This document shows, piece after piece, positions 1-59,548 of a DNA stretch of 59,548 bases (position 1 is its first letter; the number at the start of each line of letters is the position of its first letter). This DNA comes from Rubrobacter sp. Lineage in GTDB: Bacteria; Actinomycetota; Rubrobacteria; Rubrobacterales; Rubrobacteraceae. A model generated the notes under the pieces. That model searched no databases. It had not been told where the DNA came from and was given only the letters and a program-made list of their open reading frames with translations. Location of the stretch: NCBI GenBank assembly GCA_013695475.1, contig JACDAJ010000077.1:1-59548 (forward strand), written 5' to 3'. Position numbers and translations under genes: made by a program.

Positions 1-165
1 GACCACGGTTGGGGGTCTGTGGGAGGCAGGTCGCTGCGGCGGCGCATCATGCGGGAGGCTCCTTTTCGAGGGTGCCACGATGCTACATCCGGCGACCGAA
101 GATGGCCATTAAATCAGCGGCTTCCTAACCCGAATAATCCACGAGAGTGTGAATCGCTTTGCATA

Positions 166-203
166 GCGAATCGAGAAAACGCCATTGGCGACCCTCGATT
201 CGC
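166..203. repeat. Inverted repeat downstream of the arginase-like gene
   Basis: Ten-base arms GCGAATCGAG (166-175) and CTCGATTCGC (194-203) can form a hairpin, and the loop itself contains a CGCC/GGCG palindrome. It lies about 50 bp past the stop of the minus-strand gene that ends at 251, so it could be a terminator or a repeat element. The CGATTCGCGGC motif recurs at 1194-1226 and 58161-58173. No gene is supported in positions 1-250. Confidence 0.5.
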
Positions 204-250
204 GCCGCCGGCCATGTGCGGAAGCGATCAACCGGATCCTGTATCACTTG

Positions 251-1282
251 CTAAAAAAGCGAACTCTGGACGAGCCGTAAACCGGCTCGAAGCACCGACC
301 CGTCGTCGTCGAAGGCCGGATCGTACGAGGCGACCCCGACGGCGGCGATCTCGCAATGTTCACGCACGAGATGGACGATCCGCTCCGCCTCCTCAACCGT
401 CAAACCGTCCGGCGGAGCGAATTCGTTGGCGGCTCCCACGCTTTCCGGGTCGAGAAAGTCGAGGTCGAGATGGAGATACACGGATCGGGTACGGTTTCCC
501 AAATCTTCGAGCGTGGATTTCATTTTCTCCATCCCGGCCTCGGATCTCGCCTCCCCCGCCTCGAACACGGAGATTTCGGAGTTCGAGAGGCGTTTCCTTT
601 CTTCCGGCTCGATTTCACGGACGCCGACCAAAACCACGTTCTTCTCCGCCGCAGGCGAGAAGTTCGGCACGCTCGCGGCCATGTTCTTCCAACAATGACC
701 CACGGCGATGGAGAGTCCCATGTTGTCCGAGAAGCCCGTGTTCGTCGTATCCGGAGTGTGGAAATCGGCGTGTCCGTCGAACCACACGACACCGAGATTT
801 TCGCCCCCCACTCCGGCGACGGTTCCGACGGAGTTGTTGCAATTTCCGGACAATACGAGCGGAAAGTCGCCGGACTCCCGGCAATCACGAACCTCCCGAG
901 AAATGAGACGATCAAGCTCGAAAGCGACCGCCACCTCGGCGGGAAGCGAGTTTTCCGATTCTAAAAAACGAACTTCCACGTCATGCCCGTCCGCCGAAAG
1001 AGCATCGGCGAGTCCGCCCCGGACGAGATGCTCCGGGCCACGGCCCATGCGAACGCCCCGGTGTCCCGAGTCATACGGAGCCAGAATCGCACGCACGTTC
1101 ACCGCCAAACCGTTTCCCGAAACCTTCTCATACGGAATCCGGTCAATCTCCCCCGCATACGTCCGACGGCGCGAATGGTCGAGCCGCGATTCGTATTTCC
1201 CGATTCGCGGCTTCTCCTCGATTCGCGGCTTTCCCCCGTCTCGCCCGCCCCCGAAAACCGGGACTCGGTCGGCGGACTCCAT
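251..1282 (-). CDS. Arginase/ureohydrolase-family protein with an altered metal site
   Basis: 343 residues. The family hydrolyses guanidino compounds (arginine, agmatine, formiminoglutamate) with a binuclear Mn centre. Two metal motifs are intact: DGHADFH and DLDFLDP. The first motif, normally GGDHS, reads GNCNNS, so the first His ligand is replaced by Asn. That makes substrate and even activity uncertain. ATG at 1282 was chosen because it sits one base after the stop of the upstream RAM gene with GAGGA in front, which suggests translational coupling. Residues 14-33 are an unusual Arg/Lys/Glu-rich stretch encoded by short CGATTCGCGG-type repeats, so the conserved domain may really start at a GTG near NVRAILAP. 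Family assignment is firm; function is not. Confidence 0.75.
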   Translation of the reverse strand: MESADRVPVFGGGRDGGKPRIEEKPRIGKYESRLDHSRRRTYAGEIDRIPYEKVSGNGLAVNVRAILAPYDSGHRGVRMGRGPEHLVRGGLADALSADGHDVEVRFLESENSLPAEVAVAFELDRLISREVRDCRESGDFPLVLSGNCNNSVGTVAGVGGENLGVVWFDGHADFHTPDTTNTGFSDNMGLSIAVGHCWKNMAASVPNFSPAAEKNVVLVGVREIEPEERKRLSNSEISVFEAGEARSEAGMEKMKSTLEDLGNRTRSVYLHLDLDFLDPESVGAANEFAPPDGLTVEEAERIVHLVREHCEIAAVGVASYDPAFDDDGSVLRAGLRLVQSSLF

Positions 1283-1283
1283 A

Positions 1284-1565
1284 TTATTCCTCGAACCCAA
1301 TGCTCCATACCCGGTCGAGATCGTAGTTCGAGTACGTGCGGAACGCGACCATCGTCTCGGTCCGGGCGACGCCGGGAACCTGCGCGACCTTCCCCGGCAC
1401 GATGTCATTCAGGCTCTCGAAGTCCGGGATGCGAACCATGACGATGAGGTCGTGCGGGCCGGTGACGGAGTACGCCTCGGTCACGCCTTCTATTTCGATG
1501 ATCGCCTGCGCGGCTTCCTGGACGCGCTCGCTTTCGGTCGTGACGAGGACTATCGCCGTTACCAA
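1284..1565 (-). CDS. Stand-alone Lrp/AsnC ligand-binding (RAM) domain protein
   Basis: 93 residues that correspond only to the C-terminal RAM domain of Lrp/AsnC regulators. The N-terminal DNA-binding helix-turn-helix is absent. Landmarks include the opening strand TAIVLVTT, the VTGPHDLIVMV core, and VPGVARTETMVAF. Such SraM-type proteins form ring oligomers and bind amino acids. It starts at TTG 1565 with GGGAGG 7 nt upstream. The adjoining downstream gene is an arginase-family enzyme, so a role in sensing an amino acid for that enzyme is plausible but inferred. Confidence 0.85.
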   Translation of the reverse strand: MVTAIVLVTTESERVQEAAQAIIEIEGVTEAYSVTGPHDLIVMVRIPDFESLNDIVPGKVAQVPGVARTETMVAFRTYSNYDLDRVWSIGFEE

Positions 1566-1584
1566 AGTTTGCCTCCCATGCTCC

Positions 1585-2550
1585 TCATACTCCGAACGTG
1601 ACGGTTCCGGTGAGCGTATTGTTGTCGAGGAACTCCTCGTATTCGACGGGGTCGGCCTCGACGGTGACCTCCGCCGTCTCGTCCACCTCGCCGGGGCGGA
1701 AGCCGGAGACTTCGATGGTCGCCGTACCGCCGTTCGCCTCGATGCGCTCGATGGTCGCCGACTGCGATTGTCGCTCGGCTTGCGTGTTTATGATCACCTC
1801 GACGGGGACGGCGGTCTCCGGAACCTCTCCCCCGTTCGTTATGACGACGGTGAAAGAAGGCTCGTCGTCGCCCGAGAGGACGACGTTTCCGCCCGGAACC
1901 ATTTGCTGGTCGCCCGCGACGGTCACGGATGTGATCTCCACCCCGTGCAAAGCGTTCGGGTCGTCCCTCGCCCCCACCGGATCATCCGTCGCCGTCTCGA
2001 AACCCGTCTCTTCATAGTCCATGAACGGCGGTGGCTCCTCGATGAAATCCTGGTCGCGAGTCTGGCCGACGCTCTCCAAAGAGCCTCCGACCGCCGGAAG
2101 ATAGTGGTTGCGTAACATTCCGTCGGAGAGCCGATAGCTGTCCACCGCCTGCGCGTACGCCTCCGGGAAGTTGTCCGGATTGTCGGCGGCGGAGGTTGCG
2201 AGGCGTTCGGTGGCATCGGCACGGACTCCCAAAGCGCTCACCATATAATGATCCGCGTCGTTGAATTCGGGGGGTATCTCCTCGTTGCCGAGGGCGCGGC
2301 TGTAAAGGAGTTCGGACTGGTTCGCGGCCTGGCTGATGGCTTCGGCGTCGAGGTTTCCCGGCTCGCCCTCGGCGCTCGCGAGGACGCTTTGAAGTTGCTC
2401 GGCGCCTGTGTTCGAGGAGTCAGAGAGGATGCTGTCGGCGGTCGTGATGTACTTTCGGACTTGCGTGGATTCCTGCGTCGCGACGCAGCCGCGCACGACG
2501 AAGAAAATGAAGACGAACGCCATGAAGAGGAAGAAGATCGAGCCGAGCAT
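1585..2550 (-). CDS. Membrane-anchored protein with a CARDB-like C-terminal domain
   Basis: 321 residues from the ATG at 2550. One N-terminal transmembrane helix (about residues 2-21) is followed by a helical region and a C-terminal beta-rich part (about 200-321). The latter has the alternating pattern of CARDB/Ig-like extracellular domains (FTVVITNGGEVPETAVPVEV). The frame stays open upstream for 41 codons to an ATA at 2673 and would add a basic cytoplasmic tail (KPAQRGRKPAAKSGG). ATG 2550 would place the membrane helix at residue 2, so the longer form is likely. No family name is assigned. It is the first gene of a run with the RAM and arginase-like genes. Confidence 0.7.
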   Translation of the reverse strand: MLGSIFFLFMAFVFIFFVVRGCVATQESTQVRKYITTADSILSDSSNTGAEQLQSVLASAEGEPGNLDAEAISQAANQSELLYSRALGNEEIPPEFNDADHYMVSALGVRADATERLATSAADNPDNFPEAYAQAVDSYRLSDGMLRNHYLPAVGGSLESVGQTRDQDFIEEPPPFMDYEETGFETATDDPVGARDDPNALHGVEITSVTVAGDQQMVPGGNVVLSGDDEPSFTVVITNGGEVPETAVPVEVIINTQAERQSQSATIERIEANGGTATIEVSGFRPGEVDETAEVTVEADPVEYEEFLDNNTLTGTVTFGV

Positions 2551-2699
2551 CGTCAGCCACGCCGGGAGGGTTCGCCGCTGCTTCGGGCGTTTGGCGGCGC
2601 CGCCGCCGCTTTTCGCGGCGGGTTTTCTCCCGCGCTGGGCGGGTTTACGGGAAGATCTTCCTTGCTCAGCTATCTCGACACCCCCCTTGCCTGGCCGCG

Positions 2700-2783
2700 T
2701 GGGCGAGGGGGGACTCGAACCCCCACGTCCTCTCGGACACTAGACCCTGAACCTAGCGCGTCTACCAATTCCGCCACTCGCCC
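2700..2783 (-). tRNA. tRNA-Leu (anticodon CAG)
   Basis: A cloverleaf on the minus strand. The acceptor stem pairs GGGCGAG with CTCGCCC, the discriminator is A at 2700, the T arm reads GGGGGTTCGAGTCCCCC, and the anticodon stem-loop is CTAGG-TTCAGGG-TCTAG with anticodon CAG. The long variable arm is typical of tRNA-Leu. CCA is not encoded. Confidence 0.95.
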
Positions 2784-2876
2784 GCGAAACAAAACACCGT
2801 CTTCAAACCTCGCTCCCAGAGCCTTTCTCAGGCTTGAAGCTGCGTGGATTCTACCAGCGCGAAGACGCGAAGGCGA

Positions 2877-3313
2877 GGTCGCTCCGCCTTCGGCTGCGCT
2901 CCCGGTTTTTGGTTGTTGGTTTTTGGTTATTGGTTGATGGCAATGCCGAGTACGACCGCATCCGCCTGCTTCGCCGCGCCGCGAAACGCCCGTCTGTCTG
3001 CGAATTCGCGGAGACGACTCGATATTCGCATCGCGAAGGAGACGCTTCGTCGAGAGGCGCTCGTTTCGGGAGTCGAGCCGTTTCCGACGGACTCGACCGA
3101 CGCTTCGGCGAGTTTCCGATACTTCGCCAAGCCGCGAAATGCCCGTCTGTCCGCGTCCCTCGGCGGGAACGTCTCTCGCGGAGGAGACACTTCGCCGGAA
3201 CGTCTCCGCGAAGGTGTGGCCGCAGAGTGCGCGGCGAACGCCGATTTCTCATACAGAGTCCGACACAAGAAACCAATAACCAAAAACCAACAACCAAAAA
3301 CCGGAGCGAAGCG
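2877..3313. repeat. Composite intergenic repeat: inverted TTGGTT arms with an internal duplication
   Basis: Near-identical inverted arms of about 33 bp, built from TTGGTTGTTGG and TTGGTTATTGG units, lie at 2903-2935 and 3270-3302. GC-rich CGCTCC/GGAGCG flanks extend them. Between them a 24-bp unit (CCGCGAAACGCCCGTCTGTC...) occurs twice, at about 2979 and 3133. No credible gene is present in 2784-3379. The same arm type recurs at 27,174, 35,477, 38,128 and 48,172. Confidence 0.75.
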
Positions 3314-3362
3314 CCCCCCCCTTTTCTCATCGAGGATTCAGAATCGCATCGGGGCGATGGCT

Positions 3363-3368
3363 TACAAT
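3363..3368 (+). promoter_or_regulatory. Probable -10 box (TACAAT) of the FHA/kinase operon
   Basis: TACAAT ends 11 nt before the GTG at 3380, so transcription would begin at or within a few bases of the start codon. No Shine-Dalgarno sequence precedes the GTG. No clear -35 was found. Confidence 0.5.
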
Positions 3369-3379
3369 ACGCTCGTATC

Positions 3380-5017
3380 GTGGCAGAGACGAGATACATT
3401 GAGGGACAGAGCCGGTACGCGCTCTCCGAGATGATCGGGCGCGGCGGCTTCGCGACCGTCTGGCGAGCCAGCCCCGTTGTCGGCGGCTATTTCGGGAGCG
3501 CCGACGACGTCGCCATCAAAGTCATCCCCGTATACAACGAATCCGAACGCTCGCGCGCACTCCGGGAAGGCCAGATCGCCGAGTATTTGAAGCACCCGAA
3601 CATCGTCGAGACCCTCGAAGTCATCCCCGGCGAGCATGAGATTTATCTCGTGACCGAGTTCGTGGCGGGGCTTCCGCTCGACGAGGCCGCCCGCTTTTAT
3701 GGCGTGGACGAGGTCGCGGACTCGCTCGCGCAGGTTCTCGAAGCCCTCGTGTACGCCCACGGACAAGGCATCATCCACCGCGACATAAAGCCCCAAAACG
3801 CACTCGTTGACCGCCGCGGAACCGTGAAGCTCACCGACTTCGGAGTCGCATACCGCGCCGGAGACACACGACTCACGAGGATCGGGTTCGCGGTCGGGAC
3901 GCCGGGGTACATCGCGCCGGAGATCCTCGACGGCTCCGACCCGACGGCTCTCACCGACATATATGCGGTCGGGGCGACGGCGAAAGCGCTCCTCTCGCAC
4001 CAGCCCGAAGAACCGTCCGAACGACTCCGGGAATTCATAGACCGGGCGACTTCGCCGAACCCGGCGCACCGCCCGCAAAGCGCGTGGGCCGCCCTCAAAC
4101 TCCTCACCGGAAGGAAAGCTCCGAGATCCCCGGCGGCGAAACCCCCGGCTCGAGCCTCCGCGAAGAAGACGCGACAAGTCGAAAACCGCGAAAGGCGCGA
4201 AAAACGACCGATGGAGCGGATGCCCGCAGCTCTCTCTTCGAGTGCGATGCGGGCGGCGAACGGCCTCGCCGCCGGGTATCTCGGATATTTGCTCGGGAGT
4301 TCGCTTCTTCTTTTGGGGGGCGCGGAGTCGGCGGGCATCGCCGCCGGGTTCGGAGTGGCCGGATACCTTCTTCCTCGGCTGGCCGCGCTCGGGATCATCG
4401 TCGCTCTCGCGGTCGCGCTTTTGCAAGGCGGTGTGGGACTCGGACTCGGGCTTCTCGCCCCGGCGGTCGGGGCGGTGTGGGTCGTCGGGTCGGGGGCCGT
4501 CGGGAGCGGGGCGAGAAAGCTCCCTTTAGCTCCGGTTTTAGCCGTCCCACTCGCCGCCGTTAACCTCGCCGCCGGGCTTCCCATCCTCCTCGGAGCCGTG
4601 ATGCGCCCCATCGCCGCCGGGCTTTCGGCGATGTTCGGGGGTTTCGTTTTCCTCCTCGGCGCGATTTTGATGGGCGACGGGGTTCTTCCTTTTTATGGCG
4701 GGGCGCCGTTCCGGGAGATACCGGAGGCGTATGGGCCGGGGGAACTCATAGCCCACGTGGAGAGGATCGTCGTTCTTTATCCCGAGGTACTCGCGCTGCC
4801 TGTTTTGTGGGGACTCATGGCGGTCGTCGTGTCGGTCGGGGAGTGGGCGAAGATGCCGTTCGTCGGGATCTCGCTCGCCGCGTTGGCGGGTTTGTTCGCA
4901 TATGCGGCGGTGATCTCCGGCACGGGGGAGTACCTCGCGGACGCTGTGATATCGCTCGGCCTCGCGTCTATAATATACGTGGCGCTAAGGTACCTCGTGT
5001 CGTGGGCGAGAGGTTAG
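3380..5017 (+). CDS. Membrane Ser/Thr protein kinase (Hanks type)
   Basis: 545 residues. The kinase domain covers about residues 10-243: glycine loop GRGGFATVW, ATP-binding Lys47, catalytic loop HRDIKPQN with Asp135, DFG at 153-155, and GTPGYIAPE in the activation segment. A basic Pro/Ala/Lys linker (245-280) leads to a large hydrophobic C-terminal region with several predicted membrane helices and no PASTA domain, unlike the PknB homologue further down. GTG 3380 fits the kinase N-terminus; the longer open frame upstream consists of repeat DNA. It heads an operon with two FHA proteins and a PP2C phosphatase. Signals and substrates are unknown, but the RodA/PBP pair nearby suggests envelope control. 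Confidence 0.88.
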   Translation: MAETRYIEGQSRYALSEMIGRGGFATVWRASPVVGGYFGSADDVAIKVIPVYNESERSRALREGQIAEYLKHPNIVETLEVIPGEHEIYLVTEFVAGLPLDEAARFYGVDEVADSLAQVLEALVYAHGQGIIHRDIKPQNALVDRRGTVKLTDFGVAYRAGDTRLTRIGFAVGTPGYIAPEILDGSDPTALTDIYAVGATAKALLSHQPEEPSERLREFIDRATSPNPAHRPQSAWAALKLLTGRKAPRSPAAKPPARASAKKTRQVENRERREKRPMERMPAALSSSAMRAANGLAAGYLGYLLGSSLLLLGGAESAGIAAGFGVAGYLLPRLAALGIIVALAVALLQGGVGLGLGLLAPAVGAVWVVGSGAVGSGARKLPLAPVLAVPLAAVNLAAGLPILLGAVMRPIAAGLSAMFGGFVFLLGAILMGDGVLPFYGGAPFREIPEAYGPGELIAHVERIVVLYPEVLALPVLWGLMAVVVSVGEWAKMPFVGISLAALAGLFAYAAVISGTGEYLADAVISLGLASIIYVALRYLVSWARG

Positions 5018-5023
5018 GTTTTC

Positions 5024-5878
5024 TTGGGTTTCCTCAAAGGCATCGAAAAACGGATGGAGGGATTGGTCGAGGGCGTGTTCGGTCGCGCCTTCCGAAGGCG
5101 CATCCATCCGGTCGAGATCGCAAAGGGTCTCACAAAGCAAATGGACGAGGGACGGATGGTCTCGATCTCCCGCACATACGCCCCGAACGACTTCACCATC
5201 CACCTTTCCGAAGACGACGCCGAGTCCATGAAAGCGTACGAGGAGTCGCTCCGAGAGGAACTCATCCAATACGCCTCGACCCACGCCGAGTCGAAAAGCT
5301 ACCACCTCATGACCCCGCCATACGTCCGCTTCGAGCCCGAGGACTCGCTCAAATTCGGCGAGTTCGGCGTGACTGCGAAGCTCACGGGCGGCGACGGCCC
5401 TCGGGAAAGAGGCGCGCCGCAGGATACTTCCGGGCAGACCCGGATTTTCAAAACCGAGCAGACGACGGGCGGTTCGGTCGAGCAAGGGACGGCAGCGATC
5501 TCGATAGACGAGGCTCGGCAGCACGGGCTTGCGAGGGAGATCGTGGAGGTCATAACGGACGGCGGCGACGCGCAGCCGCTCGAAGGGGCGGGGCCGTGGA
5601 CGGTCGGGCGTTCGCAGGACAACGACATCGTCGTCTCCGACCCGAACGTTTCGAGGCGGCACGCGAAGCTCATCCGGGAAGAAAACGGGTTCGTCGTCGA
5701 GGATCTCGGCTCGACGAACGGCACGCTCCTCGACGGCGCCCCGATCGACCGCGAACGCATAGAAAGCGGCGATGAACTCACCTTCGGACAGAGCGTCGCC
5801 CGCTTCGTCCGGCGCATTGACTCGCCGGAGGGCCGCGAAAGCGGCGGCGAGGCCGGGCGCCGCACCGGGAGGGGGTAA
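5024..5878 (+). CDS. fhaA: FhaA-like protein (DUF3662 + FHA)
   Basis: 284 residues. An N-terminal DUF3662 domain (about 1-120; GFLKGIEKRMEGLVEGVFGR, then RRRIHPVEIAKGL) is typical of actinobacterial FhaA. A variable linker follows, then a C-terminal FHA domain (about 185-270) with GRSQDNDIVV, SRRHAKL and GSTNGT, which are phospho-Thr-binding motifs. It starts at TTG 5024, seven bases after the kinase stop. In mycobacteria FhaA binds phosphorylated MviN and regulates peptidoglycan synthesis; that role here is inferred from family and neighbourhood. Confidence 0.88.
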   Translation: MGFLKGIEKRMEGLVEGVFGRAFRRRIHPVEIAKGLTKQMDEGRMVSISRTYAPNDFTIHLSEDDAESMKAYEESLREELIQYASTHAESKSYHLMTPPYVRFEPEDSLKFGEFGVTAKLTGGDGPRERGAPQDTSGQTRIFKTEQTTGGSVEQGTAAISIDEARQHGLAREIVEVITDGGDAQPLEGAGPWTVGRSQDNDIVVSDPNVSRRHAKLIREENGFVVEDLGSTNGTLLDGAPIDRERIESGDELTFGQSVARFVRRIDSPEGRESGGEAGRRTGRG

Positions 5879-6363
5879 TGCTCGAGCTTCAAGTTCCACT
5901 CCTCGCCGCGAAGGCCCTCCTCCTCCTCCTCCTCTTCGCGTTCGTGTACGCCGTCGTGAGACGTGGCATAGGCGACCTCCGCGACGTCCCCGACGACGAC
6001 GGCGAGTTCGTGGCCGGCGCCCCCCAGCCCTCGCAAAAAAGAGGCCGGGCTGCCCGACCCCGCGACGCCTCCGAACTCATCGTGGAAGGGTCGGACATAT
6101 TCGCCCCCGGTACGCAGTTCGCCCTCGAGAACGGCTCGGTGAGCATCGGCCGCTCGTCGGGGAGCGACATCGTGGTGAAGAGCGACGACTATGCGTCCGG
6201 CCGCCACGCGCAGTTGTCGCGGCACGGGGGGCTTCTTTATGTCGAGGATCTCGGCTCGACGAACGGGACTTTCGTGAACGGGCAAAAGGCGGTCGGGGCG
6301 ACGCCTCTACGGGACGGGGACACCGTGAAAGTGGGTTCGACGACTTTCAGGTTCGTGGAGTAG
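5878..6363 (+). CDS. fhaB: FhaB/FipA-like membrane FHA protein
   Basis: 161 residues with one N-terminal transmembrane helix (about 8-25), a short linker and a C-terminal FHA domain (about 80-160) with IGRSSGSDIVV, SGRHAQL and GSTNGTFVNG. ATG 5878 overlaps the upstream stop (TAATG), so translation is coupled. FhaB/FipA proteins are substrates of PknA/PknB and are linked to septal and polar wall synthesis in actinobacteria. Length and layout match that family. Confidence 0.88.
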   Translation: MLELQVPLLAAKALLLLLLFAFVYAVVRRGIGDLRDVPDDDGEFVAGAPQPSQKRGRAARPRDASELIVEGSDIFAPGTQFALENGSVSIGRSSGSDIVVKSDDYASGRHAQLSRHGGLLYVEDLGSTNGTFVNGQKAVGATPLRDGDTVKVGSTTFRFVE

Positions 6364-6366
6364 TCT

Positions 6367-7653
6367 ATGTTTTATCTCGAACATTTCGGCCTCACCGACG
6401 CGGGCAAAGTCCGCGAAAACAACGAGGATTCGCTCCTCGTCGCGACCGGGGAGGACGAGACGCTCTTCGCGGTCGCCGACGGCATCGGGGGCTTTGAGGC
6501 GGGCGAGGTCGCGAGCCGCATGGCGATTGACGCGCTCAAAAAAATGGAGCCGAACGACCCGTTCGACGGCTCGGTGAAGGAAGCGAACCGCCGGATACGC
6601 GCCGCGTCGCAAGGCGACGAGAGTCTTTCGGGGATGGGAACGACCGTCGTGGCGATACGCTTCGGCGGGACGAAGCAAAAGCCGAGGGCCGAGATCGCGC
6701 ATGTCGGGGATTCGCGGGCGTATCTTCTTCGGGGCGGGGGACTCAAGCCCGTCACCGAGGATCACTCGCTCGTCTCCGAGCTTGTGAAGAGCGGGGATCT
6801 CACACGGGCGGAGGCGGCGGACCATCCTCAAAGGAACCTCATCACACGCGCCCTCGGGGCGGAGGAGAACGTGGAGGCGGACAACGCGGTGCTTCCCGTG
6901 GAGGCGAACGACCGTTTCCTCCTTTGCTCCGACGGCCTCTCGGACATGGTGAAGGAAGCGAGGATCGAAGAGGTTCTCAAAGAGCATGCAAAAGACCCGG
7001 ACACGGCTGCGAAGCAACTCCTCTCCGACGCGCTCGACGCGGGCGGCTCGGACAACATAACCATCATCGTCATTGACGTGCGCGAGCGGGACGAAAAAGA
7101 ACCCTCCCGCTCGCAAGGGACGCGCGAGATGCGGGCGGTGGGTCGCCCGGCGACCGGGGCTTCCGGAGCGACCGGGACCGCCGCGCCGAGCGCGTTCGCC
7201 TCGACGAGGAATGTGAAAGGAAGCTCCGGCAAAGGCCGGAAGGCGGGGAAGAAAAAGGGGCTGCGGGCGGTGATCGGGGGTATTTTCGGGCGGCTCGTGC
7301 GTGGCCTCGCCGTCCTCGCGGTTCTCGCGCTGGCTCTCACCCCGGTTTATCTGTGGGGCTCGAGCCGGTATTTCCTCGACTCGGACGGTGGCGAGGTCGT
7401 CGCGTACCGCGGCCTCCCGTACACCGTCGGCGACATGCCATTCAACGAAGAGTGGCGGAGGACGGGCATCGCCCTCGAAGACGTGGGGCAAACGTATCGA
7501 GACCCGATCAACGACAACACATACTACGAGCAAGAAGGCATCGAACAAGTCCTCGATCAAATGCAGACCGACATCGCCCGCAACCAGCGAGAAGAAGCCG
7601 AACAGGAAAACCGCGACGGCGGCGGAAACTCCCCCGAAGGGCGGGGGAATTAA
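6367..7653 (+). CDS. pstP: PP2C-family Ser/Thr phosphatase (PstP-like)
   Basis: 428 residues. The PP2C domain covers 1-240, with metal-binding acidic residues at Asp21 (NNED), Asp38 (ADGIGG), Asp189 (CSDGLSD) and Asp229 (GGSDN). A Gly/Ala/Ser linker and a basic stretch lead to one transmembrane helix (about 312-331) and an extracytoplasmic tail of about 95 residues ending in low-complexity Glu/Asn/Gly. Membrane PP2C enzymes in this operon position reverse PknA/PknB phosphorylation. It sits three bases after fhaB. Confidence 0.92.
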   Translation: MFYLEHFGLTDAGKVRENNEDSLLVATGEDETLFAVADGIGGFEAGEVASRMAIDALKKMEPNDPFDGSVKEANRRIRAASQGDESLSGMGTTVVAIRFGGTKQKPRAEIAHVGDSRAYLLRGGGLKPVTEDHSLVSELVKSGDLTRAEAADHPQRNLITRALGAEENVEADNAVLPVEANDRFLLCSDGLSDMVKEARIEEVLKEHAKDPDTAAKQLLSDALDAGGSDNITIIVIDVRERDEKEPSRSQGTREMRAVGRPATGASGATGTAAPSAFASTRNVKGSSGKGRKAGKKKGLRAVIGGIFGRLVRGLAVLAVLALALTPVYLWGSSRYFLDSDGGEVVAYRGLPYTVGDMPFNEEWRRTGIALEDVGQTYRDPINDNTYYEQEGIEQVLDQMQTDIARNQREEAEQENRDGGGNSPEGRGN

Positions 7654-7656
7654 ATA

Positions 7657-8967
7657 ATGGCGCAGCGGGCGACGATGCCGATGATCCTCGCGCTCGCGAT
7701 TTGCACGCTCGGGTTTGCGACGCTCATCTTCGTTCAAGAGGCGACGAGTCCGCCGCTTATTTACGGGGCGTACTATGCGGGTACGTTGTTCGCGCTTTAT
7801 CTCGCGGTTCGGTTGTGGCTGCCGAACTCCGACGTGCTCATATTGCCGCTCGTTACGATGCTCACGGGCATCGGGCTGGTCATGATCTTCCGCCTCACGT
7901 ACAACGTGCCGGATGCGGAGGGGCTTGCGATAACTCAGGCGGTCTGGATCTTCGGCGGGAGCGGCGCGCTTCTTTTCACCGTCCTCCTTTTCAGGAACTA
8001 CCATCGCCTCTTCGACTACAAATACCTCTTCGCGTTCGCGGCGATATTCCTGATATGCCTCACCTTCACGCCGCTCGGCTACGAGGTGAACGGGGCGAGG
8101 CTGTGGGTTCAAGTCGGCCCGATCAACTTCCAGCCCTCGGAGTTCGCCCGCATCGCACTCATCATCTTCTTCGCCGGATATTTGGCCGAAAAGCGCGACC
8201 TCCTCGCGGCGACGAGCCGGACTATCGCGGGGATACAGTTTCCGAACCTTAAATATTTCGGCCCGGTCGCGCTCGTGTGGGCGGCCTCGCTCGGCCTCCT
8301 CGTCTTCGAGAAAGACCTCGGGAGCAGCCTGCTTTTCTTCGCTATTCCGCTCCTCATGCTTTATGTGGCGACGGGGAGGATCGCGTACGTCATACTCGGG
8401 AGCATCATGTTCGCCGTCGGCTCGACGGTCGCGTATTTCCTTTTTTCCCACGTCCAAGTTCGGGTGAGGGCGTGGCTCGACCCGTGGCAAGACCCCGACG
8501 GCGAGGGTTTCCAAATCCTCCAAAGCCTCTTCAACATAGCCGACGGCGGCCTCACCGGAACCGGACTCGGAGCGGGGTTCGCGCAGACCATCCCCGAGGT
8601 TCAAACCGACTTCATCTTCTCCGCCATAGCCAGCGAACTCGGACTCCTCGGAGCGACGGCGGTTCTCCTCGCGTTCCTCGTCTTCGTGTACCGGGGGATT
8701 AAAATATCCCTCATGGCGACCGACGACTCCTCGAAGCTCCTCGCTTACGGACTCACGACGATGTTCGCGATTCAAACGCTCGTCATCATCGCGGGGATAA
8801 CGAAGGCCATACCGCTCACAGGCATCACGCTCCCGTTCGTCTCGTATGGGGGGTCTTCGATCATCGGCAACTTCATCATCGCGGGCATCCTCCTCGTCAT
8901 CTCCGAGAAAGCCGGGCAAAAGGAGCGGGGCGAGCCGACGTACGACTACGAAAGGGGGACGGCGTGA
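7657..8967 (+). CDS. rodA: RodA/FtsW-type SEDS peptidoglycan polymerase
   Basis: 436 residues with about ten membrane helices. SEDS landmarks are NGARLWVQVGPINFQPSEFARIA, a polymerase segment with the VRAWLDPWQDPDGEGFQI loop, QTDFIFSAIASELGLLG, and the C-terminal LPFVSYGGSS. The enzyme polymerises lipid II glycan strands with a partner class B PBP, and the next gene, overlapping by four bases, encodes such a PBP. In mycobacteria the equivalent gene of this operon is called rodA; FtsW is the alternative name. Confidence 0.93.
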   Translation: MAQRATMPMILALAICTLGFATLIFVQEATSPPLIYGAYYAGTLFALYLAVRLWLPNSDVLILPLVTMLTGIGLVMIFRLTYNVPDAEGLAITQAVWIFGGSGALLFTVLLFRNYHRLFDYKYLFAFAAIFLICLTFTPLGYEVNGARLWVQVGPINFQPSEFARIALIIFFAGYLAEKRDLLAATSRTIAGIQFPNLKYFGPVALVWAASLGLLVFEKDLGSSLLFFAIPLLMLYVATGRIAYVILGSIMFAVGSTVAYFLFSHVQVRVRAWLDPWQDPDGEGFQILQSLFNIADGGLTGTGLGAGFAQTIPEVQTDFIFSAIASELGLLGATAVLLAFLVFVYRGIKISLMATDDSSKLLAYGLTTMFAIQTLVIIAGITKAIPLTGITLPFVSYGGSSIIGNFIIAGILLVISEKAGQKERGEPTYDYERGTA

Positions 8968-10556
8968 ACCGCCACGTCCGGAGGACTTTCTATCTTTTCG
9001 CCCTCGGGTTCGTCGCGCTCGTCGGGGTTCTCGCATACTGGCAGGTTTACGCGAGCGAATCCCTCGCCAACGACCCCGAAAACAGCCTCCAAACGAGGCG
9101 AGCCATCGAAGCCCCGCGAGGCTTCATCTTCGCCGGGGACGGTGAGACGGTTCTCGCGCAAAGCGAAGAGCAGCCCGCCGAGGGCGGCCAAAACCCGACG
9201 TACAGCCGGATATATCCACAAGGGCCGCTTTATGCGGGGATCGTCGGATACTGGAGCACGAGGTACGGGGCGACCGGCATCGAGATCGCCGAGAACGCGA
9301 ACCTCTCCGGGACCGCCGACCCGGCGACTTTGGACGAGCTCATAAATCAAATGTCCGGCGGCCCGCAGCCCGGAAACAACATCGTCCTCACGCTCGACCA
9401 TGAACTCCAGCAAATCGCCACTGAGGCCATCGAAAACAGCAATACGGGGCGAGGCTCGCTCATGGCCCTCGATCCCCAAACCGGAGAAATCCTCGCCCTT
9501 GCCTCGGTTCCCTCGTACGACCCGAACAACATTGACGAGAATTTCCCGAGCCTCCTCGAAGACCCGGACGAGCCGCTTCTGAACCGGGCGACACAGGGAC
9601 TTTATTCGCCCGGCTCCGTCTTCAAAGTCGTGACGGCGGCGGCGGCATTGAAAAGCGGGGTCGAGCCGTCGGACCGGTTCGTTGACAGCGGGGTTTACGA
9701 GCAACCCGGATACACGGTCGTAAACTACGACGACGGGGTTTATGGGGCGGTCAACTTCGCGCAGGCTCTCGCGCTCTCCATAAACACCATCTTCGCCGAG
9801 GTCGCCGTCGAGGAGATCGAGACCGGCACGATCACCGAGACCTCGCAGGATTTCGGATACGGCGACGAGTTCGAGGACTTTCCATTGCTCGTGAACCCGA
9901 GCCGGATCGGGGAGGGGAACGTCGCCCAAATAGCCTTCGGACAAGACACGAACGTCTCGAACGTCTTCGAGATGGCGCTCGTCGCGGCGGCCATCGGCAA
10001 CGACGGCGCGATGATGGAGCCGCGCCTCGTGCGTGAGATCCGCTCCCCCGACGGGGTCATAATAAATCGCTCGCAGCCGAGTGAAAGAAACCAGGTTCTC
10101 GAGCCGGAAGTGGCGAACACTTTGCAAGATATGATGGTCGGCGTCATCGAGGAAGGGACGGCCACCGTCGCCCAAAGACCCGGCGTGGAAATAGCCGGGA
10201 AGACCGGGACGGCGGAGGTTCCGCCGAACGACCCGAACTCGTGGTTCATAGCGTCGGCTCCGGCTGACGAGCCGGAGATCGCGGTCGCCGCCATGATCGA
10301 GAACGGCGGCGACGGCGAGGAACAGGGGCTCCCCGTCGCAATGGCCGTGATAGACGCATACCTCGAAACCGGGCAAGAACCCGAGACCGAGGATTTCCCC
10401 GAACTCGGGCCGGACGGATTGCCGGAAGATTTGCCGGAGGGGCTTCCGCAGGAATTGCCGGAGGATCTCCCACAGGTCCAGCCGGGAGGTTTGCCGGAGA
10501 GCATACCGGAGGGATTGCCGCCGGAGATACAAGAATTCTTCAACCAAAACCAGTGA
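8964..10556 (+). CDS. pbpA: Class B penicillin-binding protein (PbpA-like transpeptidase)
   Basis: 530 residues, GTG start overlapping rodA by four bases. One N-terminal membrane helix (about 7-25) precedes a pedestal region. The transpeptidase domain carries the nucleophile motif SPGSVFK, the second motif SIN, and KTGT. The C-terminal 50 residues are a run of LPxx units (PEDLPEGLP...) that lies outside the catalytic domain and may be a wall or periplasm spacer. It cross-links the glycan made by the adjacent SEDS protein. Confidence 0.93.
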   Translation: MNRHVRRTFYLFALGFVALVGVLAYWQVYASESLANDPENSLQTRRAIEAPRGFIFAGDGETVLAQSEEQPAEGGQNPTYSRIYPQGPLYAGIVGYWSTRYGATGIEIAENANLSGTADPATLDELINQMSGGPQPGNNIVLTLDHELQQIATEAIENSNTGRGSLMALDPQTGEILALASVPSYDPNNIDENFPSLLEDPDEPLLNRATQGLYSPGSVFKVVTAAAALKSGVEPSDRFVDSGVYEQPGYTVVNYDDGVYGAVNFAQALALSINTIFAEVAVEEIETGTITETSQDFGYGDEFEDFPLLVNPSRIGEGNVAQIAFGQDTNVSNVFEMALVAAAIGNDGAMMEPRLVREIRSPDGVIINRSQPSERNQVLEPEVANTLQDMMVGVIEEGTATVAQRPGVEIAGKTGTAEVPPNDPNSWFIASAPADEPEIAVAAMIENGGDGEEQGLPVAMAVIDAYLETGQEPETEDFPELGPDGLPEDLPEGLPQELPEDLPQVQPGGLPESIPEGLPPEIQEFFNQNQ

Positions 10557-10566
10557 TCGGGACGGT

Positions 10567-10572
10567 TATAAT
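10567..10572 (+). promoter_or_regulatory. -10 box (TATAAT) for pknB
   Basis: A perfect TATAAT ends 8 nt before the GTG at 10581, so the transcript should start at the codon (leaderless). No -35 match is convincing. It gives pknB its own promoter within the operon. Confidence 0.6.
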
Positions 10573-10580
10573 CTAGCGTC

Positions 10581-12698
10581 GTGGAACAGCTCGTAGACAA
10601 TCGGTACAAAATCATCGAACCCCTCGGGAGCGGGGGGATGGCCGATGTTTTCCTCGCCCACGACAACGTTTTGGATCGCAAAGTCGCCCTCAAAGTCATG
10701 AGCGGAAGATACTCCTCCGACGACGAGTTCGTCGAACGTTTCCGAAGGGAGGCGCAGTCGGCGGCGGCTCTCGCCCACCCGAACATCGTCTCCATATACG
10801 ACCGGGGCGAGTCCGAGGACGGAACATACTATATTGCGATGGAATACCTCTCCGGCGGGACTTTGAAAGACCGGATAGTGAAACGCGGCGCGATCCCCGC
10901 GAAAACCGCCGCCGCCGTCGCCGGACAAATCGCGGAAGCCCTCAAAGTCGCCCATGACCGGGATGTCGTCCACCGCGACATAAAGCCGCACAATATCCTC
11001 ATCACCGAGGGCGGGGATATAAAAGTGACCGACTTCGGGATCGCACGCGCCGCCTCGTCGTCCACGATGACGAAGACGGGCGCGGTGATGGGGACGGCCC
11101 ACTATATATCGCCCGAGCAGGCGATGGGCGAGTCGGTCGGCTCGGCGAGCGACCTTTATTCGCTCGGCGTTCTTCTTTATGAAATGCTCACCGGGAAACT
11201 TCCGTATGACGCGGACACCCCCATCGGCATCGCGATGAAGCACGTGAACGGGCAACTTCGCCCGCCTCGGGAAGTCAATTCGAATGTTCCGGCGGGGATG
11301 AACGCGATCGTGGTGAAGCTCCTCCAGAAAGACCCGGAGAATCGGTACGCGAGCGATCAAGAATTCATAGACGATCTCGAACGCGCCTCGCGCGGCGAAT
11401 CCCCGGCGGGCGCGGCGACGACGCAAGTTATGAACCGCGCTGGAAATACGGACGGCACACAGGTCATGCCGCCCGTTCCGCCCCGGCAAACCGAAAGGAA
11501 AAAGCGGCGGGGGCTTGTGCCGCTCATTCTCCTCGGGCTGCTTCTTCTCGCGTTGCTCGGGTTCGCGGGATACAACTATTTGCAGGGAGCCTCCGAGCCG
11601 GAGGTTGCGCAAGTCAACGTGCCGGATCTCACGGGCATGACGCTCGAGGAGGCGCGGGGCGAGTATCCCGGCTTCGACATCGTGGAGGGAGGCACGGAGG
11701 ACGGGACGGACGAGGCGGGGATCGTACTCGATCAAAGCCCGAGTTCCGGCGGCGGACAGGTGGATGAGGGATCGGAGATCGAAGTCACGGTCGCGAGCGG
11801 TCAAAACGAGGTGCCAAACGTCCGGGGCGGCGCCGAGGAGAAGGCCGGGCAAGCCCTCTCCGACAAAGGCTTCGAGGTCGAGGTCGAGACGGTCGAGAGC
11901 GACGACGACGAGGTCGGAGAAGTCCTCGACCAAAACCCGTCCGGCGGCTCGACGGAGGATGTCGGCTCGACGGTCACAATATCGGTTGGCTCGGGGCCGG
12001 ACATGGTCGCCGTCCCGGATGTCCCGGTGGGATCCTCCGAAAGCCAGGCGGCTTCGCAACTCGATTCAGCCGGACTCGCGCTCGGCTCCGTCTCGACGAC
12101 GGAAAGCGTGGACGTGGCGGAGGGCGGCGTCGTGGCGCAAGACCCGCCCCCCGACACGGAGGTCGAGGAAGGCTCCTCGGTGAACATCACGCTCAGTTCG
12201 GGGCCGCCGCAGACGGAGGTTCCGGATGTCGTCGGGAGCGATGTGAACAGCGCGTCTCAAACGATGCTCGACACCCAACTCGGCTACCAGACCTTCGGCA
12301 TCCAGAGTTCGGAGGACGTGGGAACCGTCATCTCGACCGACCCCGGCGCGGGAACCACCCTCGACACGAACACCGTGGTGGCGGTCACATACAGCCTCGG
12401 CGAGCCGGAGGAGGAGCCGCCGGAGACGACGGTCGAGGACGAAACCCCGGTCACGCCAACCCAGCCGCCGCAAAACAACCAAAACAGCAACGGAAATAAC
12501 AACGAAAATAACAACGAAAATAACAACGAAAATAACAACGAAAATAACAATCAAAACAACGCGACGCCGACGCCCGGACAGACTCCGAGCGTGAACCCGT
12601 CATCACCCTCGCCGTCATCCCCTTCGAACACGGACGGGAACACTTCGGGCGGCGGCTCCGACTCGGACGACGACAACGGCGACGGCGACGATGGTTGA
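10581..12698 (+). CDS. pknB: PknB-like Ser/Thr kinase with four PASTA domains
   Basis: 705 residues. The kinase domain (about 9-270) has GSGGMADVF, Lys38, HRDIKPHN with Asp133, and DFG 151-153. A juxtamembrane linker with TQVM repeats leads to a transmembrane helix (about 311-333). Four extracellular PASTA repeats follow (about 342-612), each opening with a VPDL/VPNV/VPDV-type motif, and these bind muropeptides or lipid II. The last 90 residues are Pro/Thr/Asn/Ser/Gly-rich and include a tandem NNNE run encoded by a 12-bp DNA repeat. The kinase senses wall precursors and phosphorylates FHA partners and wall enzymes. Confidence 0.95.
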   Translation: MEQLVDNRYKIIEPLGSGGMADVFLAHDNVLDRKVALKVMSGRYSSDDEFVERFRREAQSAAALAHPNIVSIYDRGESEDGTYYIAMEYLSGGTLKDRIVKRGAIPAKTAAAVAGQIAEALKVAHDRDVVHRDIKPHNILITEGGDIKVTDFGIARAASSSTMTKTGAVMGTAHYISPEQAMGESVGSASDLYSLGVLLYEMLTGKLPYDADTPIGIAMKHVNGQLRPPREVNSNVPAGMNAIVVKLLQKDPENRYASDQEFIDDLERASRGESPAGAATTQVMNRAGNTDGTQVMPPVPPRQTERKKRRGLVPLILLGLLLLALLGFAGYNYLQGASEPEVAQVNVPDLTGMTLEEARGEYPGFDIVEGGTEDGTDEAGIVLDQSPSSGGGQVDEGSEIEVTVASGQNEVPNVRGGAEEKAGQALSDKGFEVEVETVESDDDEVGEVLDQNPSGGSTEDVGSTVTISVGSGPDMVAVPDVPVGSSESQAASQLDSAGLALGSVSTTESVDVAEGGVVAQDPPPDTEVEEGSSVNITLSSGPPQTEVPDVVGSDVNSASQTMLDTQLGYQTFGIQSSEDVGTVISTDPGAGTTLDTNTVVAVTYSLGEPEEEPPETTVEDETPVTPTQPPQNNQNSNGNNNENNNENNNENNNENNNQNNATPTPGQTPSVNPSSPSPSSPSNTDGNTSGGGSDSDDDNGDGDDG
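12489..12552 (+). repeat. Tandem 12-bp repeat inside pknB
   Basis: About five copies of AATAACAACGAA encode NNNE units in the extracellular tail. Because the unit is 12 bp, copy-number change would keep the frame and only lengthen or shorten the tail. Confidence 0.9.
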
Positions 12699-12707
12699 CC
12701 GTCGCCG

Positions 12708-12959
12708 TCAGCCGGCGTAGCCCGGAAGCTCGGACGCCTCCACTTCCTCCGGCGGGGAAACTTCGATGAAGCTGTGTCGTCCGATGGCGTTGTCTTTGAC
12801 CCACGCTTCCTCCACGGGCTTTCCTTTTTCGAGGTCGTATCCGGTCTCGGCGTGGAGGGAGAGATGCTTTCCGTCGGGGGTTTCGACTATGAGGATCGAG
12901 CGTCCTCCGGGGGAGTGGGCGTGTATTTTCACCGTGGTTTTTCCTGCAAATTGGCTCAT
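12708..12959 (-). CDS. Small conserved-looking protein of unknown function
   Basis: 83 residues, convergent with pknB. It reads as a compact soluble protein: beta-rich start (TTVKIHAHSPGGRSILIVETPDGKH), then a helical stretch, with no signal or membrane segment. Composition looks coding. ATG 12959 lies 8 nt after TATAAA (12968-12973, minus strand), consistent with leaderless expression. I do not recognise the family. Confidence 0.7.
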   Translation of the reverse strand: MSQFAGKTTVKIHAHSPGGRSILIVETPDGKHLSLHAETGYDLEKGKPVEEAWVKDNAIGRHSFIEVSPPEEVEASELPGYAG

Positions 12960-12967
12960 GGGGCGAG

Positions 12968-12973
12968 TTTATA
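12968..12973 (-). promoter_or_regulatory. -10 box (TATAAA) for the 83-residue protein
   Basis: TATAAA on the minus strand ends 8 nt before the ATG at 12959, with no ribosome-binding site between them. Confidence 0.5.
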
Positions 12974-13079
12974 CGAAGTGTGGGGCGAGGGGAAGATGTG
13001 GCGGGTGGGAAATTAGCCCGTGATAAAATTCATGCAATGAGAGTACGACATGACATTCACATTCGCGGAGGGAGCCGAT

Positions 13080-15614
13080 ATGTCAGATCCCATACCCAGA
13101 GATGGCGGACATAGTTCCAATGAAGACGACGACCGAAGTAATGAAATTTGGCAAAGCCTCCCGCCGGAGAACCTTCCGGAGGAGCTTCTCCAGGCGCGGC
13201 TCGGGCGCCTCGACACGAGGAAAGCCCTCGCCGACCTTTGCAAAAACATCCCCGGCCTGGAGGAGATCCTCCTCCCGAGAGGCATTCAAGCCGACGCCCT
13301 GACCAGGAAATCCGGCGGCGGAGGCCGGATGGTGCGGGACGTGTCGCGCCGCATAAAGCAATATCCGGCGGCGTGGGACGCATTCCGAACCGCCGTGCGA
13401 ACCCAGATCCCCCCCGAAACTTTAGCCGCCGTCGAGAGCATGTCGGTGGAAAACATCGAAGAATTGTCCGAGGCGCATGGGACTGAGAACCTCCTCGTAG
13501 CGGCGATCACCCACGACGACGATAACTACGACGGCGAGGATGGCGAGAACGGCGGCGGCACGTTGGGGAAGGAGGCTCTCGACGCGCTGATCGAGGCGTG
13601 GTCGGAGGCGAGCCTGAAAGCGGAGCAAAGAGCGTCGAAGGACGCCCACGTCAAGGAACTCGAGGCCGAGGTCGAAAGTCTCCGGCGCGAGAACGAGCAA
13701 CTTTCGTTCGCGTCGCGGGCGGCGAGGCAGCAAGCGGAATCTCTTTCGGAGGAGGTGCGGACGCTCACCGGGGAGCGCGACGGGGATTCGGCGAAGGTTC
13801 GGGAGGCGCGCGAGAGGGCCGAGTCGGCGGTCGGCGAGAGGGAGCGGCTCGACGCGAGGATCATGGATCTCGAAAAGCGCGAGGCGCAGCTTACGAGGTC
13901 CCTCGAAGGCGAGAGGCGCGCATATTCGAAGGCCGCCGAGCGGGTGGACGAAATGCACGCGGAACTCGGCGAAGTCGGCGAGGAGCGCGACCGAATTCAA
14001 GACGCCCTCCGAAACGCCCGCTTCACCGACAAAGGCTTCGGTGAACTCCTCGTCCGAGCCGTGAAAAACGAGGTCTCATCGCTTCCGAACTCCCTCGAAT
14101 CTTCGGCGCAGACGGCCCGCCTCCTCGATTTCATGGGGAAGGTTCTCCACGCCCACAACGACCTCCGGGGCGGGAGGGAGCCGGGCGGCTCCCCGGCGTC
14201 GCGCACCGAAGACCCCGACGACTCGGAGCCTTCCACAGCCCGAGGGACGGTCGAGGCGGTCGAGGAATTCGGTTCGGAGAAGTTCGGCTCGGAGAACGGA
14301 GGTCCGAGGAAAGCGGAGTCGAAGGAGAAATTGCGGGCGAAGCCGAGGCCGACGCTTTCTTTCCAGGCGATTGGCGGGGCGGGGGAGGTTGGCGGGGCGA
14401 GCCACCTCCTTGATTTCGGGTCGGCGAGGGTTCTCATTGACGCGGGCATAAAGCCCGACGGGAGGGGGCCGGCGGCTCCGGCCTTCGAGAAGGCCGATGG
14501 TCTCGACGCGGCGATCATCACGCACGCGCACCTCGACCATTGCGGGGCGTTGCCGCTTCTCATGAGGATGCGTCCCGGCCTCCCGATATATTGCACGCCG
14601 CCGTCGGCGCGGCTCATTGCGAACGCGCTCAACGACCACGCGGCGATGGGCGGGAGCATCCCCGGCGGCGTTCCGATACACGAGGTCGAGAAGCGGCTCA
14701 TACCCGTCCCGTTCGGGAAGCCGTTCGAGATCGGGGGCGTGAAAGCCACCCTCACCGAGAGCGGGCATATCCTCGGGGCGGCGAGCGTTCTTTTGGAATC
14801 CGGGTCGGCGAGAGTGTTCCATACGGGGGATATTTGCATGGAGGATCACTTCTCGATACCGTCGGCGAAGTTGCCGGATGTGCGGGACATCGACCTCCTC
14901 ATAATGGAGGCGACGCTCGCGGATCAGACACCTCAGCCGTTCAGCGAGTCGGTGAAGACGATGGTCGAGGTCGTCAACGACACGACGATGAACCGGGGCG
15001 GGACGGTTCTCATCCCGACGTACGCGCTCGGGCAGGCTCAGGAAATCATCCTCGGCCTCAAACACTACGCGAAGGAGCTCGACAAAGACGCATTCATATA
15101 CGTGGACGGCTCGGTCGTAACGATGTCCGAGAGGCTTTATGCGGAGCAGATCGGGTACATGAAGCCGTATTTGCAGCAATCCGACCCGAGGGAGGTTTTC
15201 TTCTCGGAGAACATCCGGGCGGTCGCAAACGACGACGCGGCGCGGGAGAGGATATTGACGAGTCCGTGCGCGATCATCGCCTCCCCGGTCACGATGCAAG
15301 GCGGAGCCTCGGGCTTTTATCGCCAACGCCTCGAAAAAAACAAAAAGAACGCGGTCATACTTCCATCGAACGCGGCGGCGGCGTATGGCGCGACGGCGGC
15401 GGGCGAGGAGAGGCAATGGCGTGTGGAGCGGGTGAGCTTCGCGGCTCATTGCACGCAAGGGGAGCTTGTCGGGATCACCGAAAAACTCTCACCGCGGCAA
15501 ATAATCCTCGTCCACGGCTCGAAGCGGCGGATATCGGATCTCGCATTCCGCCTCGCCCCGAACCACAAAATACACACCCCGTCGGTCGGGGAGACGGTGA
15601 GGACGGTTTTGTAA
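13080..15614 (+). CDS. Coiled-coil / beta-CASP metallo-beta-lactamase fusion (putative nuclease)
   Basis: 844 residues from ATG 13080, which has GGAGGG 7 nt upstream; an in-frame ATG at 13050 lacks a site. Residues 1-170 form an acidic helical region. About 170-330 is a long coiled coil (KELEAEVESLRRENEQL...), and a disordered linker runs to about 425. The C-terminal 420 residues are a metallo-beta-lactamase plus beta-CASP nuclease related to CPSF/RNase J enzymes, with HAHLDH, SGHILGAAS, FHTGD, LLIMEATLAD and a closing LVHGSKRR. Metal ligands look complete, so RNA cleavage is likely. A coiled coil of this size on such a nuclease is unusual. It is monocistronic as far as visible. Confidence 0.85.
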   Translation: MSDPIPRDGGHSSNEDDDRSNEIWQSLPPENLPEELLQARLGRLDTRKALADLCKNIPGLEEILLPRGIQADALTRKSGGGGRMVRDVSRRIKQYPAAWDAFRTAVRTQIPPETLAAVESMSVENIEELSEAHGTENLLVAAITHDDDNYDGEDGENGGGTLGKEALDALIEAWSEASLKAEQRASKDAHVKELEAEVESLRRENEQLSFASRAARQQAESLSEEVRTLTGERDGDSAKVREARERAESAVGERERLDARIMDLEKREAQLTRSLEGERRAYSKAAERVDEMHAELGEVGEERDRIQDALRNARFTDKGFGELLVRAVKNEVSSLPNSLESSAQTARLLDFMGKVLHAHNDLRGGREPGGSPASRTEDPDDSEPSTARGTVEAVEEFGSEKFGSENGGPRKAESKEKLRAKPRPTLSFQAIGGAGEVGGASHLLDFGSARVLIDAGIKPDGRGPAAPAFEKADGLDAAIITHAHLDHCGALPLLMRMRPGLPIYCTPPSARLIANALNDHAAMGGSIPGGVPIHEVEKRLIPVPFGKPFEIGGVKATLTESGHILGAASVLLESGSARVFHTGDICMEDHFSIPSAKLPDVRDIDLLIMEATLADQTPQPFSESVKTMVEVVNDTTMNRGGTVLIPTYALGQAQEIILGLKHYAKELDKDAFIYVDGSVVTMSERLYAEQIGYMKPYLQQSDPREVFFSENIRAVANDDAARERILTSPCAIIASPVTMQGGASGFYRQRLEKNKKNAVILPSNAAAAYGATAAGEERQWRVERVSFAAHCTQGELVGITEKLSPRQIILVHGSKRRISDLAFRLAPNHKIHTPSVGETVRTVL

Positions 15615-15820
15615 ACAGAGTCGCTATACTTTTGGCCGTGGACAGCCACTCGAACGCGAGACGGAAGTCCGGTACTCGGTCGGCGGATTCGTGAAGTCAT
15701 GAGGTCGGTGTATCTCGACCTCACGAAGCGAAGCGGCTCACTATCTCACGACCCCGCGGACGACTCGACGAGCCGCGAAGCATTCACCCGGACTTGGCAT
15801 CAATTCCCTTTCGCGTCCGG

Positions 15821-16447
15821 CTACCGGGGGAAGCGCGGCCTCGTCGGGAAGGCGCGTCCTTCTTCGAGATCCCGGCGCGTGTACGATCCTTCCGCCCACT
15901 TCCTCCCCGCTCCGCCCGTCAAAGCGGCGAGATCCACGACCCTCCCGAGGATGCGGAGGCAAAACCCGTTCAATATTTCATCGGAGTCGTCCGTTTTGCC
16001 CCGAGCTTTCGCCACGAAAAGCCCCTTCGTCTTCCATATGCCGTCCCGGTACACCGAGAAAATCTGGCGCGGCTCCTCCCCCGCCGCCTCCGTCCACCCG
16101 AGGATGCGGCCCGAATACCCGGACGGGTCGAGGCTGTATCGGCTGAGTTCTTCATGCATGAGATCTTCATCGCTCTCAGCCGCCGCTCCGGACACGAGGG
16201 CGAACGAGGCTTCCGCCGCCTCGCTCCCCCCGGCGGCGACCCGAAGCGTGAGCGAACGCCCGCTCCTTCCCGCCTCGATCTCGAACCCGGCCTCCCGCCC
16301 GAGCGAAGCGACATACTCGAGTCCGCCGAAGAGCCTCTCGGAGAACCGACGGGCGCATTCCTCCGACTCACGGAGGTTCTCGAGCGAAGCATCCGCCTCG
16401 CCCCGATACCGCCGGAGCCTCGTGAGCGCGGCACTCTCAAAGCTCAT
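15821..16447 (-). CDS. Hypothetical soluble protein
   Basis: 208 residues from ATG 16447, preceded by GGAG at 5-6 nt. The first half is helical (SFESAALTRLRRYRGEADASLENLRES). The middle is beta-rich (FEIEAGRSGRSLTLRVAAGGSEA), and the C-terminus is charged. There is no signal peptide, membrane segment or recognised motif. The reading frame continues upstream but the sequence there loses protein-like character. Function unknown. Confidence 0.6.
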   Translation of the reverse strand: MSFESAALTRLRRYRGEADASLENLRESEECARRFSERLFGGLEYVASLGREAGFEIEAGRSGRSLTLRVAAGGSEAAEASFALVSGAAAESDEDLMHEELSRYSLDPSGYSGRILGWTEAAGEEPRQIFSVYRDGIWKTKGLFVAKARGKTDDSDEILNGFCLRILGRVVDLAALTGGAGRKWAEGSYTRRDLEEGRAFPTRPRFPR

Positions 16448-16853
16448 GGCCGCTCCGGGGAGGCCGGGAGCCGGGAAAGGCACGAAGCCGGGTGGAGGGA
16501 TCGGCGTTCGACACGCGCTCCACGGTCTGTCCCTCTCCGTAAAGACGCTCTGAGAAATCGGGGGGCGGGAGTCGGGGAATGCGGCGCGATCGTCGCCGTT
16601 CCGAGCAAAAGACCCCATCCAAAAACGAGCCGCCGTCTCGACCCCGCTCCGATTCGAGCGGTGATCTCCCCCACTCCTCCCCGGCAAATCCGAGATCGAG
16701 AAGTCGGAGAAGGCACGATGGCGGAGCGTCCACCGCCAAAATATGTCCCCGAGTCCGGCGAGAGTCCGGCGGATGGGGAGGCGAAAGCATCGAGGGAGAG
16801 AACGACGCGAGCATCCCGGCACCCCACTCCCGACCCCCGATTTCCCGCCGTTT
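16448..16853. other. Intergenic stretch with no supported gene
   Basis: 406 bp between two minus-strand genes. Several frames are open because of high GC content, but none has a ribosome site, a sensible composition or domain motifs. It presumably holds the promoter of the gene that starts at 16447; no clear hexamers were found. Confidence 0.4.
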
Positions 16854-17636
16854 TCATCCCTTCGCCCACGAGCGGAGGACGAGGTCGGTGAGTCCGGGGA
16901 AGAGGCCGACGGCGGCGGCGAAGGCGCGGTCGTGGAGGGACACGAAAACGTCGCGACCCCCTTTTTCGGCGGCGCGGGCTATCTTTTCGGCGACCTTCTC
17001 GGGCGGCACGCCGGAGGGTCGCCATCCGCGCTTCTCGTTCGATGTGCGCCGCGAATTGTCCCGGAAAGAGGTTTGCGTCGTGCCGGGATACACGGTGGTG
17101 ACGGATATTCTGCGTGAGGCGAGTTCCACGCGCATCGCGTCCGAGAGAGCATTCAGCGCGAACTTCGAGGACGAATACCCGCCGACCATCGGGATGGCGC
17201 GAAGCCCGACGACCGAGGAGACGTTTATGATGCGCCCGCCCCGCTCCATGAACGGGAGCGCCGCTTGAACGCAGTTCACCGCCCCGATGACGTTCACCTC
17301 GAAAAGGTGCCGGAGGTCGTCGGGGCGAAGCTCGGAGACGCGCCCCGAAAGCCCGAGTCCCGCGTTGTTCACGAGGATGTCCACGGAGCCGAAAGCCCGC
17401 GTCGCGGCCACGGACATCCTCTCGACCGAGGCTTTGTCGGAGACATCCGTCTCGACGGCGAGGGCGCGCCCCCCGGAGGCGAGTATCTCGTTTTCGAGAG
17501 CCGATATTTTCTCCGCGCTCCGGGCGGCGAGGACGACGGATGCGCCTCGGCGGGCGAGTTCGAGGGCCGCCGCCTCTCCGATGCCGCTCGATGCTCCGGT
17601 CACGATGGCCGTTTTCCCCATCAAAGTATCGTCCAT
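16854..17636 (-). CDS. Short-chain dehydrogenase/reductase
   Basis: 260 residues. Classical SDR: cofactor motif TGASSGIG near the N-terminus, NNAG, the catalytic Ser in NVSSVVG, and YSSSK holding catalytic Tyr and Lys. A TVYPGTTQT segment after the active site is standard. The R in LAARSAEK after beta-2 suggests NADP(H) preference. ATG 17636 has GGGAG 4 nt upstream. The substrate cannot be inferred. It is divergent from the RDD gene. Confidence 0.88.
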   Translation of the reverse strand: MDDTLMGKTAIVTGASSGIGEAAALELARRGASVVLAARSAEKISALENEILASGGRALAVETDVSDKASVERMSVAATRAFGSVDILVNNAGLGLSGRVSELRPDDLRHLFEVNVIGAVNCVQAALPFMERGGRIINVSSVVGLRAIPMVGGYSSSKFALNALSDAMRVELASRRISVTTVYPGTTQTSFRDNSRRTSNEKRGWRPSGVPPEKVAEKIARAAEKGGRDVFVSLHDRAFAAAVGLFPGLTDLVLRSWAKG

Positions 17637-17781
17637 GATCTCCCGTCGTCGGGTTCGGAAACCTCCCGTGAATCCCCCATAAAATAGCAAAAATACGTAG
17701 TTTGAGTGATGTGGAAAACTCGCCTCGGGTTCATCATTGGAGACGGTCTTTTTGTGGACAAGCGAAAAAGGAGGAAAGACC

Positions 17782-18232
17782 ATGGCTGAAGTCACGGGAC
17801 CCCCGGTGGCGACGATGGAAGTTCACGTAACGGGAAGACGTGTTCTCTCGACCATCGTGGACGGCATAATTCTGGGCGTCGTCTTCGCCGTACTCTCGAT
17901 GCTTTTCGGGGAGACTTCGGCGAGCGGCGGGAGCGTGAATGCCTCGCTCGGGACGCTCGGGACGCTCCTTCTCACGGTCGTCGGCTTCGCTTATTTCATC
18001 CTCATGGAAGGGTATATGGGGCAAACTGCGGGGGAAGATGGTCGCGGGGATCAAAGTGGTCCGGGAGGGTACGGGCGAGGCTCCGGGCCTCGGGAAGGCG
18101 GCTATTCGAACCGTTCTCCGCATCGTTGACGGCCTCTTTTTCTATCTCGTGGCGTTCGTCATGGTTCTCGTGTCGGGCAAAAATCAACGTCTCGGCGACA
18201 TGGCCGCCGGAACGCTCGTGGTTCGAAAGTAA
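17782..18232 (+). pseudogene. RDD-family membrane protein, frameshifted in a G run
   Basis: The first frame gives an RDD protein start with AAGGAGG at 17769-17775: VTGRRVLSTIVDGIILGVVF, two membrane helices and FILMEGYMGQTAG. The expected continuation GKMVAGIKVV...GKNQRLGDMAAGTLVVRK is encoded in the +1 frame and ends at 18232. The two parts join at the five-G run 18030-18034; four Gs would restore one 149-codon frame. Both halves keep family residues, so this is either a recent mutation, a sequencing or assembly error, or (less likely) slippage. RDD proteins are small polytopic proteins of mostly unknown transport role. Confidence 0.8.
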
Positions 18233-18254
18233 AAATCGGGAAACATCGTCTCGG

Positions 18255-18285
18255 AGCCGGGAAATCGAAAGATCCCCGGCTTTTT
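18255..18285 (+). terminator. Rho-independent terminator after the RDD gene
   Basis: AGCCGGG (18255-18261) pairs with CCCGGCT (18275-18281) and is followed by TTTT. A second hairpin (GGGAGCCGG/CCGGCTCCC) lies at about 18408-18434, just before the next promoter. Confidence 0.75.
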
Positions 18286-18449
18286 CATGCGCGTTAAAGT
18301 GGTTCGGTTTTTGCGCCGACAACGAAGCCACGGACGGACACGGATCCGAAAACCCCGACCCATCTCTTCGAGATCTCCTTTCCCTCGAGCCGCCGTCCCG
18401 TTTAAAGGGAGCCGGTAGATCACCCCCGGCTCCCTCTCTCGTTCTCGGT

Positions 18450-18455
18450 TATATT
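18450..18455 (+). promoter_or_regulatory. -10 box (TATATT) for the flavoprotein gene
   Basis: TATATT ends 6 nt before the ATG at 18462, so the message should be leaderless. Confidence 0.55.
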
Positions 18456-18461
18456 GACCAT

Positions 18462-19031
18462 ATGGAGAAGCCCGAAAACGAGAAAACGAAAGTTCTCGTA
18501 TGCGTGACGGGCGGCGTCGCGGCGTATAAATCGCCCGGCATAATACGCCGCCTCCGAGAGGCGAGCCACGAAGTCCGCGTCGCCGCGACCGCCGCCGCCT
18601 TCCGCTTCATCCCGGAGGAAACCCTCTCCATCGCCGCCGGAGGCAAAGTCCATACCGACGATACGTGGTGGAAAGAATCGGGGCGGGTCGAGCATGTCTC
18701 GCTCGCCCGATGGGCAGACCTCGTCCTCATCGCCCCCGCGACCGCCGACTCGATGGCGAGGGCGGCCATCGGCCTCGGCGACGACCTCGTGTCCGCGACC
18801 ATCCTCGCCGGGGCGAAGCGAGTTTTGTGGGCGCCCGCCATGAACCCGGAGATGTGGGCGAACCCGGCGACGAGGCGGAACGTCGAGACTTTGAAAAGCT
18901 GGGGGCATCGCTTCGTCGACCCGGCGGAGGGGGTCATGGCTTCGGCGGAGGAGCTTCCCGGAGTCGGTCGGCTCGTGGAGGAAGGGGAGATAGTCGCCGC
19001 CGTCGAGGAAGCCCTCGGCGCGAGCCGCTAA
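18462..19031 (+). CDS. Flavoprotein, CoaC-like (PPC decarboxylase fold)
   Basis: 189 residues: the flavoprotein fold of phosphopantothenoylcysteine decarboxylase and Ubi/Pad enzymes. It has VCVTGGVAAYKS at the FMN phosphate end, VEHVSLARWADLVLIAPATADSMA, and APAMNPEMWANPATRRN, the substrate-binding motif of CoaC. The CoaB synthetase half found in bifunctional CoaBC is missing, so this is either a monofunctional decarboxylase or a CoaC paralogue. Its stop overlaps the convergent NUDIX gene by four bases. Confidence 0.85.
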   Translation: MEKPENEKTKVLVCVTGGVAAYKSPGIIRRLREASHEVRVAATAAAFRFIPEETLSIAAGGKVHTDDTWWKESGRVEHVSLARWADLVLIAPATADSMARAAIGLGDDLVSATILAGAKRVLWAPAMNPEMWANPATRRNVETLKSWGHRFVDPAEGVMASAEELPGVGRLVEEGEIVAAVEEALGASR

Positions 19032-19531
19032 ATCCCTCTCAAATAGTCTTTGAGCGCATCCACCGTACTCGGAAAGGCGATGTCGCTCCACGGAAGCTCG
19101 TCCTTCGGAAAGACTTTCACGTCCATCGTCTCGTCGAGCGGGGCGAGTTCCCCGCCGACGACGTTCGCGGCGAAGGATGCGATGGCCGGAATTTGCCCGT
19201 CGTACGAATAAATCCCGATGAGTCCGGTGACTTCGACGACCACGCCCGTCTCTTCGAGAGCCTCTCGTTCGGCGGCGGTCTCGGCTCTTTCGCCACGCTC
19301 GACGAAGCCTCCGGGGTACGTCCACAGGCCATACCCCGGCTCGATGGCCCGCTGCGTGAGGACGATACCGCCGTCCATCTCGAACAAAGCCCCGGCCACG
19401 AGCTTCGGCCCTTGATAGAAAACGAAGCCGCAATTCGGACATACGAGGCGTTCCGGCTCGCCGTCCTTTATAACCTTCTCGTCGAAGCGTGCGGCGCATC
19501 GGGGGCAGAATTTGTATTCGGGAGGGTTCAA
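19028..19531 (-). CDS. NUDIX hydrolase with an N-terminal zinc ribbon
   Basis: 167 residues. The N-terminal ribbon CPRCAARF...CPNCGF precedes the NUDIX domain. The NUDIX box is GGFVERGERAETAAEREALEE (19 conserved positions; the catalytic REALEE glutamates are present). This layout resembles NADH pyrophosphatase-like (NudC-like) ADP-ribose or NADH hydrolases, though the NudC SQPWPFPxS motif is not seen, so substrate is open. Confidence 0.88.
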   Translation of the reverse strand: MNPPEYKFCPRCAARFDEKVIKDGEPERLVCPNCGFVFYQGPKLVAGALFEMDGGIVLTQRAIEPGYGLWTYPGGFVERGERAETAAEREALEETGVVVEVTGLIGIYSYDGQIPAIASFAANVVGGELAPLDETMDVKVFPKDELPWSDIAFPSTVDALKDYLRGI

Positions 19532-19538
19532 GGAAAAA

Positions 19539-19790
19539 CTACGCGATCCACGTCATGACGAGGAAAAGAAACGCGACGAAACAAACAGCGAACGCGCTCG
19601 TCCGGAGGTATCCGGCGAGTCTCGTCCGGTCTTTCGGGAGAAGGTCGGCGGAGAACATGAGGATGAAGCCGATGCCGAGACATGCGGCGACATACCCGCC
19701 TCGCTCGGTGGTCCCCTTTCGAGGTTCGCGGAAGACCATGCCCCCGAAGTATTCCCGACAGTCGAATAGTTTTCCCACTGGTTCCTTCAT
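19539..19790 (-). CDS. Small two-helix membrane protein
   Basis: 83 residues from ATG 19790. It has two hydrophobic segments (about GGYVAACLGIGFILMFSADLL, shortened here, and FAVCFVAFLFLVMTWIA at the end) joined by a basic loop. TACAAT (19798-19803, minus strand) lies 7 nt before this ATG and overlaps an earlier ATG at 19799, which makes 19790 the better start. Function unknown. It abuts the NUDIX gene and is probably co-transcribed. Confidence 0.65.
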   Translation of the reverse strand: MKEPVGKLFDCREYFGGMVFREPRKGTTERGGYVAACLGIGFILMFSADLLPKDRTRLAGYLRTSAFAVCFVAFLFLVMTWIA

Positions 19791-19843
19791 GCGGTTCATT
19801 GTAAAGCAAGGAGCGCGGCCGTCATGGTAAAATCCCTGCCTGC

Positions 19844-19916
19844 GCGGACGTAGCTCAGTCGGTAGAGCGCCAGCTTCCCAAGCTGGAGGTCGCGGGTTCG
19901 AAGCCCGTCGTCCGCT
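19844..19916 (+). tRNA. tRNA-Gly (anticodon CCC)
   Basis: The acceptor stem GCGGACG/CGTCCGC has U as discriminator at 19916. The D arm is GCTCAGTCGGTAGAGC, the anticodon arm is CCAGC-TTCCCAA-GCTGG (anticodon CCC), and the T arm is CGGGTTCGAAGCCCG. CCA is not encoded. A TAAAAT at about 19828-19833 is a possible -10. Confidence 0.95.
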
Positions 19917-19950
19917 CCGTTTTTGGGTATCGGGCTTGCCACAAAGAGCG

Positions 19951-19982
19951 AACGCCGCCCCGGTTTTCGAGACGGCGTTTCG
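19951..19982. terminator. Bidirectional hairpin between tRNA-Gly and sdhB
   Basis: AACGCCG (19951-19957) pairs with CGGCGTT (19973-19979). It lies between convergent units, 35 bp after the tRNA and 33 bp after the sdhB stop. The T-tracts are short. Confidence 0.55.
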
Positions 19983-20014
19983 CCACAAAAGCTTTTGCTG
20001 AAACCCGGAGCCTT

Positions 20015-20851
20015 CTAATTCCCGTTCTTCGCCGCTTCGGCCTCGCGGTTCGTCATGGACTTCCGGCCACGTATCTTCCGCATCAGCCACTTCGCCGGAT
20101 CGTAGTATTCATCCGCGACTCGTTCCTTGAGCGGGATGATCGAGTTGTCGGTTATTTTTATGCCGACGGGACACACTTCCGTGCAGCATTTCGTGATGTT
20201 GCACAGCCCGACGCCGTCTTTTTCTTTGACGTCTTCGAGGCGATCCTGATTGTCCATCGGATGCATCTCGAGCCATTGGTTCCGCACGAAGAACCTCGGC
20301 CCCGCGAACTCCTCGTGCTTGTTGTGCGTACGCAAAACGTGGCACACATCCTGGCACATGAAGCACTCGATGCACTTCTTCGGCTCGTAAAGACGCTCGA
20401 CATCCTCCTCGTACATCGTGAACGGCGCCTGCTCGTCGGAGGTGAACGGCTTTATGCCCTTCGAAACCTCATAATTCCACGACACGTCGGAGACGAGGTC
20501 TTTTATGATCGGGAACGCGTGGAGCGGCTGGACGTGTATTTCCTGACCCTCGTACTCCTCGACGCGGCTTTTGCAAAGGAGCTTCGGTTTGCCGTTTATC
20601 TCCGCGCTGCACGAGCCGCAATGAGCCGCCTTGCAATTCCACCGAACCGCGAGGTCGTCTTCCTGTTCGGCCTGAATTTTGAGAACCGCATCGAGGACGA
20701 CCATTCCCTCCGCGAGTTCGACCTCGTATTCGACTTCCTTTCCGTCCTCCTCGGTGCCGCGGAAGATGTTCAGTTTCACGGTCTTCTTCGGGCCGTCGTC
20801 GGCGACGGCGGCGGCTCCCGCCCTTGCCGCTGAGTTTCCGTTCTCCGTCAA
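20015..20851 (-). CDS. sdhB: Succinate dehydrogenase iron-sulfur subunit
   Basis: 278 residues. The N-terminal 2Fe-2S domain has C73, C78, C81 and C93 (CKAAHCGSC...LLC). The C-terminal ferredoxin-like domain has CIECFMCQDVC and CCTEVCPVG for the 4Fe-4S and 3Fe-4S centres. It passes electrons from SdhA flavin to membrane quinone. It starts at TTG 20851, whose TTGA overlaps the sdhA stop with AAAGGAG upstream. It is the last gene of the sdhC-sdhA-sdhB operon. Confidence 0.95.
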   Translation of the reverse strand: MTENGNSAARAGAAAVADDGPKKTVKLNIFRGTEEDGKEVEYEVELAEGMVVLDAVLKIQAEQEDDLAVRWNCKAAHCGSCSAEINGKPKLLCKSRVEEYEGQEIHVQPLHAFPIIKDLVSDVSWNYEVSKGIKPFTSDEQAPFTMYEEDVERLYEPKKCIECFMCQDVCHVLRTHNKHEEFAGPRFFVRNQWLEMHPMDNQDRLEDVKEKDGVGLCNITKCCTEVCPVGIKITDNSIIPLKERVADEYYDPAKWLMRKIRGRKSMTNREAEAAKNGN

Positions 20852-22629
20852 ACTTTGGCTCCTTTCGCGCTCTCGTCGAGAAGCTCCGAGAGGTGGCCGG
20901 GCATCGGCGGTATTTCCCGGCGCTCGATCTCGACCTCTCCCTGCGGACCTTTCTTCGTGATGAAATTGATGCTCCCATACTCGTCCACAAGCTCGTCATG
21001 GTCGAGGCGCCACTGCGAGCCACGCTTCTCTTTACGCTCGATCGCGCACCGGACGATAAGCTCCGAAACTTGAACGAGATACTTTATATCCTGCGCGGTG
21101 TGCCAGCCCGGATTGAAGAGCCGGTTCCCCCCCACCTTCACGTTCGGCACCCGGTCCTTGATCGCGAGTATCTTCCCGAGTCCTTCTTTGAGGGCATCCT
21201 CGTCGCGAACCAGATTCGCATGCTCCATCATCACATCCTGAAGCTCGGACTGAAGGAGATACGGACTCTCGTCCTTGTCGCTCTTCGTACGCTCCATCGG
21301 ATCGAGGACACGGCGGATCTCCGTCTGCACATCGGCCTCGGGAATGTCCGTCCCGTGCGTATTCTGCTCGACGTACTCGACAGCCCCGATCCCCGCCCGG
21401 CGACCGAAAACAAGGAGGTCGGAAAGCGAATTCCCCCCGAGCCGATTCGCCCCATGAAGCCCCCCGGAACACTCGCCGGCGGCGAAGAGGCCCGGCACGG
21501 TCGTCGCGCAATGCTCCGGCTCGACCTTTATGCCGCCCATCGTATAGTGGATGGTCGGGAAAACCTCCATCGGCTCCTTCGCGATGTCCACGTCGGCGAG
21601 CTTGAGGAACTGCTCGTGCATAGTCGGCAGCTTTTGCATGATCCCCTCATACCCGAGGTGCGTGATGTCGAGATAAACCCCGCCATGCTCACTCCCCCTC
21701 CCCGCCTGAACCTCCGAGAAATTCGCCCGAGCGACGACATCCCTCGAAGAAAGCTCCATCCTCTCCGGGTCATAGTCGCCCATATACCGTTTGCCTTCGG
21801 AGTTTTTGAGAACGCCGCCCTCGCCGCGAACGCCCTCCGTGACGAGGAGGCCGCGGACACCGGGGGGCCACACCATCCCGGTCGGGTGGAACTGAACCAT
21901 CTCCATGTCCACCATCTCCGCGCCGATGTCGTACGCCAAAATGGCTCCGTCCCCGGTGCCTTCCCACGAGTTCGAGGTGACTTTGAAAATGCGTCCCCAT
22001 CCACCCGTCGCCATGACCACGGCCTTCGCTTTGTAGTGGATGAACTTCCCGTTCTCGCGGGTGTACGCCAATGCGCCGACGACGCGGCCGCTCGCGTCTT
22101 GGAGGAGCTTCGTGACCGTCGTCTCCATGTACACTTTCGTGTCGGTGGCGAGGACTTTCTCCTGCATGGTGCGGATAAGTTCGAGGCCGGTCCGGTCTCC
22201 GACGTGGGCGAGGCGGCGGTATGTGTGCGCCCCGAACGGTCTTTGGGAGATCTTTCCTTCCGGCGTGCGGTTGAAAAGGGCGCCCCATTGTTCGAGTTCG
22301 TAGGCTCGGTCGGGGGATTCTTTGGCGTGGATCTCCGCCATGCGCCAGTTGTTTATGAACTTGCCGCCCTTCATCGTGTCGATGAAATGCTGTCGCCACG
22401 AATCTTCGGGGTCCACATTCCCAATGGCGGCGGCCATCCCGCCCTCGGCCATGACGGTGTGGGCTTTTCCGAGGAGCGACTTCGTGACGATGCCGACGGA
22501 GAGGCCCTTCCCCGCGGCTTCGACGGCGGCTCGCATACCGGCGCCGCCGGCCCCGATGATGAGGACGTCGTGTTCGCGGACCTCGAAGTTCTCGCGATTT
22601 CTGCTTCCGTTAGTCTCCAAATCAACCAC
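20848..22629 (-). CDS. sdhA: Succinate dehydrogenase flavoprotein subunit
   Basis: 593 residues. The FAD-binding motif IIGAGGAGMRAA is near residue 26. AHTVMAEGGMAAA contains the His that carries FAD covalently, and catalytic-site segments include FHPTG and the HGANRLGGNSLSDLLVFG motif. It oxidises succinate to fumarate in the TCA cycle and complex II. It starts at GTG 22629, nine bases after sdhC. The family is shared with fumarate reductase, so reaction direction is not fixed by sequence alone. Confidence 0.96.
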   Translation of the reverse strand: MVDLETNGSRNRENFEVREHDVLIIGAGGAGMRAAVEAAGKGLSVGIVTKSLLGKAHTVMAEGGMAAAIGNVDPEDSWRQHFIDTMKGGKFINNWRMAEIHAKESPDRAYELEQWGALFNRTPEGKISQRPFGAHTYRRLAHVGDRTGLELIRTMQEKVLATDTKVYMETTVTKLLQDASGRVVGALAYTRENGKFIHYKAKAVVMATGGWGRIFKVTSNSWEGTGDGAILAYDIGAEMVDMEMVQFHPTGMVWPPGVRGLLVTEGVRGEGGVLKNSEGKRYMGDYDPERMELSSRDVVARANFSEVQAGRGSEHGGVYLDITHLGYEGIMQKLPTMHEQFLKLADVDIAKEPMEVFPTIHYTMGGIKVEPEHCATTVPGLFAAGECSGGLHGANRLGGNSLSDLLVFGRRAGIGAVEYVEQNTHGTDIPEADVQTEIRRVLDPMERTKSDKDESPYLLQSELQDVMMEHANLVRDEDALKEGLGKILAIKDRVPNVKVGGNRLFNPGWHTAQDIKYLVQVSELIVRCAIERKEKRGSQWRLDHDELVDEYGSINFITKKGPQGEVEIERREIPPMPGHLSELLDESAKGAKV

Positions 22630-22638
22630 CTGCCTGAG

Positions 22639-23403
22639 TTAGCCGCCGAAAGAAATCAACACGTAATCTTGGATCGTACCCGCGGCGATGAGCCTCAAGT
22701 ATATATCCGTAAACAAAAGCGAGAAAAGACTGTACCAAGCCCACTGGGGGTGCTTCGCGTTCAGCCGGCTGACGAAATTGTACGTCTTCCGGCGCGCTCC
22801 CCCGCCCTTAACGCACGAATAGCAGTTCATGTTCCCCCCTATAAGGTGGCGGAAGGAGTGGCACGAGAATGTGTACGCCGAGACGAGGATGATGTTCGCG
22901 AACCAGAGGAGCGACCCGACGGCAATTTGAACCCCGGCATCGTATGTGAAGACGGTTCGGAACGCCTCGTACCAAAGGAACGCGATGACGAAGAAAGAAG
23001 CGTAAAGGAAATAACGGTGGACGTTGTTGAGAACGAAGAGGGCCCGCTCTCCCCGGTAGTTCTCCGCGCTGCGCGGCTCTTTAGTCTGTGCGCTCGCCTG
23101 GCACGCGGGGGGATCCCAGAAAAACGCCCGGTAGTACGCCTTGCGGTAATAATAGCAAGTCGCCCGGAAGCCGAGTGGTATCCACAAGAGAAGCATCGGA
23201 GCCGTTATGAAAGCCGGTGCCCATGCCGGTGTATCCATTGTTGCCGTGAACGAGAAGAAAGGCGAAATATACTGCTCATATTGGCCTCCGGCGAAGACGA
23301 TCACCGCCGTCGAATAAATGCCGAATGCGATCAAAACCCCGGCGACGGTGAAAGGCTCGACCCACCAGGGCAACTTCTTCCAAGCGGCTGCGACGCTAGA
23401 CAA
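22639..23403 (-). CDS. sdhC: Succinate dehydrogenase membrane anchor subunit
   Basis: 254 residues from TTG 23403, chosen because GAGGGAG lies 8 nt upstream and the protein then starts SSVAAAWKKLPWWVEPF. Five membrane helices are expected. His residues within helices (for example NNVHRYFLY and FSCHSFRHL) are candidate haem or quinone ligands. It resembles the single anchor subunit of the Sdh1-type complexes of actinobacteria rather than the short SdhC/SdhD pair. It leads the operon. Confidence 0.85.
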   Translation of the reverse strand: MSSVAAAWKKLPWWVEPFTVAGVLIAFGIYSTAVIVFAGGQYEQYISPFFSFTATMDTPAWAPAFITAPMLLLWIPLGFRATCYYYRKAYYRAFFWDPPACQASAQTKEPRSAENYRGERALFVLNNVHRYFLYASFFVIAFLWYEAFRTVFTYDAGVQIAVGSLLWFANIILVSAYTFSCHSFRHLIGGNMNCYSCVKGGGARRKTYNFVSRLNAKHPQWAWYSLFSLLFTDIYLRLIAAGTIQDYVLISFGG

Positions 23404-23471
23404 TGCCTGAACTCCCTCTTCTAGGTGCCTGTTCCCCAAGCGAACTTTCTCGAACGTCGCTTGCAATCGGC

Positions 23472-23477
23472 AGTATA
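23472..23477 (-). promoter_or_regulatory. -10 box (TATACT) of the sdh operon
   Basis: TATACT on the minus strand would start a transcript near 23465, giving a leader of about 60 nt that carries the sdhC ribosome site. No good -35 is visible. Confidence 0.45.
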
Positions 23478-23535
23478 GAGGATTTGCACATGCCGTTTTG
23501 TGAAATGTTTCCGAAGGAAATAGTGAATAGTGAGT

Positions 23536-23557
23536 GGTGAATAGAAAACTATTCACC
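23536..23557 (-). terminator. Hairpin after rnpB
   Basis: GGTGAATAG and CTATTCACC form a perfect 9-bp stem around a 4-base loop, ten bases past the 3' end of the RNase P RNA. A direct copy of GTGAATAG at 23523-23530 flanks it. The following T-tract is weak. Confidence 0.55.
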
Positions 23558-23566
23558 CAAAAGATC

Positions 23567-23952
23567 CGGGTCGTCCCGTAAGCCGGATCCTGCTTTATCC
23601 CATCATCCATCTCCGGAGTTTCCTCCGGGTTTCTCCGCGGAGAAACTGCGCCTACCTGTCCGGCCTTTCGACCGGACTATTCTGGCTTGCTCGCACCGGT
23701 TGTTTACCTGGCCGGCCCCTCTCGGGGTGCCGCCGGTGGGCTCTTACCCCACCCTTTCACCCATCACCTGTGCCGGAGCCAAAGCCCCGGCCATCGGCTG
23801 GTCTGCTCTCTGTTGCACTTGACGTGGCGGAGGGCTTGCGACCCCCGCCCCTCGGGTTGTTGACCCGAGCGGCCTTTGCTGCGAGTCCGGACTTTGCTCT
23901 ACGACGGGGGACGCATCCCGCCGCCGCAGCGATGGGTCGGACGACCCGAACC
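23567..23952 (-). ncRNA. rnpB: RNase P RNA (type A)
   Basis: Minus-strand RNA of about 386 nt. The P1 stem pairs GGGTCGTCC near the 5' end with GGACGACCC at the 3' end. Conserved core pieces are present: GCAAAGTCCGGACTC (P4 and CR-I), the ACAGAGAGCAGACC region, and the terminal GGATCCGGCTTA. It matures tRNA 5' ends with the RnpA protein encoded at 40,839. The ends are estimated from P1 and the promoter. Confidence 0.93.
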
Positions 23953-23958
23953 CCGGGG

Positions 23959-23987
23959 ATTATACGGCTTCCCTTCAAACGAAACAA
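23959..23987 (-). promoter_or_regulatory. rnpB promoter
   Basis: On the minus strand TTGTTT (23982-23987) and TATAAT (23959-23964) are separated by 17 bp, a good housekeeping-sigma promoter. The start would be near 23952, which fits the rnpB 5' end. Confidence 0.8.
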
Positions 23988-24150
23988 AAGCCGCCGAAAG
24001 GCGACTCGAGTTGCGAAAATGCCTTTTCATCCCCTCGCTCCACTTCGTCAGCCGAGGCATGAGGCGGCGATCTTAGCGGAGAGTATCGTTTATCGGCGAA
24101 ATGCGTCGGACGAAAAATCTCTTCCGTGCGCGACGCTCACCGGCTGAAAA

Positions 24151-24501
24151 CTACGCGTCGCAGCGGAGGATGTATATCTTGTTTTGCGTGACGTGGAGTT
24201 CGACCTTGTCCGTTGCCCTCCACTGGCTCTTCCAATGGTCGTCCTCGCCGATCTCCGGGTCGAACCACACCCCCGGCCCCTCCGGCTCGACGACCCCCTC
24301 GAAAGACGAATAATCCGTCGGGTCTTGCAAAGGGGATCCGAGGCTCCGGCGGTATATGCCGTTCCTCGAACGGAACGACTGAACCGACGACGAACTCGTC
24401 CCGAGGGCGCTTGCGATCCATTCGTCGCTCCGACCCTCCTCCACCCAACGCTGGATGTCGTCTATGAACTTCCTGAGCGAAACTCTTTGATTTATACCCA
24501 T
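24151..24501 (-). CDS. Small helix-turn-helix-like protein, function unknown
   Basis: 116 residues. Residues 8-50 (LRKFIDDIQRWVEEGRSDEWIASALGTSSSSVQSFRSRNG region) look like a Cro/homeodomain-type helix-turn-helix: a helix, then DEWIASALGTSSSSVQ, then a recognition helix. The C-terminal half is acidic and beta-rich with Trp residues. It could be a regulator or a DNA-associated protein. No family is recognised. Confidence 0.65.
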   Translation of the reverse strand: MGINQRVSLRKFIDDIQRWVEEGRSDEWIASALGTSSSSVQSFRSRNGIYRRSLGSPLQDPTDYSSFEGVVEPEGPGVWFDPEIGEDDHWKSQWRATDKVELHVTQNKIYILRCDA

Positions 24502-24624
24502 GTTCTTTACACCGCCTTCAGCAACGACATAACTATACTATAAAACGAAACCGCGCCAAACGCGAATCCACCCGTAATTACGTAGCCTCGATCACACGGT
24601 TTCCGGCAAACGCGAACCCGCGGA

Positions 24625-24630
24625 TATAGA
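24625..24630 (+). promoter_or_regulatory. -10 box (TATAGA) for the 96-residue membrane protein
   Basis: TATAGA ends 8 nt before the ATG at 24639; another leaderless-type arrangement. Confidence 0.4.
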
Positions 24631-24638
24631 CTTCCTCC

Positions 24639-24929
24639 ATGGAGACTCTGCTCGAAATAATAGTGGCCGTTTTGCGGCTCGTGCCGCTCATCCTAATTTT
24701 CTACATCCCGTCCCTCATCGGAATTGCGATATGGAGCGAGAAGGGCGAAGCCTACAAAGTGAAAGCTGGAATATGGCTCGCCATCGGATTCGTCGGCGTA
24801 GTCATCGTCGAGGTCGTCTTCCGCCACGTCTCCTTCGTCCAAGTCGCCTCGACCATCGGCGTCTCGGCCTTCCAATTCGCCGTCGCCCTCGCCCTCGCCA
24901 CCCTCACGGTATACAAGCTCGCCGATTAG
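24639..24929 (+). CDS. Small integral membrane protein
   Basis: 96 residues with about three hydrophobic segments (LRLVPLILIFYIPSLIGIAI, AGIWLAIGFVGVVIVEVV, and FQFAVALALATLTVY) and a short charged loop SEKGEAYKVK. No motif identifies a function. It is convergent with the hydrolase gene; the 70 bp between them hold GC-rich inverted motifs (GCGCTTCGCGC). Confidence 0.6.
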   Translation: METLLEIIVAVLRLVPLILIFYIPSLIGIAIWSEKGEAYKVKAGIWLAIGFVGVVIVEVVFRHVSFVQVASTIGVSAFQFAVALALATLTVYKLAD

Positions 24930-24999
24930 CGGATCGTAACGGCTCGGCTTCGCCGCCCGCGCTTCGCGCTCACCATTCATACCGGGCGCGGCGGATTCA

Positions 25000-25863
25000 T
25001 CAGTCGTTCGTGAAGAAGGCTCGCAGTTCGGCGAAGGTGTCTTCGGGGGCTTCCTCCGCGAGAAAGTGGCCGCAGTCGAGCGGGCGGCCTCGAACGTCCT
25101 TCGCCCAGTCGCGCCATATTCCGGGCACGTCGTACCATTCTTCGAGGTTGCCACGTCCGCCCCACAGCGCGAGCATGGGGTTCTCGATCTTTTTCCCCTC
25201 TCGGAAGTCCGCTTCGTCGTGAGCGAAATCCATCGTGGCTCCGGCTCGATAATCCTCGCATATCGCATGGATGGTTTCGGGATTCCGCAAACAACGTTTG
25301 TATTCCTCGGACGCTTCCGGCGCGAAGATGTCCGGGCGACCGCGAAGAAGGAACCAGTCCGGATCGGCGGAGATGAGGCGTTCGGGGGTGTCGAAAGGCT
25401 GCGCCAGAAAAAACCAGTGCCAGTATCCCATCCCGAACTTCATGTCGGCCCGCCGGAACGCCTCGAACGTCGGTATGATGTCGAGCGTCGCGAGCTTGAG
25501 AACGCGCTCGGGGTGATCGAGGGCCATCCGGTACGCGCATCGGCCACCCCGGTCATGCCCCGCCACGAAGAAACGCTCGAACCCGAGACTTTCCATGACC
25601 GAGATTTGATCGAGAGCCATCTCCCGCTTCGAATACGGCGCGTGGTCGGCGGTCGTCGGCGGCTTCGACGAGTCGCCGTACCCGCGGAGGTCCGTCGCCA
25701 CGACGGTGAATTCCTCGGCGAGACGGGGAGCCACCTCATGCCACATCACGTGCGTCTGCGGATTTCCATGAAGCAAAAGCAACGGTGGCCCGCTCCCGCC
25801 AACGCGCGTCCGAATGGTCGCACCGGCGGCGGCGATATCGAGCGATTCGAAGCCCTCGAACAC
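25000..25863 (-). CDS. Alpha/beta hydrolase of the haloacetate dehalogenase type
   Basis: 287 residues. The fold starts LLLHGNPQTHVMWHEVAP with the oxyanion region, then DLRGYGDSSKP. The nucleophile motif GHDRGGR carries Asp-Arg-x-x-Arg. YWHWFFLAQP carries the His-Trp pair, EDYRAG the Tyr, and CGHFLAEE the general base His. This is the complete active-site set known from fluoroacetate dehalogenase: nucleophile, two carboxylate-binding Arg, and the halide-holding His/Trp/Tyr. Hydrolysis of 2-haloacetates is therefore a reasonable prediction; other esters or epoxides remain possible. It lies nine bases after the NYN gene. Confidence 0.85.
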   Translation of the reverse strand: MFEGFESLDIAAAGATIRTRVGGSGPPLLLLHGNPQTHVMWHEVAPRLAEEFTVVATDLRGYGDSSKPPTTADHAPYSKREMALDQISVMESLGFERFFVAGHDRGGRCAYRMALDHPERVLKLATLDIIPTFEAFRRADMKFGMGYWHWFFLAQPFDTPERLISADPDWFLLRGRPDIFAPEASEEYKRCLRNPETIHAICEDYRAGATMDFAHDEADFREGKKIENPMLALWGGRGNLEEWYDVPGIWRDWAKDVRGRPLDCGHFLAEEAPEDTFAELRAFFTND

Positions 25864-25872
25864 GGAGCGCCT

Positions 25873-27144
25873 TTATCCGCCGCCCATGGCGCTCTTCACT
25901 TCCTCGCGGTTCTTGTCGAGTTTGTAGAAAGTCATGTTCGACTTCGCTTCTTTGTATGGTTTCGCCCGGACTTTGCCGAGGTACTCGGCCTCGATCATCG
26001 CCCCGATGACCTCCCCGATCTCATCCCGTGAAAGCTCGAGTTCCCCCCGGTCGTCGAGCTCCCGAATACTGCCAAATATCTCGACCATCGAAGCCGGGTT
26101 CCGCAGACCACCGATGTTCTCGCATATCGTCCGAAGCTCATACGGAGTCAAATCTTCGAGAAGATCGAAGCCGTCGGAGCCGCCCGACTGACCCGACGAA
26201 GCCGAGGCCGACACCGAAGTGCCGCCCCCGTTTTGAGGAGCGCGCTCCGGCTTTTCCTCCTTTTTCGGCGAACCCGAGGAGCGACCGTTCTTCGCTTCCT
26301 TCGGCGCTTCTTTCGCTTCTTCCTTCGGCTCCTCGGAGGCAAGGTCGGTGTCCTCCGGAGTGTCCGGCACCTTCTCGTCGGGGAGGTAAACTTGGAGTTC
26401 CAAATCTTGATCCACGGTGTTCACGAGGTTCCGACGCTCGGCCTCGACGACGAAATCCTTGAATTTCTTGAACCCCGCGTTCCGCTCGTCGAACGACCCC
26501 ATCTGGACGATCATTTGCTGCTTCACCTGCCCGAGAACCCGCGTGTTCCCAGCCTTTCTGAGCGATTCGACAGCCCGCACAAGCTCCGCGAACGGGTCGG
26601 CCTTCGGCTTCTTCGGCTCCCTGTCGCGCGCCCTCGCCTCCCGCTCTTCTTCGAGGAGCGACGCATATGAAATAAAGTGGTCCGCGGATTCAATGAGGTG
26701 GTACGAAGTCGCCTCCGAAACCCCGATGACCACGACGTTCTTCCCCCGGCTCCGAAGGAGACTCACGAGCGGAATGAAGTCTCCGTCGCCGGTGACGAGT
26801 ACGTATGTGTCAACTTGCGGGTGGTTGTGGAGAAAGTCCGAGCATTCGACGGCGAGCATCACGTCAATGGAGTTCGTGCGGCGCTTTTGGGCGCGGCCTC
26901 CGGGGAAGTATCTCGCCGAGATGTACCGGGGTGAGATGCCGTTGGAATAAAGCGTCGGCGGGGCGTTTCGGAAATCGCCCTCCGTCCAGTCGGCGTATGC
27001 GGTGGCGGAGACGATTCGCCCGTATTCGCGGGCTTTCTCGAGGATGGCCGAGACATTCGGCTTCGATTTGTATTCGCTGACCGTGGAGATGTATATGTTC
27101 TCCCAGTCTATGAAGATCGCAAGGTCTTCGGTGGTTGATGGCAT
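25873..27144 (-). CDS. NYN-domain ribonuclease-like protein with a LOTUS/OST-HTH region
   Basis: 423 residues. N-terminal NYN (PIN-like, LabA/DUF88) domain, about 1-165: AIFIDWENIY with the first acidic residue, NSIDVMLAVE, and VTGDGDFIPLV. Residues about 185-255 look like a LOTUS (OST-HTH) RNA-binding domain. A long Glu/Lys/Ser/Gly linker (260-330) leads to a C-terminal helical region (LTPYELRTICENIGG... LDKNREEV) that may be a second winged-helix. NYN-LOTUS proteins act on structured RNA; the substrate here is unknown. Confidence 0.85.
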   Translation of the reverse strand: MPSTTEDLAIFIDWENIYISTVSEYKSKPNVSAILEKAREYGRIVSATAYADWTEGDFRNAPPTLYSNGISPRYISARYFPGGRAQKRRTNSIDVMLAVECSDFLHNHPQVDTYVLVTGDGDFIPLVSLLRSRGKNVVVIGVSEATSYHLIESADHFISYASLLEEEREARARDREPKKPKADPFAELVRAVESLRKAGNTRVLGQVKQQMIVQMGSFDERNAGFKKFKDFVVEAERRNLVNTVDQDLELQVYLPDEKVPDTPEDTDLASEEPKEEAKEAPKEAKNGRSSGSPKKEEKPERAPQNGGGTSVSASASSGQSGGSDGFDLLEDLTPYELRTICENIGGLRNPASMVEIFGSIRELDDRGELELSRDEIGEVIGAMIEAEYLGKVRAKPYKEAKSNMTFYKLDKNREEVKSAMGGG

Positions 27145-27173
27145 GGTTAGGTTTCCTTACGTTTTAGTGGATT

Positions 27174-27261
27174 CGCGGATCGCTCCGCTCAGGTTGTTGG
27201 TTGTTGGTTGTTGGTTGACAGCAAAACCAACAACCAATAACCCGTAACCAATAACCGTTCT
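27174..27261. repeat. TTGGTT/AACCAA hairpin repeat (copy B)
   Basis: Forward TTGGTTG units (27194-27219) face inverted CCAACAACCAATAACC units (27225-27260), with a GATCGCTCCGC flank. The element fills the gap between the NYN gene and the gene that ends at 27262. Confidence 0.7.
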
Positions 27262-27699
27262 TCAGACATTGTATCGGTCGCGGAGGCGGATCGCGGTTTG
27301 AGAGAGCGTCTCCTCGTCGAGGACGGCCTCGACCCAAAGCATCCGGTCCCCGCCGTCGAAATAGTTTTCGTCGAGGTCGAAGGATGCGACGACGGTGAAC
27401 GGCTCGTCGGCGGCTTCGATCCACACATCGTACTCGGGCGATTCCATGAGCACTTCCCCGCCGTCGTCGGAGATGACTATGCGGGCGTTCCACTGGCGGT
27501 CGGTCGCGTGGCCGCACCCCTCGAACTTCGCATAGGCGACGAAGGACGTGCCACCCTCTTTCGCGGGCCGGATCTCGTCGAGGATGCCGAAAAGCGTGAG
27601 CCGCCCGTCGAGCTCGGTGCATCCCTCGGCGAGGACGAGGGCGGTGCATTCGACCACGCCCTCGCAGAAAAGCTCGTCACTGGCGAAGTCGTCATTCAT
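27262..27699 (-). CDS. DUF6941-like small protein downstream of gyrA
   Basis: 145 residues from ATG 27699, which overlaps the end of gyrA by eight bases, so it is translationally coupled. The opening [20 protein letters not shown] and the [25 protein letters not shown] strands resemble the beta-sandwich DUF6941 proteins often annotated as hypothetical. No catalytic motif is seen. The DUF label is a guess from pattern; the reading frame itself is well supported. Confidence 0.7.
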
Positions 27700-30600
27700 C
27701 GGCGATTCCTCCGTTCTCGCTCGGATCGAAGTATTCCTCAGTGTCGTCCGACTCCTCCGGCTCCGGCTCATCCGGCTCGGGCGGCCCGGCGGTGGTCGGC
27801 CCGGTCTCGTCCTCGCCCACGATGTCGTCGAGGGTGAGTTCGTCGGTCGCCCCGTCCATCGAGCCGACCGCCGCGTCGCGCGAGGAGACGACCTTCGCGA
27901 GCGCACTCACCACATCGCCCTCGCGGAGGTTCATCACCCGGACTCCCTGCGCGGTGCGTCCTTGCTGCGACACCGACTCCGCGTCTATCCGGATCGTCGT
28001 CCCGAAGTTCGAGACGATGACGAGTTCGTGGGTGCCGGGCTTGACGACTTGAACGCCCGCGAGTTTGCCGCGCTCCCCGTTCGTCTTCATGGCGATGATC
28101 CCCTGTCCGCCGCGACCCTGAATGCGGAACTGCGAGAGCGGGCTGCGCTTCCCGAAGCCCTTCTCAGTCAGCATGAACAAGTCGGCCGCCTCTTCGGAGA
28201 TGACGTCCATCGAAAGAACGTCGTCGCCGTCCTTGAGCGTGATGCCTTTGACACCGCCAGTCGCGCGTCCCTGCGACCTCGCGTCGCTCTGGTCGAAGCG
28301 GATGCTCTTCCCGTCGCGCGTAACCATGACCACCGCATCGCCCTCGGAGGTGTGGCGAACGTCAATGAGTTCATCCTCCTCGGCGAGGTTTATGGCGATG
28401 ATGCCGTCGCTCTTCAGCGGCGTATTGTAATCCCCGAACTTCGTCTTTTTGACGACGCCCTTCCGAGTCGCGAAAGTCAAATACGCAGCCTCGTCGAACT
28501 CCTTCGTGGCGACGACGGCGGCGATGCGCTCGTTCTGCGCGAGCGGGAGCATGTTCGCCACATGCCGCCCCTTCGCCGTCCGGCTCATGCGGGGAAGTTG
28601 ATGCACCTTCAGCCGATAAACCTTGCCCCGGTTCGTGAAGAAGAGCATGAAATGGTGCGTCGTGGTTATGAAGAGGTGCTCGATATAATCGCCCTCTTTC
28701 AAGTCCATCCCCGCCACTCCGACTCCGCCGCGCCCCTGCTTGCGGAACGAATTGACCGGGACGCTCTTCAAATACCCGCCGTTCGAGATGGAGATGACCA
28801 TCTCCTCCTCGGCGATGAGGTCTTCGATCTCGAAGTCCACACCCTCCTCGGCGGTGATGACCGTCCGGCGCTCGTCGGCGTACGCGGCCTTCACCTCGGC
28901 GAGTTCCTCCTTGATGATCCCGTATACCTTCCCGTCGTCGGCGAGGACGCTTTCGAGGTACTCGATCTTCTCCATGAGATCGCGGTGTTCCTGCTCGACC
29001 TTCCCACGCTCCATCGCCGTGAGACGCTGGAGGCGGAGGTCGAGTATCGCCTGCGCCTGCCGCTCGGACAGCTCGAAACCTTCCATGAGGTTCTTCCGCG
29101 CCGACTCCGGATTTTGCGAACGCCGTATAGTCTCGACGACCTCATCGAGATTATTCAGCGCGATGAGAAGCCCTTCGAGGATGTGCGCCCGCGCCTGCGC
29201 CCTCTCGAGTTCGTACCTCGTCCGCCTCGTGACGACCTCGAACTGATGGGCGACGTAATATTTCAACGCCTCCATGTACGAGAGGGTTTTCGGGACGCCG
29301 TCCACGAGGGCGACCATGTTCACGCCGAAACTTTGCTGCATTTGCGTGTGCTTGTACAAATTATTGAGGACGACCTTCGGGATCGCGTCCTTTTTAAGCT
29401 CGATGACGATACGCATGCCGTTCCGGTCGGACTCGTCGCGGAGGTCGGAGATGCCGTCGAGCTTCCGGAGCTTCACAAGCTCGGCGATTTTCTGGAGGAG
29501 ATAGCTTTTGTTCACCTGGTACGGGATCTCCGACACGACGATTTGCGTCCGGTTCCCCCGCATCTGCTCGGTATGCGCCTTCGCCTGAACGCGCACCGAT
29601 CCACGCCCGGTGGCGATCGCGCTCTTTATCCCCGACAGCCCGACGATGGCTCCGCCCGTCGGGAAGTCCGGGCCTTTTATGTGCTTGGCGAGGTCGTCGT
29701 CGTCCATGTCCGGGTCGTCAATGAGGGCGACGGTCGCGTCAATGACTTCGGAGAGGTTGTGTGGTGGGATCTTCGTCGCCATCCCGACCGCGATGCCGTC
29801 GGAGCCGTTCACGAGCAAATTCGGGAACCGCGACGGAAGCACGACCGGCTCCCTTTGGCTCTCGTCGAAGTTCGGGGCGAAATCCACCGTGTCGGCGTTT
29901 ATGTCCCGGAGCATCTCCGTCGCCATACGAGTCATACGGGCTTCGGTATTGTGGCTGACGAAGCCGTTCGTGATGAAAGAGTGGTCTTCGGAATCTACCC
30001 GGATCGAGTACACCGGACGAACCCCGGCATCCTCGACCGACTCGACCTCGGCGTAATAATAGCCGGAGGAGACGAGCGGCTCGACGACGGATTTGACTTC
30101 CTCGGACTCGATCTTTTCGAGGATGGCCGTCCCGCGCTGTTCCCAACGCTCGACGCGATCCACGTTGTTCCGAGCGAGCCACCGTCTGTTCGAGTCGTCC
30201 ACCGCCCCGTCCGAGCGCACGTATGCGGCGAGAACGGGAATGAAGTCCGAGGACATCGCCCGGCTCGAATCGGGAACCTCGGCGAGGAGAGCGACGAGCC
30301 TTTCCTGTTTCGCGCCGAGGAAGCCGACCTTCGCGGCAAACAGGCGAGCGTCGCGGCGGTTCATGATGCAAACTTTGACTTCGCCGTTCTCGTACTTCGC
30401 CTGCTTCGCCACGACACCGAACTCGAGGAGCAAAATCTGGAGGTCTTTCGCAAGCTCCTCGCTGCGGGTCGAATATACGATTTGGATCGAGTTCCGGGCC
30501 GCGAGCGAAACCGATCCATCACCTTCGTAAAGGCTTTGCAAAAAGGCACGCTTCAGTTCCGAAGAACCTTCCCACACGAAGTTCGGGACGCGGCGTTTCG

Positions 30601-31579
30601 CGCTCCGGAAACCGACAAGCTCCGAGATCGGGCCGTCCTCGAACTCGCGCATATTATGGATGTCGAGTACGTGGATGCGCTTGCCGGATTTGAGTTCCCG
30701 CTCGTAAACACAGCGGGTTCCGCCGACGAGTTCGTCGTACGCCGAAAGGACTTCCTCGAAATAATCTCCGGCGCAATCATTGAATCCGACCCGGTTCTCC
30801 GAAGACCATCCCTCCGAGACGAAACCGCCCGCCAGAACGCCGAGCTTCCGGTCGCGTTCTATGTTTTCGGAGCCAGAATCCTCTCCGGCGGAGCGGCTGA
30901 GGACGACGTGGTCGCCGGGCTGGATTTCTTCGAGGAGCGCCCACAAAAGCATCGGCACCCCGGCCACGTCCCGAAGGCAAAGAACCGGGTGGTTGTGCGT
31001 CCCGGTGAGTTCGTGGCCTTGTCGGGTGCGGAGTTTGAGCGTCGGATGGTCGCCGCTGTGGAAGAGCTTCGAGGCATGTACCGGGTCTCCGTCGCGGTTC
31101 AAAACCTCGGTGTCGAGGTCGGCCTCGCTGTCCGGCTCGATGCCGTCCGCGAAGTCCGAGATGCGGCGTGTGCCGTTCGCGGTTCGCACGAGCGTGTCGC
31201 CCACCGTGCAATATCGCATTGCGGCAGCGGAATCCCCGTCCACGGAACCGAAGTTTCCCTGTCCGTCAACGAGTTTGTAGCGCATTGACCACGGCTGCGC
31301 GAGGCGGACCATCGTGTCGTATACCGAGGCGTCGCCGTGCGGGTGGTATTTACCGAGGACTTCACCGACGACGGTCGCGCTTTTGCGGTACGGCCTGTTC
31401 GGCTGGAGTCCGATGTCGTTCATCGCATAGAGGACGCGGCGATGCACCGGCTTCAATCCATCCCTCACGTCGGGGAGTGCGCGGGAGACGATCACGCTCA
31501 TCGCGTACGAGAGGAACGAGTCCTTTATTTCGTCTTCTATGGAGTGCGGCTGTATGTTTCCTGCGAAAGAATCAAGCAT
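27692..31579 (-). CDS. gyrA: DNA gyrase subunit A with intein
   Basis: 1295 residues, of which 421 are intein, leaving an 874-residue GyrA. The host part has [15 protein letters not shown], the breakage-reunion segment, and catalytic Tyr123 in AAMRY. The C-terminal half carries the beta-pinwheel repeats ([22 protein letters not shown]) and ends acidic. The intein sits immediately after the catalytic Tyr, so subunit A is inactive until splicing occurs. With GyrB it introduces negative supercoils. It follows gyrB by 71 bp. Confidence 0.97.
29948..31210 (-). mobile_element. GyrA intein with LAGLIDADG homing endonuclease
   Basis: Residues 124-544 of the precursor, 421 aa. Block A starts Cys (CTVGDTLV), block B has GTHNH, and the C-terminus is FVSHN followed by Thr+1. 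Endonuclease blocks are [11 protein letters not shown] and SLYEGDGSV, both with their acidic residue, so activity is plausible. The insertion point between Tyr and Thr of MRYTEARM is the site known for mycobacterial GyrA inteins. Confidence 0.95.
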
Positions 31580-31650
31580 CTCTGTTTCCCGTGTCTTTTG
31601 TTATGTCGTCTTTTATGGTCGGATACTCCTCCCCCGAAAATTTCACTCCG

Positions 31651-34191
<2,541 letters not shown>

Positions 34192-34270
34192 TCATCTCAT
34201 GGGTGAAATCGCCGAAACCGTTCTCGCCTATGTTTTCGATAATTTCGTAAACGAAGTTTCGCACTTGAAG

Positions 34271-34299
34271 ATTGTAACACATCTTGTAGTCTTTCCCAA
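34271..34299 (-). promoter_or_regulatory. gyrB promoter
   Basis: TTGGGA (34294-34299) and TACAAT (34271-34276) on the minus strand are separated by 17 bp. Transcription would start about 90 nt before the gyrB TTG, leaving an untranslated leader with the ribosome site. Confidence 0.6.
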
Positions 34300-34338
34300 C
34301 CCCCAAGTTTCGGCGTTTGCGGCTTAAATAAGCCTTTT

Positions 34339-35475
34339 TCAGCCGACCCCCGACTCCCCCGCACCACCGCTTGTAGTGTCGGATATTGTACCACCATATA
34401 TGCGTATCACCCGTGCCCGCCCAATCACCCCCTCCTCGAAATATTCGAGGTTCGTCGTCGAAACTATCGCCTGCGCGCTCTCGAGGAAATACTCCGCGAG
34501 ATAGTCCCGACGGCGTTCATCGAGTTCGCTCATAACGTCGTCCATGAGGAGGATCGGATCCTCCCCCGTCTCGCTCCGGACATGATCCCGAGCCGCGAAT
34601 TTGAGGGCGAGCGTCGCCAGTCTTTGCTGCCCCTGCGAGCCATAAATATTCAGATCCACGCCATCCAAAGAAACTTCGAAGTCGTCCCTATGAGGTCCGA
34701 CGGAGGTCGTGCCGCGCTCGACATCGGCGCTGTGAGCGTTTTTAAGGGCTTCGGAATAGTCTTCCGGGGTCGCACTATACGAATAGCCCACCGCAGCCTT
34801 CTCAGGGCCGTACAACGCCCTCATGGAGCGCTTGAAGTTCTCGTCGAGGGGCGGAATCGCGCCCGCCCGGCCTTCGAGGAGCCTCGTCCCGAGTTCGACG
34901 ACCTTCCGATCCCACGTTTCGAGGGTCTTCCCGGACGAGAATCCATCCCGTATCCGGCGGAGAAGCTGGTTCCTTTGCTGGACGGCCTTCGCGTACTCCC
35001 CGACCGCCCTCGCATACGACGGGCGGAGCGACGAAAGAAGCGTGTCGAGGAACTCCCGCCGATCCGAGGGCGCCCCCTTCACGATGCGAATATCGTCCGG
35101 GAAGAAGGTCACGACGCGAGCCCCGGCTCCTCCGGCGGCATAGTCGGCGAGCGATTTCGCGGAGGCCCCGTCCACGGTGAGACGCTTCTTCTGTCCCGGC
35201 GCGTATCCGACGGCGACGGAGCGTTCGCCGTCGTCGCTCCCGAGGGCGATGCGGCCTTCGACGCGGGTGAAATCCTCGTCCCACCGGACGGTCTCCGCGT
35301 CGGTGGAGGTCCGGGGCGACGAGCCGGTGAGGGCGAAGGAGATTGCTTCGAGGAGGTTCGTCTTTCCCTGCGCGTTCTCCCCGACGGCGATGTTCAGTCC
35401 GGGGGCGAAGAGCGCGGTCTCGTCAGCGTAACCGCGGAAATTGACCATGCGGAGGGCGCGGACATGCGGGGTCAT
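34339..35475 (-). CDS. recF: DNA replication and repair protein RecF
   Basis: 378 residues. The Walker A motif is GENAQGKTN, the ABC-type signature lies in YGSQGQQRLA, and Walker B is ILLMDDVMSELD. RecF is an SMC-like ATPase that loads RecA at gaps through RecO/RecR. It lies between gyrB and the S4 protein, the usual order. Length is normal. Confidence 0.95.
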   Translation of the reverse strand: MTPHVRALRMVNFRGYADETALFAPGLNIAVGENAQGKTNLLEAISFALTGSSPRTSTDAETVRWDEDFTRVEGRIALGSDDGERSVAVGYAPGQKKRLTVDGASAKSLADYAAGGAGARVVTFFPDDIRIVKGAPSDRREFLDTLLSSLRPSYARAVGEYAKAVQQRNQLLRRIRDGFSSGKTLETWDRKVVELGTRLLEGRAGAIPPLDENFKRSMRALYGPEKAAVGYSYSATPEDYSEALKNAHSADVERGTTSVGPHRDDFEVSLDGVDLNIYGSQGQQRLATLALKFAARDHVRSETGEDPILLMDDVMSELDERRRDYLAEYFLESAQAIVSTTNLEYFEEGVIGRARVIRIYGGTISDTTSGGAGESGVG

Positions 35476-35476
35476 G

Positions 35477-35584
35477 GGTCGCTCCGCCCTCGGCTTCGCT
35501 CCGGTTGTTGGTTATTGGTTATTGGTTTTTTGTTTTTGCCAACAACCAACAACCAACAACCAATAACGGCGAGCGCAGCGAGCC
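35477..35584. repeat. TTGGTT/AACCAA hairpin repeat (copy C)
   Basis: The left flank GGTCGCTCCGCCCTCGGC matches copy A at 2877. Forward TTGGTT units (35513-35530) face inverted CCAACAACCAACAACC units (35539-35565), then GCGAGCGCAGCG. It fills the 109-bp gap between recF and the S4 gene. Confidence 0.75.
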
Positions 35585-35788
35585 TCACGAAACCTCCACC
35601 CGCTCGTCCCCCACCTCGATGATGTCGCCGGACTCGAGCTTCCGCCCGCGCCTCGTCTCGACCTCGCCGTTCACCGTGACCTCGCCGAACTGGACGAGGA
35701 CTTTCGCCTCGCCGCCCGTCCCGGCTACACCGGAGGCTTTCAACGTCTGTCCGAGCGTCATGCCGGAATTGACGGATGGGACTTCCAA
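35585..35788 (-). CDS. yaaA: S4-domain RNA-binding protein, YaaA type
   Basis: 67 residues: a single S4 domain with LGQTLKASGVAGTGGEAK, then FGEVTVNGEVETRRGRKL. It begins at TTG 35788, seven bases after dnaN; this start supplies the first strand (LEVPSVNSG) that an ATG at 35752 would lose. The dnaN-yaaA-recF order is conserved in many bacteria. It probably binds structured RNA; its exact role is unknown. Confidence 0.85.
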   Translation of the reverse strand: MEVPSVNSGMTLGQTLKASGVAGTGGEAKVLVQFGEVTVNGEVETRRGRKLESGDIIEVGDERVEVS

Positions 35789-35795
35789 AACGAGC

Positions 35796-36953
35796 CTAAC
35801 TTTGCGACGGGTCGCGCATCGGCATGATGAGGTAAAGGAAATCCGGTTCGGTGTCGTCGTCCCCACCGCCGCCGTTCTCCTCGCCGTCGTTCGGGACGAT
35901 GATGCACGGTTTGAGCGGCTCGTTGCATTTGAAGACGACCTTCTCCGAGTCGAGCGCGGAGACGCCGTCGAGGAGGTATCCGGGGTTGAACGAGATCAGG
36001 AAATCGTCCTCGCTCGACGAAGGGAGCTTCTCGTGCGCCTCCCCGATTTCCTGGCTGCGGACTATGACCTCCACCGCACCCTCGGAGAACGAGAGGCTGA
36101 CCGGAACCGGGGGAGTCTGTCTTTGGGCGAAGAGGTTCACGCGGCGGAGGGTTTCGATCAAATTCTCCCGGTCAACGGAAATGCGCCGCTCGAACGATGT
36201 CGGAAGGAGGCGGCGGTACTCCGGGAAATTGCCGTCGATGAGGCGAGTGCCGAACAAAACGTCCCCGATCCGGAAGAGGGCTTGGTTTTCTGAGAGGTCC
36301 ACTTCGATCTGCTCGTCGTCGGAAGCGGCGAAGATGCGCCCCACTTCCTGCATGGCTCTCGCCGGGATGATCGCCTCCCGGTTCCCGTCGAAGGTCGTCG
36401 CAAGCTCCGTCTCTTTGATGCTCAGCCGATACGAGTCCGTCGTCACCATCCGAACCCGATTGTCCTCGAAACTTATGAGGATGCCGGTCAGCACCGGACG
36501 AGTCTCGTCCCGCGAATACGACCGCGAGACTTTCTCAACGGTGTCCACGAGAGCCTCGCCCGTCATTTTGAAGGCCCGATCCTCGCCGAACTCTGGAAGC
36601 TGCGGAAAGTCCTCGGCGGCGTACGCCCGGATGCGGTACTTGTTCTCCCCCGCCGCCAGCCGGACGGTCCCCGTCGAGCCATCGTATTCCAAAGTGAGTT
36701 GCCCGCTCGGCAGCGAGCGAACGATGTCGTTGAAGATGCGGGCTGGGATGACGACCTTCCCGTCCTCCTCGACCTCGGCTGGGGATGATGTGCGGACGGA
36801 GATCTCCATGTCCGTCGCGGACAATTTCACGGCCTCGCTCCCGGCCTCGACGAGGATGCCCCCGAGGAGCTGGATCGTGGACCGATTCGAGACTCCCCTC
36901 GACGCCTGAGCGAGCTTTCTGCTGAAGATATCAGTGTTGCAAACTACCCTCAT
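35796..36953 (-). CDS. dnaN: DNA polymerase III beta subunit (sliding clamp)
   Basis: 385 residues in three clamp domains. It opens MRVVCNTDIFSRKLAQASRGVSN (family start), has the canonical ETRPVLTGI segment in the middle domain, and ends YLIMPMRDPSQS, where LIMPMR is the typical clamp C-terminus. AAGGAGG precedes the ATG. The protein tethers polymerase III and recruits partners. It lies directly beside oriC. Confidence 0.96.
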   Translation of the reverse strand: MRVVCNTDIFSRKLAQASRGVSNRSTIQLLGGILVEAGSEAVKLSATDMEISVRTSSPAEVEEDGKVVIPARIFNDIVRSLPSGQLTLEYDGSTGTVRLAAGENKYRIRAYAAEDFPQLPEFGEDRAFKMTGEALVDTVEKVSRSYSRDETRPVLTGILISFEDNRVRMVTTDSYRLSIKETELATTFDGNREAIIPARAMQEVGRIFAASDDEQIEVDLSENQALFRIGDVLFGTRLIDGNFPEYRRLLPTSFERRISVDRENLIETLRRVNLFAQRQTPPVPVSLSFSEGAVEVIVRSQEIGEAHEKLPSSSEDDFLISFNPGYLLDGVSALDSEKVVFKCNEPLKPCIIVPNDGEENGGGGDDDTEPDFLYLIMPMRDPSQS

Positions 36954-36974
36954 GCCGCCTCCTTTCTGGCCTTG

Positions 36975-37395
36975 TTATTATTAACTAACCATATACTTAT
37001 TAGAATAATAATAATAATAAGGGCTGTGGATAAGTGGATAACTCAAACGATACCCTTTATCTACGCTGAAAACTACCCCTCCAGCCTGTGGACAGAATTG
37101 TGGATAAGTAGCAAAACCCTGTGGATAGATTGTGGATAACTACCCCACTTATCCACAGGCCGGAGTTATCCACAATTTTGTCCACAACTTTATCCACAGG
37201 CTTCACCCCCTCTTATCCACAGGTTTATCCACAGGTAAATTAGCCTTGTATGCTTTTCTGTAATATATTAAGACGGACTTATCCACAGAAACCGGGACTT
37301 ATCCACAATTTCTGTGGATAACCGGAAACTTCTGTGGATAACAAATCACACTTATCCACAGGCAAACCCTCAACCTGTGTACAGGGTGTGGATAA
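36975..37395. other. oriC: Chromosomal replication origin (oriC), dnaA-dnaN part
   Basis: Fourteen perfect 9-mer DnaA boxes (TTATCCACA or its complement) lie at 37025, 37099, 37131, 37149, 37166, 37190, 37213, 37225, 37279, 37299, 37313, 37333, 37352 and 37387. One-mismatch boxes occur at 37120 and 37087. They are in both orientations. An AT-rich segment with an ATAATAATAATA run (36975-37020) lies on the dnaN side, and a second AT-rich patch TAATATATTAA is at 37261. This is the expected unwinding and initiator-binding layout. Confidence 0.93.
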
Positions 37396-37860
37396 CATTC
37401 GATTTGTATGCCTCGAATTTGTTACAAAGTAGTTCCCCATAGGGGGAGGGGTTTCAAGGACTCGATGCTTTGAAATGACTTGCTTGCGATATTGTTCCGA
37501 GGCTCGCGAAAGCGTCGCTTCATGGCAAGTTTCGGCGAGGAATTCCGGTTTCGGCGAGCCGAATATTGGGGTCGGGGCGTGGGGTTCGCGGCGGCTTGAG
37601 AAAGGGTGGATCTTCTCGCAAACCGGGCTTCGGATTTCAGGTCTCGGGCGTCAGGAAATACTGTCGCGGACAGAGGGTGAATAGCGAGTGAAACTTTGCC
37701 GAAGGTGTGGATCCACCTTCGTGAACTCCGATGTCATGTCTCTCGATGCACGGCTCGATATTCGATGTTTTTGGCGCTTTGAATCGGTTTCGGTTTTCGA
37801 TGGTTTGGGGGTGGTCGGTGGTTCGTCGATATCGGATAAAGCGCTTCGCCGATGCTCGGA

Positions 37861-37932
37861 GATACGCGGTTTCAGGTTGGATCGAGGCGAGTCAATGGGA
37901 TTCGAGCCTGGATATTCCGAGCGATTCCGAAG
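37861..37932 (+). repeat. Dispersed repeat, copy 1
   Basis: About 72 bp resembling 47311-47382 at roughly three bases in four. Shared blocks are GATACGCGGTTTC, CGAGGCGAGTC, TGGGAT.CGAGCC and GCGATTCCGAA. It lies in non-coding DNA beside oriC. Confidence 0.7.
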
Positions 37933-38127
37933 CACTTCGTGGAAGTCGTATTCGTCGGTCGGCGGCTCCACACCCTCGAAGCGAGCGCCGGAGAGCGGCT
38001 CCCGACTCCCGAACCCGCCGCCGAGTACGGAACTATTTATGCGGATTCCGCGTCACTCCGACGCTTTCATTATTCAGAGGTCGGGGAAACAAATGCAGCT
38101 TTCGGAGCGAGCGAATCGAAGGTGCTT

Positions 38128-38165
38128 TTGCCAATAACCAAAAACCACGCGAAGCGAGCTTCGCG
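38128..38165. repeat. TTGGTT/AACCAA repeat (copy E, half-element)
   Basis: TTGCCAATAACCAAAAACC is followed by the palindromic GCGAAGCGAGCTTCGC. It matches the right arm of the other copies and directly abuts the dnaA stop codon at 38170. Confidence 0.6.
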
Positions 38166-38169
38166 TTTC

Positions 38170-39519
38170 TCAGCGTTTGCTTTTCACGTGGTGGGTTATT
38201 TCGTGGATCTGGTTGAAAGTGTCGCGGTCCGAGTTTATGAGCTTCGATATTTTCGCCGTCGCGTGCATGACGGTCGAATGGTCGCGGCCCCCGAACGCTT
38301 TGCCGATCTTCGGGAGGGATTCGTCGGTGAGTTCGCGCGAGAGGTACATGGCGACCTGCCGCGGATAGGCGAATGCCCGCGAGCGGCTCGTCCCGACGAG
38401 GTCTTGTTTCGCGATCCCGAAGTAGCGGCACGCCTCGTGCTGAATTAGCTCGATGGGGATCTCCCGGTACTCCGAGTCCGGCAATATGTCCCGGAGGACT
38501 TCCTCGGCGAGCGCGACGCTGACTTGCCGTCCGTACAGCGAGGCGTATGCGAGGATTCGGATGAGCGCGCCTTCGAGTTCGCGGATGTTCGTCTCGACCT
38601 TCGAGGCTATGAAGGTGAGGACTTCGTCGTCCACTTCCAGTTTGTCCATCATCGCCTTTTTGCGGAGGATGGCGATCCGGGTCTCGAGGTCGGGCGGCGT
38701 TATGTCGGTGATGAGGCCCCACTCGAAGCGGCTGACGAGGCGGTTCTCGAGGGTTTGTATGTATTTCGGGTGCCTGTCGGAGGCTATGACGACTTGCTTC
38801 TCCTCGTCATAGAGCGAATTGAACGTGTGGAAGAACGCTTCCTGTGTCTCGATCTTGTTCTCCAAAAACTGGATGTCGTCTATGAGAAGCACGTCGTTCT
38901 CACGGTACCGTTTCTGGAATTGCAATGGAGCATTGTCGCGCATCGAGTTTATGAAATCGTTTGTGAACTGCTCGCACGTAACGTACCGGACGCGGCTGCT
39001 CGGGTCTTGATCCTCGACGTACTGCCCCACCGCCCGCAAAAGATGCGTCTTCCCAAGCCCGACCCCGCCATATATGAACAGCGGATTATATTGCGTGCCG
39101 GGACTCTCGGAGACTGCGAGAGCGGCCGCATGAGCGAACCGGTTCCCCGCCCCCGTGACGAACGAGTCGAAGGTGTATTTCACCCGCACCGAGCGAGACG
39201 GCTTCGCGTTTCGGACGGACTCCGCGCCCTCGGCGTCGGAGCCGTTTCTCGGGGTTTGGGGCGCCCCTTCTCCCACGGTCACGATGAGGGACGTCTCGTC
39301 TTTTCCCATCACATCGTCGAGGGCTTCTTCGAGGAGCGGGCGGAACCGGCTCTCGATGTACTCCTTCGCGAAGCTGTTCGGGACTGAGATTTCGAGGGAG
39401 TCGTCGTAGAGATTGAGCGGGCGCGTGCCTTCGAACCACACTTTCAGGGAGGGGGCGTTTATGTGCTCCGAAACGCTGTCGAGGACTTCATTCCAGACAT
39501 CTTCGACTCGTCTTTCCAT
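38170..39519 (-). CDS. dnaA: Chromosomal replication initiator DnaA
   Basis: 449 residues. Domain I is about 1-80. The AAA+ domain has [11 protein letters not shown] and [12 protein letters not shown], and domain IV has the DNA-binding signature [10 protein letters not shown]. It binds the TTATCCACA boxes on both sides of its gene. It is transcribed after a GHKL/winged-helix gene with only three bases between them, so the two are probably co-expressed. Confidence 0.97.
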
Positions 39520-39522
39520 GGG

Positions 39523-40344
39523 CTACTTGACCCATGTGCTTATTATCGCCTCGACGTAATCCTTGCCGAGGGGGGATATCACTCGCTTCCCCGATTCGTC
39601 CCCGGCGACGAGGCCGTGGTCTTCGAGAGTCGAGAGGTCGCGGTACGCCGTGCTCACGCTTATATCCACCGTGTCCGCGATCGTGGACGGTCCGACCTCC
39701 CCGCACTCGAGGACGGTCATGAGCACGTTTTGCTGACGCTCCGAAATACTTATGCGCGGCACCTCGTCCGGGTACCTCCGCTTCGGAGACGCCGCCGATT
39801 TCGGAGCCTCGGTTTTCGCCTCCGCCGGCTTCGATTCATCTTTCTCGGAGTCCGCCTCCCCGGCGACGGAGACGGTGATGACGGAGCCTCCCCCGAGGTT
39901 GTCCTCGATTGAGAGCCTCCCGCCAGCCTTCCCCACCTCCGAGCGGGCGATGCCGAGTCCGGCGCCGACGCCGCGGATGTGGGGCATGGCATCCGCCGCC
40001 GCGCCGGAGAATCCGAACTCCGCGGCCTGGGATTTGTTGTTTATGCCCGATCCCCTGTCCGAGACTCGGACGGTTCTCCCATTGTCGAATAACGAGATGA
40101 CCACGCCTTCGTATCCGGCGTGGATGAGGTTTTCGAGGATTTCGCGGATCGCCCTTTCGGGGAGGCCGCCGTCGAGTTCCTCCACCTTCCGGCCGACGAG
40201 CCTCGTGAGTTTGGCGGTCGCGGCTCCGGGGCTTCCGGCGGAGACTTCGGTGATCTCCGGTTCTTCGCCCTCCGGGTAGACGACGACGCGGACGTTTATC
40301 TCCGCCCGGTCGGTGTCCCGTCGTGTGTGCTGTTCGCGCATCAT
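39523..40344 (-). CDS. GHKL ATPase fused to a winged-helix domain, upstream of dnaA
   Basis: 273 residues. After a short strand-rich start (RVVVYPEGEEPEI) comes an HATPase_c domain (about 40-160): N-box REILENLIHAGY, G1 DRGSGINN, and G2 GVGAGLGIA. An Ala/Lys/Glu linker leads to a C-terminal winged helix (about 195-273; SERQQNVLMTVLE, ADTVDISVSTAYRDLSTLEDHGLV). There is no phosphoacceptor His domain, so it is not an ordinary sensor kinase; SpoIIAB- or anti-sigma-like ATP-dependent binding is an alternative. It starts at ATG 40344, 9 nt after TAGATT. Its place just before dnaA suggests control of initiation, which is inference. Confidence 0.8.
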   Translation of the reverse strand: MMREQHTRRDTDRAEINVRVVVYPEGEEPEITEVSAGSPGAATAKLTRLVGRKVEELDGGLPERAIREILENLIHAGYEGVVISLFDNGRTVRVSDRGSGINNKSQAAEFGFSGAAADAMPHIRGVGAGLGIARSEVGKAGGRLSIEDNLGGGSVITVSVAGEADSEKDESKPAEAKTEAPKSAASPKRRYPDEVPRISISERQQNVLMTVLECGEVGPSTIADTVDISVSTAYRDLSTLEDHGLVAGDESGKRVISPLGKDYVEAIISTWVK

Positions 40345-40353
40345 CCCCAGACA

Positions 40354-40359
40354 AATCTA
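40354..40359 (-). promoter_or_regulatory. -10 box (TAGATT) for the GHKL-dnaA unit
   Basis: TAGATT ends 9 nt before ATG 40344, so the transcript is probably leaderless. Confidence 0.4.
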
Positions 40360-40426
40360 ACTCACACCCGCCGAAGACGCTAGATCCCCAGCCGAAAAAA
40401 CGCCGCTTTGCAGCACATAGAGATTT

Positions 40427-40459
40427 TTATCCACAAATTTATCCACAAGCTGTGGATAA
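40427..40459. promoter_or_regulatory. Second DnaA-box cluster, rpmH side
   Basis: Three perfect boxes lie at 40427-40435, 40439-40447 (both TTATCCACA) and 40451-40459 (TGTGGATAA). They sit about 70 bp upstream of the GHKL-dnaA promoter and could autoregulate it or form the second part of a bipartite origin. The rest of 40345-40700 holds only promoters. Confidence 0.9.
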
Positions 40460-40651
40460 GTCCCACGCCATCCCCGCTCGAAATCGTCTCCCCGACCCAA
40501 ATACGCCTTCCGTGGACGACGAATCGCAAGCTGGATCGTCCAAAAAGAACCTTGTTTTGCGGGGCTTTTCTGGATAAAGGTCGGGAGGTTTCCATGTATG
40601 GGTTTCTCTGGGTTTCCGCATCTTCGACTGGATGATTGGGGGTTGCTTGGA

Positions 40652-40657
40652 TATACT
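40652..40657 (+). promoter_or_regulatory. -10 box (TATACT) for rpmH
   Basis: TATACT lies 43 bp before the rpmH ATG, leaving a leader that includes the AGAGGAG ribosome site at 40690-40696. Confidence 0.5.
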
Positions 40658-40700
40658 CTCTGGCTGTTTGTAGATTCGAGATTATTCCAGAGGAGCGGAA

Positions 40701-40835
40701 ATGAAGAGGACTTATCAGCCGAACCGTCGCAAGCGGGCAAAGACGCACGGGTTCCGCAAGCGGATGAGCACGGTCGGCGGTCGCAGGGTTGTGGCGGATC
40801 GTCGCAGGCGTGGCCGCAAGCGGCTCGCTGTCTGA
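40701..40835 (+). CDS. rpmH: 50S ribosomal protein L34
   Basis: 44 residues with the family sequence [20 protein letters not shown] at the start and basic residues throughout. AGAGGAG precedes the ATG. It starts the rpmH-rnpA-yidC-jag unit that diverges from dnaA. Confidence 0.97.
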
Positions 40836-40838
40836 GCT

Positions 40839-41189
40839 TTGGCTAGCCGCGCCGGATCGAGGATCACCGACTCCCCCGAGTTCGACCGGGTTTATCGTCA
40901 GGGTGCGGCGTATCGGGGGAAGCTGTTTTCGGTCCACGCTTTCGCGAAGGAGCATGGGAGTCCGCGCCTCGGGCTTTCCGTTTCGAAGAAGGTCGGCAAA
41001 GCGGTCGTCCGGAACAAGGTTCGGCGGCGTATGAAGGAGATTTTCCATGCTCGGACAGGCGAGTTGGAGGGGATGGGTTCGGGTTTGGATTTCGTGGTTT
41101 CCGCCCGTCCGGCCTCCTCGGATGCGTCGTTTCGGGATCTGGAGCGGGAGTTTTCGGTGGCGTTGAAAAAGCTCGAAGGTCGTGTTTGA
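40839..41189 (+). CDS. rnpA: Ribonuclease P protein component
   Basis: 116 residues, TTG start three bases after rpmH. The RNA-binding signature is GKAVVRNKVRRRMKE, preceded by LGLSVSKKVG. It partners the rnpB RNA to trim tRNA 5' leaders. Confidence 0.95.
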   Translation: MASRAGSRITDSPEFDRVYRQGAAYRGKLFSVHAFAKEHGSPRLGLSVSKKVGKAVVRNKVRRRMKEIFHARTGELEGMGSGLDFVVSARPASSDASFRDLEREFSVALKKLEGRV

Positions 41190-41219
41190 CCCCGGAGCGG
41201 TTAGAATGGCGAGTAACTT

Positions 41220-42047
41220 ATGATTAATGACATAGCGAATTTCTTCGAGAGTATCTTCAGCCCCGTAGTGAGCATCCTCGGGTATGTGCTCGAGTTCTTC
41301 CACGGCCTCGGGCTGGAATGGTGGCTGAGCATCGCCGCTCTGACCATCGTGGTGCGGATGATCCTCTTCCCCCTCACCATCAAGCAGGTTAGGAGCATGC
41401 GGGCGATGCAGGAACTCCGCCCGGAGCTTGACAAGATCCGAGGCCAATACAGCAACAACCGCCAACGCCAGCAGGAAGAAATGATGAAGCTGTATCAGGA
41501 GCGGAGCATAAACCCGCTCGGCGGATGCCTCCCGATCCTCGTCCAAATGCCTATCTTTATCGGCATTTTCTATGTGATCCGGCAATTCGGCGGCTACGGC
41601 GACATCGAGGGGACGAAGCCGACGTTCCAAGATGGCGGCATTCTGTGGTTCACAAACCTTTCGGAGATGGATCCATTCCTGATACTTCCCATTGTTTCCG
41701 CCCTCACCATGCTTGCCGCGACCGAAATAACGGCCAAGAACCTCGAACCCCAGCAACGCTGGATCATGCGTATCCTCCCCATAGGAATCACCTTTTTCCT
41801 TTGGAGCTTCCCGGCGGGTTTGTTCGTTTATTGGATCACCTCGAACGTCGTTACGTTCGTCCAAAACTACGCTATCTATAATTACGGGCCGGGCAAGAAA
41901 ACGGCCACGACTGAACCGTCGAAGCAAGAGAGCGGAAGCCAAAGTGGCGGGAACGGCTCGGAGAAACCTTCGACCAATGGATCGGCGGATCCCTCGGCGC
42001 ACGCGGCCAAAGTGGCGAAAAGGAAGCGGAGAAAGAAGAAAAAGTGA
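41220..42047 (+). CDS. yidC: Membrane protein insertase YidC
   Basis: 275 residues, the short form without the large periplasmic domain. It has about five membrane helices with a cytoplasmic hairpin (RAMQELRPELDKIR...NRQRQQEEMMKLYQE). The hydrophilic-groove Arg lies in TIVVRMILFPLT. The C-terminus is a Ser/Gly-rich stretch ending in a KRKRRKKKK tail that can contact ribosomes. No yidD gene lies between rnpA and yidC. Confidence 0.95.
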   Translation: MINDIANFFESIFSPVVSILGYVLEFFHGLGLEWWLSIAALTIVVRMILFPLTIKQVRSMRAMQELRPELDKIRGQYSNNRQRQQEEMMKLYQERSINPLGGCLPILVQMPIFIGIFYVIRQFGGYGDIEGTKPTFQDGGILWFTNLSEMDPFLILPIVSALTMLAATEITAKNLEPQQRWIMRILPIGITFFLWSFPAGLFVYWITSNVVTFVQNYAIYNYGPGKKTATTEPSKQESGSQSGGNGSEKPSTNGSADPSAHAAKVAKRKRRKKKK

Positions 42048-42871
42048 GCGACTCAAAGGAATTCAACGCATCCTCGGTGGAGAAGGCCGCAGCGAAAGCC
42101 TCGGAGAAATTAGGTGTCCCCGCTGACAGCCTTTCCTACGAGATAGTGGACACAGGCAGTGACGGTTTTCTCGGCATCGGAGCGAGAGACGCTCGGATCA
42201 AAGTTTCTGTTCCTTCGCCCGAAACGACGGAATCTGATGACTGTGAAAATTCAGACTCCGACGACGCGCCGCCACCGCCGTCGTTTTCGGAAGGCGACGA
42301 CTACTCTCCCGTGGTCGCCGAGCCTTCATCTCAGACAGAATTCATTGTCACGGGTGAATCCGGAGAAGATCTGGATTCTGAAGCAGACAGAGAAGAGAGA
42401 ATCACGGTGGATGCGCCCGAGGATCTCATCGAAGAAGTGAGAAGTTATGTCTCCTCCGTCATGGACGCTATGGGGTTGGAATCACGACTCGATGTCTACG
42501 ATACGGACGAGTACATCGCGGTTGACATCGTTTCCGATCACACAGCTTTGATCATCGGCCAGAAAGGCGAAACTATAGACTCGTTGCAATATCTGGCGAA
42601 CTCAGCCATCTACAAGGATCGAGAGTTCGTGAAGCGAGTCGTCCTCGACTCCGAAGGATACCGCCAACGCAGAATCGGAGCGATTCAAGGTATGGCCCAC
42701 AGAACCGCCAGAAAATCCATCCGCGAGCAGCGCGACATCGAAATGCCGCCAATGAGCGCCTCCGAACGGAGAGTTGTTCACGTTTACCTCAAAGAGAACC
42801 CCGACGTATCCACTTTCAGCGAAGGCTCGGGAAGTGACCGAAGAGTAACCGTCTCCCCCAACCACGACTGA
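42044..42871 (+). CDS. jag: Jag/KhpB RNA-binding protein
   Basis: 275 residues, GTG start overlapping yidC by four bases. The Jag-N domain (about 8-55) has VPADSLSYEIVDTGSDGFLGIGARDA (short form). After an acidic linker come a KH domain with LIIGQKGETIDSLQYL and an R3H domain with RRIGAIQGMAHRTAR. KhpB binds many RNAs with KhpA and affects envelope growth in Gram-positives. Confidence 0.93.
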   Translation: MSDSKEFNASSVEKAAAKASEKLGVPADSLSYEIVDTGSDGFLGIGARDARIKVSVPSPETTESDDCENSDSDDAPPPPSFSEGDDYSPVVAEPSSQTEFIVTGESGEDLDSEADREERITVDAPEDLIEEVRSYVSSVMDAMGLESRLDVYDTDEYIAVDIVSDHTALIIGQKGETIDSLQYLANSAIYKDREFVKRVVLDSEGYRQRRIGAIQGMAHRTARKSIREQRDIEMPPMSASERRVVHVYLKENPDVSTFSEGSGSDRRVTVSPNHD

Positions 42872-42892
42872 TCCGCTCCTTTTCGCCAGCAT

Positions 42893-42908
42893 TGTTTCAC
42901 GTGAAACC
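42893..42908. promoter_or_regulatory. parS: parS site 1
   Basis: TGTTTCACGTGAAACC matches the 16-bp ParB site at 15 of 16 positions. It lies just after jag. Confidence 0.95.
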
Positions 42909-42934
42909 GACCGAAAGCCACTCTCGAAGCAGTT

Positions 42935-42990
42935 GCGAGGACATTTGTTTGTTAAGTCAAACAAACGTCCTCGCTTCATTTGTGGTTTTT
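42935..42990 (+). terminator. Rho-independent terminator after jag
   Basis: A 17-bp near-perfect stem (42935-42951 with 42958-42974) around TTAAGT is followed by a T-rich tail ending in TTTTTT. It closes the rpmH-jag operon. It holds one mismatch inside the stem. Confidence 0.88.
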
Positions 42991-43165
42991 TGGTTCGGGC
43001 TACGGAGACTCGACGGGGTTTTCGGATTGGGTTTTCCGCGAGCTGTGCGAAGCTTGATGAGTGAGCGTGCTAGGCGGTGGCGAGTATGTGTGAGGGGGGC
43101 ACGGGAAGTTGTCGAGGACAGTTTTCTAGGTTGACGATTCCGGTCGAATCGAATGCAAAGTTTGG

Positions 43166-43924
43166 GTGTTTCACGTGAAACGGCACAATGGAGAAATTGA
43201 GAAGATTGTCAGTCAGGCAGCGGCATGGGGATTCGACATGACTCCAAAGTGCGCGTCGCGCTTGGTGGAATATGCTGTTTGTCTCGCTTCGTATAAAGAG
43301 TCGAATGTCATCGGGACACGGCATCTCGAAGATATCGTCGAGGAACATATACTCGATTCGATGAGCTGCATGCTGTTCGGCGGATTGAAGGAAGCGAGGG
43401 AACTCGTGGATGTTGGATCGGGTGGCGGGCTGCCCGGTTTGCCGCTGGCTATAGCTATGGAAGGGCTTAACGTATCGCTCGTTGAATCCACTTCCAAGAA
43501 GACAAAGTTTCTGGACGAGGTTGTGGAATATCTCGGAGTGTCGAACGTTCGGATCGTGAACGCGCGAGCCGAAGACGCTGGGGGATCAAAGGAGTTTCGC
43601 GGTCGGTTTGATATAGCCATGGCTCGCGCGCTCGCTTCGCTCGACGTGATCGCGGAGTATAGTCTGCCTCTTGTCCGGCTCGGAGGACATGTCATTGCGA
43701 TGAAAGCGCGCGTCGAAAAGAATGAATTGGATGATGGCCGAACCGCTGCCAAACATTTGGGAGGGAAGATAGTGGATGTGATCCCCGTCGAGCGACTTCC
43801 CATATACGAGCCAAAACAAAGGAGCCTCATTGTCTTCAAGAAAGTTGCGCGAACACCCGATAAATATCCGCGCCGGACGGGGTTGCCCGCCAAAAAACCC
43901 CTCGGTGAGATCGGGAAGCGGTAA
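43166..43924 (+). CDS. rsmG: 16S rRNA (guanine527-N7)-methyltransferase RsmG
   Basis: 252 residues. The SAM-binding motif is VDVGSGGGLPGLPLA, with ARALASLDVI later. The first codons (FHVKR) are made of a parS site, as in many bacteria. It starts at GTG 43166; no good ribosome site is seen. It methylates G527 of 16S rRNA. Confidence 0.93.
   Translation: MFHVKRHNGEIEKIVSQAAAWGFDMTPKCASRLVEYAVCLASYKESNVIGTRHLEDIVEEHILDSMSCMLFGGLKEARELVDVGSGGGLPGLPLAIAMEGLNVSLVESTSKKTKFLDEVVEYLGVSNVRIVNARAEDAGGSKEFRGRFDIAMARALASLDVIAEYSLPLVRLGGHVIAMKARVEKNELDDGRTAAKHLGGKIVDVIPVERLPIYEPKQRSLIVFKKVARTPDKYPRRTGLPAKKPLGEIGKR
43167..43182. promoter_or_regulatory. parS: parS site 2, inside the rsmG start
   Basis: TGTTTCACGTGAAACG, 15 of 16 positions of the consensus. 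It covers codons 1-6 of rsmG and lies 274 bp from parS site 1. Confidence 0.95.
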
Positions 43925-43948
43925 ACGCGCCGTGATAACATGCTCGGG

Positions 43949-44710
43949 ATGACCACCGTGATCGCCATTGTGAACCAAAAGGGCGGAGTTGGGAAAAGCA
44001 CCACCGCTATCAACCTGGCGGCATATCTCGCCAGCAAAGGCGAAAAAATACTCGTCGTTGATATGGATCCCCAGGCAAACGCCACAAGCGGACTCGGGGT
44101 TTCCGTCGGCTCAAATGGCTGCATGTATGATGTTCTTCTCGAAGGCAAACCGCTTCAAGAAGTCGCCATGAGTACCAGCGTGGACGGCCTCGATGTCGCT
44201 CCCGCGACAATAAATTTAGTCGGTGCGGAGGTCGAAATGGTTTCCAGCCTCGCAAGGGAATTCAAGCTCCAAAAAGCCATCGTAAAGCTTCCGGAAGGCA
44301 AATACGACCGGGTTTTGCTCGACTGTCCCCCGTCTCTCGACCTTCTCACGCTCAATGCGCTCGCGGCGGCCACCGAGGTTTTGATCCCCGTTCAATGCGA
44401 ATACTATGCCCTCGAAGGTTTGACGCAACTTACGAGGAGCATCCGCATGGTGCGAGAAGAACTCAACCCGAGCCTCGAAATCGGAGGCGTGCTTTTGACG
44501 ATGTTCGACCCTCGGACAAACCTCGCCCGCCAAGTCGCCGAAGAAGTGAAATCCTTCTTTGGCGAAAACGTTTTCAAAACCATAATCCCCCGGAATGTGC
44601 GATTGAGCGAGGCTCCGAGCTACGGCATGCCCGTCGCGCTTTACGCGCCGAGGAGCACGGGCGCCGAGGCATACGAATCCGTCGCCGACGAGGTTCTCGC
44701 CCGTGGGTAG
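43949..44710 (+). CDS. parA: Chromosome segregation ATPase ParA (Soj)
   Basis: 253 residues. Deviant Walker A KGGVGKST, then VDMDPQANATSG and LLDCPPSLDLL. ATG 43949 was preferred over 43940: it gives the family start TTVIAIVNQKGG and lies 9 nt after GATAAC (43934-43939), a possible leaderless -10. It moves ParB-parS complexes. It overlaps parB by eight bases. Confidence 0.94.
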   Translation: MTTVIAIVNQKGGVGKSTTAINLAAYLASKGEKILVVDMDPQANATSGLGVSVGSNGCMYDVLLEGKPLQEVAMSTSVDGLDVAPATINLVGAEVEMVSSLAREFKLQKAIVKLPEGKYDRVLLDCPPSLDLLTLNALAAATEVLIPVQCEYYALEGLTQLTRSIRMVREELNPSLEIGGVLLTMFDPRTNLARQVAEEVKSFFGENVFKTIIPRNVRLSEAPSYGMPVALYAPRSTGAEAYESVADEVLARG

Positions 44711-45593
44711 GCGCGGCCTCGGACGCGGGCTTTCGGCTCTCATAGCGACCGGGGAGAGCGTCGGCGGGCTTAAATTCGAGGAGCTTCCGACCTCCGCCAT
44801 ACGCTCGAATGCGCTCCAGCCGCGACGGAGTTTCCCGGCTTCGAGCATCAGCGAACTCGCCGCGTCCATACGAGAAGTGGGGATTTTGCAGCCGCTCGTC
44901 GTGAGGACGACGGAGACCGGTTTCGAGCTTATCGCGGGGGAGCGGAGATTGAGAGCCGCGAAAGAAGCCGGACTCGAGAGGGTTCCGGTTCTCATACGGC
45001 AGGCTGCGGAGAACGAGTCAATGGAGCTTGCGCTCGTCGAGAATCTTCAACGCGAGGATCTCAACCCGCTCGAAACCGCCGCCGCGTATCAGGCGCTCAT
45101 GGACAGCTTCGGGTTCACGAAAGAACAACTCGCCGAAAGGCTCGGAAAGAGCCGGACTGCCGTCACGAATACGCTCCGCATACTCCAGCTTCCGGAGGCA
45201 GTTCGGACTCTCATTCAAGATGGAAAGCTCTCCGAAGGACATGCGCGAGCCATCCTCAGCCTCAAAAACGAAGAGCAAATGGACTATCTCGTCGGAAGAA
45301 TTCAGCGAGAAAAACTCTCCGTGAGAAGAACCGAGGAACTCGTCCGGGAAATTCTCGCCGATGAACAAATGACCGAAAAAGCCGCCTCGGCGACACAGCC
45401 CGAAGAAAGTACCGCCAACGAAATGAGCGGTGCCGACGAATACAACGAATATGAGGCGGCCTCGCAAATGATCACAGACGCCATCGAACTCCCCGTCAAA
45501 GTGAAGCAATCCCGGCGCGGCGGTAAAATAGAAATTCGCTTCCGACACCGCGAACAACTCGAAGCCCTCGTCTCCCTCCTCACTTCAAAGTAA
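44703..45593 (+). CDS. parB: Centromere-binding protein ParB (Spo0J)
   Basis: 296 residues, GTG start. RRGLGRGLSALI is the conserved ParA-contact start. The CTP-binding region has AGERRLRAAKEAGL and ENLQREDLNPLE, with the helix-turn-helix around LGKSRTAVTNTLRILQLP. The C-terminal dimer domain is MSRRGGKIEIRF-like. It clamps around the two parS sites mapped upstream. Confidence 0.95.
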   Translation: MGRRGLGRGLSALIATGESVGGLKFEELPTSAIRSNALQPRRSFPASSISELAASIREVGILQPLVVRTTETGFELIAGERRLRAAKEAGLERVPVLIRQAAENESMELALVENLQREDLNPLETAAAYQALMDSFGFTKEQLAERLGKSRTAVTNTLRILQLPEAVRTLIQDGKLSEGHARAILSLKNEEQMDYLVGRIQREKLSVRRTEELVREILADEQMTEKAASATQPEESTANEMSGADEYNEYEAASQMITDAIELPVKVKQSRRGGKIEIRFRHREQLEALVSLLTSK

Positions 45594-45604
45594 TAAAAGT
45601 ATCA

Positions 45605-45639
45605 AAACCATTGCGGAACTCCCTCTTCCGCAATGGTTT
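45605..45639 (+). terminator. Hairpin terminator after parB
   Basis: AAACCATTGCGGAA (45605-45618) pairs perfectly with TTCCGCAATGGTTT (45626-45639). The T-tail is short. A TGTAAT just after it (45646) may be a -10 for the next gene. Confidence 0.75.
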
Positions 45640-45700
45640 GCGATGTTGTAATCTTCCGTTTGTTGGGAGGAAGAACCTTCAAGTGGTTTCGGGCGGTGTG

Positions 45701-46897
45701 ATGAGGCTTTCGGCGATTTTAAGCGTGTTCACCCTTTTTTTATTCGTGTTCGGTGTCGCCGACGCGCAGGAAGGGGCGGTCGCCGATCAATATGGCGGTG
45801 AGAATGATGCCGTTGCGGAGGCCGAAGGGCGGTTCGAGGAGCAAAATGCGGAACTCGAGCGGCGGATAGACGAGGTCTCGGCGGTCGGCGGGGATCTCGA
45901 AGAGTCGCAATCCCTCGTGGACGGGGCGAACGGACGGACGGTGGAACTCCGGGAGGAATCCGAGGAGCTTCGCCAAAACCTCGCGCAGCGGCGGGCCGCG
46001 AACGAGCGGGCGAAGGCGAGTTATGAGGAGAGCGTTCGGGAAGCGTACAAAAACGGCGGTCTCGAAGGCGTCGATCTCGTCCTCGAAAGCCTTCTCGGCT
46101 CCGGTGGAGCGGGAGCGGCCTCCGACCCCGCAATTGCCCGGATCCTCTTCGGTGGCCGCGACGCACTCCTCGAATACCGCGAGGCCGAGCAAGCACTCGA
46201 AGACACCATGCGCCAAATTTCCGAGAAAAACAACGCATACGACCGAGCCGTCGAAGACGAGGCCGCGAGAGCCGAAGAACTCCGCCAAAGAGAGGCCACC
46301 CTCGAAGCCGCCGTCGAAGAAATCCGGATCGAAAGGGACGCCTCCGCCACCCAATTACGAGAAATCCAAGACGCCGAGCGGGCGCGAATCCTCGAAACCG
46401 CCCCCGCCACCGGAGGCGCGCCGGGTCAGAAAGGATACGAAGTCCGCCTCGCCCGCCAAAAAATAGTCGCCGAGGAAGTCGCGCCGATCCCATACCGCCG
46501 ATACGAAGAACTTTACAAAGAGTCCGCCCGAAAGTACGGCTTCGCGGCCGACTGGCACATCCTCGCCGCCGTCGGCAAAGTCGAGTCGAACCACGGACAA
46601 AACATGGGGCCGTCCACCGCCGGGGCGATGGGGCCGATGCAATTCCTCCCCTCCACGTGGGAAACCTCCGGCGTGGACGGAAACGGGGACGGAGTCGCAA
46701 ACATAATGGACCCCGAAGACGCGATACCGGCGGCGGCGAAATACCTCCAAACCGGAGGCGCCCCGAACGACTGGTACGCCGCCCTTTATTCATACAATCA
46801 CGCCGACTGGTACGTCCGCAAAGTCCTCGCCGTCGCCGAAGGATACCGCCGCCTCGCCGGAGACGAAACCGTCGGCCCATATACCGTGGGAGGGTGA
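45701..46897 (+). CDS. Secreted coiled-coil lytic transglycosylase
   Basis: 398 residues from ATG 45701; an upstream open frame runs through the parB terminator hairpin and so is not the start. GTG 45683 is an alternative. The signal peptide (LSAILSVFTLFLFVFGVADA) ends near AQEG. A long coiled coil (about 35-250) resembles PcsB/EnvC-type domains. The C-terminal SLT domain has the catalytic Glu in GKVESNHG, then AMGPMQFLPSTW and ALYSYNHADWYV. It cleaves peptidoglycan glycan strands. Confidence 0.88.
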   Translation: MRLSAILSVFTLFLFVFGVADAQEGAVADQYGGENDAVAEAEGRFEEQNAELERRIDEVSAVGGDLEESQSLVDGANGRTVELREESEELRQNLAQRRAANERAKASYEESVREAYKNGGLEGVDLVLESLLGSGGAGAASDPAIARILFGGRDALLEYREAEQALEDTMRQISEKNNAYDRAVEDEAARAEELRQREATLEAAVEEIRIERDASATQLREIQDAERARILETAPATGGAPGQKGYEVRLARQKIVAEEVAPIPYRRYEELYKESARKYGFAADWHILAAVGKVESNHGQNMGPSTAGAMGPMQFLPSTWETSGVDGNGDGVANIMDPEDAIPAAAKYLQTGGAPNDWYAALYSYNHADWYVRKVLAVAEGYRRLAGDETVGPYTVGG

Positions 46898-46899
46898 CC

Positions 46900-47226
46900 G
46901 TGGAAGACCCCCGATCCGAAATGTTCCGTAAGCTCATAGACAAAGACCCCGAAAACCCCATGATCCTCTTCTCCCTCGGAAACGAACTTTTCAAAGAAGA
47001 GAAATACGAAGAAGCGAGGGGCCATCTCGCCAAAGCCGTCGAAAACAAGCCGGATTATTCCGTCGCCTTCCGAACCCTCGGACGAACCCACTTCGAACTC
47101 GGCGAGTACGATGAGGCGCGCTCCGTTTTCGAGCGGGGGAGGGAAGTCGCGCAAGAAAACGGCGACCTCCAAACCGCCAAAGAAATCAACGTATTCATGA
47201 AGCGCCTCGAAAAGCGGGGCGGATAA
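46900..47226 (+). CDS. TPR-repeat protein
   Basis: 108 residues. Two TPR units are clear: FSLGNELFKEEKYEEARGHL and AFRTLGRTHFELGEYDEAR. GTG 46900 follows GGGAGG by 6 nt and lies two bases after the transglycosylase stop, so the two are co-transcribed. The partner is unknown. Confidence 0.82.
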   Translation: MEDPRSEMFRKLIDKDPENPMILFSLGNELFKEEKYEEARGHLAKAVENKPDYSVAFRTLGRTHFELGEYDEARSVFERGREVAQENGDLQTAKEINVFMKRLEKRGG

Positions 47227-47310
47227 CGACGGAGTGGGGGAGGGAATTGCCTCACCTCCCGCGAAAGACGCGTCTTCCCAAGCCCGACCTCGCCATATCG
47301 GTCGCTCGAA

Positions 47311-47382
47311 GATACGCGGTTTCCGGTCGAGCCGAGGCGAGTCCGTGGGATCCGAGCCGGAAATGTTCCGGGCGATTCCGAA
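47311..47382 (+). repeat. Dispersed repeat, copy 2
   Basis: It pairs with 37861-37932 in the same orientation; shared blocks include GATACGCGGTTTC and GCGATTCCGAA. Confidence 0.7.
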
Positions 47383-47677
47383 ACGAGCCGAAAGTGTGTT
47401 TCATAAGGAATCCGGGTGGACGCTTTCCGTTTTCGGGAGGCGGCTCGGACGGCTCTGTGGGGGAGCGGACATCCCGCCCGCGATACGACCGTCCCTTCAT
47501 GCGGGAAAGATGCCCGCGCTCCCGGAGCCATCGTTGCGTCTCCACGACCATTCGAGGTGCCGGGTTCGGGATTACTTTTTGCCGGATTTCGGATCACCTT
47601 CGCCGGGCGCGGCGGATTCGCGTTCGCGGGTTCGGTGCTTCGGCGGGGGCTTCCGTAAAATCCCGCCCGTAATCCGG

Positions 47678-47683
47678 TACCAT
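47678..47683 (+). promoter_or_regulatory. -10 box (TACCAT) for the 157-residue protein
   Basis: TACCAT ends 7 nt before GTG 47691 and no ribosome site intervenes. Confidence 0.4.
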
Positions 47684-47690
47684 CGCGGAT

Positions 47691-48164
47691 GTGGCCGATG
47701 CGAAAGTCGCAATATTCGTTGACTATGGAAGTGAGCTTGCCCGGAGCGTCGCCGAGGGCGTGTGGTCCGGGCTATCGAGGGCGGCCCTCGATTCGGGGAG
47801 CGCGAAGATCGCCACTTTCTGGGAGAGGCTCGACTCGAAGGATGTCATCTCGCTCGCTCTTTCCCAGTCGCCTTCCGCGGCGAGGTCGCAGGAAATCGCC
47901 ATCTTCGTCGTCGGGCAGGAAAGGCCGGACATCATAGACGAGATCGAAGCCCCCCCCGGCGACTCGAAGGTTTTCGGCCTCGTCGTCGCCGTCCCCGACA
48001 TCCCGAGTCCCCTCGCCGGGCCGCTTCTTTATCAAGGAGTCGAAAGGCTGAAAAGCAAAGGCGTGAGAGCCGCGCGCGTCGAACCCGCACTCCTCCGCGG
48101 CACCCCCGACGAGTGTGAATCATACGCCCGGAAACTCCTCGAACGACTCCCCGCCGAGGAATGA
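47691..48164 (+). CDS. Hypothetical alpha/beta protein
   Basis: 157 residues. The pattern of hydrophobic strands (KVAIFVDYG, EIAIFVVGQE, VFGLVVAVPDI) with helices between suggests a small Rossmann-like or flavodoxin-like fold. The opening IFVDYGSELARS resembles flavodoxin phosphate loops only loosely. No motif fixes a function. Confidence 0.65.
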   Translation: MADAKVAIFVDYGSELARSVAEGVWSGLSRAALDSGSAKIATFWERLDSKDVISLALSQSPSAARSQEIAIFVVGQERPDIIDEIEAPPGDSKVFGLVVAVPDIPSPLAGPLLYQGVERLKSKGVRAARVEPALLRGTPDECESYARKLLERLPAEE

Positions 48165-48171
48165 GGAGCTT

Positions 48172-48270
48172 CGGAGAAGGGCGGCTTTGCCGCCGTCGTT
48201 GGTTATTGGTTACGGGTTATTGGCAAAAACCGAAAACCGGGGCGACCGAAGCGAGCGATCGAAGTGAAGC
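48172..48270. repeat. TTGGTT/AACCAA hairpin repeat (copy D)
   Basis: TTGGTTATTGGTTACGGG (48199-48216) faces inverted CCGAAAACCGG units and then GAAGCGAGCGATCGAAGTG. It lies between the 157-residue gene and DUF92. Confidence 0.65.
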
Positions 48271-48279
48271 GACCCCGCG

Positions 48280-48975
48280 ATGACGAGCGACATCCTCGCC
48301 GCCATATTGACCACCGCCGCGTTCGCCGTCCTCGCCCACACTTTCGGCATGGTCGGGAAGAGCGGAGCCATCGGCGGATTCATCATCGGAGCGGCGATCT
48401 TCCTTTGCCTCGGCCCGCCGGGGTTCATCGTCCTCGCCCTCTTCGTCATCGGAGGCTCCGCCCTCACCCGCCTCGGCTACGAGAGAAAGAAGAACACCGG
48501 AACCGCCCAAACCGAAGGCGGCCGCCGAAGCGCGAAGAACGCCTTCGCGAACTGCTCCGCCGCCGCCGCATGCGCCATTTTATATTCGCTCACGAACCAC
48601 GAGCCGTTCGCCGCCGCCTTCGTCGCCGCCCTCGGAGCCGCCTTCGCCGACACCGCCGAATCGGAGGTCGGGCAAATATACGGAAGGATGCCCCGACTCG
48701 TCACGAACCTTCGGAAAGTCCCGCCCGGAACCGATGGCGCGGTGTCCCTCCCCGGCACCGCCGCGGGGCTCGCCGCCGCCACCCTCATCGCGCTCGCCGG
48801 ACTTTCCCTCGGCCTCGTGGACGGCTTCGGCGCGGCGCTCGTCGTGGCTCTCGCCGCCTTCCTCGGAACCGTCGCGGACAGCTTTGTGGGAGCGAGAATC
48901 CCGAAGGTCGGCAACGAGGCGACGAATGTCATATGCACGCTCGCCGCCGCCGTACTCGCGCTTCTTATTTTGTGA
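48280..48975 (+). CDS. DUF92 integral membrane protein
   Basis: 231 residues with about six hydrophobic helices. Family motifs are AAFADTAESEVGQ and VSLPGTAAGLAAA, followed by GTVADSFVGA. DUF92 members include plant phytyl-phosphate kinases, so a prenyl-phosphate kinase role is possible but untested here. The start ATG 48280 has no clear ribosome site. Confidence 0.85.
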   Translation: MTSDILAAILTTAAFAVLAHTFGMVGKSGAIGGFIIGAAIFLCLGPPGFIVLALFVIGGSALTRLGYERKKNTGTAQTEGGRRSAKNAFANCSAAAACAILYSLTNHEPFAAAFVAALGAAFADTAESEVGQIYGRMPRLVTNLRKVPPGTDGAVSLPGTAAGLAAATLIALAGLSLGLVDGFGAALVVALAAFLGTVADSFVGARIPKVGNEATNVICTLAAAVLALLIL

Positions 48976-49111
48976 TTCGGACTGTCTCCGAAATATTCTT
49001 GGCGCGCCGAATCTCCTCGTGCGGAATCCGGACAATCACTTCCCGAAGGCCGTGATCGGCGGTCGGCGGCTCCCCGCTCCCGAAGCGACCTCCCCGGCGC
49101 AGCCGGGATGC

Positions 49112-49117
49112 TATGAT
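49112..49117 (+). promoter_or_regulatory. Extended -10 (TGCTATGAT) for leuS
   Basis: TATGAT with an upstream TG ends 6 nt before the ATG of a nine-codon ORF. The transcript therefore begins at that ATG. Confidence 0.55.
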
Positions 49118-49123
49118 ACGCGC

Positions 49124-49153
49124 ATGAGCGCGAACGGAAACGAACGACTATAA
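49124..49153 (+). CDS. Nine-residue leader peptide upstream of leuS
   Basis: ATG-AGC-GCG-AAC-GGA-AAC-GAA-CGA-CTA-TAA encodes MSANGNERL. It begins at the predicted transcript 5' end, 96 nt before leuS, and its last sense codon is the rare Leu codon CTA. This is the layout of a translated attenuator, but a chance ORF is not excluded. Possible pairing of CGCGCC (49159-49164) either with GCGCG in the ORF or with the GGCGTG at the leuS start is described in the findings. Confidence 0.4.
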   Translation: MSANGNERL

Positions 49154-49219
49154 ACCTCCGCGCCTCCACCTGATTTTTCCGACCCATCCAAGCCATAAAT
49201 TTTTAGAGGGAGACCGGGC

Positions 49220-51664
49220 GTGAGCGATACTTCCATCGAGAAAAAGAAGAAAACGAAGGCATACAAGCCGAGCGAACTCGAAGCCCGCTGGCAGTCGAAA
49301 TGGGTCGAGAGCGGCCTCTATGAAACCGACGAAGACCCGGGCAAGCGGAAGCATTACGCCCTCACCATGCTCCCGTACCCGTCCGGCGACCTCCACGTCG
49401 GACACTGGTACGCGATGACCCCGTCGGACACGCGGGCGAGGTATATGAGGATGCGCGGATACCGGGTGTTCTTCCCCATAGGCTTCGATGCCTTCGGACT
49501 TCCGGCGGAGAACGCGGCCATAAAACGCGGCATCCACCCCCGCGACTGGACGTACTCGAACATCGAGAACATGCGCGGCCAGCTTCGCCAGATGGGGACG
49601 ATGTTCGACTTCGACGCCGAGGTCGTCTCGTGCGACCCGGAATACTACCGATGGAACCAGTGGTTCTTCGTGAAGTTCTTCGAGAAGGGACTCGCGTACC
49701 GGAAGGAAGCCCCGGTGGATTGGTGTCCGAAGGACAATACGACCCTCGCCCGCGAGCAAGTCGTCGGGCCGAACCGAGTGTGCGAGCGGTGCGGGACACC
49801 CGTCATAAAAAAGAACCTTCCTCAGTGGCTGTTCCGCATCACCGACTATGCCGAAGAGCTTCTCGATTTCACGAACCTTGAATGGCCCGAGCGCGTCGAG
49901 ACGCTCCAGAAAAACTGGATCGGGCGCTCCGAAGGCGCCGAAATAAAATTCGCGGTCGAAAACTATGGCGACATCGAAGTTTTCACTACCAGGCCGGACA
50001 CGCTCTTCGGAGCCACGTTCTTCGTCATGTCGCCCGAGCATCCCGCCGTCGCGGAAATTACGACCGACCGGCAGAGATCCGAGGTCGAAAACTACGTCGA
50101 ACGAGCCTCCCGGATGTCCGAGATCGACCGGACCGACATCACCCGCGAAAAGTCCGGCGTGTTCACCGGGGCATACGCGACGAACCCGGCGAACGGGGAA
50201 AACATCCCCGTATACATCGCCGACTACGTTCTCATGGGATACGGGACCGGGGCGATCATGGCCGTTCCCGGACAAGACGAGCGAGACTGGGAGTTCGCCG
50301 AAAAATACGACCTCCCCATAATCCGAACCGTCAAACCGCCCGATGACTTCGACGGGAAGGCGTATACCGGGGAAGGCCCGGCGATGAACAGCGTATTCCT
50401 CGACGGCCTCGATGTCGAAGAGGCGAAAGAGCGCATGACCGCCCATCTCGAGCGGGAAGGAAAAGGCCACGCCGCCGTGACGTATCGTCTCCGGGACTGG
50501 CTCATTTCCCGCCAGCGTTATTGGGGGACGCCGATCCCGATAATCCATTGTCCGGATTGCGGCCCGGTCGCCGTTCCCGAGAAAGACCTTCCCGTCCTTC
50601 TCCCGGACGAGGCGGAGTTCATGCCGACGGGCGAGTCGCCGCTCAAGCTCGACCCGGATTTCCGGAACACGACGTGTCCGGAGTGCGGCGGCCCCGCCGA
50701 GCGCGACACGGACACGATGGACACGTTCATGGACTCGTCGTGGTACCAATATCGGTATCTCTCGCCGCATTACGACGACGCACCCTTCGACCCGGAGGAA
50801 GGAGAAAAGTGGCTCCCCGTGGATCAATACACGGGCGGCGTCGAGCACGCGGTGATGCACCTTCTTTACACGCGCTTCTTCACGAAGGTCATGCGCGACC
50901 TCGGACTCGTTGATTTCGACGAGCCGATGGACCGCCTTTTCAATCAAGGCATCATCCTCGGCCCGGACGGCAACCGCATGTCCAAAAGCCGCGGGAACGT
51001 CGTGAACCCGCAAAACTTCGTTGACAAATACGGCTCGGACGTCCTCCGCTCATACCTCATGTTCATCGGCCCGTGGAACGAGGGCGGCCCGTGGGACGGC
51101 GGTGGCATCGAAGGCGTCGCGAGGTGGCTGAGAAGGGCGATGTCCCTCGTCTCCGGTGAAGCCACGAACGCCGAAGCCGACCCCTCGGAACTCGACCGCC
51201 GCACGAACCGACTCATAAAGAAGCTCACCGGGGACATCGAAGCGTTCCGTTTCAACACGTCCATCGCCGCCCTCATGGAGCACACGAACTTCCTCCTCGC
51301 CATAAAAGGCAAGGTGGGGGAGGGCGAGTGGAAAGATGCTCTCCACAAATACGCGCTCGTCCTCGCGCCCTTCGCGCCGCACCACGCCGAAGAGATATGG
51401 TCGGAGATGGGGGAGAGGGAATCCGTCCATCTCCAAGATTGGCCGGAGTGGGATGAGGCGGCCATCGCCACCGAGACGATCACATTGATCGTCCAAGTGA
51501 ACGGCAAAGTCCGCGACCGCATCGAAGCCCCCGCCGACATCGAAGAAGACGCCGCGAAGGAACTCGCCCTCGCGAGCGAAAATGTCCGGGCGCAAATGGA
51601 CGGCAAAGAAATTCGGAAGACGATATACGTTCCGGGGCGGCTCGTGAATTTGGTGGTTTCGTAG
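49220..51664 (+). CDS. leuS: Leucyl-tRNA synthetase
   Basis: 814 residues, GTG start with GAGGGAG 8 nt upstream. The class I HIGH motif is in PYPSGDLHVGHW, the editing domain (CP1) has TTRPDTLFGATFFV and GYGTGAIMAVPGQDERD, and the KMSKS loop is NRMSKSRGN. The zinc region CPDCG...CPECGG is present. It charges tRNA-Leu. Confidence 0.97.
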   Translation: MSDTSIEKKKKTKAYKPSELEARWQSKWVESGLYETDEDPGKRKHYALTMLPYPSGDLHVGHWYAMTPSDTRARYMRMRGYRVFFPIGFDAFGLPAENAAIKRGIHPRDWTYSNIENMRGQLRQMGTMFDFDAEVVSCDPEYYRWNQWFFVKFFEKGLAYRKEAPVDWCPKDNTTLAREQVVGPNRVCERCGTPVIKKNLPQWLFRITDYAEELLDFTNLEWPERVETLQKNWIGRSEGAEIKFAVENYGDIEVFTTRPDTLFGATFFVMSPEHPAVAEITTDRQRSEVENYVERASRMSEIDRTDITREKSGVFTGAYATNPANGENIPVYIADYVLMGYGTGAIMAVPGQDERDWEFAEKYDLPIIRTVKPPDDFDGKAYTGEGPAMNSVFLDGLDVEEAKERMTAHLEREGKGHAAVTYRLRDWLISRQRYWGTPIPIIHCPDCGPVAVPEKDLPVLLPDEAEFMPTGESPLKLDPDFRNTTCPECGGPAERDTDTMDTFMDSSWYQYRYLSPHYDDAPFDPEEGEKWLPVDQYTGGVEHAVMHLLYTRFFTKVMRDLGLVDFDEPMDRLFNQGIILGPDGNRMSKSRGNVVNPQNFVDKYGSDVLRSYLMFIGPWNEGGPWDGGGIEGVARWLRRAMSLVSGEATNAEADPSELDRRTNRLIKKLTGDIEAFRFNTSIAALMEHTNFLLAIKGKVGEGEWKDALHKYALVLAPFAPHHAEEIWSEMGERESVHLQDWPEWDEAAIATETITLIVQVNGKVRDRIEAPADIEEDAAKELALASENVRAQMDGKEIRKTIYVPGRLVNLVVS

Positions 51665-51675
51665 GCTTCAGAAAG

Positions 51676-51716
51676 AACGCCCGGCGGAGGTATTCGCTCC
51701 GCCGGGCGTTTCTCTT
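51676..51716 (+). terminator. Rho-independent terminator after leuS
   Basis: AACGCCCGGCGGAG (51676-51689) pairs with CTCCGCCGGGCGTT (51697-51710), then TTTCTCTTT. The stem is 14 bp and perfect. Confidence 0.92.
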
Positions 51717-51802
51717 TCATCGGCGGAGATGCTCCGAAAAACTCGCTCGTTGTCCGCGCTCGCCCGGTTTGACGGGGGATCCCTCCGCCCAGACTCCCGT
51801 TG

Positions 51803-52753
51803 TCAGGCGACCGTCTCCGTCGTCGGCTCCGGCGCGGAGCCTCTTCCGGTGAGCCTCATGTATGCGACCGTCCAAAATGCGTGGAAGTACGTTCCCGTCG
51901 CCGCGCCGAGGAGGATGAGGATGGGAAGGAGGAGTATCCCCCCGAAAACACCCGCGACGATCGCCCCCGTCATCGCCTCCGAGAACCCGAGCAATATCGC
52001 CGGGAGAAAAAGTATGAGGCCGAAGAGAAGCGTGATGAGGAAATTCGCGACCCCGACCCCGAAGGAAAGCCCGATGTTTATGAGCCACAAAAGGAGGCTC
52101 TTCCCGATGTTCCGCCGGAAGAGGCCGTATCCTTCCCGGATGCCCCCGGACATCCCCGAGCCGTCAACCACGAGCGCGCGGAGAGCGTATTGACCGATGA
52201 TCGCGAACGGGATGAAAACCAAAATGAGAAGCAAACCCCCGAGCAAACCGAACAAAATCCCGACCGCGATCCTCGCCGTCGTATCCGCCGTGAGAAGAAA
52301 CGTGAGGAGTATCGGAACCCCCGCGACGAGAAATATGGCGACCGTGAGTCCGGCTCCGATGAGAAAGAGCAAAATAATCTGCCCGAGCACGCGCCAGAGG
52401 TGCGACATCCCTGCCCGGAACGTCGAGCCGAACCGCCTTTCTTCGCCCCGGTCAATGGCGGCGACGCTCTCCGAGAGGCCGCCCACCGAGACGAGATAAA
52501 GGAAGATGACGGCGAGCGTGAAGACGACCGCGACAACGATGGCGGTGGCGATGATCGCGGTGAGATTGTTCTCGACCCACGGCGGGAGTCCGCCGCTGAA
52601 ATCCGTCGGGATGTTCGTGAAGTTCGAGGAGATGTTCGTCGCTCCGCCCGCCGCGAAGAAGCCGAAGAACCACAAGAATTTGTTCCGCCATGAAATCCGG
52701 AACGTGTCCCGGATCACCGCCCCGTAAGAAAACTCCCGCCGCTCGGCCTCCAT
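51803..52753 (-). CDS. Polytopic membrane protein, six or more helices
   Basis: 316 residues. The cytoplasmic start EFSYGAVIRDTFRISWRNKFLW is followed by helices and a DRGEERRFGSTFRAGMSHLW loop that recurs as GIREGYGLFRRNIGKSLLLW, an internal duplication typical of DUF7544/DUF4013-like proteins. The C-terminus is hydrophilic. Function unknown. It is the last gene before leuS on the opposite strand. Confidence 0.75.
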   Translation of the reverse strand: MEAERREFSYGAVIRDTFRISWRNKFLWFFGFFAAGGATNISSNFTNIPTDFSGGLPPWVENNLTAIIATAIVVAVVFTLAVIFLYLVSVGGLSESVAAIDRGEERRFGSTFRAGMSHLWRVLGQIILLFLIGAGLTVAIFLVAGVPILLTFLLTADTTARIAVGILFGLLGGLLLILVFIPFAIIGQYALRALVVDGSGMSGGIREGYGLFRRNIGKSLLLWLINIGLSFGVGVANFLITLLFGLILFLPAILLGFSEAMTGAIVAGVFGGILLLPILILLGAATGTYFHAFWTVAYMRLTGRGSAPEPTTETVA

Positions 52754-52916
52754 ATTCCGACCACTCCCATCTTCCGGCTCGCATCGAGTCCGGGTGAAGA
52801 CTTCGTTTCCTTTGTCATCGTGCGTGAGAACGCTTCGAGAAGTCGTCGCGCTTTCTCGGACTCACTATCATCTCACCACAATTTTACGACCCCACGGAAG
52901 TCGAACGGAACGGGCA

Positions 52917-54332
52917 TCACTCCGACAAAACCCACGTGTCTTTCATCTTCCCACCGCTCGATATGTTCACGAGATGGCTCCCCGGCGCCGCCACGCGAGT
53001 GAGCGAACCCGGCACGATCTCGACTTTATCCGGGTCGTCCGCCTCCGGCGAAAGCGCGAGCATCCGATAATCCGCATACGAATCTTTGAGGACGAACTCG
53101 CCGTCCTCGACCTCGCACACGATGTGCGTCGAGAAATCAATCGTCGGCTGCGCGATGTACTCGACCGGGTTCGCCTCGACCATCCTCCGGAAATCCGAGA
53201 TCTTCTCTTTGCTCGACTCCGGCCCGATCATGACCTCTTTCCCGCCATACCCGCCCCGGCTTTTCACCACGAGATCCTCGAAATTATCCATCACATATTC
53301 ATAGTCTTCCTCGACGGCGAGCGACCATGTCCGGGCGTTCTCGATGAGCGTCTCCTCCCCGAGATAATGCCGCACCATCTCCGGTATGAACGCATACACG
53401 CCCTTGTCGTCCACTATCTCCGAGTTCGGCGCGAAGAGGATGTGGACTTTTCCCTCGACGTGGCATTCGAGAAGCCCCGGAACCTCGGCGTAAAGAGCAT
53501 CCTCGTCCACCCTCTCGTAAATCACGTCAATGCGCCGCCCGGTCGGTTCGTGGACGAGGTATCCGTCGCCGCCTATGGAAAGCTCCTTCGTCTCGGCGAG
53601 GATGGCCCCCATCTCATGGGCGTATATATGGTGGTCGAGATAAAACTGGTCGTCCGGCCCGCTCGACACGACCGCGAGCGTCGCTTCATTTCCCTTCGGC
53701 GAGGCGGCCCGGAGCGAGTCTCCGAGGCGCGGAAGCCACCCGTCGAGGGAACGGACGGGGAGGCTTTCGTACGATTCGGGGAGGAAAACTTCGCGGGACA
53801 TCCGGCGTCTCCGCGTCATCGCGGCGAGTCCGACGGGCATCTTCGCGTTCTCTTCGAGGACGAGGTATTCCCACCCTCCGGTTTGCCCGGACTTTTCGCT
53901 TTCCACGGCGACGACGTCGAAGGCGACTTGGCGGACGGGTACGGGGCCGAAGCGGTTCGAGGTTTTCACGTCATAGAGAATGCTCGACTCGACGACGGAT
54001 TTCGGGACGACCTCTTCTTTGTCCGCTTCGAGGTGGATGAGGAATTGGTTTATCGCCCGGAGGCGTTGCGTGAGGGCGAGGGTGAGGCGGTTCCATTCGG
54101 AGGCGGGGACGAGGCGGGGCATCCAGTCGGTGGGGTGGGTTTTGTCGCCGGACTTCACGCCGAAGGAATATTGCTCGTCGAGGAGCGTTTTGTGGGCTTC
54201 CTCCTTTTTCGCGAGCCACCCTTCCGGGCCGATCCTCTCCATCTCGGCGAGGATGGGGGCGTACACCGGACGCGGGGAGTCGTCGGGGAGGAATACCTCG
54301 CTCGTTCCTTTTGAATTTCTCTCGAACCTCAC
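52917..54332 (-). CDS. Circularly permuted ATP-grasp protein
   Basis: 471 residues of the circularly permuted ATP-grasp type (DUF404/407-like). Landmarks are WEYLVLEENAKMPVGLAAM, VYERVDEDALYAE, VVKSRGGYGGKEVMIGP (nucleotide-binding) and the Asp/Asn metal region HLVNISSGGKMKDTW. Such proteins usually sit beside an alpha-E and a transglutaminase gene; neither is seen here. A peptide-ligase reaction is expected, substrate unknown. Confidence 0.85.
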   Translation of the reverse strand: MRFERNSKGTSEVFLPDDSPRPVYAPILAEMERIGPEGWLAKKEEAHKTLLDEQYSFGVKSGDKTHPTDWMPRLVPASEWNRLTLALTQRLRAINQFLIHLEADKEEVVPKSVVESSILYDVKTSNRFGPVPVRQVAFDVVAVESEKSGQTGGWEYLVLEENAKMPVGLAAMTRRRRMSREVFLPESYESLPVRSLDGWLPRLGDSLRAASPKGNEATLAVVSSGPDDQFYLDHHIYAHEMGAILAETKELSIGGDGYLVHEPTGRRIDVIYERVDEDALYAEVPGLLECHVEGKVHILFAPNSEIVDDKGVYAFIPEMVRHYLGEETLIENARTWSLAVEEDYEYVMDNFEDLVVKSRGGYGGKEVMIGPESSKEKISDFRRMVEANPVEYIAQPTIDFSTHIVCEVEDGEFVLKDSYADYRMLALSPEADDPDKVEIVPGSLTRVAAPGSHLVNISSGGKMKDTWVLSE

Positions 54333-54427
54333 AAGAAGGGCATTATACCGACGATGGCGCGTGGCGTTTCCCGCGAGCGGCGGCGGATATGGCGGGGAAT
54401 CGCATGGTCATGTTAATCTGTCATTAA

Positions 54428-54694
54428 ATGATGGACGCGCGTATGAGAAACAAGGAATCGAATGGTCGCCGGGACGCCGGGAGGATGCTCGGAGGCGCGG
54501 GATGCGTACTCGCCGCCGTCGGAGCGGCGACGGCGTTCTCCGTCGGCGGAGTGAGCATCGCCTCCGGAATGCTCGGGGTTTCCCTCGGGGTCGCCGGGTA
54601 TTTGCTCGGGTCGCGGGGATGGGGCGGGGCGGCGGTGGTTTTCTGCATAGCCGCGCTTTTCGTCGGGCTTTCCGCGAGCCAAAATCTCTTCTGA
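54428..54694 (+). CDS. Small membrane protein, tandem paralogue 1
   Basis: 88 residues, charged N-terminus then two or three helices: GGAGCVLAAVGAATAF and LGVSLGVAGYLLGSRGWGGAA, ending FVGLSASQNLF. The LGVAGYLLGSRGWG..A pattern also occurs in the next two genes. The start may be ATG 54428 or 54431. Function unknown. Confidence 0.6.
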   Translation: MMDARMRNKESNGRRDAGRMLGGAGCVLAAVGAATAFSVGGVSIASGMLGVSLGVAGYLLGSRGWGGAAVVFCIAALFVGLSASQNLF

Positions 54695-54850
54695 GCGGCC
54701 TCGTCCGCGAAGTATTCCCCGCGAGCGTCGAGTCTTCGCTTCGTCTCGGGCGGTCGTCCGGGCGGCCGCCATCGAATGCGCAGTTCGTGTGCCGGGGCGT
54801 GGATCGGGTATGACTCCCCGAAAGCAGTCTATCTTTTGTGAGGTGGTCTT

Positions 54851-55150
54851 TTGTCTGACTCGAATCGCGGGTCTTCGGAAGCCGGGCGCGGAAAGCTCAT
54901 GGGTGGTTCCATCGCCGCCGTACTCGGAATTTTTCTCGCCGTCGTCGGGTTCGTGTTTCCGTTCATCGGCAATGGAGCCTCCATCGCGCCCGGTGCTTTC
55001 GGGCTGGTTTTGGGGATCGCGGGATACGCCCTCGGCGCGAGGAGGTTCGGGGTGGCGGCGATAGTTTTGTGCGCCCTCGCCATGTTCTTCGGGCTGGCGG
55101 TGAGTCAGGGACTCGTCCCCGGCATGGAGGCTTTCACGCCGCGCGAATGA
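54851..55150 (+). CDS. Small membrane protein, tandem paralogue 2
   Basis: 99 residues, TTG start with GAGGTGG at 54839-54845. The hydrophobic part reads GFVFPFIGNGASIAPGAFG and then LGIAGYALGARRFGVAA, ending FGLAVSQGLV. It aligns with paralogue 1 over most of its length. Confidence 0.6.
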   Translation: MSDSNRGSSEAGRGKLMGGSIAAVLGIFLAVVGFVFPFIGNGASIAPGAFGLVLGIAGYALGARRFGVAAIVLCALAMFFGLAVSQGLVPGMEAFTPRE

Positions 55151-55219
55151 GCGTGTCGCATGGCTTTTCTCGTGGTACACACGCACAATGACAAGGGCGA
55201 ACGACGAAAGCGAGGCCGC

Positions 55220-55699
55220 ATGACCGACAGCGGAGACCCGAACGACCGCGACAGGCTCGGGAGGGACCCCGGAAGCGAGGGCGGAGGAGCCGGTGGGGGC
55301 ATGGATCGCGACCCGGATCGCGGAGATGCGGGGGGCGACCGTATGGCTTACGGCTCGGATCGCGAGAACGTGGATCGCGACCGGGCGGGTACCGGGCATG
55401 GCGGAGTCGAAAATCCGAACCGGGGGCGCGGGTGGGGGATAGCCGCGCTCATCGTGAGCATCCTCGCGCTGCTCGGTTCCATATTCGCGTTTTTGAACCT
55501 CATACTCGCCGTCCCCGGTTTGATCCTCGGCATTGCCGCGCTCGTGAAAGGGTCGCGAGGATTCGGGATCGCCGCGATAATTTTGAGCATAGTGGCGATA
55601 GTGATCGGCATACTCATCACCATTTTCGTGGGGGCGGCGATCATAAACGATCCTCAATTCCAGCAACTTTTGCAGGAAGCCGAACAGCAAAGCCAATAA
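55220..55699 (+). CDS. Membrane protein, tandem paralogue 3 with long charged N-terminus
   Basis: 159 residues from ATG 55220 (GCGAGG upstream). About 70 residues of Asp/Arg/Gly-rich disordered tail (NDRDRLGRDPGSEGG...) precede a DUF4190-like two-helix domain: GIAALIVSILALLGS, LGIAALVKGSRGFGIAA, and a final helix. The LGIA.....GSRGFGIAA block matches the two upstream proteins. Confidence 0.65.
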   Translation: MTDSGDPNDRDRLGRDPGSEGGGAGGGMDRDPDRGDAGGDRMAYGSDRENVDRDRAGTGHGGVENPNRGRGWGIAALIVSILALLGSIFAFLNLILAVPGLILGIAALVKGSRGFGIAAIILSIVAIVIGILITIFVGAAIINDPQFQQLLQEAEQQSQ

Positions 55700-55716
55700 A
55701 TCGAACCGACTCGATA

Positions 55717-55750
55717 CCCCGGCTGTGTTCATGCCGGGGTTTTTCTTTTT
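55717..55750 (+). terminator. Rho-independent terminator after the paralogue cluster
   Basis: CCCCGGC (55717-55723) pairs with GCCGGGG (55733-55739), followed by TTTTTCTTTTT. Confidence 0.9.
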
Positions 55751-55786
55751 CGGACATCCACCGTGGAGAGCGGGCGGCTCGGCTAC

Positions 55787-55792
55787 TATACT
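55787..55792 (+). promoter_or_regulatory. -10 box (TATACT) for the DnaD module
   Basis: TATACT ends 8 nt before ATG 55801; leaderless arrangement. Confidence 0.5.
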
Positions 55793-55800
55793 GACGGAAT

Positions 55801-56628
55801 ATGAAGAGGCTGAAACTGACACCTCCGGGGGAGAGAGGCACGCGCGGCGAACGCGCCCGCCTTTTTATTCGATGGATGCCCCACATCGGGGCCGAAGCCG
55901 TCTCCCTTTACGAACTCCTCCGTATCCTCCCCGACATCGGACACGATGAAGTGGACGCCGCCGAGCTTTCCGAACTCCTCCGATCCACACCGGAGAGCGT
56001 GGAGAAGTCCTTCGAAGTTTTGCTCCGTGCGGGTTTCGTATACGAACGTGACGGCTGGCTCGAGGTCGCCGAACATCCGCCTTCAATGGCGGGGCGAAGT
56101 GCGGAAATCGAGGCTCCGGAGGTTCGAGCCGGGCCGGAGGCCATCGAGGCGGCGGAGATTCCGGCGTCGGAAGTTCCGCCGTCGGAGGCTTCGACCCCGG
56201 CTCCTCCGGCTCCGGTGCGGGAGATCGAGGTGGTCAAAGCCGAGCCGGAGGGGATTTCCGCCGACGACTATTTCAATTTCATGGGAACGCTCCCGGCTCC
56301 CCACATCATCGAGTTTTTGAACGAATACTGTGGCCGCGACGGTGTCGAGCCGGACGTGGTCCGCGAAGCCCTCCGCATCGCGAGCGAGCGCGACGCGAGG
56401 CAAGTCGGGTACGTGCGGGCGATCCTCGAAAAGTGGGTCGAGCGCGGCGTGAAGACGGTCGCCGACGTGGAGCTTTTTGAGAAGGATCGGAGCCTTCGCC
56501 TCGTCCAGCAAAGCGGCGCGGTGAAGGGCGGAGCATTGAAACTAGCCGAAGGAGGTGGGGATGATGGAGCGTATAGACGGTCTGCTGCCAGACGCCGGGA
56601 AGGCTATGAGTGGCTCTTCGGCGAATAA
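55801..56628 (+). CDS. DnaD-domain replication protein
   Basis: 275 residues. The N-terminal 90 residues look like a winged helix (FIRWMPHIGAEAVSLYELLR, LLRAGFVYERDGWLEV). A Glu/Ala/Pro-rich linker follows, then a DnaD/DnaB2 C-terminal domain at about 150-235 (YFNFMGTLPAPHIIEFLNEY, ...DARQVGYVRAILEKWVERGVKTVADVE). DnaD proteins help load the replicative helicase. It overlaps the DnaC-like gene, so they act together. Confidence 0.82.
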   Translation: MKRLKLTPPGERGTRGERARLFIRWMPHIGAEAVSLYELLRILPDIGHDEVDAAELSELLRSTPESVEKSFEVLLRAGFVYERDGWLEVAEHPPSMAGRSAEIEAPEVRAGPEAIEAAEIPASEVPPSEASTPAPPAPVREIEVVKAEPEGISADDYFNFMGTLPAPHIIEFLNEYCGRDGVEPDVVREALRIASERDARQVGYVRAILEKWVERGVKTVADVELFEKDRSLRLVQQSGAVKGGALKLAEGGGDDGAYRRSAARRREGYEWLFGE

Positions 56629-57430
56629 AAGACGGTCTTCGGCGAAAGCCCTCCGCCTCGACGATCAGGTTTGCCCGCATTGCGGAGCCGACCTCGAAGC
56701 CGAGTGGGTCGAGTTCCCCCCCGCTTTGCAGCGAAAATACGAAAAGCAAGGCGAGTGGGACTATCTCCCATGCACCCCCGAATGCGAGAAGAAGAACGAA
56801 CAGCGCGAGTGGGAGAGGATGCGCCGCGAAGCCCGCGTCGCTACTTTGAAAGACCGGAGCGGCCTCTCGAAGCGGATGAAGAACCACACCCTCGGGAGTT
56901 TCAAGCCGTACACGGGGCCGTCGGCGGCGAAGGCGATGGAGAAGGTCGAGGCGTACCTCAAAAACTGGGAGGAGAACCGCGACTCGGGGCGTGGGATGTA
57001 TTTCTGCGGAGATGTCGGAACCGGCAAAACGCATCTCGCCGTCGCGGTGATGCACGAGCTTATCCACAGGAAGCGCGTGCCGTCCCTCTTCGTGACCGTC
57101 CCGGAGCTTCTCGACAATATCCGCGAGACGTACAATGTGCCGGGCCGGAACATTGACGAGTGGATGGACGCGGTGAGAAACGCGGAGTTCCTCCTTCTCG
57201 ACGACCTCGGAGCCGAGCGGGCGAGCGAGTGGGTGCGGGAGAGGATCTTCGTCATCGTCAACCATCGGTACCGAGAGGAGCTCCCGACTTTATTCACATC
57301 CAACGTCGGGCCGAAGGATTTGGCGGCGCAATTAGGGGAGAGGACGGCGAGCCGGATTATCGAGATGTGCGACTGGATCTCACTTGAAGGCGACGACTAC
57401 CGCGAGATGGAGGCGAAGCAAAGGGCATGA
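56561..57430 (+). CDS. DnaC/DnaI-like AAA+ helicase loader
   Basis: 289 residues. The N-terminal zinc-binding part has CPHCGADLE and CTPECEKK. The AAA+ domain has Walker [12 protein letters not shown], Walker [11 protein letters not shown], and the sensor FTSNVGP with the arginine finger in [19 protein letters not shown] precedes ATG 56561 (ATG 56564 is also possible). It overlaps the DnaD gene by 68 bp. It should deliver DnaB helicase to DNA. Confidence 0.88.
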
Positions 57431-58101
57431 GAGACGAGTTTTTAATTACGAGGCACGGAAAGCAATATGTACTTTTTGCGGGACTTTTGGACGAGGCCCA
57501 CACTCGCGGACTGAAGGGCATTGACACGGAGCTTCTTCAATCCCCCGACGATTCGAATGGGAATATGGCGGTGATAAAGGCGACCGTCGAGATGGAGGAC
57601 GGACGCATCTTCTCCGGCATCGGCGACGCGAGTCCCGGCAACGTCGGGAAGGCCATCGCGCCGCACGTCATCCGCATGGCCGAAACGAGAGCGAAAGCGA
57701 GAGCGCTCCGCGACGCCGTGAACGTCGGCGCGACCGCCCTCGAAGAACTCTCCGACGGCGACGGAGACGGGGGGGCATCGGGGGATGGCGGTGGGAGAAG
57801 CCGCCCGGCTCCCGTCCGCGAAGTGAGTCAGGAGGCGAGGCAAACGAGACCCCGCGCCGTCGAGGAAAGCCCGGCCTCGAACGGTCGGGACGGGAACCCG
57901 GAGGCGTCCGGCGAAGGCTCTCCGCGGGCGAAGAAAGCCGGGAAAAGTCAGGTGAATCTCCTCAAAACCCTCCTCGTCGAGGCGAGGGGCGACGACGGCG
58001 TCCAGAAAATGGAGAACCATCTCGGAAAGCCCCTCTCCGACCTCACCCGCCAGGAAGCCGACAAGTGGATAGACAAGCTCACGCCCGAGAACAGCGAATA
58101 A
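57427..58101 (+). CDS. Putative single-strand annealing/DdrA-like protein
   Basis: 224 residues, ATG overlapping the loader stop. The N-terminal part (about 1-110) has [20 protein letters not shown] and [19 protein letters not shown], a pattern like Rad52/DdrA-type annealing domains (G-x-G-x-A, then ETRAxxRAL). A disordered linker leads to a C-terminal module [19 protein letters not shown], common in phage RecT/ERF-associated proteins. The assignment is from pattern only. It is part of the DnaD-DnaC unit. Confidence 0.55.
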
Positions 58102-58106
58102 ATTAA

Positions 58107-58177
58107 AAGCCGCGGATCGAGAAAACACGACTCGCGACTTTCTATTTGCGATGCTCGATCCGCGATTCGCGGCTTTT
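58107..58177 (+). terminator. Long stem-loop after the DnaD-DnaC module
   Basis: AAGCCGCGGATCGAG (58107-58121) is complementary to CTCGATCCGCG plus CGGCTT (58154-58175), with a five-base bulge, then TTTT. A terminator or a repeat element; the ATTCGCGGCTTTTCC part is similar to 1201-1226. Confidence 0.55.
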
Positions 58178-58252
58178 CCACTCTTGCCACATGACTCCCG
58201 ATGCGGCAAACTGACATGGAGACGTTTATTACAAAATCCCGGAGTCCGCGTC

Positions 58253-59032
58253 GTGGGCCGAAGTCCGTTTTTGAAGAGCCGCCGTTTTCACACTCCGCTT
58301 TTTGCTTTGCTCGCCGTCGTCTTTCTTTCGGCGTGCGGGGTTTTCGGCGGCGTGGCTTCCGGGGCGTATTCGCCGCCTCCGGACGCGCTCGCGGTGAGTT
58401 TTATAGACGTGGGGCAAGGGGATTCGATCCTCATTCAGGCGGGGGGCGAAAACTATCTCATCGACGCCGGGGATCCCGAAGAAGGCCCGAACGTCGTGGA
58501 TTTCCTCCGCTCCCGAGGCGTGGACGAACTCGACGGCATGGTCTCCACGAGCGGAGACTCCGACCACGCCGGAGGACTCGCCGACGTCCTCGACGCTTTC
58601 ACCGTGGAGAACATATACGTCTCCGGCTACCCGAAGGAGACGATGACGTACACGAACTTCCTTCGCGCCGCTCGGAATGAAAGGGCGGATTTTTCGGAGG
58701 TCCACGCCGGGATGGGCATGGAGTGGGGCGGGGTTCGCGTGGATGTCATAAACCCTCCGCCCGCCTCCGGCGAGGGTCTCTTCGAGAACTCGAACGACAA
58801 CTCCGTCGGGGTCATATTGACGTACGGGACGGCTCGCGTCCTTCTCGCCGGGGACACCGAGGAGAAAGCCGAGGAATACATGGCGATGGGGCCGTATACG
58901 GGGCCGCTCACGGTTATCAACGGGCGCAAGTACACACATGCGGGAAGCGCAAGTACGCTCATGCCGAAGGTTCGCTTCGGGGCGATGCTGTCTGAAGGCG
59001 GCGCCGAACGGTTAGAATTGATACGAACTTAG
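58253..59032 (+). CDS. ComEC-type metallo-beta-lactamase lipoprotein, 3' part displaced by an insertion
   Basis: Reads from GTG 58253. A lipoprotein signal (FALLAVVFLSAC) is followed by the ComEC-like MBL fold: VSFIDVGQGDSILIQ, NYLIDAG, STSGDSDHAGG (the usual first His of HPDADH is Ser) and VLLAGDTEEKAEE. The family sequence stops at GPLTV (58901-58915). A foreign 39-codon tail then runs to TAG 59032. The expected LKVGHHGSNTSTT follows only at 59487, in another frame. Without its own domain end the product is truncated unless the insert is spliced out. Confidence 0.8.
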   Translation: MGRSPFLKSRRFHTPLFALLAVVFLSACGVFGGVASGAYSPPPDALAVSFIDVGQGDSILIQAGGENYLIDAGDPEEGPNVVDFLRSRGVDELDGMVSTSGDSDHAGGLADVLDAFTVENIYVSGYPKETMTYTNFLRAARNERADFSEVHAGMGMEWGGVRVDVINPPPASGEGLFENSNDNSVGVILTYGTARVLLAGDTEEKAEEYMAMGPYTGPLTVINGRKYTHAGSASTLMPKVRFGAMLSEGGAERLELIRT

Positions 59033-59486
59033 CGAAGCTAGAAAGGAGGCGCGGCGCGGGCTTCGATCCACCAAGACATAGACCCGCGCCGCTACCTACG
59101 ATGAGTATACAGAAAGACCCGGATAAAAGAGATCTCCGGTATCTAAGACTCGTTACGCAGCGTCTTGAAGGCCGCACAGACACCGAGATAGCTAAAGGTA
59201 TGGACATCGACCCGCCGGAAGCACTCTATCAGTTACTCGCGCAAGACGGGTTTCCCATCTGCCCGGTATGCGGAGCAGCCCATGCTGGAGCCAACCACTG
59301 CGAAGAGAAGCGAAGGAGACGCCTAGATAGATGCACAGGATGATTGAACACTCCCTCGTTCATCTGCCCCAGGCTATCAGGGATGTCGAATGGCGAGTGT
59401 CCATTTATCTCGTGCATCTATCTAGCGAAGCTGCGGAGGGCTACGAGATAAGCGGAGCTGTGTGTAGTTACGAACCGTTGACCGTT
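58916..59486 (+). mobile_element. 571-bp insertion in the MBL lipoprotein gene, structured and unclassified
   Basis: Inserted between two copies of a Pro-Leu-Thr-Val codon block: CCG-CTC-ACG-GTT at 58904 and CCG-TTG-ACC-GTT at 59475, differing only at synonymous positions. It contains a perfect 10-bp GC stem (59051-59060 with 59083-59092), a perfect 14-bp stem (59323-59336 with 59412-59425), a 10-bp direct repeat TAGCGAAGCT (59030 and 59423), and an 80-codon ORF. The length 571 shifts the frame. Codon and base use (AGA, CTA, ATA) differ from flanking genes. The class (intron, MITE-like, other) is open. Confidence 0.7.
59101..59343 (+). CDS. Small zinc-ribbon/HTH-like protein inside the insertion
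   Basis: 80 residues. A helix-turn-helix-like middle (RLEGRTDTEIAKGMDIDPPEALYQLL shortened: DTEIAKGMDIDPPEALYQLL) leads to CPVCGAAHAGANHC, a four-ligand zinc knuckle candidate, then a basic end KRRRRLDRC. No good ribosome site precedes ATG 59101. It may be the only gene of the element. Family not recognised. Confidence 0.5.
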   Translation: MSIQKDPDKRDLRYLRLVTQRLEGRTDTEIAKGMDIDPPEALYQLLAQDGFPICPVCGAAHAGANHCEEKRRRRLDRCTG

Positions 59487-59548
59487 CTCAAAGTCGGGCA
59501 TCACGGCTCGAACACTTCCACGACGCCGTTGTTTCTCAGCCGCTTTCC
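59331..59548 (+). CDS. Open frame running from the insertion into the 3' part of the MBL gene (partial)
   Basis: ATG 59331 (or 59340) opens a frame that encodes about 48 element-derived residues (IEHSLVHLPQAIRDVEWR...) and then PLTVLKVGHHGSNTSTT, the C-terminal MBL motif, running off the window. It may be merely the displaced 3' exon of the gene that begins at 58253. It is not known to be translated. Confidence 0.45.
   Translation, partial: MHRMIEHSLVHLPQAIRDVEWRVSIYLVHLSSEAAEGYEISGAVCSYEPLTVLKVGHHGSNTSTTPLFLSRF

Follow-up and report, generated by a model that had tools for sequence, protein, structure and literature searches.

The window, a 59,548-nt stretch comprising Rubrobacter sp. contig JACDAJ010000077.1 (assembly GCA_013695475.1), ends within an interrupted gene for an MBL-fold lipoprotein (Table 1). 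The MBL frame (ORF 58151–59032) reads ..GPYTGPLTV up to a GTT at 58913–58915 and resumes after a second GTT at 59484–59486, giving a 3-bp common core at both edges of the insert. A search for uninterrupted homologues found the gene intact in G001, a genome of the same genus: the segments of its contig C21 that match window positions 58700–58920 and 59475–59548 (12378–12598 and 12582–12655, respectively) overlap and are contiguous, reading CCGCTCACGGTTCTCAAAG. Since this empty site is contiguous, the insert is exactly 571 bp, and the break at GPLTV with resumption 571 bp later, as described in a first-pass annotation, is borne out.

That annotation had the gene resuming in another frame, but relative to the core a single register is shared by both MBL halves, the insert's left end, and a remnant of a large serine recombinase (LSR; serine integrase) gene. 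Its description of the two PLTV copies was accurate (they differ at 3 of 12 bases), as was its view that the insert brings its own copy of the junction: the borders correspond to attachment half-sites, and the two PLTV copies are the predicted half-sites of attL and attR.

Table 1. Features of the interrupted MBL gene and its insert, in window coordinates.
Feature	Position	Strand	Basis or remark
5' half of MBL-fold (ComEC-like) lipoprotein gene, the integration target	58151–58915	+	Pfam Lactamase_B 6e-14; uninterrupted orthologue in G001
attL core GTT	58913–58915		End of MBL 5' half
Insert, 571 bp	58916–59486	+	Comparison with empty site in G001; G036, G030, G015, and G031 split at same site
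Element left end: half of predicted attP plus LSR C-terminal tail (INGRKYTHAGSASTLMPKVRFGAMLSEGGAERLELIRT, then stop), fused to MBL N-half	58916–59032	+	Tail conserved at related left ends; in frame with LSR C-terminus over the rejoined core
Leader: Shine-Dalgarno AGGAGG (59044–59049), hairpin (59051–59092, 10-bp stem), ATG (59101)	59040–59103	+	Covariance model R1
Truncated first gene of element, 80 aa, CPVCG motif	59101–59343	+	47% identity to start of 370-aa ORF in G035
103-bp hairpin repeat, CTAG at both ends, MITE-like	59323–59425		Repeat copies elsewhere in the genome, in G001, and in G028
Last 20 LSR codons up to core (EAAEGYEISGAVCSYEPLTV) plus half of predicted attP	59426–59486	+	Aligns with LSR C-termini at same MBL site in G030, G015, and G031
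MBL 3' half, start	59487–59548	+	Continues on contig C143, then ssb

Much of what the annotation had seen inside the insert proved correct: one small ORF (59101–59343), no transposase, and two perfect stems of 10 bp (59051–59060/59083–59092) and 14 bp (59323–59336/59412–59425), the latter forming the outer part of a 31-nt, 84% inverted repeat. The direct repeat TAGCGAAGCT is likewise present at 59030 and 59423, though one repeated 10-mer per ~570 bp is weak evidence, as we estimate that ~0.15 would be expected by chance. The small ORF is the truncated first gene of the element and had no Pfam match and no clear PHROG match. The 370-aa ORF in G035 carries the same leader, and homology between the two stops at ~59316, just before the hairpin repeat.

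This repeat has four other exact copies in the same genome and diverged copies in G001 and G028; contig C234 holds two in direct orientation, 4 kb apart. Copies lie on C305, C290, C234, and C174, and in G001 and G028; several of them are ~121–129 bp from contig ends, a spacing that hints at presence/absence variation. The window itself ends at a contig end: positions 59422–59548 overlap the first bases of contig C143, on which the final 99 codons of the MBL frame are followed by ssb. The break between contigs C173 and C143 falls at the CTAG that bounds the hairpin on its right, a position compatible with a second, coexisting version of the locus that either lacks the hairpin or has an intact LSR.

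Occupied and empty sites in related genomes

Insertion at this site is precise, uses a short common core, and is recurrent: the site is occupied in five genomes, including the window, and empty in others, the MBL gene being intact in most other Rubrobacteraceae genomes compared. In G030 (C83), G015 (C278), and G031 (C65), an LSR reading frame directly precedes the MBL 3' half and runs up to the same MBL codons as in the window, so that the LSR gene adjoins the attachment site where the window has only its last 20 codons; the G030 frame is interrupted, and the G015 and G031 genes are cut on their 5' sides by contig ends. Their C-termini read DGYEVTGPFCTSEPLSS (G030), GGYQVSGAFCVREPLSS (G015), and EGYHVSGIFCTSER.. 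(G031), versus EGYEISGAVCSYEPLTV in the window. In G036, ~5.6 kb of decayed DNA splits the MBL gene at the same position, with a left end homologous to that of the window copy (ATCAGCGTTCAAAACTACAAAA vs ATCAACGGGCGCAAGTACACACA). G015 contig C105 reads across the empty site at its end and shares a 39-bp overlap with C278, which carries the LSR junction; therefore, both occupied and empty forms are present in the G015 assembly. A contig start in G018 was considered as an occupied site and rejected, as it reads through the empty site.

The identification of these genes as LSRs is based on domain matches of two sequences: a relative on G015 contig C309 (Pfam Resolvase 2.5e-29, Recombinase 2.2e-8, and Zn_ribbon_recom 2.5e-11; PHROG integrase 1e-77) and the G030 copy (Zn_ribbon_recom 1e-5). 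The C309 element was left out as a fourth paired element because its left flank mismatches the rest of the host VOC gene, indicating that its two ends do not belong together. Rubrobacteraceae genomes are rich in LSR genes; among plasmid and phage records, only distant LSRs were found (<60% identity), and searches of viral contigs returned neither the leader nor an LSR relative.

A second integration site lies in the same MBL gene, ~50 codons upstream (DVI/APPP; L099, L100, L101, and L103). It is used in G003 and apparently also in G030 and G031; in neither of the latter two was the middle stretch of the MBL gene, which separates the sites, found. Related elements of ~7–9 kb (L144 and L148) encode an AAA ATPase with an NrS-1 polymerase HBD domain and resemble small integrative plasmids or phage satellites.

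Origin of the insert

Very probably, the 571-bp insert is an internally deleted relic of an LSR integrative element that recombined, attP with attB, inside the MBL gene. The window copy lacks an intact, autonomous LSR, of which only 59426–59486 is left, and is therefore classed as a relic; no intact LSR with a window-like ending was found in the same genome. Because homology to the first gene gives out where the hairpin begins and homology to the LSR picks up where it ends, the body of the element appears to have been deleted at the hairpin, for which recombination between two copies of the repeat would offer a simple route.

Alternatively, the 571-bp unit could be a streamlined non-autonomous element still mobilized in trans by a related LSR. 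Preservation of both half-sites and the core speaks for such a unit, as do the abundance of LSR genes in the family and the assembly branch inside the insert, where the window and C143 share exactly 127 bp from the hairpin edge. We nevertheless regard mobilization in trans as unlikely: a search for further copies found this genome to have just the one insert and no sister of 571 bp elsewhere, and truncation of the first gene as well as the LSR at the hairpin edges looks like the outcome of an accidental deletion. The hairpin-ended mobile element of the first-pass annotation was right about a real insertion with a hairpin inside it but not about the ends: the hairpin is a separate, dispersed 103-bp repeat found elsewhere without the insert. 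The suggestion of a new class was too strong for what is a relic of a serine-integrase element.

A self-splicing group I or II intron in the MBL gene, also put forward in that annotation, would account for the structured interior, the weak P1-like pairing, and the uninterrupted gene in relatives, yet it deserves almost no credence. A covariance search matched no Rfam intron family, even at E 5, and the 5-bp pairing found no support; furthermore, the ends of the insert match the ends of LSR elements in other genomes, relatives have LSR genes that end at this site, and the interior resolves into the start of a gene, a dispersed hairpin, and the 3' end of an LSR. An assembly chimera at the contig end is only slightly less improbable: although the insert lies <650 bp from where the contig ends and a repeated hairpin sits at the break, independent genomes have LSR elements at the same gene position, and the junction is precise, with half-sites in frame. 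An integron-cassette reading of the GTT core was dropped because LSR genes sit at the site.

The leader of the first gene

The first gene of the integrative elements is preceded by a recurrent leader (59040–59103 in the window; L155–L178) consisting of a Shine-Dalgarno sequence, a GC-rich hairpin, and ATG, followed by AGTNTA. A covariance model (R1) built from 12 leader copies found 24 loci in 17 of 37 Rubrobacteraceae genomes and no locus in 24 genomes that belong to other families in the phylum, with the order of Shine-Dalgarno sequence, hairpin, and start codon conserved across the 24 loci. Over 25 sequences the stem is 96% paired, with compensatory change at two pairs and a variable loop; the window leader has a z of -3.2. 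A sequence scan of named genomes gave ten matches, seven of them in Rubrobacter or Rubrobacteraceae MAGs and one in an actinobacterial MAG; the remaining two, in Nannocystis and a deltaproteobacterial MAG, are sequence matches only. The leader is absent from Rfam and had no match in IMG/VR.

Of the 51 nt that separate AGGAGG from ATG, 42 lie in the hairpin, so that folding shortens this distance to 9 nt and may help translation. The leader is a candidate regulatory RNA. Among the leader copies (loop at 59061–59082 in the window; L155–L178), many have a loop, CCGCTCC, whose pairing with the Shine-Dalgarno region would give a possible alternative fold; in the window copy this sequence is changed. 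Phage T4 genes 25 and 38 have split ribosome-binding sites, with gene 25 spacing reduced from 27 to 11 nt (PMC3014915), and as in gene 25, a hairpin between the Shine-Dalgarno sequence and the start codon shortens the effective spacing here. Unlike the T4 examples, to which it is unrelated in sequence, this leader has a larger, GC-rich stem, precedes the first gene of integrative elements, and recurs at 24 loci within a single bacterial family.

Elements bearing the leader carry either an LSR or a tyrosine integrase, the latter replacing the LSR beside the same leader at L147, L179, L181, and L184. The first-gene module therefore appears to have been exchanged between integrase types.

The attachment site and the integrase C-terminus

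When the ends of the window copy are rejoined over the core, the LSR and the tail form one open frame (..GYEISGAVCSYEPLTV-INGRKYTHAGSASTLMPKVRFGAMLSEGGAERLELIRT, then stop). The same holds for the element in nth of G026, which has an 11-bp core AACGACATCTG (..DYVPTERHL-PLGSQVQNLSSLQFYALLAGDGAERLELARA, then stop), and for G003 at the second MBL site, with a 10-bp core CACGCGGATG (..LKHTRM-RESENTQPLGLRFRALLTEGEPDLRIERALG, then stop) and its two ends on different contigs. A frame through attP that is truncated on integration is thus seen in three rejoined junctions (window, G026, and G003); the frame check on G030 and G036 combines two genomes. Because the tail is out of the host frame in G026 and G003, it is part of the LSR and not of the interrupted gene. 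FRALLxEGGAERLEL is common to the tail copies at other left ends, and the differences among these copies by codon position (146/79/205 at positions 1/2/3) fit a protein-coding tail. Dyad symmetry of attP was dropped as independent proof, the ungapped test on the rejoined site being not significant (p 0.67); a 14-nt, 86% inverted repeat lies near the ends.

Judged from these junctions, the predicted attP lies within the LSR coding sequence, and integration is predicted to truncate the enzyme. In the parent family, attP would sit ~30–40 codons before the LSR stop, so that the LSR encoded by the free circle would be a long form with the end ..FRALLxEGGAERLELARA, then stop; searches for a contig with this long form found none. 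Recombination of attP with attB, presumably by the LSR itself, would remove the tail from the enzyme and leave it at attL, the opposite end of the element, while host sequence at attR would give the LSR a new C-terminus, with an immediate stop at several sites. A TGA directly follows the core in G015, G030, and G003, a host-supplied stop not present in the window. The element in nth (L143, 1940 and 9322) restores a recoded C-terminus of the host protein, with NDICPSAHKYKT in place of NDICPSADL, which recalls the recoded PLTV of the first-pass annotation.

Several tails end in ELARA, EWARA, ELAIA, or ELAEA, and the tmRNA tags of Rubrobacteraceae (ANDNGELALAA, ANDREMALAA, ANDRELVAA, and GNDMELQAA) end in ELALAA, EMALAA, ELVAA, or ELQAA. 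These ssrA-like tails suggest a candidate integration-dependent switch, though the tails of the window, G036, G003, and G030 end differently and a degron is for this reason only a suggestion. A serine integrase clade with attP in its own gene, in which integration strips a conserved degron-like tail and so switches the integrase itself, is a tentative proposal that may well prove wrong. If it is true, the integrase could be unstable or differently active in the circle, with its activity or stability changed once integrated, and editing of its own C-terminus would give integration a built-in directionality or dosage switch. Serine integrases are workhorses of genome engineering, and the basis of their one-way reaction is of wide interest.

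The window feature is a decayed copy; the unusual part is the parent family, with its predicted attachment site inside a serine integrase gene. We found no report of attP inside such a gene in the literature searched, which was open-access and mostly excludes subscription papers. Serine-integrase elements inserted in protein genes include phage A118 in Listeria comK (PMC3556126) and serine-integrase prophages of M. abscessus (PMC8092301). The elements described here are like these in having an LSR beside the attachment site, a short core, and an attB within an ORF that is disrupted, and differ in that the window copy is a relic and the predicted attP of the family lies inside the LSR coding sequence.

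The integrase of Myxococcus phage Mx8 is a tyrosine recombinase. According to PMC6070905, citing Tojo 1996 and Magrini 1999, the Mx8 attP lies within int, and integration gives the integrase gene a new 3' end, which is reported to modify the specificity of the enzyme. The Rubrobacteraceae elements would likewise give their integrase gene a new 3' end on integration but, unlike Mx8, are small elements with a serine recombinase and a conserved tail. Integration-dependent immunity in mycobacteriophage BPs and its relatives similarly involves an attP in a coding gene, where integration removes a C-terminal tail of 20–35 residues with an ssrA-like end and the host supplies the stop (PMC4557955, PMC9262239, PMC8092301). 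Tail removal, host stop, and attP in a coding gene all have counterparts here, and the ends of several tails may be a counterpart of the ssrA-like end; however, in BPs it is the repressor gene that is split, and the integrase belongs to the tyrosine type, whereas here the split gene would be that of the serine integrase itself.
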